DNA of 36,337 bases from a virus, in IMG/VR virus record IMGVR_UViG_3300031223_000002, positions 1-36,337 of that record; one strand, 5' to 3'. Both the position numbers and the translations under genes were made by a program. Positions 1-36,337 of the stretch are shown piece after piece. Within the stretch, counting starts at the first letter, position 1; each line of letters begins with the position of its first letter. Below the pieces are notes generated by a model, which was not told the DNA's origin, searched no databases, and worked only from the letters and a program-made list of their open reading frames with translations.

Positions 1-127
1 TCGCCAGCCGCTTCGCCCGTCAGATCGTCAATTGAAATGTCGCCTGCCGCGCCGACGTAAAGAGCGCGGCACGTGCCGAGTGCTAAATCAGTGGAGTCGT
101 TCGGAGTGACTGCGCGAGTTGCGCCGC
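1..127. repeat. Terminal direct repeat, left copy
   Basis: Bases 1-127 are identical to 36211-36337, the last bases of the window. The copy lies inside a coding sequence that reads continuously across the join, so it is best seen as overlap left by assembling a circular or circularly permuted molecule. 127 is also a common maximal k-mer of short-read assemblers. Confidence 0.97.
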
Positions 128-155
128 TTGAGTGTGTTGATGTTTGGATTGGCAT
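1..155 (-). CDS. Spike base protein, RcGTA rcc01079-like (5' part; gene crosses the window ends)
   Basis: The gene starts at ATG 155, runs off the window at base 1 and continues on the minus strand at 36210, ending at a TAG at 36105-36107. Joined, it is 261 bp and encodes 86 residues. The translated protein has an RALYVGAAGDIS segment in the middle and ends in VNATGTTATSIVALY, the signature of the small spike base family known from the Rhodobacter gene transfer agent (rcc01079). These proteins sit at the capsid or tail spike base and are usually followed by the receptor-binding fibre, as here (LamG protein starting at 36103). A 19-bp palindrome-like site ends six bases before the start codon and no Shine-Dalgarno sequence is visible. 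The family call rests on recalled sequence patterns, not a search. Confidence 0.8.
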   Translation of the reverse strand, partial: MPIQTSTHSSGATRAVTPNDSTDLALGTCRALYVGAAGDISIDDLTGEAAG

Positions 156-161
156 AATGTT

Positions 162-180
162 GTATTAGGTTATTGGATAC
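162..180 (-). promoter_or_regulatory. Late-unit palindrome site 1 (GTATTAG-N5-TGGATAC)
   Basis: A 19-bp element upstream of the spike base start at 155. One half-site is the perfect TGGATAC and the other is degenerate. The surrounding 25 bases (157-181) are identical to 9011-9035 before another structural gene. On the minus strand TAATAC could serve as a -10 box with TTTACA 17 bases upstream, so promoter and operator may overlap. Confidence 0.5.
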
Positions 181-195
181 GTTTTGTAAAGATCG

Positions 196-2001
196 TTATG
201 CTTTGAATCCCGTGTTAGTTATAGCCGAGCCACCCGACAGCGTTATATCTGCTGCATCAAAGGCGTGTGTCTGATTGAGTATGCCTTGGATGTAAACTGT
301 CTGTGCCGATGGTGCGTCGATTGAGACGCCACCTGCACCCGTGATGATTCTAGGGTTATGGAGTTGAACGTTGCCCGTAACGGTAGCCCCGTAGGAGATG
401 CCCTTAGACGAGGCTGTGGTGTTTACAAATGCGCAATTGTTGGCGATGAATGTGCCAGACCAGCTTGCAGCAAACTCAACTACGTCTCCACCTGATTCGG
501 TGGATTCGATTCGGGAATTGTTTATGGTTAGCGAGCCTGAGCTAGTTAAGTAGATTGGAGGGAAAGAAGTTCCGTCGTGTGAGTTGTTGGCGTTGTTAAT
601 GGTCTGAGTTCCACCAAGGCATAGAATAAAAGTCCCAGCGTTACCCACCGTTTGTGTTCCACCATTGCATCGAATATAAGTCCCCGCGTTACCTGCTATT
701 TGAGTTCCGTTAGCGCATTCAATTACAGTTCCAGCGTTACCCGCTATTTGAGTTCCGTTAGCGCAATAAATATAAGTCCCAGCGTTACCTGCCGTCTGGG
801 TTCCGCCATCGCATTGAATATAAGAACCAACATCTCCCTTGCAGACCACATTTGCGCTTGCGTTACGGACTCTAAAATTCCCGCCAATATCGCCGTCAAT
901 CGTGAACGTAAATGCTCCTATGACATCAAAGCTTGGGCTAATTGCACCCTGCTCGATTGTCAAGTCCACACCATCTTTACCGCCTAATGCTGACTCTGCC
1001 GAATAGTCACCAGCAAATACGTGTATCGTGTCTCCGCTAGTTGCTGCTGCAAGTGCTGCTGTGCAAGTCAGAAATGGATTACCAAAATCATGAACGTCTA
1101 GTCCTGTCCGAGTGTCGGTTCCGCTCTTCGCTACAAATATCACGTTGGAGTAAATGATTTCTGACAGCACGCCTAAAGCCGTGGCCCAAGTCGCCGAGCT
1201 AAAATTGCCATTGGAATTAGGATTTGCCGCGAACTCGTCAAGCGCGTCCGGCAAGTCTGCCGCCGGAAATGCTGCCGCCGTCATGCCCGAAGAAGCGACG
1301 CGGCAAGGCACGCGTGCCAGCGCATCGCCGTCAACTGATACTTCTAAGATAAAATTGCCATATGGATCGTCTGCGACTGCTTGCGCGAGGCGTGCAGTGT
1401 TTGCGTCCAGCGTGCCGCTAAATCCGCTTGTGATTGTGGTCCATGAGCTAGTGTAGATCGCTGGCTGCCGTCGCACCTCGACGACTTGCTGCGCTCTTGT
1501 CGTGGCTGTGCCTGTGACTGATGCGCTCGGCGTGACTGTCGATTCAGGCGTGAGGTCAACTGAGTTTGCCGTCAACGTGGTTCTAGCCCCGACTGTTCGC
1601 CAAATTAAAGAATATAGCGAATCGCTGATTTTGTAAACATCAACGAGAGCGCCGTCCGGCCCGGTGCCAGCATTTAGCGCGTTTAAGTAGTCCTCGACTG
1701 CGCTGCCGCTTGCTCCATATGGAATCGCGCTCGTGACTGCCGCCCCTGCGTCAGTAATAGTAAACGAGCCGCTTGACGGCTTTGCGCCGGGCTTCGTGAT
1801 CGAGACTTTGACAGACGCCGCCCCTGATCCACTGAGCGAGTCATATGTGCCGTTGCTTTTGACGAGATACAGATTGATGTCTTGCGTCTCGCCTTCGACG
1901 ATTGTCCACATTGGGACGGGTTGCCGTGGTCGAGTTAGGCCCGCGACTACTGCGGTTTCGATGCTTCCTGCGTCGGTGTTAATAAATAGATCGCGGCTCA
2001 T
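196..2001 (-). CDS. Tail fibre / tailspike-like protein with 16-residue tandem repeats
   Basis: 601 residues. Residues 1-250 look like a phage baseplate or fibre N-terminal domain: short beta-rich segments and an Ala/Thr/Val-rich linker near 150-170. From about residue 286 (NVIFVAKSGTDTRTG) the sequence resembles the opening of right-handed beta-helix (pectin-lyase fold) proteins, with the segment TSGDTIHVFAGDY at 321-333. Residues 394-471 hold nearly five copies of a 16-residue unit, YIxCxGGTQxAGNAGT, which suits stacked beta-helix rungs. No catalytic residues were recognised, so it is called a fibre or spike rather than a depolymerase. It follows the tail genes and precedes the spike base gene. 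The start ATG at 2001 lies two bases after a 19-bp palindrome site. Confidence 0.75.
   Translation of the reverse strand: MSRDLFINTDAGSIETAVVAGLTRPRQPVPMWTIVEGETQDINLYLVKSNGTYDSLSGSGAASVKVSITKPGAKPSSGSFTITDAGAAVTSAIPYGASGSAVEDYLNALNAGTGPDGALVDVYKISDSLYSLIWRTVGARTTLTANSVDLTPESTVTPSASVTGTATTRAQQVVEVRRQPAIYTSSWTTITSGFSGTLDANTARLAQAVADDPYGNFILEVSVDGDALARVPCRVASSGMTAAAFPAADLPDALDEFAANPNSNGNFSSATWATALGVLSEIIYSNVIFVAKSGTDTRTGLDVHDFGNPFLTCTAALAAATSGDTIHVFAGDYSAESALGGKDGVDLTIEQGAISPSFDVIGAFTFTIDGDIGGNFRVRNASANVVCKGDVGSYIQCDGGTQTAGNAGTYIYCANGTQIAGNAGTVIECANGTQIAGNAGTYIRCNGGTQTVGNAGTFILCLGGTQTINNANNSHDGTSFPPIYLTSSGSLTINNSRIESTESGGDVVEFAASWSGTFIANNCAFVNTTASSKGISYGATVTGNVQLHNPRIITGAGGVSIDAPSAQTVYIQGILNQTHAFDAADITLSGGSAITNTGFKA
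589..822 (-). repeat. Tandem 48-bp repeats inside the fibre gene
   Basis: About 4.9 copies of a 48-bp unit encode the 16-residue repeat YIxCxGGTQxAGNAGT. The two central copies are nearly identical at DNA level, suggesting recent copy-number change or gene conversion. The Cys in each unit is regularly spaced and would line up on one face of a beta-helix. Confidence 0.9.
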
Positions 2002-2003
2002 TT

Positions 2004-2022
2004 GTATTCAGATTGTTGATAC
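2004..2022 (-). promoter_or_regulatory. Late-unit palindrome site 2 (GTATTCA-N5-TTGATAC)
   Basis: Same 7-5-7 layout as the perfect sites at 7824 and 13459, with one change in each arm. It ends two bases before the fibre start codon at 2001. A TTGACA box lies upstream at about 2034-2039 on the minus strand. Confidence 0.5.
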
Positions 2023-2047
2023 GTTGCTCAGATTGTCAATTTGATAG

Positions 2048-3007
2048 TTAGAGCGGCAGGCCCGTCGTGGCGCTATACATTGGCGTGCCGTCTTCTTTGG
2101 CGTAAGGCCACCATGCAACCGGTTGCATGGTGAAGTCGGTGATACTCGTTGCAATAGGGGACAAATAGAGTTTGCAACTCAGCGAACTGCCACCCGCCAG
2201 TTTAATTATTAAGTCGGCCAGATAAGTGAGACTGCCCGCCGCAAGTGTATTTGCGAAATCTCCAGTTAAACCATCGTCAGCAAAAAGCTCAAAGCGAAGA
2301 TTCAACCAAAGCTCGCCTGCTGCGTCGGTTGGCGACGATCCAGTAAATGCGACTTGTAGATTAGATTCACAGACTGCTTCAATTTCATCGCCTGTCGTGC
2401 CATTGACCAAAGATTTAATTCCGAACTTCGGCGCTGCTGAATATCCACCGGTCGTGTTCTGGTAAAAGCTAAGTCCGAAAGGAAGAGAAGTTGCAGCAGG
2501 ATTGAGATCGCCACCATTACGAGGCATCGGAGTCCCTAGCCACATTGCTTCTTCAGAAATGAAATCTCGATAGTCGATATCAGTCACTCCCGCGACATTA
2601 ACTGTGTATTCTGTGTCGAGAGATGCGCGATCAATGTCTTCATCATTTGCGCAGACGAGGAAAGTTCTTTCAGAAAAATCGAAGTCACTTGATTCATTGA
2701 TGCTCGACGCGAGCTTTGTCGGTGGCGCTGCTGTGATCGCGCTGATGACTCGATCCGTGCTTCCGTCGATTGCGGCAGTGAATCCACCACCATCAAAGCG
2801 AAAGTCACGAATTTGATAAACGATTTGATGCAGCTCTTCGAGCGTGACTTGCAAAGGATAAGCAGTTCCATCTCCACATTCAACTTGACCTGTCACCGGA
2901 GTCGTCTTCACGCCTTTGATGTATTTGACCTTTGGCTCGTTGAGCGAGACAGCGAATCCGTTTTTAATGACGGCCCCTTTGCGCTTAAAATGTATGCGCT
3001 CTCCCAT
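2048..3007 (-). CDS. Tail or baseplate protein of unknown function
   Basis: 319 residues. No motif is recognised. The start ATG at 3007 overlaps the stop of the preceding gene as TAATG, so it is translated in step with it. The N-terminus is basic (KRKGAVIKNGF) and the rest is beta-rich, with many Asp, Ser, Thr and Gly residues. Its place between the tape measure block and the fibre suggests a distal tail, baseplate or fibre-attachment role by position only. It is soluble-looking, without membrane segments. Confidence 0.6.
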   Translation of the reverse strand: MGERIHFKRKGAVIKNGFAVSLNEPKVKYIKGVKTTPVTGQVECGDGTAYPLQVTLEELHQIVYQIRDFRFDGGGFTAAIDGSTDRVISAITAAPPTKLASSINESSDFDFSERTFLVCANDEDIDRASLDTEYTVNVAGVTDIDYRDFISEEAMWLGTPMPRNGGDLNPAATSLPFGLSFYQNTTGGYSAAPKFGIKSLVNGTTGDEIEAVCESNLQVAFTGSSPTDAAGELWLNLRFELFADDGLTGDFANTLAAGSLTYLADLIIKLAGGSSLSCKLYLSPIATSITDFTMQPVAWWPYAKEDGTPMYSATTGLPL

Positions 3008-3603
3008 TATGCCGACCCTCCTGCGAAGATTGGGGCGTAGTAAAACTGTCCAGAAGTGAACGCTTCAACTAGCTCGGCGTTTCCTGATCGGTGTTGGAGA
3101 AGAACGCCGCCGCTGACTTCTGCTATGAGGGTTCTGTGAAATTCAACGTATGTGCTGCCGCTATCAAACGTAATCTCGTTTTGCGAAGAACTTGTGACTT
3201 CGAGCGTAAATGGAGTCGTCGCGTCGAGAACTCCTGCGCTCGACTGTTTGAGTTTTATATATGCGTAAGAGCCTGAAGTCGAGCCAAGTGCTGATACCGC
3301 TGTCGCGGCATTCGCTATAACATAGCGGCCTGCTGAAATGGCGATGCTTCCAGCGTCGAGCGTCCCGGTAAACGGCAAAACGCTTGGAGTCCCTGTGGCT
3401 ACTGCGGATGGATCGGAATTTAATTTTAGAATTGACGACTTCTCCCCGACTTCGAGCAGCTCAGCTGTGCCGGCTTCGCCGTCCGAGTTAGCTTCGACAC
3501 GAGCTATTGTCTGATTAGAGAGCGCGTTTACGCGGGCGATGAGTTCGGCGATGCTTTTACGCATCGAGCGCCAGCCGCGTGATAAGTCTTTGATGTTTTG
3601 CAT
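3007..3603 (-). CDS. Minor tail protein, unknown
   Basis: 198 residues. Residues 10-40 are helical and probably coiled coil (RSMRKSIAELIARVNALSNQ), followed by a beta-rich, Ser/Thr/Gly/Ala-rich body. This layout is common in fibre-attachment or trimeric tail proteins. The start at 3603 overlaps the previous stop as TAATG and its own stop overlaps the next start in the same way. No specific family is recognised. Confidence 0.6.
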   Translation of the reverse strand: MQNIKDLSRGWRSMRKSIAELIARVNALSNQTIARVEANSDGEAGTAELLEVGEKSSILKLNSDPSAVATGTPSVLPFTGTLDAGSIAISAGRYVIANAATAVSALGSTSGSYAYIKLKQSSAGVLDATTPFTLEVTSSSQNEITFDSGSTYVEFHRTLIAEVSGGVLLQHRSGNAELVEAFTSGQFYYAPIFAGGSA

Positions 3604-4238
3604 TATCTAGCTTGTATCTCGTATTTTTGCACCTCGAATATGTTGCCCATATATCTGAGTGGTGTGTTGCGAATGACGAGCCAATCTTTCGCCGTGATGC
3701 TTGCAGTGTATTCGGCGAAGGTTGGCGAAGTATCTTCGCCTCGCACGTAAGGCACGACTTTGCTGGCACCAGTCACTTGGAATATTGCGCTGAAGGTAAA
3801 CGTCTGTCCGACTTGATATGTATGCGTGACGCGCACCGGCGACTGCTCGGCTGTCGGCGGTCGCTGTATGACATAACTGTTGTTGATGAGTCCGGGGAAT
3901 TCTTTGATTTCGGAGCCGACAACTTCCGTCCATGTGCCGGGGACAGTCGCAAACTTTCGAGTAAATTCGACGATCCCGCCGTCAGAATATGAGTGGCCAA
4001 AGTCGCCAACAAAAAACGCGTTTGCGTTTGCCGTGAATGGCAATGCTATGACGCCTGCTGCTGCTGCGGTTGTCATTGCTGTGCCGATTGTGACTGCCGT
4101 ATAAGCGGAGACGTTCACCTTGCAATTCATGCAGTAAACTTTCGCCGTAGGAACGCCCTCCTCTATGAACGGGTATTCGATCCAGCTCTCTTCTGCGCGA
4201 GCCGTATTAAAGGCGGTTACGTTGTATGGAATGCTCAT
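3603..4238 (-). CDS. Distal tail-like protein, unknown
   Basis: 211 residues, directly after the tape measure gene (start 4238, three bases after the tape measure stop). This is the usual position of a distal tail protein. The body is beta-rich with a CMNCK pair near residue 36 and a conserved-looking DWLVIRNTPLRYMGNIFEVQKYE near the C-terminus, reminiscent of proteins that deal with tail-tip geometry. The function is inferred from position. Confidence 0.55.
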   Translation of the reverse strand: MSIPYNVTAFNTARAEESWIEYPFIEEGVPTAKVYCMNCKVNVSAYTAVTIGTAMTTAAAAGVIALPFTANANAFFVGDFGHSYSDGGIVEFTRKFATVPGTWTEVVGSEIKEFPGLINNSYVIQRPPTAEQSPVRVTHTYQVGQTFTFSAIFQVTGASKVVPYVRGEDTSPTFAEYTASITAKDWLVIRNTPLRYMGNIFEVQKYEIQAR

Positions 4239-4241
4239 CCT

Positions 4242-6077
4242 TTAAGTTCCTTTTAGCTCCTTTTCGATTGATTTTAATATATTCGTGTGACGTTCAAGTT
4301 CTTTGTCTTTTTCGGACCTCTCGGCTTCCGGGCCGCCGCGAAGCCCGGACTGTAATTGTTCTTCGGTAAAGTTGCCTACTCTCCACCCGTCTTTGTATTT
4401 ATTAAAAGTGCCATCTGCGTTGCGGGCGAATCGCATATCTTTTCCGAGAGACTTTGCGTAGGCGTTTGCAGCGCGTCGTAAATCCGCCCCTGTTAGTTCT
4501 CCGAGTTTCGTAGCCACCGAACTGTAGTTTCCGCCGCCATCACCGCCGCCATCGCCGCCGCCAGTTGATCCACCGCCGGTTGATCCGCCACCTCCTGATA
4601 ACTCAGCTTTGATCTGTTTGTTTGCTATGATGATCGCCTCGCGCTTGGTCGCGCCAGTTTCATTCATTATTTCGAGTATGCGCTCGGCTAGTTTTATTCG
4701 ATTTCTTAGTGCCTCAGCCAATGCGTCTTCCCCTCGCGTCTCCGCTTTGAGCGCGGCAAGCTTCATGTCCATCAGCTTTTTTTGCCACTCTAGATCGCCG
4801 CCATCGCCGCCGCCAGTTGATTCTTTCTCAGCTCTATTAATATTTTTTACTAAATTTACCGCTTTTAGGAGGGAAATTTCGTATTTGTTTGAAATCTCAA
4901 TTGCTTTTTTCATCGACTCAATTTTCGATTCAAGTTCTTCTGCTGCTGCTTTTTCTCCCTTCGCCCGAAGCTGTAACGCTTCAAGCTCTTTGCTGTTTAT
5001 GAATCGCTCGCGTTCAATGTCTATCGCATCTTTAACCTTTTTGTAGTATTCTTTTATTTGATCCTCTAGAGATTTAATGGCAGTCTCTTGATCATTGATT
5101 GATCCTGTCGTTTTATCAATTGCTTCAGTGACCGGCTTTTGTGCATCCGCAACGCCTTCAGCTGCTTTTTCCTTCTCTGCTAGCATTCGTTTTTCTTTAG
5201 CTATTATTACATCCTGCTCTCTTACAAATTTATCGGTGTGTTTATTGATGGCTCCTTTCCATTTATCGAACCATGAATCTGGAATGACAGGGCTAAAGGC
5301 AAGGAGCTCAACTGTCACGTTAGCCATAAATTGAGCCAGCCGAAGCCCTATTTTTTTTAGTTTTGCCTCTAGCCCAATACCGCTAATCAGGTCAGCTACG
5401 TAGATCGTAGACTTATTCTTGAACCGCTCAATCGTGTCAGAAGCTTTGTCTAGCGCCTTCTGAGTTTGCTCATCCATCACGCCATAAGCCTTTTTAATAT
5501 CTTCAGCCATTTTGCCGTAGCCATCTTTGTCGAGTCGCTTGAATACTTCGATCAGGCGCGGTGCGTTACGCTGTCCGAAGATTTCAATTGCTGCCGTCAG
5601 AGCGCCTTGCTTATCCTTTGCTCCAGCAATCGCTCGACCAATAGTCTCAAACTGTTCCTCGGGCTTCATTGCTCTAAGGTCTTCAACATTAAGGCCAAGT
5701 CGCTCAAAAGCTCGCACGTATGTAGTCAGCCCCTCAGAGCCTTGGACTACGGCTTTTTGCATTACAAGGATGGCTTTCTCCATGCTCTTTGCCTCGCCGC
5801 CAGCATCAAGTAAAGCGCCTCGAAAGACTTGAAATTCCTCCGTCGCGAAGCCTGTCGAAATCGCAATATCCGACAACTCAGAACCGAGCTTGATCGCGCT
5901 TCGCGAAAGCATAACGAATCCTGCCGCCGCCGAGGTAAGCCCGATCTTCGTGAGTTTGTTTGCAACGCCGACGACGCCCTTGCCAAATCGACTGAGCGAC
6001 TTTTTCGAGCGTTGCATACCGCGCTCGAAGCCCGACGAGTCGAGTCCGAGCCTTGCGTTAATATCAGCTTTGGCCAT
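4242..6077 (-). CDS. Tail tape measure protein
   Basis: 611 residues. The opening ADINARLGLDSSGFERGM followed by basic helices and a hydrophobic segment (LTSAAAGFVML, about 47-57) is typical of phage tail tape measure proteins, which set tail length and are ejected with the DNA. Long Lys/Glu-rich helices fill residues 120-450. A Gly/Ser/Thr/Asp-rich linker (GGGSTGGGSTGGGDGGG-like) near residues 495-520 separates a C-terminal domain; a shorter TGGGDGGD copy lies near residue 422. The start ATG 6077 overlaps the upstream gene by 14 bp. At roughly 1.5 angstrom per residue the tail would be near 90 nm, an estimate only. Confidence 0.88.
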   Translation of the reverse strand: MAKADINARLGLDSSGFERGMQRSKKSLSRFGKGVVGVANKLTKIGLTSAAAGFVMLSRSAIKLGSELSDIAISTGFATEEFQVFRGALLDAGGEAKSMEKAILVMQKAVVQGSEGLTTYVRAFERLGLNVEDLRAMKPEEQFETIGRAIAGAKDKQGALTAAIEIFGQRNAPRLIEVFKRLDKDGYGKMAEDIKKAYGVMDEQTQKALDKASDTIERFKNKSTIYVADLISGIGLEAKLKKIGLRLAQFMANVTVELLAFSPVIPDSWFDKWKGAINKHTDKFVREQDVIIAKEKRMLAEKEKAAEGVADAQKPVTEAIDKTTGSINDQETAIKSLEDQIKEYYKKVKDAIDIERERFINSKELEALQLRAKGEKAAAEELESKIESMKKAIEISNKYEISLLKAVNLVKNINRAEKESTGGGDGGDLEWQKKLMDMKLAALKAETRGEDALAEALRNRIKLAERILEIMNETGATKREAIIIANKQIKAELSGGGGSTGGGSTGGGDGGGDGGGNYSSVATKLGELTGADLRRAANAYAKSLGKDMRFARNADGTFNKYKDGWRVGNFTEEQLQSGLRGGPEAERSEKDKELERHTNILKSIEKELKGT

Positions 6078-6687
6078 TGTTGTTGAGTTGGATTAAGATT
6101 TCACGTTTGATTGAGCGGACGGATTCCGGCTCAAGGGTTTTGTATTCTGGCAACGTCGCGATGCGGATCGCAGTCTGCAGTTGTAGAATCTGGCAGAGCG
6201 GCCAATCGAGAACGCTTTGCGGTGCTTGCCCGTATCGGTGCGCCACTTCGTCAATCGCGCTCACGATTCCCTCGGTCGCCGGAAACTTGTTTGATCGCGA
6301 GACGCCAGAGCCGCCAGTCGATTGCTCAATTGCTAGAGTCTCAAATGCGGCGTTTAAATGCTCTGTGGCGTCGCCATATACTTCAAGCGCGTCCTTAGAC
6401 TCGACTGCTTTCTTAATCGCTTCCTTACGTTGTTTTACGTCGCCACCGATTAAATACTCGGTTGAGTTGCGCCAAATGTAATTTAGCAAGTCATTTACTG
6501 TCAAATCGTCGCCAGTAAAGAGCGCGTTCTTCGCAAGTCGCAAGTCGATCCATGCGCGTGCCGTCAATGGCTTGACTGCGACGCCTGCGATCTCGTCAGC
6601 GTGGCCGACGCTCGACCAAGCAACAAGTCGCGCCTGCGTGATGCGGGCTTTTTCTTCGGCAAGTTGCTGTGCTAGTTCGTCAATCAT
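6064..6687 (-). CDS. Tail assembly chaperone-like protein
   Basis: 207 residues, immediately upstream of and overlapping the tape measure gene, after the tail tube candidate. That is the canonical place for tail assembly chaperones, which bind the tape measure before tube assembly. The sequence is helical with an internal AWIDLRLAKNALFTG stretch like DUF-type tail chaperones. No frameshift product was identified. A strong intrinsic terminator ends seven bases before the start, so expression depends on read-through or an unseen promoter. Confidence 0.55.
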   Translation of the reverse strand: MIDELAQQLAEEKARITQARLVAWSSVGHADEIAGVAVKPLTARAWIDLRLAKNALFTGDDLTVNDLLNYIWRNSTEYLIGGDVKQRKEAIKKAVESKDALEVYGDATEHLNAAFETLAIEQSTGGSGVSRSNKFPATEGIVSAIDEVAHRYGQAPQSVLDWPLCQILQLQTAIRIATLPEYKTLEPESVRSIKREILIQLNNNGQS

Positions 6688-6693
6688 TTTGGA

Positions 6694-6730
6694 TAAAAAA
6701 GCCCCGCCCGCACGTGGGCAGGCGAGGCTA
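6694..6730 (-). terminator. Intrinsic terminator after the tail tube unit
   Basis: On the minus strand, AGCCTCGCCTGC pairs with GCGGGCGGGGCT (12 pairs, two of them G-U) around a short loop, followed by six T residues. It lies between the 48-residue gene (ends 6752) and the tail chaperone (starts 6687), and would lower expression of chaperone and tape measure relative to the abundant tube protein. Confidence 0.85.
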
Positions 6731-6751
6731 AACTATGAACCATGAAAAAAA

Positions 6752-6898
6752 TTACTTATCGGCCTTTGGCTTGGTTAGTTTCTCAGCTGCGCCGCGCTCG
6801 ATGAGCCATTCGGCTACGCCGTCAGAAACTTCGACGATATCGCCTTTTTTACAAGGCTCGCCAGCGATGAACTTTGCGCATGTCAGTTTGATTTTCAT
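6752..6898 (-). CDS. Small head-tail or tail protein, 48 residues
   Basis: ATG at 6898 to TAA at 6752-6754. The sequence begins MKIKLTCAKFIAGEPCKKGD and continues with IVEVSDGVAEWLIERGAAE, a pattern shared by small proteins common in phage structural clusters (a short beta domain in which a bound ligand or start of a tail accessory is implied, often annotated DUF7210). It follows the tube protein by four bases and precedes the terminator, so it is likely made at the same high level. Confidence 0.65.
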   Translation of the reverse strand: MKIKLTCAKFIAGEPCKKGDIVEVSDGVAEWLIERGAAEKLTKPKADK

Positions 6899-6902
6899 AT
6901 AA

Positions 6903-7277
6903 TTAGGCTTGGTAAGATACTAAGATCGCGGTCATCTCGAACGTGTCGAATTCGTCTTTGTCGCGAGCTACGGTCACGTCCTTGACAACGAGCGTCGAAG
7001 CTGTGCCGCTGCGGTCGTAGTCGTGAGTGAACTCAGTGCCTACGGGCGGAAGAACGGTCGCAGCCAAAGCGCGTTGCAACGTGTAGCTGACCTCGATTTG
7101 ATCCGAGCCAGCGCGAAGCATGAAGTCAGCGCGGTCGCCATTGGCGTCGGTGCGACTAATTATGCGGTTTTCTTTCGATGCCCCAGATACGGAGTCTGCG
7201 ATGTAAGCGATAGCGTCGATAGTTACGGTTTCAAGCCCTTGACCGAGGCTTGCGGTTGTTGAATATGGAACTGACAT
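6903..7277 (-). CDS. Major tail tube protein candidate
   Basis: 124 residues, beta-rich, without membrane or catalytic motifs. It sits after the head-tail joining genes and before the tail chaperone and tape measure, the usual place of the major tail protein. Segments such as FMLRAGSDQIEVSYTLQR and DKDEFDTFEMTAILVSY alternate polar and hydrophobic residues as in tube beta sheets. It has no Shine-Dalgarno sequence; the upstream region is AAC/CAAT-rich. The downstream terminator supports high, separate expression. Assignment is by position and composition. Confidence 0.55.
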   Translation of the reverse strand: MSVPYSTTASLGQGLETVTIDAIAYIADSVSGASKENRIISRTDANGDRADFMLRAGSDQIEVSYTLQRALAATVLPPVGTEFTHDYDRSGTASTLVVKDVTVARDKDEFDTFEMTAILVSYQA

Positions 7278-7321
7278 GATTTGAGTTGGTTATTGGTTTG
7301 AGGTTTGTATTCAGATTACAA

Positions 7322-7831
7322 CTACACCCAGGCAGTTGGCAAGATTGAAAATTGAGAGTCAAAGGTCAGCGTCGTCTCGTCGTAGATGCCATCTACTGAA
7401 TGACTTGTGCCGCTTGGCCTAAAAAACTGGATCGCGTAGTATTCGAGATACGTTTCGAGCGCCGAGCCTTTCGCTTGCGATAAGCTCACGACTTGGCGAA
7501 CAAGAGCGACAAGCTCCTGGTGTCTCGATCTTAGCCCCTCTGAAATATCGCCTCCATCATCAAAGCGTTTTGTGCGAACGATGAACTCGAACTCTGCCGC
7601 GTATTGATCGTATTCAGGTTTGTCTCCGCCTGCAGGTGATGGATTGTAGTGGCCAGTCACTGCGCCTGTCGTCATTGTGACGCCCGTATAATCATCAGGG
7701 AGCGTCTCAAACTGAATCGACTGCTCGCACTCGACGAGGTTCTCAGCGAGCCAGAGACGCAGAGCGCCTTCGATGTTTCCTTCAAAGTTGTAAAGTTCGG
7801 CTAGGCTCGCGGCTGGCATATCTGTATCCAT
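7322..7831 (-). CDS. Tail completion / tail terminator-like protein
   Basis: 169 residues from ATG 7831; a start at ATG 7819 (165 residues) is equally likely because it would place the 19-bp palindrome just before the start, as in the gene at 13456. Position between the gp10-like protein and the tube gene is typical of tail terminators, which cap the tube and join it to the head. The central part, EFEFIVRTKRFDDGGDISEGL, resembles a beta-sheet domain followed by helices. No family is firmly recognised. Confidence 0.5.
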   Translation of the reverse strand: MDTDMPAASLAELYNFEGNIEGALRLWLAENLVECEQSIQFETLPDDYTGVTMTTGAVTGHYNPSPAGGDKPEYDQYAAEFEFIVRTKRFDDGGDISEGLRSRHQELVALVRQVVSLSQAKGSALETYLEYYAIQFFRPSGTSHSVDGIYDETTLTFDSQFSILPTAWV

Positions 7832-7842
7832 AAAATGGATAC
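7824..7842 (-). promoter_or_regulatory. Late-unit palindrome site 3 (perfect GTATCCA-N5-TGGATAC)
   Basis: Perfect 7-bp arms with a five-base spacer, four bases upstream of ATG 7819 and overlapping ATG 7831. A TTGACA box lies upstream at 7850-7855 on the minus strand, as at the second perfect site (13459). Candidate operator or mRNA hairpin controlling the tail unit. Confidence 0.6.
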
Positions 7843-7859
7843 GCTGATTTGTCAATTCA

Positions 7860-8696
7860 TTATCGAAGCCCAGCTTTACGCGCCGCTTCTGGAGTGAGCT
7901 TCTTCAGTCGCTTCTCCATCAATATCAACCGATTTCGCTTAATCATCGGCAGTAGACGCTGCGCCGACTGTAATCCCGCCGAACTAGCCTTCATTACTGC
8001 ATACCAGGAGCCATTTAGCTTTGCCATTCGACCAGAGCCGCGAGCCGTTCCTCGGTGATTTTTCACCCACTTCGGCACGTTCTTAATTCGCTTCGGATCA
8101 ATCGCTGATGCGGCTTTCGCTGGCGCGGCTTTCGCCATGCCGACGCGATCAGATAGCCGAATAAATACTGAGTCCCAAATCTCTTTCGTTATCCACATTA
8201 CCTTTCGAGACTTCCATCGCCCTATGTCCTTAGAGTTGCCGCCTTTCATTTTTCCTTGCACTCGCCCATCTGATCGGCGCATAGATTCGTGGAAGTCCAG
8301 CGCTTCGCCCACTGAGTCGTAGTTTATGTAATCAACATCCACTAAGTAAGGCACTCCCGCTTTAGTTCTAAGCGTTCGGTTGATATTTCGCTTTGATTTG
8401 GTGACTTTATGTAAAAACTCTAGATAGCCGCGCTCACGGATTCTGAAAATGATTCCCATGTCTGCGATTATCGCGTTTCTACCTGCATCCTTGTCTGCCT
8501 TCGTGCCCATCGTAGCTCGTCCGAATGTCGGAAGTTTGCCCTTTGAGTATGGCGGCGTGAACTTTGCTACGTCGCGCATAAAGAATCCGCCCTGCTCCCG
8601 GACAAACTCCTTTTCGTCAATGTTCATGCGCTTGGCGAGATCGCGAATCTTCTTTTTAAAGATCGCGTCGTCCATCGTGATCATTTTCTTAGCCAT
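7860..8696 (-). CDS. HK97 gp10-like / minor head-tail protein
   Basis: 278 residues, basic. The N-terminal part (DDAIFKKKIRDLAKRM, then FMRDVAKFTPPYSKGKLP) matches the general pattern of HK97 gp10-type and minor tail Z-type head-tail joining proteins: a helix, a V-x-x-x-TPP motif and a loop. The C-terminal half is unusually long and Lys/Arg-rich with an Ala/Lys-rich linker near residue 190. It overlaps the preceding gene by eight bases (8689-8696). Function is inferred from position and the N-terminal pattern. Confidence 0.55.
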   Translation of the reverse strand: MAKKMITMDDAIFKKKIRDLAKRMNIDEKEFVREQGGFFMRDVAKFTPPYSKGKLPTFGRATMGTKADKDAGRNAIIADMGIIFRIRERGYLEFLHKVTKSKRNINRTLRTKAGVPYLVDVDYINYDSVGEALDFHESMRRSDGRVQGKMKGGNSKDIGRWKSRKVMWITKEIWDSVFIRLSDRVGMAKAAPAKAASAIDPKRIKNVPKWVKNHRGTARGSGRMAKLNGSWYAVMKASSAGLQSAQRLLPMIKRNRLILMEKRLKKLTPEAARKAGLR

Positions 8697-9012
8697 CGCG
8701 CTTAGTTTCGTTCTGCGCCGTCAATTCGACGTTGCCTGTTGACATATTGACTTCAGTAATGATGAAAATTTCGCTGGTATTGATTCGCGTTAGTCGCTGT
8801 GTCTTCTTCGGCGTGACGCTTAGTGCAAGATCCGGAATGACGAGCTTGACTGTCGGTTCAGAACGCTCGCCGTGCTCGGTCAAGTCCCAAGGGTTAATCT
8901 GCTCGTAAAAGATCGCGTTGACGGTCTGACCGCTTGCGAGCTGGATAGGCTCGCCCATGATGTCGGCTGCTTCGCTGTTCGCGTTTTCGAGGAAGGTTTC
9001 AAAGTTGCTCAT
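8689..9012 (-). CDS. Head-tail joining protein candidate
   Basis: 107 residues. An N-terminal helix (FETFLENANSEAADIMGEPI) is followed by a small beta domain (VKLVIPDLALSV, EIFIITEVNMSTGNVELTAQNE), like small head-tail connectors of the FII type. It is the first gene after the head block's terminator, so it starts a new transcription unit, and its leader shares a 25-bp identical stretch with the spike base gene leader. Product assignment is inferred. Confidence 0.5.
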   Translation of the reverse strand: MSNFETFLENANSEAADIMGEPIQLASGQTVNAIFYEQINPWDLTEHGERSEPTVKLVIPDLALSVTPKKTQRLTRINTSEIFIITEVNMSTGNVELTAQNETKRDG

Positions 9013-9015
9013 GTT

Positions 9016-9034
9016 GTATTAGGTTATTGGATAC
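9016..9034 (-). promoter_or_regulatory. Late-unit palindrome site 4 (GTATTAG-N5-TGGATAC)
   Basis: Same sequence as site 1, inside a 25-bp exact repeat (9011-9035). It lies three bases before the start at 9012 and just downstream of a terminator, so it must include or adjoin the promoter of this unit. Confidence 0.55.
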
Positions 9035-9053
9035 GCGCCGAAAATCAAGACGC

Positions 9054-9082
9054 AAAAAAGCCGTCACCCTTTCGAGTGACGG
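9054..9082 (-). terminator. Intrinsic terminator after the capsid/decoration unit
   Basis: Minus strand CCGTCACTC and GGGTGACGG form a nine-pair stem (one G-U) closed by a GAAA tetraloop, followed by C and six T residues. It separates the capsid genes (ending at 9117) from the joining and tail genes. Confidence 0.9.
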
Positions 9083-9116
9083 ACTCTCTATACTACCTTA
9101 AAAGCCGCTATTAAAC

Positions 9117-9332
9117 TTAAGTAGCGATCAGGCCTTTTTCGCGCAATACCGCGAGGATGCTATTTACTGCGGTTCCTGCGGTCGTGCCGTCTGCTGCTGG
9201 TGTAATGTCGGCGATTGCCGCTACTTGATCGGTAGGAGTCGCACCGTGAAAGGCAACGAGATCAGTCGATGCTTCTCCGATTAAAACTCCGCCGTCTTGA
9301 GCGCCGCCGCCTGTGATTATATTTTTTGCCAT
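9117..9332 (-). CDS. Head decoration / head fibre-like protein
   Basis: 71 residues. The C-terminal pattern VAAIADITPAADGTTAGTAV followed by NSILAVLREKGLIAT is the recurrent end of phage head-fibre and decoration proteins, where a short helix ends the chain. The N-terminus is Gly-rich. It lies two genes after the major capsid protein and just before a strong terminator, so high expression with the capsid is likely. Start at ATG 9332 in a CAAATAATAAAATC context without Shine-Dalgarno. Confidence 0.65.
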   Translation of the reverse strand: MAKNIITGGGAQDGGVLIGEASTDLVAFHGATPTDQVAAIADITPAADGTTAGTAVNSILAVLREKGLIAT

Positions 9333-9356
9333 GATTTTATTATTTGATTGTTAGTG

Positions 9357-9626
9357 TTAGTCAGCCTTCTTGACTGCCTTCTTGACTGCCTTCTTGATTT
9401 CAGGTTTCTCGGTTTTACCCTCGAACGATTTGCCCAGGATCAACTTATTCGCGACCTTGAACTTTTTATTACGAACCCGGCCAGAGCCAGAATCCCAAAG
9501 CTCGCAAGTGCCGCTTTTAGGCGTGAGAGTTTTGAACTCCGCACGCGCTTCGGATGCACTTGCAAACCATTTGAGGATAGGCGCTTTTGCGCCGTCCTCG
9601 TTTATGATTATGATTGAACTTCTCAT
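9357..9626 (-). CDS. Small basic structural-region protein
   Basis: 89 residues, directly after the capsid gene (start 9626, five bases past its stop). The first 55 residues look globular (RSSIIIINEDG, AELWDSGSGR-like segments); the tail from about residue 68 is a Lys-rich AVKKAVKKAD repeat encoded by a short 15-bp tandem duplication. A basic tail suggests contact with DNA or with an acidic partner. No family recognised. Confidence 0.6.
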   Translation of the reverse strand: MRSSIIIINEDGAKAPILKWFASASEARAEFKTLTPKSGTCELWDSGSGRVRNKKFKVANKLILGKSFEGKTEKPEIKKAVKKAVKKAD

Positions 9627-9631
9627 CGGGA

Positions 9632-10522
9632 TTAGGCGCTTACGATGCGTTTGATAGCGGCAGGGTTGCCGAGTGCATAGCCGTAATTAATTTCAAGAAC
9701 TCGATTAGTCGTGTCAGTGTCTGGGTTAGTCCACTCGCGATAAACGAGAGTCAAACCGCTGACCGGATCTGTGAACGTCTCGAAGTTGATGACGCCGGAT
9801 GGATCTTCGGGGACGAGAACGCGGGATGCCCAGAGTATAGCGTCAGGGTTAGCAGCGAAGCCGACAAGGTTTTCGCCATTGGCAGGAATCAACGTGGACT
9901 TGAAGCAGTCGAAGCCACCTACGCGAGACACGATGCCGCTCTTGATAGCGCCGTCGCCGCCATATGCAGATGCGTCGTTGATCGACGTGTCCTTGAGCAT
10001 GTTGCCGTAATAAGTCTCCTTTAGTATCAGCGAGCGCATGAACTCAGGCCAATCGGCAGTGTCACAAACAACGCTCAGGTCAATTACATCGTCCGAGTCG
10101 AAATTTGTAGCAAGCGAAGTGAGCCCAGCCGCGCCAAAGTTGGCGGCAGTGATCGGGCTCCAGATGTCTTGCAGGAATGCTTTTGCGAGTTGGTTCGCCT
10201 TGTTGTCGATGAACATTTCGCCAGCTAGCTGGGGATTGTCAGCAAGTTCGGCAGTAGTTAGACCCCAAGAAACGTATTTGCGCTTGTTGATGGTGATGTC
10301 TTTGCCTTCCGCGTTTGCGTCTTGCATGGTATAAGAACCCGCGAAGTCTCCCGCAGCGTCTTGAGACGATACGAATGGAACCTTTACGACTCCACCGCGT
10401 TGCACGGTTTCGTCAGAAAAGTTATTTGAGAAGCGATTCGCGGGGGTAATTTTCGCGACGAAAGCCTCAAAGATACGCTGCGCTAGCAACGTATGGGCCA
10501 TGTTGGTTATTGTGTTAGCCAT
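9632..10522 (-). CDS. Major capsid protein
   Basis: 296 residues, following the ClpP-like maturation protease and portal as in lambda- and HK97-type head clusters. The pattern MAHTLLAQRIFEAFVAKI at the N-terminus, VKVPFVSSQDAAGDF, then long helices and a central ETYYGNMLKDTSINDAS loop, fits HK97-fold coat proteins that bind to neighbours through an N-arm. No obvious scaffold precursor region is present in this protein; the scaffold could be the C-terminal part of the protease gene. Identity is from gene order and size; confidence is good. Confidence 0.8.
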   Translation of the reverse strand: MANTITNMAHTLLAQRIFEAFVAKITPANRFSNNFSDETVQRGGVVKVPFVSSQDAAGDFAGSYTMQDANAEGKDITINKRKYVSWGLTTAELADNPQLAGEMFIDNKANQLAKAFLQDIWSPITAANFGAAGLTSLATNFDSDDVIDLSVVCDTADWPEFMRSLILKETYYGNMLKDTSINDASAYGGDGAIKSGIVSRVGGFDCFKSTLIPANGENLVGFAANPDAILWASRVLVPEDPSGVINFETFTDPVSGLTLVYREWTNPDTDTTNRVLEINYGYALGNPAAIKRIVSA

Positions 10523-10547
10523 TTGATTTTATTGGTTTGGTTGTGGA

Positions 10548-11579
10548 TTATCGGTTGGATTTGTTTTCTTTTTGAAGTGTCGCGAGATGCTTTTGACGGA
10601 ACTGATCGCGCTCTTTAGGCGTTTTAAGTTCGCCGTATTGCTCGGTAATACTCTTGCCGCTTGGTGCGCTTTCGTCGTTCTCAGGTTCGGCGATTGCCCC
10701 CTGAGTTTGAAGCCCTACGATCTCAGCGGCTTGAGCTGCGACGGCTTGCGCGGTGACGGCTTCGGCTGCTTCAAGTTCGGCTTTGTGATCTGTATTCATT
10801 TTCTGAATACGATCATTAAAGTCTGTTACTTGATTTTGCAAGTCAGAAATCGTGACGGAGTTTTCAGCGAGTGCGTCGCAGTTGCTTGCGTTTTCATTGT
10901 TGAGTGTTTCAACCTCGGATTTGTGTTTCGATTGCAGACTCGCGACGATCTTTTCAATCGGCAGAGTCGTTTCAGCTTTAGCGGCCACGGCTTGCATGTC
11001 AGCAAGCGACGCTGCGGCTTTCATGCCAGTCTCGATGTGGTCAATGAAGCCAGCTTCGAGTGCTTCGTCAGCAGTCAGCCAAGTCGTATCGTCCATGAGC
11101 GCAGTCAGTTCGTCAGCGTCGTAGTTGCTGCGCCCGTATGCGTTCACGATTGCAGACTTCATCTTGTCCATCAGGTCGGCGTCTTTGCGCAGTTGCTCAG
11201 AGTCTCCGATGCTGACAGTCCAAGGGTTGTGAATCATCAGCAGCGCGTTGTCAGCCATGACGATTTCATCGCCAGCCATTGCGATGACAGATGCCATCGA
11301 AGCGGCGAGGCCGTCAATGTAAACAGTGACGCTTGCTGCGTGACGCTTGAGTGCGTTAAAGATTACGTTGCCTTCGATGATACAGCCACCGGGCGAGTTT
11401 ACGCGGAGGTTGATTGTTTCGACTTCGTTGAGGCTTTCAAGCGACGCGATAAAATCGTTCGCTGTAACGCCCCATCCGCCGATTTCGTCGTAAATATAGA
11501 TTTCGGCGTCAGAAGTCGAATTGCCTTCGGCGTCAGTTTTTTGCTCCATTGCATACCAGTTATTGGGTTGAGTTTTCAT
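10548..11579 (-). CDS. ClpP-like head maturation protease with C-terminal scaffold-like coiled coil
   Basis: 343 residues from ATG 11579, overlapping the portal stop by 20 bases. Residues 25-180 form a ClpP-type serine protease: NSPGG oxyanion loop at 61-65, nucleophile Ser94 in GLAASMAS, His117 in MIHNPW, and a TWLTADEALEAGFID segment that normally follows the active-site Asp. Residues 200-343 are helical and Glu/Gln/Ala-rich and probably act as a scaffold that is later removed, an arrangement seen in several phage prohead proteases. It should process the capsid shell together with the neighbouring portal and coat proteins. Confidence 0.88.
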   Translation of the reverse strand: MKTQPNNWYAMEQKTDAEGNSTSDAEIYIYDEIGGWGVTANDFIASLESLNEVETINLRVNSPGGCIIEGNVIFNALKRHAASVTVYIDGLAASMASVIAMAGDEIVMADNALLMIHNPWTVSIGDSEQLRKDADLMDKMKSAIVNAYGRSNYDADELTALMDDTTWLTADEALEAGFIDHIETGMKAAASLADMQAVAAKAETTLPIEKIVASLQSKHKSEVETLNNENASNCDALAENSVTISDLQNQVTDFNDRIQKMNTDHKAELEAAEAVTAQAVAAQAAEIVGLQTQGAIAEPENDESAPSGKSITEQYGELKTPKERDQFRQKHLATLQKENKSNR

Positions 11580-13101
11580 TGTGTTTTTCTTTAGTGGTTT
11601 TTGTAGTTGGCTCATCCTCATCGTCAGCCTCCTCGACTGGGATCGGATCGCCGGGCTTGGCTAGTGTGCCGAGGTCAGAAACCTCGATGTTAAATTCTGC
11701 TGCGATGTCTTGGCGCAAGACGACGTTCGCCGCTAGCTTGCGCAACATTTCTTCGTAGTCCATGCCGCGAGCTTCGACGATACTGTCCTCAGTCGTGAGT
11801 CCAGCGCGTAAGTCTTCGATGTCAGCTTTGCGCATGCGCCCTTCATCGACCGTAAAGTTCGCGGGCTTTGTAAAGCCGATCTTATACCAGTCCTCGGGTA
11901 GATCATAAGTGCCTTGCTTGGCGCGTTTCGCGATCACGTAGAGCGCAGCTCGTTTCATTGCCGACTCGATCACTTCGCAGCGTGCCGCGATTGATTTGTT
12001 TATGTCAGCCGCGAAGCCGCGAACGCCAGCGCCGCCGATAGCGGAACTGTCCAACATTTCGCGACGCCAGCCCATTGCATAGAACGCAGAGCTTTCGACG
12101 AGCTTGGTAAAGTTTAGCCATTGGTCAGACGGTCGCGCCGATTCGTGCGCTTTGAGTGAGCCGCCATTCTTGATGTAGCGAATCATGCCGCTGTCCATAA
12201 GCTGCGTCTGCATACGCCCGCCGCCGCTTGGAGATGGATTGACAATTGAGTTGCCCATATCGGCGCGTCCGGTCTCGTTTGACTCAACCATCGTGAGCGC
12301 AGAATTGACTTTCTGACTGATCTTCTCCGCGTCGCGTGTCTCGCTTAGGTCATACCAGTCGAGTATTGCAGCGGCGATTGACGGTTGCCCGCGCCCTTGA
12401 GAAAACCATTCATAGTCGGTAACGTGGATGACGCCATTGGCGGGCACGTCTTGAAAGCCTGCCGCGCGTGAATCGTCTTTGAAGCGATACGCGAGCGGCT
12501 GCATGAAGTCATCGACGATCACGCCAGAGAAAATGCGACGCCCTTTATATTTGCCTTCTTCGATGTGAGTCTTGCCTTGCATCTCAAATGCTCCGCACCG
12601 GTGCGCTTCAAGATATTGCAATTTAGGAAAGCCACTCTTTGGGTCTTCTGAGAGTAGAATGAAAAAGTCGCCATCTACATCGAGCGTCTTCGAGCCGAGC
12701 CATGCTGACTTGCGAAATGAGAAGCCCGCGCCGCGCTGGTCGAGCATTCTGTCAATCTGAGCAAAGTCCTTTTCAACTGCTTCGGCGAACGCTCTGTCTT
12801 TCGAGTAGCTTTGCATTCTCCATGAACCGCCGTAAACGTAGTTCGCCTTCTGTTTCACTGCGCCGCTGACAGTCGAGAATGCTTGGTAGATGTAGCGCGA
12901 ATCACCGAGAAGCATCTTGTGGCGATTCTCTACGATCAATTCTGCGATGTCGCGAGCGAGTTTTCCGCGCCCGAACCTGCGTTGATCGTCCATGCCTCCG
13001 GGGTAGAACTCATTTGAGCCGCCGCGCCCCCAAAATGACTGCCAGCCCGTTTGAGTGGCTTGCTTGATGCGCGGTAAAAGTTTGATCGAATTGACTGCCA
13101 T
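11560..13101 (-). CDS. Portal protein, lambda family
   Basis: 513 residues from ATG 13101, one base after the preceding gene's TAG. The internal pattern AFSTVSGAVKQKANYVYGGSW, VDGDFFILL, LEAHRCGAF, SETRDAEKISQKVNSALTMVE and SSAIGGAGVRGFAADINKSI follows lambda gpB-type portals, which form the dodecameric DNA channel. The C-terminal 25 residues are very acidic then Thr/Lys-rich (EEADDEDEPTTKTT). A ten-residue upstream extension is possible but lacks support. It lies in the expected order terminase, joiner, portal, protease, capsid. Confidence 0.9.
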   Translation of the reverse strand: MAVNSIKLLPRIKQATQTGWQSFWGRGGSNEFYPGGMDDQRRFGRGKLARDIAELIVENRHKMLLGDSRYIYQAFSTVSGAVKQKANYVYGGSWRMQSYSKDRAFAEAVEKDFAQIDRMLDQRGAGFSFRKSAWLGSKTLDVDGDFFILLSEDPKSGFPKLQYLEAHRCGAFEMQGKTHIEEGKYKGRRIFSGVIVDDFMQPLAYRFKDDSRAAGFQDVPANGVIHVTDYEWFSQGRGQPSIAAAILDWYDLSETRDAEKISQKVNSALTMVESNETGRADMGNSIVNPSPSGGGRMQTQLMDSGMIRYIKNGGSLKAHESARPSDQWLNFTKLVESSAFYAMGWRREMLDSSAIGGAGVRGFAADINKSIAARCEVIESAMKRAALYVIAKRAKQGTYDLPEDWYKIGFTKPANFTVDEGRMRKADIEDLRAGLTTEDSIVEARGMDYEEMLRKLAANVVLRQDIAAEFNIEVSDLGTLAKPGDPIPVEEADDEDEPTTKTTKEKHNENSTQ

Positions 13102-13102
13102 G

Positions 13103-13456
13103 CTAATATCGACTCCCTGCGTTCTGCGCAAAGCGTGCGCGTGTGACGTTGGTTACTTGATCATCTGCATCGAGAACGAATGCCTCAAGTTCGGCGTCGG
13201 TCATTTGAATACCAGTTGCGCCGCCAGTCGTGATTATCTTATAAAGCGAGCGAAGATTTTCGACGAACTCAGAAGCCGACCAGCCGGGCGGCAGTTCGTA
13301 GGAAAAGGTTTTGCCTGCCACCGATGCGTTGATGATTCGCGCTCCGCCTCGGCTCTGAGTTTCGTATTCGCCGAGCGCGAGCGTCTCGATAAGCGCGAGC
13401 GTTTGCGCCACGTCCTTGCTGGCTTTGATCCAGATTGCGAATAGTAGAGACCTCAT
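13103..13456 (-). CDS. Small head-tail connector or packaging-adjacent protein
   Basis: 117 residues from ATG 13456; a longer TTG start at 13495 is unlikely because it would cover the 19-bp palindrome. Helical N-terminus (KASKDVAQTLALIETLALG), then beta-rich middle with TFSYELPPGWSASEFVENLRSLYK. Position between large terminase and portal is that of gpW-like joining proteins. No catalytic motif. It is the first gene after a palindrome plus TTGACA element and therefore may head a unit with portal, protease and capsid. Confidence 0.5.
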   Translation of the reverse strand: MRSLLFAIWIKASKDVAQTLALIETLALGEYETQSRGGARIINASVAGKTFSYELPPGWSASEFVENLRSLYKIITTGGATGIQMTDAELEAFVLDADDQVTNVTRARFAQNAGSRY

Positions 13457-13458
13457 TT

Positions 13459-13477
13459 GTATCCACAAGTTGGATAC
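13459..13477 (-). promoter_or_regulatory. Late-unit palindrome site 5 (perfect GTATCCA-N5-TGGATAC)
   Basis: Perfect 7-bp arms two bases before the start at 13456, with TTGACA at 13490-13495 upstream on the minus strand. The leader resembles that at 7824-7855. Confidence 0.6.
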
Positions 13478-13503
13478 AGAATGCGGGTTTGTCAATTTGC
13501 TTT

Positions 13504-15288
13504 TTACTCAGACTCTCGCCCGACTTCTGACCAATCCACCATTGACTCGGCGAGCGCCACCATGACCTCGCAGTCATAGTAGTGATCGTCGCGATTCGTA
13601 TTGATCCAATCGTGGTAGGTCGAACCGTCTGGACGCGTCTTTACAATCTTCGCCCATGCGTTGATCTGAGCATCGTATTGCGCCCCGGCGTCGTCGGAGT
13701 GCGTCCAAAGCGGCAGGCCTTTGTTGTCTTTCAGGCCTCGAAGTAATGAGAGTTTATTTTTCGCCGATTGCTTCGAGAATTGAATCTGCTTGCAGAACCG
13801 CCGCCCGGCGTTGCCCGTTCCTTCGTCGGCGTCAATGCGCTGCGGCTGATTGTAGATTTGCCGTGATCCGTCAGGCGCTTTGAAATCCTTTGCGGGCTCG
13901 CCGCGCAAGACAATCCAGCCCATCTCGGCAGCGAGTCTTTGCACTTGTGCCGTGTTATAGTTGCCGTCGATAAAGACGCGGCAGCCGGGATAGCCCCACG
14001 GATTCTGAGGAATGTCAAAACGGTTGCACGCTTCCTCAATCTCGTATTCAGTCGATACTCTGCCGCGCTCGATTAAGCGCGATCTCAGCTTGCCGTCGAT
14101 CATTGCGAACTGACGAATCGCGAAATAATAGTGATCTTTTTGAACGTCCACCCCAACGAACATAAGCGACTTCTGCGCGTCCATCAGTTCGCCGAGCTGG
14201 TAGCCTCCCGCAGCTGAGTGTGAAATGTCCGCGCTCATGTAGTCGGCCTCACTCCAAGGCTCGGCCAGCCGCTTGCGGATAAAGTTCTCAAGTGGTTCGA
14301 GGTTGCCGCGCTTCCGGGAAATGTTTGCAAGTTTAAACTGCTCGACGAGCGACGGCCAAGGAATGTGCGCCATCGCATTGTAGTTAAAAAACTCAAATTC
14401 AGCCGAGCCTTTCGGGTTCGTGGCGATGTATTGCCCGGACTCATTGCGCCGCTTCTGCGCTGCGATGCCCGGCTCGTTGCGACCGCCGCAGAGTTGGCAC
14501 TCGTAGAAAACGGAATCCTTGAGCGCGTCCCAGTCGATCACATCCCCGTCCATGTAATCGGCTTTTGCCGCCCATCGCATACCGCCGACCGGGATCGCGT
14601 CACCAATTGCAGGCGCTCGCCAGATGTATGGAATCAACTCGCCGCAGTAGTCACATTTGACGTGCCAGCGCTTTTGCGTCGAGCGTTGCCACATAGCGTC
14701 AAGCTCGCCGCCCTTGGTCTGCCCGGACGAGGGAAGAAACATTTGCCATGACCAAGCGAACGAACTCGTCCGGTCTTTGATCTGGTCTAGCCAGTTTTCG
14801 CCATACGCCCATGACTCGTCTGCGCTCACTCGCTCCAATGTCTTCGAGTTTCGAGAAGCTAGAACATTAGCAGACAGCAGGCGAATCGCGCCGTAGTTCG
14901 TCGATGTATAAAATTTCGTTTTGCGGTAGAGTTGATTTGGAATCAATCGAGTGATCGCTTCGGTCGAATCAATCAGCGGCGTGAACTTGTCATCGCTGAA
15001 CTCTTTAAGTGCAGACTCGGTGAGGTCATACATTGCCGCCCGCGCCGGATCTGTTGCCAGTCCGTAGAGTTGCCAAAGTTGCGCGGTCAGAGTTTTGATG
15101 TGCTGCACCGATCCAATCAAGCCGACATATTTTCCGCGAGTCGTCGCGAGCGTTTCCATCGGCTCACGCATTAGCGGATGATTCGCCATATCGAATGCGC
15201 CGTAGTCAAGCGACGTATTTCGCTCACACCACTTGCGCGGGCTGATCGGTTTGTAGTCTACTAGTTTAATTTTACCTGTGCAATTCAT
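13504..15288 (-). CDS. Terminase large subunit, GpA family
   Basis: 594 residues. This is a lambda gpA-like packaging motor: the N-terminal ATPase has a divergent Walker A around residues 56-67 (GLIGSVQHIKT) and a Walker B ERVSADES at 152-159. A zinc-binding insertion, CDYCG near 212-216 and CQLCGG near 265-270, follows. The nuclease domain begins at LMFVGVDVQKDHYYFAIR, with a first acidic residue in VGVDVQ, and a late RDDHYYDCEVM near the C-terminus. GpA terminases normally cut at specific cos sites, so cohesive ends rather than headful packaging are likely. The window itself does not show a cos site. It follows the HTH gene and the small terminase candidate. Confidence 0.9.
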   Translation of the reverse strand: MNCTGKIKLVDYKPISPRKWCERNTSLDYGAFDMANHPLMREPMETLATTRGKYVGLIGSVQHIKTLTAQLWQLYGLATDPARAAMYDLTESALKEFSDDKFTPLIDSTEAITRLIPNQLYRKTKFYTSTNYGAIRLLSANVLASRNSKTLERVSADESWAYGENWLDQIKDRTSSFAWSWQMFLPSSGQTKGGELDAMWQRSTQKRWHVKCDYCGELIPYIWRAPAIGDAIPVGGMRWAAKADYMDGDVIDWDALKDSVFYECQLCGGRNEPGIAAQKRRNESGQYIATNPKGSAEFEFFNYNAMAHIPWPSLVEQFKLANISRKRGNLEPLENFIRKRLAEPWSEADYMSADISHSAAGGYQLGELMDAQKSLMFVGVDVQKDHYYFAIRQFAMIDGKLRSRLIERGRVSTEYEIEEACNRFDIPQNPWGYPGCRVFIDGNYNTAQVQRLAAEMGWIVLRGEPAKDFKAPDGSRQIYNQPQRIDADEGTGNAGRRFCKQIQFSKQSAKNKLSLLRGLKDNKGLPLWTHSDDAGAQYDAQINAWAKIVKTRPDGSTYHDWINTNRDDHYYDCEVMVALAESMVDWSEVGRESE

Positions 15289-15351
15289 AACCAGTCAGTT
15301 GTCACGATTCCTTCGTTCCTCATTCATGATTCAGTTCTACGGTTCTGGGAG

Positions 15352-15438
15352 CTACCCGAATTTAAAGCCGCAGCTACTTCGCTTTGGGCATTCAGATTCC
15401 ACCCCGCGATACCACTCTTGACCGCACTTACTGCAAAC
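15352..15438 (-). pseudogene. Zinc-ribbon tail in frame with, but beyond, the HTH gene's TGA
   Basis: In the same frame as the HTH gene and right after its TGA, 28 codons read VCSKCGQEWYRG then VESECPKRSSCGFKFG, ending at TAG 15352-15354. CxxC, C and C spacing is that of a small zinc ribbon. The chance of such a motif appearing directly behind a real stop is low, so it is either the remnant of a longer HTH-zinc ribbon protein or a read-through extension. The full form would span 15352-15606. Confidence 0.6.
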
Positions 15439-15606
15439 TCAAAAATACCGCAGCCCCCGAATAGCAAGAGCGGCTTCCTCCGTGATTCCATTTTTTCCGC
15501 TTTCGCGCTTGTTGACCGTTTCGCGACTGACTTCCAGCCTTTGAGCTAGAGCCGTCTGCGACAGCCCTAGCTCTTTGCGAGCGTCCTTATATTCGCGGGC
15601 ATCCAT
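15439..15606 (-). CDS. Small XRE/Cro-type HTH protein, 55 residues
   Basis: ATG 15606 overlaps the previous TAA (TAATG) and the reading frame ends at TGA 15439-15441. Residues 5-45, AREYKDARKELGLSQTAL then AQRLEVSRETVNKRESG, are a Cro/C1-type helix-turn-helix with the recognition helix VSRETVNKRE. It should bind DNA, perhaps as the late regulator or a terminase-associated factor, since it lies between the small and large terminase genes. It stops just before an in-frame zinc ribbon (15352-15438), suggesting truncation by a nonsense codon. Confidence 0.75.
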   Translation of the reverse strand: MDAREYKDARKELGLSQTALAQRLEVSRETVNKRESGKNGITEEAALAIRGLRYF

Positions 15607-15830
15607 TATGCTTCGAGGCTCGCAGAAAGTTGACCCTTATTCCAAGCAGCGCAAAGCAAGCTTACGATTCCAGTCCCTATCGGACCGCTATGCTTTACGA
15701 TCATAGCGTAAAGGCGCTTATCTTGCACTGGAGCTTTAGCCGCGCCAGATTCAAAAGCATCACGCCCGAAGGATTCCGCGATGATGATATCAGATGCTTG
15801 GTCGTTTGTGAGTTGTTTTGCGTTGTTCAT
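15606..15830 (-). CDS. Small packaging-region protein, 74 residues
   Basis: The start is taken at ATG 15830 after AAAAGC; a nine-codon GTG extension is possible. The sequence (NDQASDIIIAESFGRDAFESGAAKAP, then MIVKHSGPIGTGIVSLLCAAWNKG) recalls small proteins common next to phage terminases, with a conserved FGRxAFExGxxxxP pattern and a C-terminal helix ending in a W-x-x-G. Function unknown. It is coupled to the HTH gene by TAATG. Confidence 0.6.
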   Translation of the reverse strand: MNNAKQLTNDQASDIIIAESFGRDAFESGAAKAPVQDKRLYAMIVKHSGPIGTGIVSLLCAAWNKGQLSASLEA

Positions 15831-15879
15831 GCTTTTGAATATGTGGCATATTCCCACATGCGCAAGCTTTATTTGTGCA

Positions 15880-16689
15880 TTATGTCACTTTTATTTCTGT
15901 GGTGTTCTCAAAATAGTTCTCGCCCTCGCTTATCATGCAATCAATCGCCCACTGAGGCAGGTTGACGTCGCTAGGCGATTTCGCGACGGCCTTCATTCCC
16001 TCAAATATTCGACCGCCCAGAACCATTGCGGGCAGCAGATTGTAAACGTCATTCGGCGTCTCGCAGTCAGCGATCACCTCGCAGACTTCTTTCAACTGCT
16101 TGCGCACGCAGGCGTTCCCGGCGTAGACAATCGCTTTGAGTATGCGCTCGACTTCCTTTTTTGTAAGCGTCTCGCCCTTCTGGATTCCTAGCTTCTTCTC
16201 ATCGAGCGCCGTCTCCCTTATTTGCTTGTCAATCTTGAGATAGGCATTTAGCGCAACCTTCTCCCGCTCGCTATTCCCGTTCGCCTTCGCTATCTGTAAC
16301 TCGGCCAAATACTCATCGCGCAACTCATCCGGGGATTTCGTGTCAGACTCGGCTTTATAAATCTCCGCCTTTATGTCGTTTTTCTTCTCGTAGGCCTTCA
16401 CCCACTTGACGCACATATTCTTTGCCTTAAGTCCCTCGTAGCAAAGCGCGTCATCTTGGTCGAACTTGACCCCCGCCTTTTTTGCCCGGTGGATCGTCGA
16501 ACGCTGGACTTTGAATTCATCCGCCAACTCCAGGTCGGTCTTGTCTGGGCGCATCCCATCTCTCTCCCGCTCGGCGTTGTCCAGAGTCTTAGTTTCCGCC
16601 GACGTCAGCGGCCTGCCCGCTTTGACCTTCGCAACGATGTTCGCGAGGTTCTTTTTACGGATCGCGTCGAATGGATTTTTATCAATCAT
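15880..16689 (-). CDS. Terminase small subunit candidate
   Basis: 269 residues. Residues 50-72, KTDLELADEFKVQRSTIHRAKKAG, form a helix-turn-helix of the type small terminases use to recognise the packaging site. The middle is a long helical region with Lys/Glu-rich stretches (EAERDELRDEYLAELQIAKANGNSEREKV-like) and the C-terminus is mostly helical. It lies three genes upstream of the GpA-type large terminase. Small terminases are poorly conserved, so the call rests on position and the HTH. Confidence 0.65.
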   Translation of the reverse strand: MIDKNPFDAIRKKNLANIVAKVKAGRPLTSAETKTLDNAERERDGMRPDKTDLELADEFKVQRSTIHRAKKAGVKFDQDDALCYEGLKAKNMCVKWVKAYEKKNDIKAEIYKAESDTKSPDELRDEYLAELQIAKANGNSEREKVALNAYLKIDKQIRETALDEKKLGIQKGETLTKKEVERILKAIVYAGNACVRKQLKEVCEVIADCETPNDVYNLLPAMVLGGRIFEGMKAVAKSPSDVNLPQWAIDCMISEGENYFENTTEIKVT

Positions 16690-16789
16690 ACGCCGCTTGG
16701 ATCTTGGAGCGTTGAGGTCGGAGTCGAACCGCCTGCAGTTTCTTGATTATACCTGCGTAGATGGCGCGGTTTATTTTAGTCTTTTCCAT
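16682..16789 (-). CDS. 35-residue basic peptide between TAGT and small terminase
   Basis: ATG at 16789 lies within the end of the glycosyltransferase gene, and TGA at 16682-16684 overlaps the small terminase start. The peptide is MEKTKINRAIYAGIIKKLQA followed by a basic tail. Tight overlap on both sides favours a translated gene, but no homologue is recognised. Part of the DNA looks like a tRNA T-arm, which was tested and rejected. Confidence 0.45.
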   Translation of the reverse strand: MEKTKINRAIYAGIIKKLQAVRLRPQRSKIQAAYD

Positions 16790-17579
16790 TTGCCTTGATT
16801 AGCTTGTTGTTTTTAAACTTTCTAAAGTTGCAAGAATGCTGATACCTTCCCCAGCGTTTATTTATTTTACATACGTCTGGATGCTGGTCTCTTAGGCTTT
16901 TTGCCATCGCATAGCGCCCATCAAATTGTGAATCTTGCTGATAAAGCTGGTCTGTGTTTCCGCCTTTCATTGTCATCGTCGCCGACTTGTCGCAGAGCAG
17001 GCCATTAAATAACATAGTGCAATAGCCCTGCTTTAGAAATCTGATCGAAAGATCAGTGTCTTCATTATATCGGCCTCGCCACCTGGTCGAGACTTTGTTT
17101 GAAAGTAACATGCATGAGTAAACTCTGGTGTTCATCGTGACAGGCAGCTTGGCCGCTCCCTGTGCCGTCGATGAGTTAGTCACAGCAAAGCCCGTGTATT
17201 GCATCCCCGCCATCGGCACATTGACAAATCTAGAGACAAACTTTTCTATTAAGTCAAAGTTAGAGCGGTCCAGAACTGCCACTCGTTTTTTGTTTTTAAG
17301 GATGCGAAAGCCAGAAATATTATCGTCAAGAATCCAGTGTGAGGCGTGACCCTCTTGAATCGAGTGCTCCCACACCCAATTACGCGCCGGTATTCCACCA
17401 AGTCCAAGGTTTGAAAATGGCAAGGTTAGTATCTTTGACGGCTCAATGACAGAGGAGTAATCCGCAAATTCTTGCGGCTCTATCACAATGCGATAAGAAA
17501 CGCCCATAAGCTCCAGGGCTTTAGATGTGAGCCGCGATTCGTGCCGACCTTTTGAAATAATGTAAATTGGTGTAGTCAT
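16776..17579 (-). CDS. TET-associated glycosyltransferase (TAGT) family
   Basis: 267 residues from ATG 17579, which overlaps the ParB-like gene's stop as TAATG; an eight-codon extension is not needed. The sequence shows the landmarks of phage TAGT enzymes: SKGR at 9-12, YRIVIEPQEF at 29-38, LPFSNLGLGGIPARNWVWEH in the 53-72 region, ILDDNI at 83-88 (GT-A-type metal and sugar-nucleotide acid motif), YNEDTDLSIRFL at 171-182, and TMTMKGGNTDQLY at 201-213. TAGTs attach sugars to hydroxymethylated pyrimidines in phage DNA. The upstream ParB-like gene is a usual partner in base hypermodification clusters. The expected TET dioxygenase or hydroxymethylase is not seen in this genome. Family call by motif memory; target base is unknown. 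Confidence 0.85.
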   Translation of the reverse strand: MTTPIYIISKGRHESRLTSKALELMGVSYRIVIEPQEFADYSSVIEPSKILTLPFSNLGLGGIPARNWVWEHSIQEGHASHWILDDNISGFRILKNKKRVAVLDRSNFDLIEKFVSRFVNVPMAGMQYTGFAVTNSSTAQGAAKLPVTMNTRVYSCMLLSNKVSTRWRGRYNEDTDLSIRFLKQGYCTMLFNGLLCDKSATMTMKGGNTDQLYQQDSQFDGRYAMAKSLRDQHPDVCKINKRWGRYQHSCNFRKFKNNKLIKANGKD

Positions 17580-18169
17580 TATGGCTTGGAGGGATACCAG
17601 CAAAACTTAACGTTGTCGGTAATTTTAATGTCAAGCGCCTTCGCGAAACTTGCGCGGCTTTCAGGGTTTGTAAAATGAACTATGATGGTTCCATAACCTT
17701 CCGGAGATCCATCATAGTCGGGCATTTTAGAATTACTCCACTCTTTACTAAGATCAGCCTCTTCGGTCGCAAGGATCGCATCAATCCTCGCTTGGTCAAA
17801 ACCGAGCAAGCTAATGTCAAAATCTTCCGCCTCCAGTTTGGCAATCTCAGCAGCCAGCATTTCCTCGTCCCACTCGATGCCGTAGTCTGCCAGCTTGTTG
17901 TCAGCGATCACGTAAGCGGCCTTCTCGGTTTCGCTGAGTCCGTCGATCACGATGCAAGGGATTTCCTTGAGACCCATTTGCACGGCAGCAACTGAGCGGC
18001 CATGCCCAGCAAGTATCATCCCCGCTTCGTCGATCAGCACTGGGGCGGTAAAACCGAAGCGTTTGATGCTCGCAACAATCTTGTCGATCTGGTCTGCGCT
18101 GTGCTTTTTGGCGTTTCCCGCGTATGGTATCAACGTATCTGTTTTGATTGATATTATTTTATGTTGCAT
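17579..18169 (-). CDS. ParB/Srx-fold protein, base-modification associated
   Basis: 196 residues. A ParB N-terminal fold: PYAGNAKKHSADQIDKIVASI (15-35), IKRFGFTAPVLID (35-47), then the catalytic-loop motif AGHGR at 54-58 and an adjoining IADNKLADYGIEWDEEML helix. Phage ParB-like proteins of this group are thought to act as nucleotide kinases or ATPases in DNA base modification, and here the gene overlaps a TAGT glycosyltransferase gene by one base. It is not a partition ParB: no ParA lies nearby and the central HTH domain is missing. The C-terminal 50 residues are novel (KMPDYDGSPEGYGTI). It follows a CGTAT-N4-ATACG palindrome. Confidence 0.8.
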   Translation of the reverse strand: MQHKIISIKTDTLIPYAGNAKKHSADQIDKIVASIKRFGFTAPVLIDEAGMILAGHGRSVAAVQMGLKEIPCIVIDGLSETEKAAYVIADNKLADYGIEWDEEMLAAEIAKLEAEDFDISLLGFDQARIDAILATEEADLSKEWSNSKMPDYDGSPEGYGTIIVHFTNPESRASFAKALDIKITDNVKFCWYPSKP

Positions 18170-18190
18170 AGTTTTGTTGATTTTGATTTG

Positions 18191-18204
18191 CGTATAAAAA
18201 TACG
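18191..18204 (-). promoter_or_regulatory. CGTAT-AAAA-ATACG palindrome upstream of the ParB-TAGT genes
   Basis: A perfect 5-4-5 palindrome in the 59-bp gap between the regulator gene and the ParB-like gene. It shares CGTAT with the TCAATACGTTGA sites. It may be an operator for the ParB-TAGT unit, or a weak hairpin. Confidence 0.4.
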
Positions 18205-18228
18205 ACTAGGCGCTAAACCCAAGATCGT

Positions 18229-18468
18229 CTATGGTGAAAAAGATTCCTTGCCAGCCCCCCTCGCCCTCGCCAGCCCCCCCCCTCGCCAGCCCCCCCTCGC
18301 CAGCCCCCCCCTCGCCAGAGAATCCACCGCCTCGACCATCACAGCGGTTTTGCTGATGCCGTTGGCCGTCGCCAGTCCGTCAAGTTGTTTGATTGTCTCG
18401 TGCGGTAGCCGGAGCGATATCATGCGCCGCTTCTCGGTGATTCGTTTCTGTGATGCTTTTGTTTCCAT
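18229..18468 (-). CDS. Ribbon-helix-helix (CopG/Arc-like) regulator
   Basis: 79 residues from ATG 18468. Residues 5-50, ASQKRITEKRRMISLRLPH then ETIKQLDGLATANGISKTAV and MVEAVD, form an RHH DNA-binding domain: a basic beta strand (RRMISLRLP) and two helices with the GISKTAVM turn. Three copies of TCAATACGTTGA-like DNA lie 8-76 bases upstream, which suggests self-repression. A longer reading from 18555 would run through these sites and has no support. The C-terminal 27 residues are Gly/Arg-rich and come from a poly-G tandem repeat whose length may vary. It probably controls early promoters carrying the same motif. Confidence 0.8.
   Translation of the reverse strand: METKASQKRITEKRRMISLRLPHETIKQLDGLATANGISKTAVMVEAVDSLARGGLARGGWRGGGLARARGAGKESFSP
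18251..18320 (-). repeat. Poly-G tandem repeat in the regulator's 3' end
   Basis: Four imperfect units of CTGGCGAG plus a G run. Run lengths on the plus strand are C6 (18255-18260), C9 (18274-18282), C7 (18290-18296) and C8 (18304-18311). Unequal G runs are slippage-prone; the length alters the frame of the last codons of the regulator. Confidence 0.85.
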
Positions 18469-18476
18469 GTCGTTGA

Positions 18477-18488
18477 TCAATACGTTGA
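18477..18488 (-). promoter_or_regulatory. Operator-like site O1, TCAATACGTTGA
   Basis: Palindromic arms TCAA and TTGA around TACG, eight bases upstream of the regulator start. It matches O3 (18533) and the primase-internal site (18965) exactly. Confidence 0.6.
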
Positions 18489-18512
18489 GTGTGAGATTGT
18501 CAATACTCTGTA

Positions 18513-18524
18513 TTAATACGTTGA
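18513..18524 (-). promoter_or_regulatory. Operator-like site O2, TTAATACGTTGA
   Basis: One mismatch to O1; 36 bases upstream of it. A TAATAC box on the minus strand overlaps this site and could be the -10 element of the regulator's promoter. Confidence 0.5.
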
Positions 18525-18532
18525 GCGTTGAG

Positions 18533-18544
18533 TCAATACGTTGA
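18533..18544 (-). promoter_or_regulatory. Operator-like site O3, TCAATACGTTGA
   Basis: Exact match to O1, 20 bases beyond O2. It overlaps a TTGACT box on the minus strand, a plausible -35 element. Confidence 0.6.
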
Positions 18545-18570
18545 CATGAGATCAAGTCTCATAAATACGT

Positions 18571-18715
18571 TTTTTCATTTATACAGCTTCAAAAAATGAT
18601 CTATACACCCTCTACATCTATTATATTTATACAGCTTATACATCTTCCTATAGATAAGAGACTTATAGAACTACTAAAAAGGAAGCTGTATAAGCTGTAT
18701 AGTTGTAGAGGGAGG
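18571..18715. other. Candidate replication origin: AT-rich region with iterons and a long inverted repeat
   Basis: This non-coding stretch lies directly downstream of the primase-helicase gene. The 10-mer TATACAGCTT occurs at 18580-18589 and 18628-18637 and, inverted, at 18683-18692 and 18692-18701. Two nested inverted repeats flank a 32-base AT-rich loop (18649-18680): CCCTCTACA 18608-18616 with TGTAGAGGG 18704-18712, and a 21-base arm 18628-18648 with 18681-18701 (one mismatch). AT-richness, iterons, dyad symmetry and the neighbouring primase are origin hallmarks. It could instead be a bidirectional transcription stop. Confidence 0.6.
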
Positions 18716-18735
18716 GTTCCGCTTCATCTCAATGA

Positions 18736-20847
18736 CTAAATAAATTCGACCAGATTGCCTACTTTTCGCTCGAATTTGTGATAGTTCCAACCGCTCGTTT
18801 GCCCCTTCGATTTGCCCCACAATTTGCCAGAGTAGCGATCAAGCACCTTCTCCCGTTCAGCGACCGACCCGGTGATTCGATCAAGATTGTTGCGAGCTAA
18901 TGCGCTGTGCGACTTCGCGCCGTCGTCCAATTCGCCGAGAATGTAGTCAATGATCGCCGTGTCCTCAATACGTTGAGCAGCTTCCAATGCCTCGATTTCT
19001 TCGCGTTCAGCAGTCTCGGCGTCAATACGCTTTACCGATTGAAAACGTCGATGCCAGCTCTTTTTCTCGCTCGCATCATATTGAAAGACCGCCTTCATCG
19101 CGTTCGGCCCTCGCAGCTTCGTATTTTCAAAAGCGATTTTGCGGTCGCCAGACTCGCCAGTGATCTCGACTGCTCGCTCGATAGTATAGGCGCAGTCGAA
19201 GTCGCTTTGGAAGTCGCCGACGCCCTCAGCGATAGATTTGCCGTCTGCTGATTTGTTTTTGTTAGTATGAGCGAGCGCAATCAAGGTGCCGCCAGCCTGA
19301 GTGAAGGTGCGCACCATGATGTTAAAGATTCGCGCATCATTCTTATCCATCGTGCTTACAAATTTCTTTAACGTGTCGAGTATGATGACCATCTTGCCGC
19401 AGGCGTCGGCTTTGATCGCCGCCTTTATGATTTTCGAGAGATCGTTCGAGTCGAATCCGTTCTGGTTCGGAATGAGCGTCGTAATGCCCTCGCCGCGTAG
19501 AATCTCCATTTTTTCGATGCCGCCATTAAACGAGTCATCGGCGTTAATGTAGTAGATGCGCAGGTGCTTTGTTTTCGCGCGGTCGCGCTTCGAGAGCAGC
19601 CAGAGCGTGAGCAGAGTTTTTCCCGTGTTCGGCCCGGCGTTCAGTATCGTGCAATCTCCGATCATCGCGATTTCGGGCAGTATGAATACGGCGTCCTGCG
19701 CTCGCCGCTTCATCGCGTTGATATTTGCGTCAGTCGAGGCAGCGAGCTTGTCGAGCGCGTTGAGAAAGTCGTCGTCTGGCGCGTCCGCGATCTCAGCAAT
19801 CGACGCCTTGGCGTCCTGAATCTCGTCGTCAATTGCTTGCCATGAGTTTGCTTCTTTCTCGATCTCGCGCTTGACGAGCGCCTCAATCGAGCGAGCCACT
19901 TCTGGCGAGACGTCTTGCACGCTCGACTCGCCGAAGCCGTCCTCAGCGAGTCTCGTAGCAGCAAGCGCGTAATCGCCGCTATGATAGAGCGTCGCAAACA
20001 GTGCAAACGGGTTGTATGACTTATTCGCTTCGAGTGGCGCGGCCGACGATGACCAACACCAAAACTGCTTGTCTGCCGTGACGCCGAGCGTGCCACTGAC
20101 GCCCGATTCTTTGCCCGGTCGTGTCCAGTGCGAGCCGTTGCGAGTCGTCCAGCCCGCAGAGCGTAGCATCTCAGCCGGATCGGTCTTCACGTTGAAGTCA
20201 TCGCCCGGCGTCAAGCCCTCGTTGGCAGTCGTTGAAGACTTCGGCGACCAGAACGGCAGCGCAGACGGCGCTTCTTTGGTGACTGTCGCAATCGTCGCAG
20301 ACTTCGGATTGTAGTGCGCTTCAGTGTCGTGTGACAAAAAGCACAAGCGCGAGACATCCGAGCAAGCGGCATCAGTCTTAAGACCGAGGTGCGCGAAGTA
20401 ATCGCGCACTGTTGAGAACGCCGCTTTGTGCGTCGCTGCGCAAGTTGCGTCGATCTTGACGCCGATTTTAAGCCCGCCCGACGGCGAGACGAATAAGAAG
20501 TGCGTGTGTTTGTCTGCTCGTAGAATCTCGACAATCTGCGTGAGTTGGCAACTGTTCTCAAACTGCGGATTGTCTTCGAGGTCGAGATCAGCGACCAAGA
20601 TGCCGCTATGCTCGACAAGCGCCGACGCTGATCGCTTTGAGAATACGCCAGACGCCGTGACAGCGGGCAGGCGAGCTTTCAATTCGCTTCGAGTGTCTTT
20701 GTCTGGCGCAGCACGTATCGCGTCGCATTCGTCTTTCAGGCGGTCGCTTTTGATATATTCGATAAGCAATCGAGCGTCGAAATCGCTTGTCGGCGTCGTG
20801 TCTTTGACTGTTTTGAATGTGGAGAATTTTTTCATAGTTTCTTGCAT
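18736..20847 (-). CDS. Primase-helicase (BT4734-like primase plus RepA-like AAA ATPase)
   Basis: 703 residues from ATG 20847, which abuts the RusA stop; ATG 20835 in a GAAACTATG context is an alternative (699 residues). The N-terminal half is an archaeo-eukaryotic-primase-like domain of the BT4734 type: LVADLDLED at 84-92 with metal-binding acids, SPSGGLKIGVKID at 121-133, and SRLCFLSHD at 166-174. The C-terminal half is a RecA-like helicase: Walker A GPNTGKT at 405-411, an IILDTLKKF Walker B segment, and IALAHTNKNKS. The linker is Glu/Ala-rich. One polypeptide would both prime and unwind at the origin candidate just downstream. Confidence 0.85.
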   Translation of the reverse strand: MQETMKKFSTFKTVKDTTPTSDFDARLLIEYIKSDRLKDECDAIRAAPDKDTRSELKARLPAVTASGVFSKRSASALVEHSGILVADLDLEDNPQFENSCQLTQIVEILRADKHTHFLFVSPSGGLKIGVKIDATCAATHKAAFSTVRDYFAHLGLKTDAACSDVSRLCFLSHDTEAHYNPKSATIATVTKEAPSALPFWSPKSSTTANEGLTPGDDFNVKTDPAEMLRSAGWTTRNGSHWTRPGKESGVSGTLGVTADKQFWCWSSSAAPLEANKSYNPFALFATLYHSGDYALAATRLAEDGFGESSVQDVSPEVARSIEALVKREIEKEANSWQAIDDEIQDAKASIAEIADAPDDDFLNALDKLAASTDANINAMKRRAQDAVFILPEIAMIGDCTILNAGPNTGKTLLTLWLLSKRDRAKTKHLRIYYINADDSFNGGIEKMEILRGEGITTLIPNQNGFDSNDLSKIIKAAIKADACGKMVIILDTLKKFVSTMDKNDARIFNIMVRTFTQAGGTLIALAHTNKNKSADGKSIAEGVGDFQSDFDCAYTIERAVEITGESGDRKIAFENTKLRGPNAMKAVFQYDASEKKSWHRRFQSVKRIDAETAEREEIEALEAAQRIEDTAIIDYILGELDDGAKSHSALARNNLDRITGSVAEREKVLDRYSGKLWGKSKGQTSGWNYHKFERKVGNLVEFI
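18965..18976 (-). promoter_or_regulatory. Operator-like site within the primase gene, TCAATACGTTGA
   Basis: Exact match to O1 and O3, lying in the primase coding sequence about 420 bp upstream of them. It could support looping repression or be coincidental in coding DNA. Confidence 0.35.
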
Positions 20848-21189
20848 TTAGTCTTTTACCTCAAAGTGAATCTCCAGTCTCGGCCGCTCACGATCAATCT
20901 CGAATCGAACGCCATCAAAGCCCCACTCGCTGTCGTCTTGCTGACAGCAATCAGCGACGCCGTCGAGATACGCCTTGCAGCTTGCCGAGGCGTTGTCGCG
21001 GTCATGTCTCCGCGTGTCTTTCCACAAGAAGACGAGCCGATAGCTTGCGAACTTCTGAATGCCGACCTGCCTGAACGTCTCGCGCTTCGCCATAGCCCGC
21101 GCGAGCTTCTTAGCCTTTGCGAGCTTGGCCCAATGCACGCGAGCGTTCGGTGACAGCGTTCGGTCTGGTAGCGGGAGGGTTATGGTCAT
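20848..21189 (-). CDS. RusA-family Holliday junction resolvase
   Basis: 113 residues, overlapping the methyltransferase stop by ATGA. It has the RusA pattern: LPLPDRTLSPNARVHWAKLA at the N-terminus, the acidic cluster RHDRDNAS with Asp63 and Asp65 at 61-68, KAYLDGVADC at 72-81, and QDDSEW at 84-89. RusA proteins are dimeric endonucleases that cut four-way junctions formed in phage recombination and replication. Usual length is about 120 residues. It lies between the methyltransferases and the primase. Confidence 0.85.
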   Translation of the reverse strand: MTITLPLPDRTLSPNARVHWAKLAKAKKLARAMAKRETFRQVGIQKFASYRLVFLWKDTRRHDRDNASASCKAYLDGVADCCQQDDSEWGFDGVRFEIDRERPRLEIHFEVKD

Positions 21190-21887
21190 AGTTCTTCGTT
21201 CCCCCTCGCTCGCTTCGCATCTGTGGCGTTCGCCTCAAGGCTCAAAGTCGTCTGGCTAGTCTCACGTTCCACTCTTTCGCATCCAGCTTTGAAGTAGTCC
21301 TTGTCTAACTCTGAGCCTGTGAGGTGTATTCCAGCGTAATGTGCTGAGATTGCGCTACTCATTGAGCCTAGATGCGTATCTAAGACCTTCATGCCCTTCT
21401 CTGCGTAGTTGGCGAAAATCCAGTCGTATAGCTTTACGGGCTTCTGAGTTGGGTGGATTTTTTTATCATAACCCGCACTAAAATGGTGCATGCTAAAACG
21501 TCTAGCTGGCTTATCAAAGCTAGACCATGCTAATTCAAAATCTGACATGTCGTTAGTCCCATTCATTTTATCCCAGCTTAATAGGCTTTTAGTGTTACTT
21601 AAAAAATCAAAAAAATAGTTAGCACCCCATATTATTTGATGATTGCTAACCCTGAAAAGTTCTTTAAAATAAATTTCGTTTGGGGTTTCTCTATCCCAGT
21701 TCTTGTGTTTGTCTTTGGTTAGGCTACCAAATCCACTTTGCTTATTTATATTTATCCCATAAGGCGGATCAACCACGCAAATATCGTAGTAGTTATCAGG
21801 GGTTTGTTTGAGTAGCTCCATGCAATCGCAGTTATATAGCGCGAGTGAATCCGTCTTGTGTGGTGTTCCTAGGTTTTTATAGTTCAT
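21186..21887 (-). CDS. DNA methyltransferase paralogue 2 (DPPY type, variant SAM motif)
   Basis: 233 residues. The catalytic motif DPPYGI is at 40-45, followed by IIWGANY and IHPTQKPVKLYDWIF; the motif-I equivalent is DTHLGSMS at 170-177, after the catalytic motif, as in beta-class N6-adenine or N4-cytosine methyltransferases. It is a tandem paralogue of the gene at 21911: both end in ERETSQTTL-x-LEAN and share near-identical 3' DNA. The Gly of GSGS is Met here, a change also met in some phage enzymes, so activity is possible but unproved. No restriction enzyme is nearby. Lower-GC codon use in its middle part suggests separate divergence of the target-recognition region. Confidence 0.85.
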   Translation of the reverse strand: MNYKNLGTPHKTDSLALYNCDCMELLKQTPDNYYDICVVDPPYGININKQSGFGSLTKDKHKNWDRETPNEIYFKELFRVSNHQIIWGANYFFDFLSNTKSLLSWDKMNGTNDMSDFELAWSSFDKPARRFSMHHFSAGYDKKIHPTQKPVKLYDWIFANYAEKGMKVLDTHLGSMSSAISAHYAGIHLTGSELDKDYFKAGCERVERETSQTTLSLEANATDAKRARGNEEL

Positions 21888-21910
21888 TTAAGCATCTTTC
21901 TAATGTGAAT

Positions 21911-22666
21911 TCATGATTTTCGCTGGTCGGTATCTATGCTAAGGACGTTCGCCTCAAGATTCAAAGTCGTTTGGCTAGTCTCACGTTCTATCCGTTTACA
22001 AGCCGCTAGGAAGTAGTCCTCATCGAGTTCGCAAGCTGTCAGGTGCATCCCCGCGTAATGAGCCGCTATCGCTATGCTTCCGCTTCCCATGTGGGTGTCT
22101 AATACCTTCATCCCATTCTCGGCGTAGTTTTCGAAGATCCAGTCGTATAATTTGACGGGCTTTTGGGTGGGGTGGATGCGTGATTCTTTATTTTTCATAT
22201 CACCCTGCCTCATACCCATCCATGCGAAAGTGAACATCCTCAAAGCTCTGTTGAATGAAGTGTAGGCAAGCTCACCATCTGAGAAATCTCCAGACGCTTC
22301 TTTATTCCAGAATATCCACCCCATACTACTTTGGAAGTGTTGAGGGTAATAGTTCGCGCCCCAAACAATTTGATTTTTTGATACTCGCTGCAGCTCTTTG
22401 AAATATTCACTAGTCGGCGCTGACCCGTCCCAGTCTTTAACTGTATAATCTCCAGCCATTGCGCAAGTCCCCATCCCTCTGCTTTTCTTGCCTTCACCTA
22501 TCCCATAAGGCGGATCAACAACCGCAAGGTCAAAGTGATTGTCTGGATAACTTGCCATCAACTCCATGCAATCCATCCTCTTTAAATCCAAGAAAGGAGA
22601 ACAAGGCGATGATGCCAAGCCCGTTGGGGCTGGTGGCGGAATCGGGGCTGTAGGGCGGGCTGGCAT
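21911..22666 (-). CDS. DNA methyltransferase paralogue 1 (DPPY type)
   Basis: 251 residues from ATG 22666, just after the upstream TAG. A Pro-rich N-terminus (PARPTAPIPPPAPTG) precedes the family core; it may be a poorly chosen start, but residues 25-34 align with the paralogue, so the start must be upstream of Met31. Catalytic motif DPPYGIG is at 51-57 and SAM-binding DTHMGSGS at 190-197 (beta-class order), with IHPTQKPVKLYDWIF between. Exocyclic-amine methylation of A or C is expected, protecting phage DNA from host restriction or marking it. The target sequence is unknown. Confidence 0.88.
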   Translation of the reverse strand: MPARPTAPIPPPAPTGLASSPCSPFLDLKRMDCMELMASYPDNHFDLAVVDPPYGIGEGKKSRGMGTCAMAGDYTVKDWDGSAPTSEYFKELQRVSKNQIVWGANYYPQHFQSSMGWIFWNKEASGDFSDGELAYTSFNRALRMFTFAWMGMRQGDMKNKESRIHPTQKPVKLYDWIFENYAENGMKVLDTHMGSGSIAIAAHYAGMHLTACELDEDYFLAACKRIERETSQTTLNLEANVLSIDTDQRKS

Positions 22667-22668
22667 AT

Positions 22669-23214
22669 CTAGGCGTTCGACAAAGAAATTACCGCAGCCA
22701 CGATTTCGCGCGGGGAGACGCCATCGCCTAGCAGCCCGACTGCATCTCGGATTTCTTGCAAGGCCCGGATCAATGCCAATTTCTCAGCCTTGTCCATCGT
22801 CTCGCACATCTTCTCTCGCTCAAGCAGCCGCTGATTCTCGCGCTCAAATTTACACCCCTCAAGGTAGGTTGACTGCATAGACGTTTGAACCGCTGAGTCC
22901 ATTATTGGAGTTTCTGTGATTTTCATAAAATTATCGAACCATTCAGTGCTACGAATGTATCGAAAAGCTGTTTCGTGCCGTGTTTCATTCGGCCATTTTT
23001 GAGATACGGCATAAATCAAATCATAGTATTTTGCCTCCAATTGTTCAATTTCGTCTGCGGCTTTTACCATGAGTTCATCGGTCGCGATTTCGTCCACAGT
23101 GGACATTTCTCCGCAGTCGCCAGACCAACGTCGCGGAGTTTGAATTGCGCCCTCGCGTAGTCGCTCAACTAGAGTCGATTTTACATTGTCGGCGTTCCGC
23201 TCGCCATTATCCAT
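22669..23214 (-). CDS. Phage protein with coiled-coil C-terminus, unknown
   Basis: 181 residues. The N-terminal part (LVERLREGAIQTPRRWSGD, then DELMVKAADEIEQLEAKY) recalls a small family in phage accessory regions that begin with a basic VxRLRxG motif and an AADEIExL helix. Residues 120-165 are charged helix (FERENQRLLEREKMCETMDK). Immediately upstream of the methyltransferase pair. No catalytic residues recognised. Confidence 0.55.
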   Translation of the reverse strand: MDNGERNADNVKSTLVERLREGAIQTPRRWSGDCGEMSTVDEIATDELMVKAADEIEQLEAKYYDLIYAVSQKWPNETRHETAFRYIRSTEWFDNFMKITETPIMDSAVQTSMQSTYLEGCKFERENQRLLEREKMCETMDKAEKLALIRALQEIRDAVGLLGDGVSPREIVAAVISLSNA

Positions 23215-23221
23215 CTAGATG

Positions 23222-23395
23222 TTATCCATTCCAGTAGTTTCTAGCGCAGAACCATCCAGTCCCCTTGCCCCAATAGCTGACTGATAAGCATGTGAAGTCT
23301 ATCTGGAATCTTAGGCCATTCAGTGTTGGCGAATGAATTTGAAATCCGATCCCGAATGATCGAACTAGTTTGAATGTTATTTTTGCGTTTCTCAT
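23222..23395 (-). CDS. Small protein, 57 residues
   Basis: ATG 23395 to TAA 23222. Sequence opens MRNAKITFKLVRSFGIGFQ and ends YWGKGTGWFC then ARNYWNG, with many aromatics. It fills an otherwise empty 260-bp gap and starts in an A-rich context (GTAAAAATATG), like neighbouring genes. No homologue recognised. Confidence 0.5.
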   Translation of the reverse strand: MRNAKITFKLVRSFGIGFQIHSPTLNGLRFQIDFTCLSVSYWGKGTGWFCARNYWNG

Positions 23396-23480
23396 ATTTT
23401 TACTTTGTCGTTGTGTCGAACCATACGGATCTGCTCAACTCGGCAGACCTCGCGGCAGTCCTATTTGTTCATCCAAGAAT

Positions 23481-23852
23481 TCATGGCAGCAGTTGTTTGA
23501 GTGCCCAATACTCAGGGTTCATCGTGGCCGTTATCACATGCGAGATTGTGCAGCACACCATGATGAGCGTGATTATGGCGTAAATTGCGAGTATTGCCCA
23601 CGCGATGGATTCACCTTCACTATCCCATTCCGCACGCGGGTATCTGTCTTCCTCGGTTTTCGGCGGTTCCGTCGTTTTCGATTTGATCAGCTTGTAGCCT
23701 GCCCAAAGCACCGCCAACATTATCAGCATGATCAGTGTGTCTGTCGCTGCCGTGATCGGAGCCTGCTTTAAGAGGACTGCCCATAGGTGTTCGGTTGTGG
23801 TTCCAAGTTTCTCCGCAAGTTCGCGGACTAGTTTTTCAGTCGTTTCGTTCAT
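23481..23852 (-). CDS. Two-pass membrane protein, holin-like or unknown
   Basis: 123 residues with two hydrophobic segments: about 37-53 (DTLIMLIMLAVLWAGYKLI) and about 83-108 (SIAWAILAIYAIITLIMVCC). An N-terminal amphipathic helix (NETTEKLVRELAEKLGT) precedes them and the loop between is Glu/Lys-rich. Its size and topology would suit a holin or an inner-membrane exclusion protein. It lies in the small-gene block, away from the structural genes, which argues against a holin. The start overlaps the tiny upstream frame by ATGA. Confidence 0.55.
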   Translation of the reverse strand: MNETTEKLVRELAEKLGTTTEHLWAVLLKQAPITAATDTLIMLIMLAVLWAGYKLIKSKTTEPPKTEEDRYPRAEWDSEGESIAWAILAIYAIITLIMVCCTISHVITATMNPEYWALKQLLP

Positions 23853-23902
23853 ATTTTTTTTCGTTTATTTGTTGGTGCTGAGAGAGTTAGTATTTTAGCC
23901 AT
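23849..23902 (-). CDS. Possible 17-residue leader peptide
   Basis: ATG 23902 overlaps the end of the preceding gene and the TGA overlaps the next start as ATGA. Peptide MAKILTLSAPTNKRKKI. The double coupling suggests a translational bridge; the length gives little other support. Confidence 0.25.
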   Translation of the reverse strand: MAKILTLSAPTNKRKKI

Positions 23903-24188
23903 TGGCTCGGTGTCTCCTCTCCACGTTCTGTAAAGGTGTTTTCCATGCGCGGTCGAATTCGAGCATTGCTTTCGCTGGCGAGTCGCCAAATCCCACCACA
24001 CAATCTTGCAGGTTCTCACCGTAAAAGGCACACCACTGATTTCCGTCGAAGCTCAGTTTCGGCTTCCATAGGTAGGATGGCCGCTCACGCTCTCCTATTA
24101 CCATCCGTTCCGCCTGTTGGTTAATCGCTATCGCATGGCAAGCTGCCTCCACGACCATCATTTGTTTGTCATCATCTAAATTGCTCAT
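23895..24188 (-). CDS. Conserved small phage protein, 97 residues
   Basis: The pattern WKPKLSFDGNQWCAFYGENLQ then DCVVGFGDSPAKAMLEFDRAW is a familiar one: small phage proteins with a DGNxWCALYGxNLQxGVxGFGxTPxxAMxxFDxxW signature, found in accessory regions. Function unknown; the family is often encoded near replication genes. Start at 24188 overlaps the preceding gene by four bases. Confidence 0.65.
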   Translation of the reverse strand: MSNLDDDKQMMVVEAACHAIAINQQAERMVIGERERPSYLWKPKLSFDGNQWCAFYGENLQDCVVGFGDSPAKAMLEFDRAWKTPLQNVERRHRANG

Positions 24189-24394
24189 ATTTGTTGTCGT
24201 TTGGGGTTCCGCGAAAGCTGCACTAAAACTTTTTCAATGCGCTCAAGCTCTTCATCCGACAGCGTTTTTACCGCCCCAAACTTCCAGTTTCTAAATCGCA
24301 TGTAATCGACCTCTGCCTCTAGGCAGACGCCCTTTGCGTTTAGGAGGGGCAGCCTTTCGGCTAGCCCCTCAGATGTTAGTTTAATCCGTGACAT
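24185..24394 (-). CDS. Small charged protein, 69 residues
   Basis: Opens MSRIKLTSEGLAERLPLLNA and has a helical C-terminus (TLSDEELERIEKVLVQLSR). Reminiscent of small regulators or host-takeover proteins, but no family is recognised. Start at 24394 overlaps the preceding gene's stop region. A hairpin-forming repeat (24344-24370) lies in its 5' part. Confidence 0.5.
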   Translation of the reverse strand: MSRIKLTSEGLAERLPLLNAKGVCLEAEVDYMRFRNWKFGAVKTLSDEELERIEKVLVQLSRNPKRQQI

Positions 24395-24635
24395 AAAATA
24401 CGGTTTCTTCGGTTTTATAACCCCTCAATTTCAAATCGAAACGTAACTCTGTGTCAGGCTTCTTTGCTCCCCGGCTGTCGAGCATATGGAGTTTCATCTC
24501 CCCCTTAAATCCATCCTGTTCGCGTCGCTCTCGAGCCGCAATAACTGCGCCCTCTAGTGTATCCGCCTCAACCTTAAAGGCTTTACTGTTGTCGCCTTTA
24601 TCGACGTTATTTAAAATATCTACTGCAAATTTCAT
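24381..24635 (-). CDS. Small protein, 84 residues, with strong ribosome binding site
   Basis: The start at 24635 is preceded by AAAGGAGGAA, one of the few clear Shine-Dalgarno sequences in the genome, so high or host-early translation is likely. Sequence is alpha/beta (KFAVDILNNVDKGDNSKAF, then ADTLEGAVIAARERREQDG). No family recognised. Confidence 0.55.
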   Translation of the reverse strand: MKFAVDILNNVDKGDNSKAFKVEADTLEGAVIAARERREQDGFKGEMKLHMLDSRGAKKPDTELRFDLKLRGYKTEETVFYVTD

Positions 24636-24655
24636 AATTAAATTCCTCCTTTATG

Positions 24656-24931
24656 TTATTTCGCACTTTCAAGAAGATCCTCGATTTCGGATTCATTGAG
24701 CATATTTAGCCCGCCGCTTGAAGCGTTAGCGTGATAGTATTCATCAGATATATAGCATTCTGGGTCGCTCAAGTCCCATCCGGTCATATTACCACCATCC
24801 AAGATAGATTGTAGTGTTTCGGCGTCGGCATAGCTCTTATCTCCAAAATTGGCAACCGCCTTTGTTTGGGTGTTCTGGATTGTCAGTCCGCCAGCATTGT
24901 CTGCAATTACTTCGATATTTTTGTGGATCAT
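24656..24931 (-). CDS. Small acidic protein, 91 residues, with duplicated leader
   Basis: Start taken at ATG 24931, where the 61-bp leader shared with the gene at 25045 ends; a 43-codon upward extension would run through that leader. Opens MIHKNIEVIADNAGG and ends in NESEIEDLLESAK. Acidic, no membrane segment. Function unknown. Confidence 0.55.
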   Translation of the reverse strand: MIHKNIEVIADNAGGLTIQNTQTKAVANFGDKSYADAETLQSILDGGNMTGWDLSDPECYISDEYYHANASSGGLNMLNESEIEDLLESAK

Positions 24932-24984
24932 TTTTATATTTCTCTTTTTCGTTTTTTTGTCGTTGGGTTTGTCCCTCTGATCTA
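24924..24984 (-). repeat. Duplicated 61-bp leader, copy B
   Basis: Ungapped match to 25361-25421 with four differences in 61 bases, covering the first codons and 53 bases upstream of the start at 24931. Duplicated leaders usually carry a shared promoter or translation signal. Confidence 0.8.
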
Positions 24985-25044
24985 TTTTGCGTTCAAGAGG
25001 GGTAGACTTGCGGCTAGCCCCCCGTTGTGAGTTTAGCGGGCATT

Positions 25045-25368
25045 TTATTGATTGTAGCATTTGAGTTCTTTTCTTACGTCGAAATCGTCCGACTCAACTT
25101 GATACGATTGGTTATAATCGTTCTGGATTACCATGTTTCCAATTTGATGAATCATAACGTGCCAATTTTCGGCAGTCTCCGAATACAGCTTGTCGCCGTG
25201 CTCCTGAAAGAAATCATCCTCGTCGATATAATCGCGGTCGCCGTCCTCATCGATCACATACAAGGCAAATAGCTTGTCCGCTTTTTTGATTTCCCAGTCA
25301 ATCAATACGCCCTCGTCTTCACATACTGATTCAAATTTTGATTGGTCTAGTTTTGGTGTGTGGATCAT
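25045..25368 (-). CDS. Acidic small protein, 107 residues, with duplicated leader
   Basis: Opens MIHTPKLDQSKFESVCEDEG and contains DEDGDRDYIDEDDFFQEHGD, a strongly acidic stretch, the sort seen in DNA-mimic or host-inhibitor proteins, though that is only a compositional hint. Start at 25368 follows the leader that is repeated at 24924. The upstream 226-bp gap holds a palindrome around a TTGACG box. Confidence 0.55.
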   Translation of the reverse strand: MIHTPKLDQSKFESVCEDEGVLIDWEIKKADKLFALYVIDEDGDRDYIDEDDFFQEHGDKLYSETAENWHVMIHQIGNMVIQNDYNQSYQVESDDFDVRKELKCYNQ

Positions 25369-25421
25369 TTTTATATTTCTCGTTTTCGTTGTGTTGTCGT
25401 TGGGCTTGTCCCTCTGATCTA
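25361..25421 (-). repeat. Duplicated 61-bp leader, copy A
   Basis: See copy B at 24924-24984. Copy A lies between the promoter candidate at 25427-25454 and the start at 25368. Confidence 0.8.
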
Positions 25422-25426
25422 CCTAC

Positions 25427-25472
25427 ACCCTAAACACAAAAGTTTACACGTCAACCCCAAATGTAAACTTTT
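25427..25472 (-). promoter_or_regulatory. Promoter with operator palindrome (AAAAGTTTACA-N13-TGTAAACTTTT)
   Basis: Perfect 11-bp arms at 25438-25448 and 25462-25472. On the minus strand TTGACG (25449-25454) lies in the 13-base centre, and TAGGGT (25427-25432) follows 16 bases later, so the palindrome brackets the -35 box. It heads the small-gene block through 25368. On the plus strand it could also act as a stem followed by T residues, but nothing is transcribed there. Confidence 0.55.
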
Positions 25473-25594
25473 TTGTTTATTTATCACGGTAGGCATTTCG
25501 GGACAATCCCAGAGGCCGAACCTTTGCATCGACTCAACTCGCAGACTCGCGAGTCATGCCGGAGTTCGACGGAAAGATACGATCCATCACCGAC

Positions 25595-25819
25595 TCATAA
25601 TTTTAGTCTTTGGTTGATTTTACATTGTCGGCGCTTTGCCTGCTCCGCCCTTGCGCGGTCTGGCAAAAACAGTTCGCCCGGTCGATTTATCGCAGCGAGA
25701 TTCTTGACTGCTGCGACCATCTGCCGGCGTTCTTTGTATTTGTCAAAATTCGGATCGAACTTCTTCGTGATTTCATCGAGCAAAAGCCCCGTAATTAATG
25801 CGTGTTCTTGTTGGCTCAT
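25595..25819 (-). CDS. Small basic protein, 74 residues
   Basis: ATG 25819 overlaps the 32-residue gene's TGA (ATGA). Opens MSQQEHALITGLLLDEITKK, with a Lys/Arg-rich C-terminus (RAEQAKRRQCKINQRLKL). Helical; may bind nucleic acid. Unknown family. Confidence 0.5.
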   Translation of the reverse strand: MSQQEHALITGLLLDEITKKFDPNFDKYKERRQMVAAVKNLAAINRPGELFLPDRARAEQAKRRQCKINQRLKL

Positions 25820-25914
25820 TTGATGCAGTCCTCCACGTAGCCGATTTGCAGATTGAGCGCCTTAGCTATCTCGACTTCGAGCCGAGCGCCTGCGATGTAA
25901 ATGGTGTAACTCAT
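25816..25914 (-). CDS. Small protein, 32 residues, coupled on both sides
   Basis: ATG 25914 and TGA 25816 both form ATGA overlaps with neighbours. Sequence MSYTIYIAGARLEVEIAKAL then NLQIGYVEDCIK. Too short for family assignment; tight double coupling makes it likely to be translated. Confidence 0.5.
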   Translation of the reverse strand: MSYTIYIAGARLEVEIAKALNLQIGYVEDCIK

Positions 25915-26117
25915 GCTACTCTCCCTTGATTCATGGTGGCTTCGTCGATGATCTCGGCGCAACGTTCGTTTCCGATCACGTTGACAAAATCACCGTCGCT
26001 GAGATTTAAAATAGCTTGAGATGTTTTCAGATAAGCTCGAAGGCTCGATCCGTCAGCCATCCTGATTCGGCCATCAGTGATGATCATTCTTTCTTGTGGC
26101 GGTCGATATATCTTCAT
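25911..26117 (-). CDS. Small protein, 68 residues
   Basis: Preceded by AAGGAG, a good Shine-Dalgarno sequence. Opens MKIYRPPQERMIITDGRIR. Compact beta-like sequence, unknown function. Stop overlaps the next start. Confidence 0.55.
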   Translation of the reverse strand: MKIYRPPQERMIITDGRIRMADGSSLRAYLKTSQAILNLSDGDFVNVIGNERCAEIIDEATMNQGRVA

Positions 26118-26159
26118 TTATTTTTGCTCCTTACGCGGCGATAGTGTATCGACCGCTTG

Positions 26160-26342
26160 TTAAGATTCACGCCGCGCAAATATGCCGTCGTCGCCGTAGC
26201 GCATCCAGTAGCCCGGAAAGGCGTCTTTCAAAGCCGCGTAGTTTATATTGTCCGCGACTCTCGCCGCCTCAGCTATTGATCGAATAAACGATCCGCCGTG
26301 GCGTGTCATTCGGTCGAGCGTTCTCATGTCTTCGTCGCTCAT
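26160..26342 (-). CDS. Small protein, 60 residues
   Basis: The sequence TLDRMTRHGGSFIRSIAEAA followed by RVADNINYAALKDAFPGYW resembles a small phage family with a GGSFxxxLAxAxxxAD-x-N pattern, found in many unrelated phages and of unknown function. ATGA overlap with the preceding gene. Confidence 0.6.
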   Translation of the reverse strand: MSDEDMRTLDRMTRHGGSFIRSIAEAARVADNINYAALKDAFPGYWMRYGDDGIFARRES

Positions 26343-26599
26343 AGTGCTGACCTTTCCGATTCAATGTTCGGCTCGCTCACATCGCCGTCATAGACCCTGC
26401 CCCAAAACATCGTGCCTTCTGGCGAGTTTGGCGCTGCCCAAATAAAACTCATAGCGAGCGCCTGCTTAAGCGTCTCATGCTCCACGTCGAGCATATCCAG
26501 CCCGCTGTGCTGCGCCTCGGTGTTTCGTATCGCCATCGCGCAAATGTCTGCTGGCAACTTATCGAACCATTCGCTAGCGGTTAGCTTTTTGCGTCTCAT
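26339..26599 (-). CDS. Small protein, 86 residues
   Basis: Opens MRRKKLTASEWFDKLPADIC; soluble with a hydrophobic helix (AMSFIWAAPNSPEG). The start follows GAAAGGAAAAC, a modest Shine-Dalgarno sequence, and overlaps the tiny membrane gene's stop as ATGA. Unknown. Confidence 0.5.
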   Translation of the reverse strand: MRRKKLTASEWFDKLPADICAMAIRNTEAQHSGLDMLDVEHETLKQALAMSFIWAAPNSPEGTMFWGRVYDGDVSEPNIESERSAL

Positions 26600-26694
26600 A
26601 GTTTTCCTTTCAGTTCTTCGGCGATCAGAAAGATCGCCATTGTAGTTGGCATCGCGAAGATCGCGAGTGCTAAAATTTGGATTATTTCAGTCAT
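26596..26694 (-). CDS. Tiny one-pass membrane peptide, 32 residues
   Basis: ATG 26694 to TGA 26596. MTEIIQILALAIFAMPTTMA then IFLIAEELKGKL: a single hydrophobic helix with a short basic-acidic tail. Coupled to the next gene by ATGA. A longer frame through the ASCH gene end is a shadow. Function unknown. Confidence 0.5.
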   Translation of the reverse strand: MTEIIQILALAIFAMPTTMAIFLIAEELKGKL

Positions 26695-26698
26695 GTTT

Positions 26699-27277
26699 TT
26701 AATCGTCTGAGTTTTGATTGTATTTATCCCAAGCGAGCCAGCAGTCTTCGCAGAGGACTTCTTTGCTTGGCTCGATTGGCTTATTGCAGTCTTGGCATAA
26801 TGCCCATGGCTTCTGTAGATTGAAAAATCCAAGCGCCCCTTTGCATGGCGTGAATGGAAGCGGACGGGCGTTCTTTAGCAAAAAGCCGTAATCACCCATA
26901 AACCAATTGGAGTCGGAACTATCCACGCAATCAACTATTTCGGCCACACCGACAACGCCGCCCCGTTGCAACTCGGACAGTTTCGGCAGGTTGTTGACCC
27001 CGCAATATTGGATGGCGAAAAATTTAGCATCATCGTATTCATCGCGGGTGCAGCCCTTCCCGGCGTGAACTAAAAAGCGACCTCGAAAGTTTGTCTTCCA
27101 GCTACGATTCTCTATGTCTTTGCCAGCATTGACAATGAGCCATGCCCAAGGCTGTCTGATCGAGAGCGCGGGCAGTTTCGGCAAGTCCAAAACAGAACCA
27201 GCCGGAGCAGGACAGTCCAGCTCGCGCTCGGTTATTTGAGGCATTTCATCCTCTAGTAGATTCATTTGTTTTTCCAT
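26699..27277 (-). CDS. ASCH-domain protein with C-terminal zinc ribbon
   Basis: 192 residues from ATG 27277 (TAAAACTATG context). The ASCH fold spans about residues 30-145: LPALSIRQPWAWLIVNAGKD at its N-terminus, NRSWKTNFRGRFLVHAGKG, GGVVGVAEIVDCV, and the PCKGALGFF end. ASCH proteins bind RNA or modified nucleotides. A two-pair cysteine ribbon (CQDCNKP at about 160, then CEDCW near 175) follows, which is uncommon. It heads the small-gene block and has its own promoter with the TCAATACGTTTA site. Could bind modified bases made by the TAGT system, an inference. Confidence 0.8.
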   Translation of the reverse strand: MEKQMNLLEDEMPQITERELDCPAPAGSVLDLPKLPALSIRQPWAWLIVNAGKDIENRSWKTNFRGRFLVHAGKGCTRDEYDDAKFFAIQYCGVNNLPKLSELQRGGVVGVAEIVDCVDSSDSNWFMGDYGFLLKNARPLPFTPCKGALGFFNLQKPWALCQDCNKPIEPSKEVLCEDCWLAWDKYNQNSDD

Positions 27278-27329
27278 AGTTTTAGTATTTCGTTCGTCAC
27301 GTTTGTCGCTTCGATGACAAGGAAAGTAG

Positions 27330-27358
27330 CGCACCGAATACCCTTGTCAATACGTTTA
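27330..27358 (-). promoter_or_regulatory. Promoter with TCAATACGTTTA operator, before the ASCH gene
   Basis: On the minus strand TTGACA (27345-27350) is followed 16 bases later by TACTTT. The RHH-type motif TCAATACGTTTA (27347-27358) overlaps the -35 box, one base off the perfect operator. Confidence 0.55.
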
Positions 27359-28948
27359 TTGATTTAATTCATGTCTTTTGATTTTTAGATATTTGCCCTC
27401 ATACGCGACCTCAATCCGAGCAGTCAAAGCATTGATGCGCTCGCCGTTGCAATCTGCGAGCATATCGGCAGTCGATTCGTAGCGAGGCAGGCCGCGCTCA
27501 TGTAGCCATTCGCTCGCTTTCGTCCTGCCGTAGCCTTCGTGGTCAAGGACTAGCCATTCTTTTACCAACGTTAGCCCGCAGCGATAATTGACGACGACTG
27601 AATCGGGCTTGCCCTGCTTGCGATGTAGCGCAAGCGACACGCCGTCCACGTTAAGCCATCGCGACGCATTCAAAAGCTCGCCATGCGCTGCTCTCGCTTC
27701 GTGCATCGTCCGCTCGCGCTTTTCCTCTGCCTCAAACATCTCTCGCTGAATCGGCGGAATAACAGTGCCGCAAGACGGACATTTTTTCACCGCGCGACTG
27801 AATACGTTTTCGCAGTTGCCGCAGGTCGCGAGTCGCACGTCATCATCGTCGACGAGATCAATCGGGCCATGTCGCATGATGTTGTCTCCGTAGTCAAGAA
27901 CTAGGCAGTCAGTCTTGCCGTCGAATAAGCGAAGCCCTCGGCCTACCGCTTGCACCCATAGACCTTTGCTCTGAGTCGGTCGAAGCATCGCGACACAATC
28001 AACTCGCTTTGCGTTAAAGCCTTCAAAGAAGACATTGACCGACAATAAATATTGAATCCGCCCGGCTTTGAATTCGTCGACCAGGCGCTCGCGTTCTCGC
28101 ATCGGCGTCTTGCCTGTTACCGTTTCAGACTGCACGCCATATTTGCGCAGCTCTTGAGATACGTGTTCACAGTGTTCAATGTCGATGCAAAATACGATGA
28201 TGCTTTTGCGTGCTTCACTGCGCACTTTGTCAACCATATCGCGCACCGCTTGAGTCACAACGTCCGCCTTGTCCACTCGTAAAGCCAAGTCCTTAAGATT
28301 GTATTCGCCAGCAGTCTTTTTGACGCCTTCGAGATTGAGCGCCGTATGCTCACCCTCGACTGTTCGCAGTCGAGAGAGATAGCCATCGCGAATCAACTCG
28401 CCGAGGTTCGCAGAGTAGCAGACGTGATTGAGTATGTGATCGCGGTGGCAGATTGCGCCCGTCCCCATTCGATACGGCGTCGCAGTCAAGCCGACGATTC
28501 TGAGTGACGCATTGCGCTCAGTCATCGCGTCAATAAACTTTCGATATTTGCCTTCGCCTCGAACCGGGATCCGGTGCGCTTCGTCGATCAGTAGAACGTC
28601 CTGTGGCGGGAAGTCCGACGCTCGCTTGGCGACTGAATCAATCGAAGCGAACGTGATCGCGCTGAGAGTCTGGCGAAGCTTGAGCGACGCGGCGAATATG
28701 CCAACGTCGAGCGTCGAGTCGATGTCGTGAAGCTCGGCGGCGTTCTGCTCGACCAACTCTTTGCGATGCGCGAGAACCATCACGCGCAAAGTCGGGCAGA
28801 CGTTGAGCCATTGGCGAATGAGTAGAGCCATGACAAGCGATTTGCCGCTTCCAGTTGGCAATACGATGCACGGATTGTCGTCTCGGTCGCGCAGGTGCGC
28901 GTTTACGGCGTCGATGGCTTCGTTTTGATAGAGGCGTGGTTGTAGCAT
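27356..28948 (-). CDS. SF2 DEAH-type helicase with zinc ribbon
   Basis: 530 residues from ATG 28948; an upstream reading includes a terminator and is unsupported. Motifs: PTGSGKS (31-37, Walker A), IDEAH (121-125, Walker B), TATP (155-158), and a C-terminal helicase half with QAVGRGLRLFDG and LVLDYGDN. A zinc ribbon, CGNCENVF then CPSCGT, sits before the last 130 residues. Phage helicases of this class assist replication or recombination, and it follows the recombinase and ssDNA-binding genes. Not the replicative helicase, which is the primase-helicase. Confidence 0.88.
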   Translation of the reverse strand: MLQPRLYQNEAIDAVNAHLRDRDDNPCIVLPTGSGKSLVMALLIRQWLNVCPTLRVMVLAHRKELVEQNAAELHDIDSTLDVGIFAASLKLRQTLSAITFASIDSVAKRASDFPPQDVLLIDEAHRIPVRGEGKYRKFIDAMTERNASLRIVGLTATPYRMGTGAICHRDHILNHVCYSANLGELIRDGYLSRLRTVEGEHTALNLEGVKKTAGEYNLKDLALRVDKADVVTQAVRDMVDKVRSEARKSIIVFCIDIEHCEHVSQELRKYGVQSETVTGKTPMRERERLVDEFKAGRIQYLLSVNVFFEGFNAKRVDCVAMLRPTQSKGLWVQAVGRGLRLFDGKTDCLVLDYGDNIMRHGPIDLVDDDDVRLATCGNCENVFSRAVKKCPSCGTVIPPIQREMFEAEEKRERTMHEARAAHGELLNASRWLNVDGVSLALHRKQGKPDSVVVNYRCGLTLVKEWLVLDHEGYGRTKASEWLHERGLPRYESTADMLADCNGERINALTARIEVAYEGKYLKIKRHELNQ

Positions 28949-28949
28949 T

Positions 28950-28978
28950 AAAAAGTGCCGCAGATTTCCCGCTGCGGC
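28950..28978 (-). terminator. Intrinsic terminator directly before the helicase start
   Basis: Minus strand GCCGCAG and CTGCGGC form a seven-pair stem, followed by AC and five T residues that abut the helicase ATG (28948). Its position makes it a natural attenuator. Confidence 0.8.
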
Positions 28979-28991
28979 GCCGGGTTGGTAG

Positions 28992-29354
28992 TTAGATGAC
29001 AGCGACCGTGACCGCCGCCTTGCGCGGCGTTGTCGTGACCATTTTCGAGACGCGACCGAACTCCATCGGATCGGATTCGCGCAGAGCCTCATATGCTTTC
29101 ACATCGAGATCGGTCTTTGTCGTCACCTTGAGGCAGTGCGCAGGGATGTCCGCGCCCTTGTCCAGCTTGTAACTCAGCCCGGTCTTGAGCGTCAGTTTTA
29201 TGCCGTTGTCGGTCTTGACTGTTTTCGAGCCAGATTCAGCGAGATCAAACTGCGCCAGAATCGCGTCCTCGCATTCGATGCGCTGTGCTTTCGCCTCAGC
29301 TTCGGCGAATCTCGCATTGACGAGATTGAGGGCTAGTTGGTTTACATCTCCCAT
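28992..29354 (-). CDS. Conserved replication-block protein, 120 residues
   Basis: The pattern KLTLKTGLSYKLDKGADIP then HCLKVTTKTDLDVKAYEALR is that of a small protein found beside recombinases and ssDNA-binding proteins in many phages, with KVTTKxDxDVKAYExL at its core. Helical N-terminus with Ala/Glu-rich sequence. Overlaps the ssDNA-binding gene by 13 bases. Function unknown. Confidence 0.6.
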   Translation of the reverse strand: MGDVNQLALNLVNARFAEAEAKAQRIECEDAILAQFDLAESGSKTVKTDNGIKLTLKTGLSYKLDKGADIPAHCLKVTTKTDLDVKAYEALRESDPMEFGRVSKMVTTTPRKAAVTVAVI

Positions 29355-29839
29355 GGTTTTTTGCCTCCTGCTGCTGCTGGTGCTGGTGCTTGAGGCGCTG
29401 GCGTTGCGGCTGTCTGCGTTTGTGTAGCCGCTGACGAATACTTCTTTATTACGTTGCGAGTCGCGTCCTTTTTGTCGATGCCCACGCTCGCGATAAACGT
29501 GCCGCCGATCAACTCGTCTGAGTCCTGGACGATAGGCTTGCCAATAGCTCTGCCAAGCGCGGCAAACTCAGCATTGCCGATCTTCTGCGCCTTTTCGTTT
29601 GAGTGACGCAGATTGAACCAGACAAAGAGTTTGCGCCCTTTGTGCGATTGATCGTCGACGTGGCCGATAACGTCAAACTGCACGTTACAGCCGACCCCTT
29701 CGCCGTTCTTGGTTTCTTTGACTTCCGCCTTCTCGATTTCGAGAAAGTAGTCGCCTACTGGCAGCGGCGAATCATCGCGCATCTGTTCATGTTCCTCGGC
29801 TTTAAATCCGCCGTCGAAGTATTTTGATATATCTGACAT
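29342..29839 (-). CDS. ssDNA-binding protein, DUF669-like
   Basis: 165 residues. The core (YFLEIEKAEVKETKNGEGVG, then FDVIGHVDDQSHKGRKLFVW and NEKAQKIGNAEFAALGRAIG) matches DUF669 proteins, which act as phage single-stranded DNA-binding proteins. The C-terminus is an Ala/Pro/Gln-rich linker (about 137-157) ending in KKPWEM, like the flexible tail of SSBs. It pairs with the Sak4-like ATPase immediately upstream. Start in an AAAAAACTATG context. Confidence 0.75.
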   Translation of the reverse strand: MSDISKYFDGGFKAEEHEQMRDDSPLPVGDYFLEIEKAEVKETKNGEGVGCNVQFDVIGHVDDQSHKGRKLFVWFNLRHSNEKAQKIGNAEFAALGRAIGKPIVQDSDELIGGTFIASVGIDKKDATRNVIKKYSSAATQTQTAATPAPQAPAPAAAGGKKPWEM

Positions 29840-29855
29840 AGTTTTTTATTTGGTT

Positions 29856-30629
29856 TTATTGTTGAGCCGCTTCTGCGACTGAGTTCGTGAAATCCACCCA
29901 TGAGAGCGGAAGTTTATAAGGCAGGCGTCCGTAAACGCCGCGCCCGCCGCCCGGATGACCCGGACGCTTCTGGGTGAACAGAAAGCGAGCGCCGGTAAGA
30001 TCCTTACCGGTTTTCTTTTCCTTGTTGAATCCGACCTCCTCCGTCTTAACGACTGTCTCGTTATTGGCGAACAGAATTGAGTCGGCCCAACGCTGTAGCG
30101 AGAGATGCACTTTCTCGTGCAGGTCGAACTGGAACTGATCGTATGACGCGCCAAGTGGATCGTCGAAGCGTTTTACTTTGACGTGACCGATCAGAATGAC
30201 GGCGATGCCTTTCTGGCGGAGCATATCAAGTCCCTCCATCAAGTCCCGCCACTTGTTCGCTGCTTCGATATAGCCTTTGCCGTATCCGCCGCCGACTTTC
30301 TCGATTGAGTCGCACTTGTTTTCAGCGCATAGCTTCGCCCAAATGACAGGTTCGAGCGCAGATGCCGAATCAATGATGAACGTTTTGTATTCATGCTCCT
30401 CTTTGATGAGAGTGGCGACGGCATTGAGAACATCGTCAAACGTCTCGGCGCGTGGGAATTTCGCCACATCGAGATCGTCGACGCCTTCCTCACCTTTGAT
30501 CGGCAAGAAAATTGGCGAGTCTGCGCCAGCGGCAAATGTGCTTTTGCCGATCTTCTCGACTCCGAGTAGAACGATGCGCGGTGCTTTATGCTCCACGCCT
30601 TTTTTGATGCTGTTGAGGTCAAAGCTCAT
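29856..30629 (-). CDS. Sak4-like RecA-type recombinase ATPase
   Basis: 257 residues from ATG 30629. Walker A-like GVEKIGKST at 23-31, Walker B TFIIDS at 83-88, then a conserved RWADSILFANNET region and a C-terminal PGHPGGGRGVYGRLP loop near 230. This is the pattern of phage Sak4-type single-strand annealing or strand-exchange ATPases, which work with an ssDNA-binding protein and a RecB-like exonuclease, all neighbours here. The start overlaps the preceding TGA. Confidence 0.8.
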   Translation of the reverse strand: MSFDLNSIKKGVEHKAPRIVLLGVEKIGKSTFAAGADSPIFLPIKGEEGVDDLDVAKFPRAETFDDVLNAVATLIKEEHEYKTFIIDSASALEPVIWAKLCAENKCDSIEKVGGGYGKGYIEAANKWRDLMEGLDMLRQKGIAVILIGHVKVKRFDDPLGASYDQFQFDLHEKVHLSLQRWADSILFANNETVVKTEEVGFNKEKKTGKDLTGARFLFTQKRPGHPGGGRGVYGRLPYKLPLSWVDFTNSVAEAAQQ

Positions 30630-30796
30630 GATTTGCGCCCTCCCTTATCGTCTGGTGTGATTGTCACCGAGGCTGGATAGCCGCGTTGCCCAATGATGTT
30701 GATACGGAATGCTCGCACTCCGACAGTAGTTTCTAGCTGATCGAGAATCTCCTCGATAGCTTCTTCCGCGTCGCGGATCGTTTCTTTAATGTCCAT
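30626..30796 (-). CDS. Small protein, 56 residues, next to the recombinase
   Basis: ATG 30796 to TGA 30626, which overlaps the Sak4-like start. Opens MDIKETIRDAEEAIEEILDQ and ends DDKGGRKS. Predicted helix then two strands (RAFRINIIGQRGYPASVTIT). Present in a conserved position; unknown function. Confidence 0.55.
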   Translation of the reverse strand: MDIKETIRDAEEAIEEILDQLETTVGVRAFRINIIGQRGYPASVTITPDDKGGRKS

Positions 30797-30902
30797 GTTA
30801 TTATTGGTTGGTTTTCTTTGTTATCTTAGTTTTTCAAGATGGAATAAATCCCATCTTGAATAGATTTTATTTTTTCGTAAAACTCCGTGAACTCTAGAAT
30901 AT

Positions 30903-32171
30903 CTAAAACGGAATGAAACTTTCCCGAATCTCGGCAGAGTTGCCGGAAATTATAATGCAGCATTGACCGCGAAACGCTGCTGCGCTCCATCCGTCGCCGT
31001 CTTGAGTGTAGTTCGGTCGAACCATCGGCACTTGGTAACGATCCTCGAAAGCGCCCTTGAGTTGTTCGACCGTGCCGGCCCATACTTGATTCACTTCTGC
31101 ATTGTTGAGCGAATACATTTGCTGCAAATCTGGCTTGCCGTCGTTAGCGTTATCGCCGCTAAATACAAGATGCTTGCTTGTCGTCTGCAAGATGGCCGAT
31201 GGATATTGTCCGCGAGCCTCGTCGCTGCCATGCTCCCAAATCGTGCCGTCTTCGCTTGTAAACTCAATCGCGCTTGATCCGTCAGCATTCGTAATCGAGT
31301 CAGTCGGCTCGGCGAATCCAATTAAGCCGGGCAAAAATAAATGCTCGCTGCAGACCTCGACGGCTTCTTTGTCGTGCTTCGCGCAGTGCCAATTGCCGTC
31401 TTTGACGGGCGAGGCGTGGACGCATTGGCGGCAGTGCAGCTTCGGCACATCGACTGCGACCTCAGAGACGCCGTGGCATAGCTCGCGAGCGTCGCAGAAC
31501 TTGCAAGCGAAGGCATCTGGCCGGTCGCTTATTCGCTCAGGTGGCGTCGTCGCATTGATAATAGATTGAGCCTTCGCGATAATCGCCTCGCTGCGCGTCT
31601 TATCGTAGCGCAGGCGCTCAGTGTAGAGCGCGTCTGTGTCTTTGTTTACGACCATGTAAAGAGCGCGTTTAAGCCCCGTCAGATGCATGTAAACTTGCAT
31701 CTGAGCAAAGTGCTGCGGCTTCGCTTTCTCGCAGCCTTCCTTTTCGACCTTCGCGAAAAGCTTTGCGCTCGACGTTTTCATTTCGAGCAAATGCCAAGTT
31801 TTCGGAGCTTCTGGAATGCCGAGAGCCGCGCCGTCAGTGTGGCCTTTGAAATGCCCGTCGCAGGCGATGACTTCAAACTGATTGCCGTCTGCGCCGACTT
31901 CGTGGACTTCGCAGCCGATGCCGCGAAGCTCCTCGACGAAGGTCGGCTCTTCGCGATGGCCGCGATTAAATAAGCGGTAAAGCCGGGCGTCGAATTTCGG
32001 CTCGCTACACTTGCGAAACGAATACCATAGCTGTCGACTGCATTCTGCGCCGATACTCGATGCGCCGAGATAGCCGCGCGGCTCCTCAGATTGCCCGCGC
32101 TTGAGCCAATACGCTTCGATGGCTTCGACTGTTGCCGATTTAGTCGGCAAGACTTTTGATAGGTCTGTCAT
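30903..32171 (-). CDS. Cas4/RecB-like PD-(D/E)XK nuclease with Fe-S cysteines
   Basis: 422 residues. The PD-(D/E)XK core: GASSIGAECSRQLWY (36-50), GHTDG with Asp113, LLEMKTSS with Glu130 and Lys132, and QMQVYMHL (157-164, Q-x3-Y). Cys44 and the C-terminal group C223-x2-C226-x5-C232 fit a 4Fe-4S cluster as in Cas4 and AddB. A second four-cysteine cluster (247, 250, 263, 274) may bind zinc. The extra C-terminal 150 residues are novel. Exonuclease resecting DNA for the Sak4-like recombinase is the natural role. Not a CRISPR Cas4 gene; no array or other cas genes are present. Confidence 0.82.
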   Translation of the reverse strand: MTDLSKVLPTKSATVEAIEAYWLKRGQSEEPRGYLGASSIGAECSRQLWYSFRKCSEPKFDARLYRLFNRGHREEPTFVEELRGIGCEVHEVGADGNQFEVIACDGHFKGHTDGAALGIPEAPKTWHLLEMKTSSAKLFAKVEKEGCEKAKPQHFAQMQVYMHLTGLKRALYMVVNKDTDALYTERLRYDKTRSEAIIAKAQSIINATTPPERISDRPDAFACKFCDARELCHGVSEVAVDVPKLHCRQCVHASPVKDGNWHCAKHDKEAVEVCSEHLFLPGLIGFAEPTDSITNADGSSAIEFTSEDGTIWEHGSDEARGQYPSAILQTTSKHLVFSGDNANDGKPDLQQMYSLNNAEVNQVWAGTVEQLKGAFEDRYQVPMVRPNYTQDGDGWSAAAFRGQCCIIISGNSAEIRESFIPF

Positions 32172-32205
32172 GATTATTTAGTATTATTATTTATTCCCTG
32201 CGCCC

Positions 32206-32233
32206 AAAAAGCCCGACTCTTTCGAGTCAGGCT
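32206..32233 (-). terminator. Intrinsic terminator before the nuclease gene
   Basis: Minus strand AGCCTGACTC and GAGTCGGGCT form a ten-pair stem (one G-U) closed by GAAA, followed by T residues. It lies between the TTGACA/TCAATACG element at 32285 and the nuclease start at 32171, so early transcription passes through it. Confidence 0.88.
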
Positions 32234-32284
32234 GTTGAGGTTCAATGGTTGGCGAGTTAGTCGTTGATGACGAAGGCCCCCTTG

Positions 32285-32296
32285 TCAATACGTTAA
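32285..32296 (-). promoter_or_regulatory. Operator-like site TCAATACGTTAA before the nuclease block
   Basis: Preceded on the minus strand by TTGACA (32283-32288), with no good -10 box seen. One or two changes from the regulator's own operators. Confidence 0.45.
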
Positions 32297-32311
32297 TCAA
32301 ATAAAACTCAT

Positions 32312-32485
32312 TTATTTTTTTCGACGCAATCTGCCGACTGAATCGCGCTCGAATCGCTGTGGATACGCGATGCGCTCAAGCTCGTTGAGACCGCGCTGAA
32401 CTTCCTCGCGAAAAATCGGAACTCTCGACTCCGCTGCGTTATACAATGCCCGAAGGCTTTTCGTTTGTCGTGTTGTCAGTTGCAT
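32312..32485 (-). CDS. Small basic protein, 57 residues
   Basis: Start at ATG 32485 (65 residues if GTG 32509 is used). MQLTTRQTKSLRALYNAAES then REEVQRGLNELERIAYPQRF, ending in RRKK. A short helical nucleic-acid-binding candidate, alone between two operator-like sites. Unknown. Confidence 0.5.
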   Translation of the reverse strand: MQLTTRQTKSLRALYNAAESRVPIFREEVQRGLNELERIAYPQRFERDSVGRLRRKK

Positions 32486-32518
32486 AGGCTCGCAACTTGA
32501 GCGAGTCACGTCCGCTTG

Positions 32519-32530
32519 TCAATACGCTGT
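32519..32530 (-). promoter_or_regulatory. Operator-like site TCAATACGCTGT before the 57-residue gene
   Basis: The TTGACA at 32517-32522 on the minus strand overlaps the site. It is the third TCAATACG-TTGACA combination in the early half. Confidence 0.4.
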
Positions 32531-32531
32531 A

Positions 32532-32981
32532 TTAAGGCTTCGCCGCCCCTTGGCCAAAGTAGAAGGCGATGACGTGACCGAATCCAACAAGCAGAGTCGG
32601 CATGTGAACGAAGCCTTGCACGCTGACAAACTCCGTTCGTGTGCGTTCAGGTATCAAACCGAATAGAAAACCGCCCGAAGTTTTGACTGTCTCGATCACG
32701 CTTGGCTTATCTAAGAAGCCAGGCACAAATACCAGAGCGACGACTGCGCCGACGAGAATCAGCGCGACAAGTCGCCGCGTTGCTTTGCCCGTTGATCCGT
32801 CGCGCTTAGATGCGCGGTCTGATGCTTCCATCGTCTCACCCATGCCGACTTTGAAGGCGTCGAGAGTGTAGAGTCGTTCTTCGGATTGCCGAGCCGCCTC
32901 TAGCGCCTTGAGCTTCATGATAAAACCAGCGACGGCAGAGACGCCCATCGTGACAGCAGGATTTGTTAGTAATTCGATCAT
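32532..32981 (-). CDS. Three-segment membrane protein, holin candidate
   Basis: 149 residues from ATG 32981, behind an AAAGGAA ribosome site; a GTG start at 33005 would add eight. Hydrophobic stretches: about 8-25 (PAVTMGVSAVAGFIM), 72-90 (LVALILVGAVVALVFVPGF) and 130-145 (LLVGFGHVIAFYFGQG). This size and layout recall the GTA/phage holin-of-three-segments family. It follows the tail fibre, spike and a one-pass membrane protein, the usual lysis position. No endolysin is next to it. Confidence 0.55.
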   Translation of the reverse strand: MIELLTNPAVTMGVSAVAGFIMKLKALEAARQSEERLYTLDAFKVGMGETMEASDRASKRDGSTGKATRRLVALILVGAVVALVFVPGFLDKPSVIETVKTSGGFLFGLIPERTRTEFVSVQGFVHMPTLLVGFGHVIAFYFGQGAAKP

Positions 32982-33030
32982 TTGATTATTCCTTTCGATT
33001 TCCACTTTTTAAACTGTGACTTTACTATCA

Positions 33031-33276
33031 TTAGTTGTTGGCGCAACTCCCGTTACACTTCTGTTCAATGTCGGTGAGTCGCTTGTCCATGTTGTCTAGC
33101 CTGTCTGCTGCCCTTGTGACCGCGCTAGAGAGTCGCCACGCTGCACCAACTAATACTGTCGCTGCTACAATAAAGATGCCCAACGGAATCAGTGTCCCCT
33201 CGTTAATGACGGAAGCCGCGCCGCTTGCTGCTGCTATGGCTGTTACGCCTGCGGATTTAATTGGAACCTCATACAT
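33031..33276 (-). CDS. One-pass membrane protein, holin or spanin candidate
   Basis: 81 residues. The hydrophobic segment at about 31-50 (IPLGIFIVAATVLVGAAW) is followed by a heptad-like helix (RAADRLDNMDKRLTDIEQK) and a CNGSC end. A short helix-rich membrane protein directly before the three-segment protein suggests a lysis pair. Confidence 0.5.
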   Translation of the reverse strand: MYEVPIKSAGVTAIAAASGAASVINEGTLIPLGIFIVAATVLVGAAWRLSSAVTRAADRLDNMDKRLTDIEQKCNGSCANN

Positions 33277-33278
33277 AA

Positions 33279-33419
33279 CTATTTCTTTTGGATCTTGAAC
33301 TTGGCAACCTTCGGCTTCTTGGCCTTGGCTTTGGTGATTGTATCGGAAAATTCTGTGTCTGGTATCTTAGACTTCTTGGCCTCGGCGTTAATTAGCCAGT
33401 TTTCTGAGTGTTTATCCAT
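33279..33419 (-). CDS. Lys-rich small protein, 46 residues
   Basis: ATG 33419 to TAG 33279. MDKHSENWLINAEAKKSKIP then Lys-rich tail (KAKAKKPKVAKFKIQKK). The composition resembles small DNA-binding or internal head proteins. No family. Confidence 0.5.
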   Translation of the reverse strand: MDKHSENWLINAEAKKSKIPDTEFSDTITKAKAKKPKVAKFKIQKK

Positions 33420-33423
33420 GTTA

Positions 33424-33828
33424 TTAGACGAGCGATTCGGGGCTTTCCCCCGTTGCCAGGTAGTGCATTAAGTCGGAGTGACCGAGCCACACCTCGCGAT
33501 AAGGAACCCCTGCGGCAGTTGCTAGGCCAATGACAACCTCGTCAAAATTAGCTGATGTATTGTTGAGCGGTTTGATCCAGTCTGTAACGGTATTGATATA
33601 CTCGCCGCGTAACGGTGCTTGCCCGTCGCGCTCCTCGATAGCGAAAGCAGGGGCAGAACCAAGGCTGGCTTGCTCAAAGGCTTCCTGTGGCGTGTAATTG
33701 ATCGCCACAGGGTCGCTGTCGTCCTCTGGAGACGTGACAATGGGAAGACCTAGATAGACTGCTAGATTGTCGGGAATTGTGTAGCCCGTATAGGTTGCGT
33801 TTGAAATAATTGCGTATCTGTGAGCCAT
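33424..33828 (-). CDS. Unknown protein after the receptor-binding gene, 134 residues
   Basis: Opens MAHRYAIISNATYTGYTIPD and is soluble, acidic and beta-rich in the first half, with helices later (EAFEQASLGSAPAFAIEERD, then DWIKPLNNTSANFDE). Position after the LamG fibre suggests a fibre accessory or a lysis-related protein. No catalytic motif was found. Confidence 0.5.
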   Translation of the reverse strand: MAHRYAIISNATYTGYTIPDNLAVYLGLPIVTSPEDDSDPVAINYTPQEAFEQASLGSAPAFAIEERDGQAPLRGEYINTVTDWIKPLNNTSANFDEVVIGLATAAGVPYREVWLGHSDLMHYLATGESPESLV

Positions 33829-33832
33829 AATT

Positions 33833-36103
33833 TTATAGTCCGTAGGAGGGTGAAAATGCCGTGGAGTTTTGAAGCTGGTCGGCGAGTGTTAGCGCGTTTG
33901 GATCGTAGGCGAGAAGGTTGCCAGATGTCGCGACCATCTTACCGCCACTCAGATCCTTTGCAGCGTCGAATGTGATGCCGACAATGTTCCAACCTGCCGC
34001 GAGGGTAGTCGTTGCGACTCCGCCGACGTAGTAAGCGTGTGTGCCTGACTGATCGGTCTGCAATACATTGGCCGCAATGTCTACGAATGATGCGCCTGCG
34101 GCTGCTTGCAAAATGTCTTTAGTCGTGCCGTCGTTGTAGACTGCGAGCGTAATGGATCGCACGTCCTCAAGGCTGGCTACGTCTGGCAGTTCTACAAATT
34201 CGCCTTCTTCAAAAAGGTTGAGCACCTTGGCGTTCGGACGAGGGTTTGCAATTGCTGTGCCGAAAGCGTCGAGGGTTGGGGTGGTGTCGGATACTGGAAC
34301 TAGCTGGCGTGTGAATGTGCCGCTCTCTGTGCCGTTGTTTGAGCCGATGGTGTCTTTCCAAGGATCGTTGCCGAGTCCGGTGTAGGAATCAATTGCTACG
34401 TCGTCCTTAAGCACGGTAACATTTGATATGCTACCAGTAAAGAACCTAGCCAAGTCTTGGCTGTTGCCGATCCTTGTATTATTTACCGAACCTTCATATG
34501 TAAATGTGGCGTTTGCAAAGGTTGCTACTGCCGTCTCATATGCCCCGCCGTTTAGACTTATGCCGATCTCGTCATTGGCATAGTCCAAGTAGGCAGATAC
34601 AGTATTCAGCCCTGCTGACAAAGTTGTTGATGAGATAAAACTCTCGTAAGAATCAGATGCCGCACTTCTCCCTGACACTCTAATTGCTCCGCTTGCCTGC
34701 AAGTCGAGCGAGAATCCAACCGAGCCTTCGCTAATGTATTGGTAAAATATATCCTCAGTTCCAGACGGAAGTTCGCTAAAATAAATTGTGGCAGAAAACT
34801 CAATTTTACCGACACCGTTGAACCCCAATGGATCCCCAACACCTAGACCAATAAAATTATCCACGCCATTGAACCAAGAATACTTATTCCAGTCCATCCC
34901 CGCCGTTTGGAGGATCGTCTCGCGCTTCTGGGCCACGGTTACGGGGTTGCCTGATACTGTGCCGTCGTTGCTGCCGATGGTGTCATCAAATGGGGTTGCG
35001 CCTCGGCCTGTGTAGGCGAAGTTTTTAACTGACGAATCAGCTATTTCGAAGTTGTAAATCAGTCCATTGAAAAATAAGCCGACAGTAGTGCTCAGGCGAG
35101 CGCCTAAATAGAATGATGTGCCAGAGCCAGAGCTTACAGCCGTTCCAGTCCAGACTTCGATTTCGTCGATTCTAAATGAAATCGCGTAGCCAGACAAATT
35201 AAAAGTAACAGATACATTTTGAAACCCCGACTCCACTGATACGCCCGTGACTGTTCCATCTCCCAAATTCCACTCACCACTGACTAGTAAGAGACGATAA
35301 GCAGAAGAACCCAAGGACCAAACAACTTGAGTAGAGGACGTGTCACCAACATAAATGTCGGCAGAAATTGTGCATGATCCAAAATAGTCAACGACAGAAA
35401 CCATTCCTGTTGTCTCGACATAATCATCAACCGCATCAAACAGAATGTAATCAGAATACGCCGCAAGTTCTCGCACATCAGCGTCCGTTCCTTCCCCGCT
35501 ACCACTTGACCCTCCGTCATGCACTCCATGGAACCCTCCACCGCCTGAGTCAATGGCTGGATAGCCGTCAAGGTCTGCTGCGGCTGAGTCGTTGAGTTGC
35601 CAGCGCGGGATTACAGTCTCGCTACGTGCTGTATCAATCAATCTGACGTCTGACCAATCTGCGCCCGTAAACGTTGACGTGCCATCCCAACCGACAATGA
35701 CTGCCGAAGGTGCAACGCTGGTTGTCACTGAGGTCTCGAAGTCCTCCCACACATTCGCAGCTAATACCGTGTAGCTGATTGCCTGACCGCCGATAGTGGC
35801 AACCTTTGCCCCTGTTGACGTCGAGCGAATCTTGCCAGTAAGTTTATACGTTGATGCCCCTAATGCCGAGCAGTTCGCATTGATCGCCTTATCGTTGCTG
35901 CCGTCCGTATAGACGTAGCGACCCGTGTAGGGGATAGCGTCGTTGCCCTCGCCAGACTGGTCTGTGATGGACGTGTCCGAACTGAAAAAGTTCGTAAACA
36001 GATCGAGCACGCGGCCGACCTTGAAGTAGTTCGCAAATACAGCGATGGACGTGCGCAGCGACAAGCCAAGCCCGATGCCGATTGATGGAGCGTGACGCCT
36101 CAT
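33833..36103 (-). CDS. LamG/ConA-like receptor-binding or tail fibre protein
   Basis: 756 residues from ATG 36103, one base after the spike base gene's stop (TAG C ATG). A longer frame to 36199 covers the other gene and its Arg-rich start is not real. Several concanavalin-like modules follow: around residues 220-370 (IYVGDTSSTQVVWSLGSSA, RIDEIEVWTGTAV, FYLGARLSTTVGLFFNGLIY), 440-590, and a third to the end. The phrase DTIGSNDGTVSG recurs as DTIGSNNGTESG between modules. LamG folds bind glycans, so this is the likely host-recognition protein anchored by the spike base protein. Confidence 0.8.
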   Translation of the reverse strand: MRRHAPSIGIGLGLSLRTSIAVFANYFKVGRVLDLFTNFFSSDTSITDQSGEGNDAIPYTGRYVYTDGSNDKAINANCSALGASTYKLTGKIRSTSTGAKVATIGGQAISYTVLAANVWEDFETSVTTSVAPSAVIVGWDGTSTFTGADWSDVRLIDTARSETVIPRWQLNDSAAADLDGYPAIDSGGGGFHGVHDGGSSGSGEGTDADVRELAAYSDYILFDAVDDYVETTGMVSVVDYFGSCTISADIYVGDTSSTQVVWSLGSSAYRLLLVSGEWNLGDGTVTGVSVESGFQNVSVTFNLSGYAISFRIDEIEVWTGTAVSSGSGTSFYLGARLSTTVGLFFNGLIYNFEIADSSVKNFAYTGRGATPFDDTIGSNDGTVSGNPVTVAQKRETILQTAGMDWNKYSWFNGVDNFIGLGVGDPLGFNGVGKIEFSATIYFSELPSGTEDIFYQYISEGSVGFSLDLQASGAIRVSGRSAASDSYESFISSTTLSAGLNTVSAYLDYANDEIGISLNGGAYETAVATFANATFTYEGSVNNTRIGNSQDLARFFTGSISNVTVLKDDVAIDSYTGLGNDPWKDTIGSNNGTESGTFTRQLVPVSDTTPTLDAFGTAIANPRPNAKVLNLFEEGEFVELPDVASLEDVRSITLAVYNDGTTKDILQAAAGASFVDIAANVLQTDQSGTHAYYVGGVATTTLAAGWNIVGITFDAAKDLSGGKMVATSGNLLAYDPNALTLADQLQNSTAFSPSYGL

Positions 36104-36104
36104 G

Positions 36105-36337
36105 CTAGTAAAGCGCGACGATGGACGTTGCAGTGGTTCCGGTCGCATTGACGCGAGCCGTTTGCACTGGCAGAATCGAGCCGGCAGTGACGCCGACAAA
36201 TACGACTGATTCGCCAGCCGCTTCGCCCGTCAGATCGTCAATTGAAATGTCGCCTGCCGCGCCGACGTAAAGAGCGCGGCACGTGCCGAGTGCTAAATCA
36301 GTGGAGTCGTTCGGAGTGACTGCGCGAGTTGCGCCGC
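36105..36337 (-). CDS. Spike base protein, RcGTA rcc01079-like (3' part)
   Basis: The rest of the gene that starts at 155. Bases 36105-36210 are new; 36211-36337 repeat 1-127. The stop TAG is at 36105-36107. C-terminal reading GVTAGSILPVQTARVNATGT then TATSIVALY is the family's conserved ending. Confidence 0.8.
   Translation of the reverse strand, partial: GATRAVTPNDSTDLALGTCRALYVGAAGDISIDDLTGEAAGESVVFVGVTAGSILPVQTARVNATGTTATSIVALY
36211..36337. repeat. Terminal direct repeat, right copy
   Basis: Identical to 1-127; see the left copy. The junction reads through a single 86-codon gene. Confidence 0.97.

Follow-up and report, generated by a model that had tools for sequence, protein, structure and literature searches.

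Facing iteron arrays 3' of a primase-helicase gene form a probable replication origin in a 36-kb phage genome

We analysed a stretch of viral DNA of 36,337 nucleotides (IMG/VR record IMGVR_UViG_3300031223_000002), which we refer to in its entirety as the window. An identical 127-bp direct repeat occupies both of its ends (1-127 and 36211-36337): the record appears to contain the whole genome, either circularly closed or terminally redundant, so that a genome-wide comparison omits little. The locus of interest has the following features:

18736..20847, minus strand: primase-helicase, 703 aa, with a BT4734-like_N (AEP-type primase) domain and a RecA/KaiC-fold helicase
18739..19038, minus strand: predicted winged helix, the C-terminal 100 aa of the primase-helicase (AF2 mean pLDDT 75)
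18704..18712, minus strand: outer arm 1, CCCTCTACA, which pairs with 18608-18616
18680..18703, minus strand: arm 1 iterons, AC-TATACAGCT-TATACAGCT-TCCT, in 8/9 register with TACAAC at the end of the outer arm
18650..18679, minus strand: AT-rich spacer or loop with 23% GC, a candidate site for unwinding and priming
18657-18649, minus strand: TTATCTATA, directly ahead of arm 2
18628..18649, minus strand: arm 2, inverted iterons, AGGAAGATGTATAAGCTGTATA
18608..18616, minus strand: outer arm 2, TGTAGAGGG, separated from the arm 2 iterons by AT-rich bases
18580..18589, plus strand: stray iteron copy, TATACAGCTT, outside the arms
18477, 18513 and 18533 (18477..18544), no strand assigned: three TCAATACGTTGA-type sites, between the element and the RHH gene
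18229..18468, minus strand: CopG/RHH-like protein (RHH_1, E = 0.0013, a weak match below the curated cut-off)
17579-18169: ParB-like protein

The primase-helicase was assigned through Pfam (PF08800, E = 2.9e-18; PF13481, E = 5.8e-5, under its curated cut-off) and through a PHROG match to primase/helicase; a primase query against genome contigs gave no match. BT4734 is listed among the AEP families (PMC5862659). The full-length AF2 model is of low confidence (pLDDT 46), so we use only its RecA-fold part and its C-terminus, and these with caution: the best fold matches of the helicase part, taken from that low-confidence model, are to RecA/KaiC, and the fold lists of the C-terminal 100 residues contain mostly winged-helix regulators (best Z 8.4, which is middling). 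At its 3' end the RHH gene carries several copies of a G-rich tandem repeat, GGCTGGCGAGGGGGG (18245-18320); the related sequences L003 and L004 have a single copy, and the C-terminus of the RHH protein is thus hypervariable. A DNA-modification cluster surrounds the element (16776-18169 and 21186-22666), with a TET-associated glycosyltransferase domain (PF20691, E 7.7e-39), a ParB-N protein and two N6/N4 methyltransferase-like proteins; this cluster suggests that the phage DNA is modified. Within a minus-strand coding region at 638-789, GCGTTACC occurs four times at an exact spacing of 48 bp.

Read on the primase-sense (minus) strand, the ordered element runs from 18712 to 18608, and about 23-24 bp separate its outer arm from the primase stop (18736 to 18712). 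On either side of the AT-rich spacer is an arm of TATACAGCT-type iterons with a spacing of 8-9 bp, the two arms being inverted; the iteron step is 9 bp and the outer-arm TACAAC lies 8 bp ahead, which gives an 8/9 register, a feature absent from the preliminary description. A preliminary description had placed here, between the primase-helicase and its probable regulator, a repeat present twice directly and twice inverted, inside nested inverted repeats with an AT-rich loop. The position is as described, with the regulator assigned by its weak Pfam match, and the repeats were recovered in full: exact copies of TATACAGCTT lie at 18580-18589 and 18628-18637 (plus) and at 18683-18692 and 18692-18701 (minus), with a one-mismatch copy at 18637-18646 and one such copy elsewhere in the window. 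The outer inverted repeat is a pair of 30-nt arms, 80% complementary, that contains CCCTCTACA and TGTAGAGGG; the inner one has 22-nt arms that are 95% complementary and lie 30 nt apart. The resulting hairpin spans 105 bp, and its predicted DNA fold (-29.4 kcal/mol, z = -7.5) was equalled by none of 200 shuffles. Folding along the window, corrected for GC content, identified the element region as the most structured 150-nt tile. The preliminary description called this region the most AT-rich stretch noticed: at 69.7% AT the 145-bp stretch (18571-18715) is exceeded by only 75 of the 36,192 tiles compared, and the window's peak (72.4%, in a tile starting at 18535) overlaps it. A search against Rfam returned sub-threshold miRNA hairpins only.

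Among relatives of the primase-helicase taken from IMG/VR, most of those with downstream DNA covered have the same layout beside or downstream of the primase, built on different iteron sequences. The elements of L003 and L004 (97%) are near-identical to that of the window and differ in the outer arm by a single compensated double change (in L003, CCCCCTACA paired with TGTAGGGGG). L005 (67%) has TAATACTTA-type iterons and the same TCTTATCTATA ahead of arm 2; L005 and G001 both have TTATCTATA in the same place just ahead of arm 2, a shared 9-mer that arises in 7 of 20,000 shuffles. About eight copies of TACTTACTG face AAGTACAGT in G002/L011, the iterons of G004 are GC-rich (AAGCTGAGC), and those of G001 and G003 differ again. 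The distance to the primase also varies. In L144 and L147 some 90 bp separate the element from the end of the primase or helicase match; it is non-adjacent in G002-G004, about 2.7-3.5 kb beyond the primase, and in G001 it would be about 3 kb downstream on the assumption that the contig is circular. It is absent within 2.6-4.5 kb downstream in G005 and G006. Conservation of the iterons in related genomes had been put forward as a check in the preliminary description: relatives with diverged primases keep the layout but replace the iteron sequence. The iteron in its exact form is not widespread, as matches to tandem TATACARCTT were only coding or satellite; and among the best-folding 40 of 96 IMG/VR stretches with the loop motif TCTTATCTATANGAAG, the hairpin was found only in the window and L005 (and in the contig of L005).

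This layout can be scored blind to the iteron sequence. Our detector seeks two inverted triplets of 7-mers in an 8/9-bp register (maximum score 105). The best score in the window, 84, falls at 18613-18705; 200 shuffles had a mean of 64 and a maximum of 74, and none reached 84. Scores above those of all 200 of their own shuffles were also obtained for L005 (87), G002/L011 (105), G001 (85), G003 (76), G004 (97), L144 (84) and L147 (85). Kharn, a Sphingomonas phage reached via a distant blastn match, has CTATACAACTATACAACTTATACAACTT facing its own inverse, 3' of an NrS-1-type/DUF3987 primase-helicase; it and a second Sphingomonas phage, Birtae, score 105 in the first intergenic gap past the primase, and Lucius and Birtae have Kharn's layout with other iterons. 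In the Verrucomicrobia phage P8625, which has DNA in common with the window at other places, CTATCGGC iterons and a small hairpin lie 3' of a different, Toprim-like primase-helicase; in P8625 and L127 these iterons are clear by eye 3' of the primase and are not the detector's top rank. No significant element was detected in PA73, XAJ2 and VCLv21, which have related primases, or in BPP-1. Two further candidates were set aside: that of IMEAB3 lies upstream of the primase and is borderline (1/200), and that of Seurat is not significant, as judged by eye from the scores.

The detector was then applied to 80 separately fetched loci with a Kharn-type primase-helicase, alongside 80 terminase-locus controls. 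A score of at least 80 was reached at 17 of 80 primase loci versus 1 of 80 terminase loci (Fisher p = 6e-5), and all 17 of these strong elements lie 3' of the primase, where 6.8 were expected (p = 1.8e-7); both p-values are indicative only, because the design of the detector drew on the first few examples and the survey loci are interrelated. Nine strong elements lie within 300 bp of the primase (0.42 expected), and the remaining 63 of the 80 loci score under 80. Changing the register reduced the number of loci that score at least 80 from 17 (8/9) to 8 (9/10, which has the 9-bp step in common with 8/9) and to 0-4 in other registers. The arm-to-arm spacers of the survey elements are about 66 bp, and a search for a spacer motif common to the survey loci gave none that was convincing.

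Could the hairpin instead be a transcription terminator or attenuator, one at which primase transcription stops and which shields the RHH gene? The element does lie between two genes of the same strand, and its RNA would fold into a stable hairpin (z = -6.2). However, a scan of the primase strand found no terminator, and the structure departs from that of an intrinsic terminator, a GC-rich stem followed directly by a U-run: the stem is AT-rich, the loop is long, and the T6 run (18596-18591) begins about 11 nt past the stem. Moreover, L005 has its own GC hairpin with a T-run between the primase stop and the element, the element is kilobases away from the primase in G002-G004, and termination would leave both the 8/9 register and the changing iterons unexplained. 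We consider this reading very improbable.

Short tandem repeats are frequent binding sites of RHH proteins, and the element might accordingly be an operator or a partition (centromere) site of the RHH protein, possibly together with the ParB-like protein at 17579-18169. In the window, L003 and L005, the next gene after the element is of the RHH type (in L005 its product matches RHH_1 with E = 7.4e-7), and the ParB-N protein is close by. There is, however, a better fit for an RHH operator: TCAATACGTTGA, which lies immediately upstream of the RHH gene and elsewhere in the genome. With up to two mismatches, 10 sites of this type occur in the window against 2.65 expected; they cluster before the RHH gene and also lie in other gene gaps (18477, 18513, 18533, 18965, 27347, 32285, 32519), and they are probably operators of a phage regulator, separate from the iterons. 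The survey, for its part, ties the element to the primase; the elements of Kharn, Birtae, P8625, G002 and G004 have no annotated or recognised RHH gene beside them, and no partition ATPase was found among the proteins scanned, a subset of the ORFs. Because other repeats suit the RHH protein better, and because the element follows primases and not RHH genes, we regard an RHH operator or partition site as highly unlikely.

Least probable is an origin that acts as a single-stranded hairpin (a rolling-circle double-strand origin or an RSF1010-type ssi), in which the fold would matter and not the iterons: the hairpin is long and near-perfect, a stem mutation in pRN1 is rescued when symmetry is restored (PMC4234260), and rolling circle was proposed for pRN1 by Joshua et al. 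(as cited in PMC4234260), but the register control favours iterons, the survey arms are set apart by their spacers, and no uHuHuuu motif of an HUH Rep nickase occurs in window ORFs of at least 80 aa, by a simple pattern that a divergent Rep might escape. Hairpin extrusion is itself compatible with an iteron origin, to which it may be an aid.

Position, layout and gene partner together indicate an origin of replication to which the neighbouring primase-helicase binds. On this comparative evidence, the element is very probably the replication origin of the phage, of the P4-crr/PICI type. The preliminary description had likewise proposed an origin, and that is the best supported reading, given the recurrence of the layout in relatives, its enrichment 3' of primases and its likeness to P4 crr and to PICI origins. 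GC skew, another check that it had suggested, lends no support at the element: the cumulative skew of the window has no extremum near 18.6 kb. The primase-helicase is the likely initiator, and its predicted C-terminal winged helix is probably what binds the iterons. We hypothesize that one oligomer would bind per arm, the two in opposite orientations, and that the ATPase ring would then melt the AT-rich spacer, possibly with help from the inverted arms, extruded as a hairpin. Priming on the opened spacer could fall to the N-terminal AEP-type primase domain, with TTATCTATA, more speculatively, as a candidate start or melting motif; two forks would depart in opposite directions, with the phage SSB, the helicase and the host polymerase.

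More tentatively, as a possibility somewhat short of probable, we propose that facing 8/9-bp iteron arrays 3' of a primase-helicase are a general origin layout, one that includes P4 and the PICIs and spans quite different primase-helicases (BT4734-type, NrS-1-type/DUF3987 and Toprim-like). Only a minority of tailed phages have, to our knowledge, an established origin. In such a layout the geometry would be constant and the iteron sequence free to follow its binder, and origins could be findable from sequence alone in many uncharacterised phages: were the layout an origin, its register and position could be used to find the origins of many phage genomes, and the published claim of a PICI-only organisation would fall. 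The free replacement of iterons would then also suggest that these sites determine which replicons are able to use a common replication protein.

Several known systems bear comparison. The oriV of RSF1010, served by RepA, RepB' and RepC, combines iterons and hairpins with a RecA-type helicase (RepA) and an AEP-type primase, and resembles the window in all of these; its long iterons are bound by a separate RepC, and it has two ssi hairpins. In the window, unlike RSF1010, a single protein joins helicase to primase, and no RepC is recognised. Replication of pRN1 needs a 100-bp stem-loop that lies 3' of its primase-helicase gene and that restores replication when moved (PMC4234260); the window likewise has a hairpin of about that length 3' of an AEP primase-helicase gene. 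The pRN1 family also keeps the structure while its sequence changes, and has a CopG/RHH regulator in the replicon, but its authors report no iterons and the RHH gene lies upstream of the primase (PMC4234260). We do see a 9-bp doublet in the stem arms, 3' of the primase gene (e.g., TGTCCATAG TGTCCAACT), in pRN1, pHEN7 and, weakly, pRN2 (L130, L158 and L156, respectively); such doublets are absent in pDL10 and pSSVx, examined afterwards, and in these two plasmids the idea of pRN stems as 9-bp iteron doublets failed.

In phage P4, crr directly follows the alpha primase-helicase gene on its 3' side, and its annotated type-1 repeats (4314 and 4323, plus; 4366 and 4384, minus) are inverted across a spacer at a spacing of 9 bp (and 18 bp); the winged helix of alpha binds the origin repeats (reviewed in PMC4234260). 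Unlike the window element, crr extends over 300 bp, contains two 120-bp direct repeats and is accompanied by a separate ori, and alpha joins a Toprim primase to an SF3 helicase where the window protein has a BT4734-type primase and a RecA/KaiC fold. Both P4 and pRN1 have SF3 helicases, whereas that of the window appears RecA/KaiC-like in a low-confidence model; we therefore liken its working to these systems and do not count it as a demonstrated member. The iterons bound by SCCmec Cch2 and SaPI Rep lie downstream of the genes for these proteins. PICI/SaPI origins, 3' of the pri/rep gene, invariably consist of two iteron sets around an AT-rich region, and PICI rep plus ori has been tested by plasmid maintenance (PMC6092414). 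The window element has that same position and those same parts; PICIs are satellites, whereas the window is the full 36-kb genome of a phage that encodes a terminase of its own. As read from these genomes, a layout that has been called unique to PICIs is one that recurs in ordinary phages.
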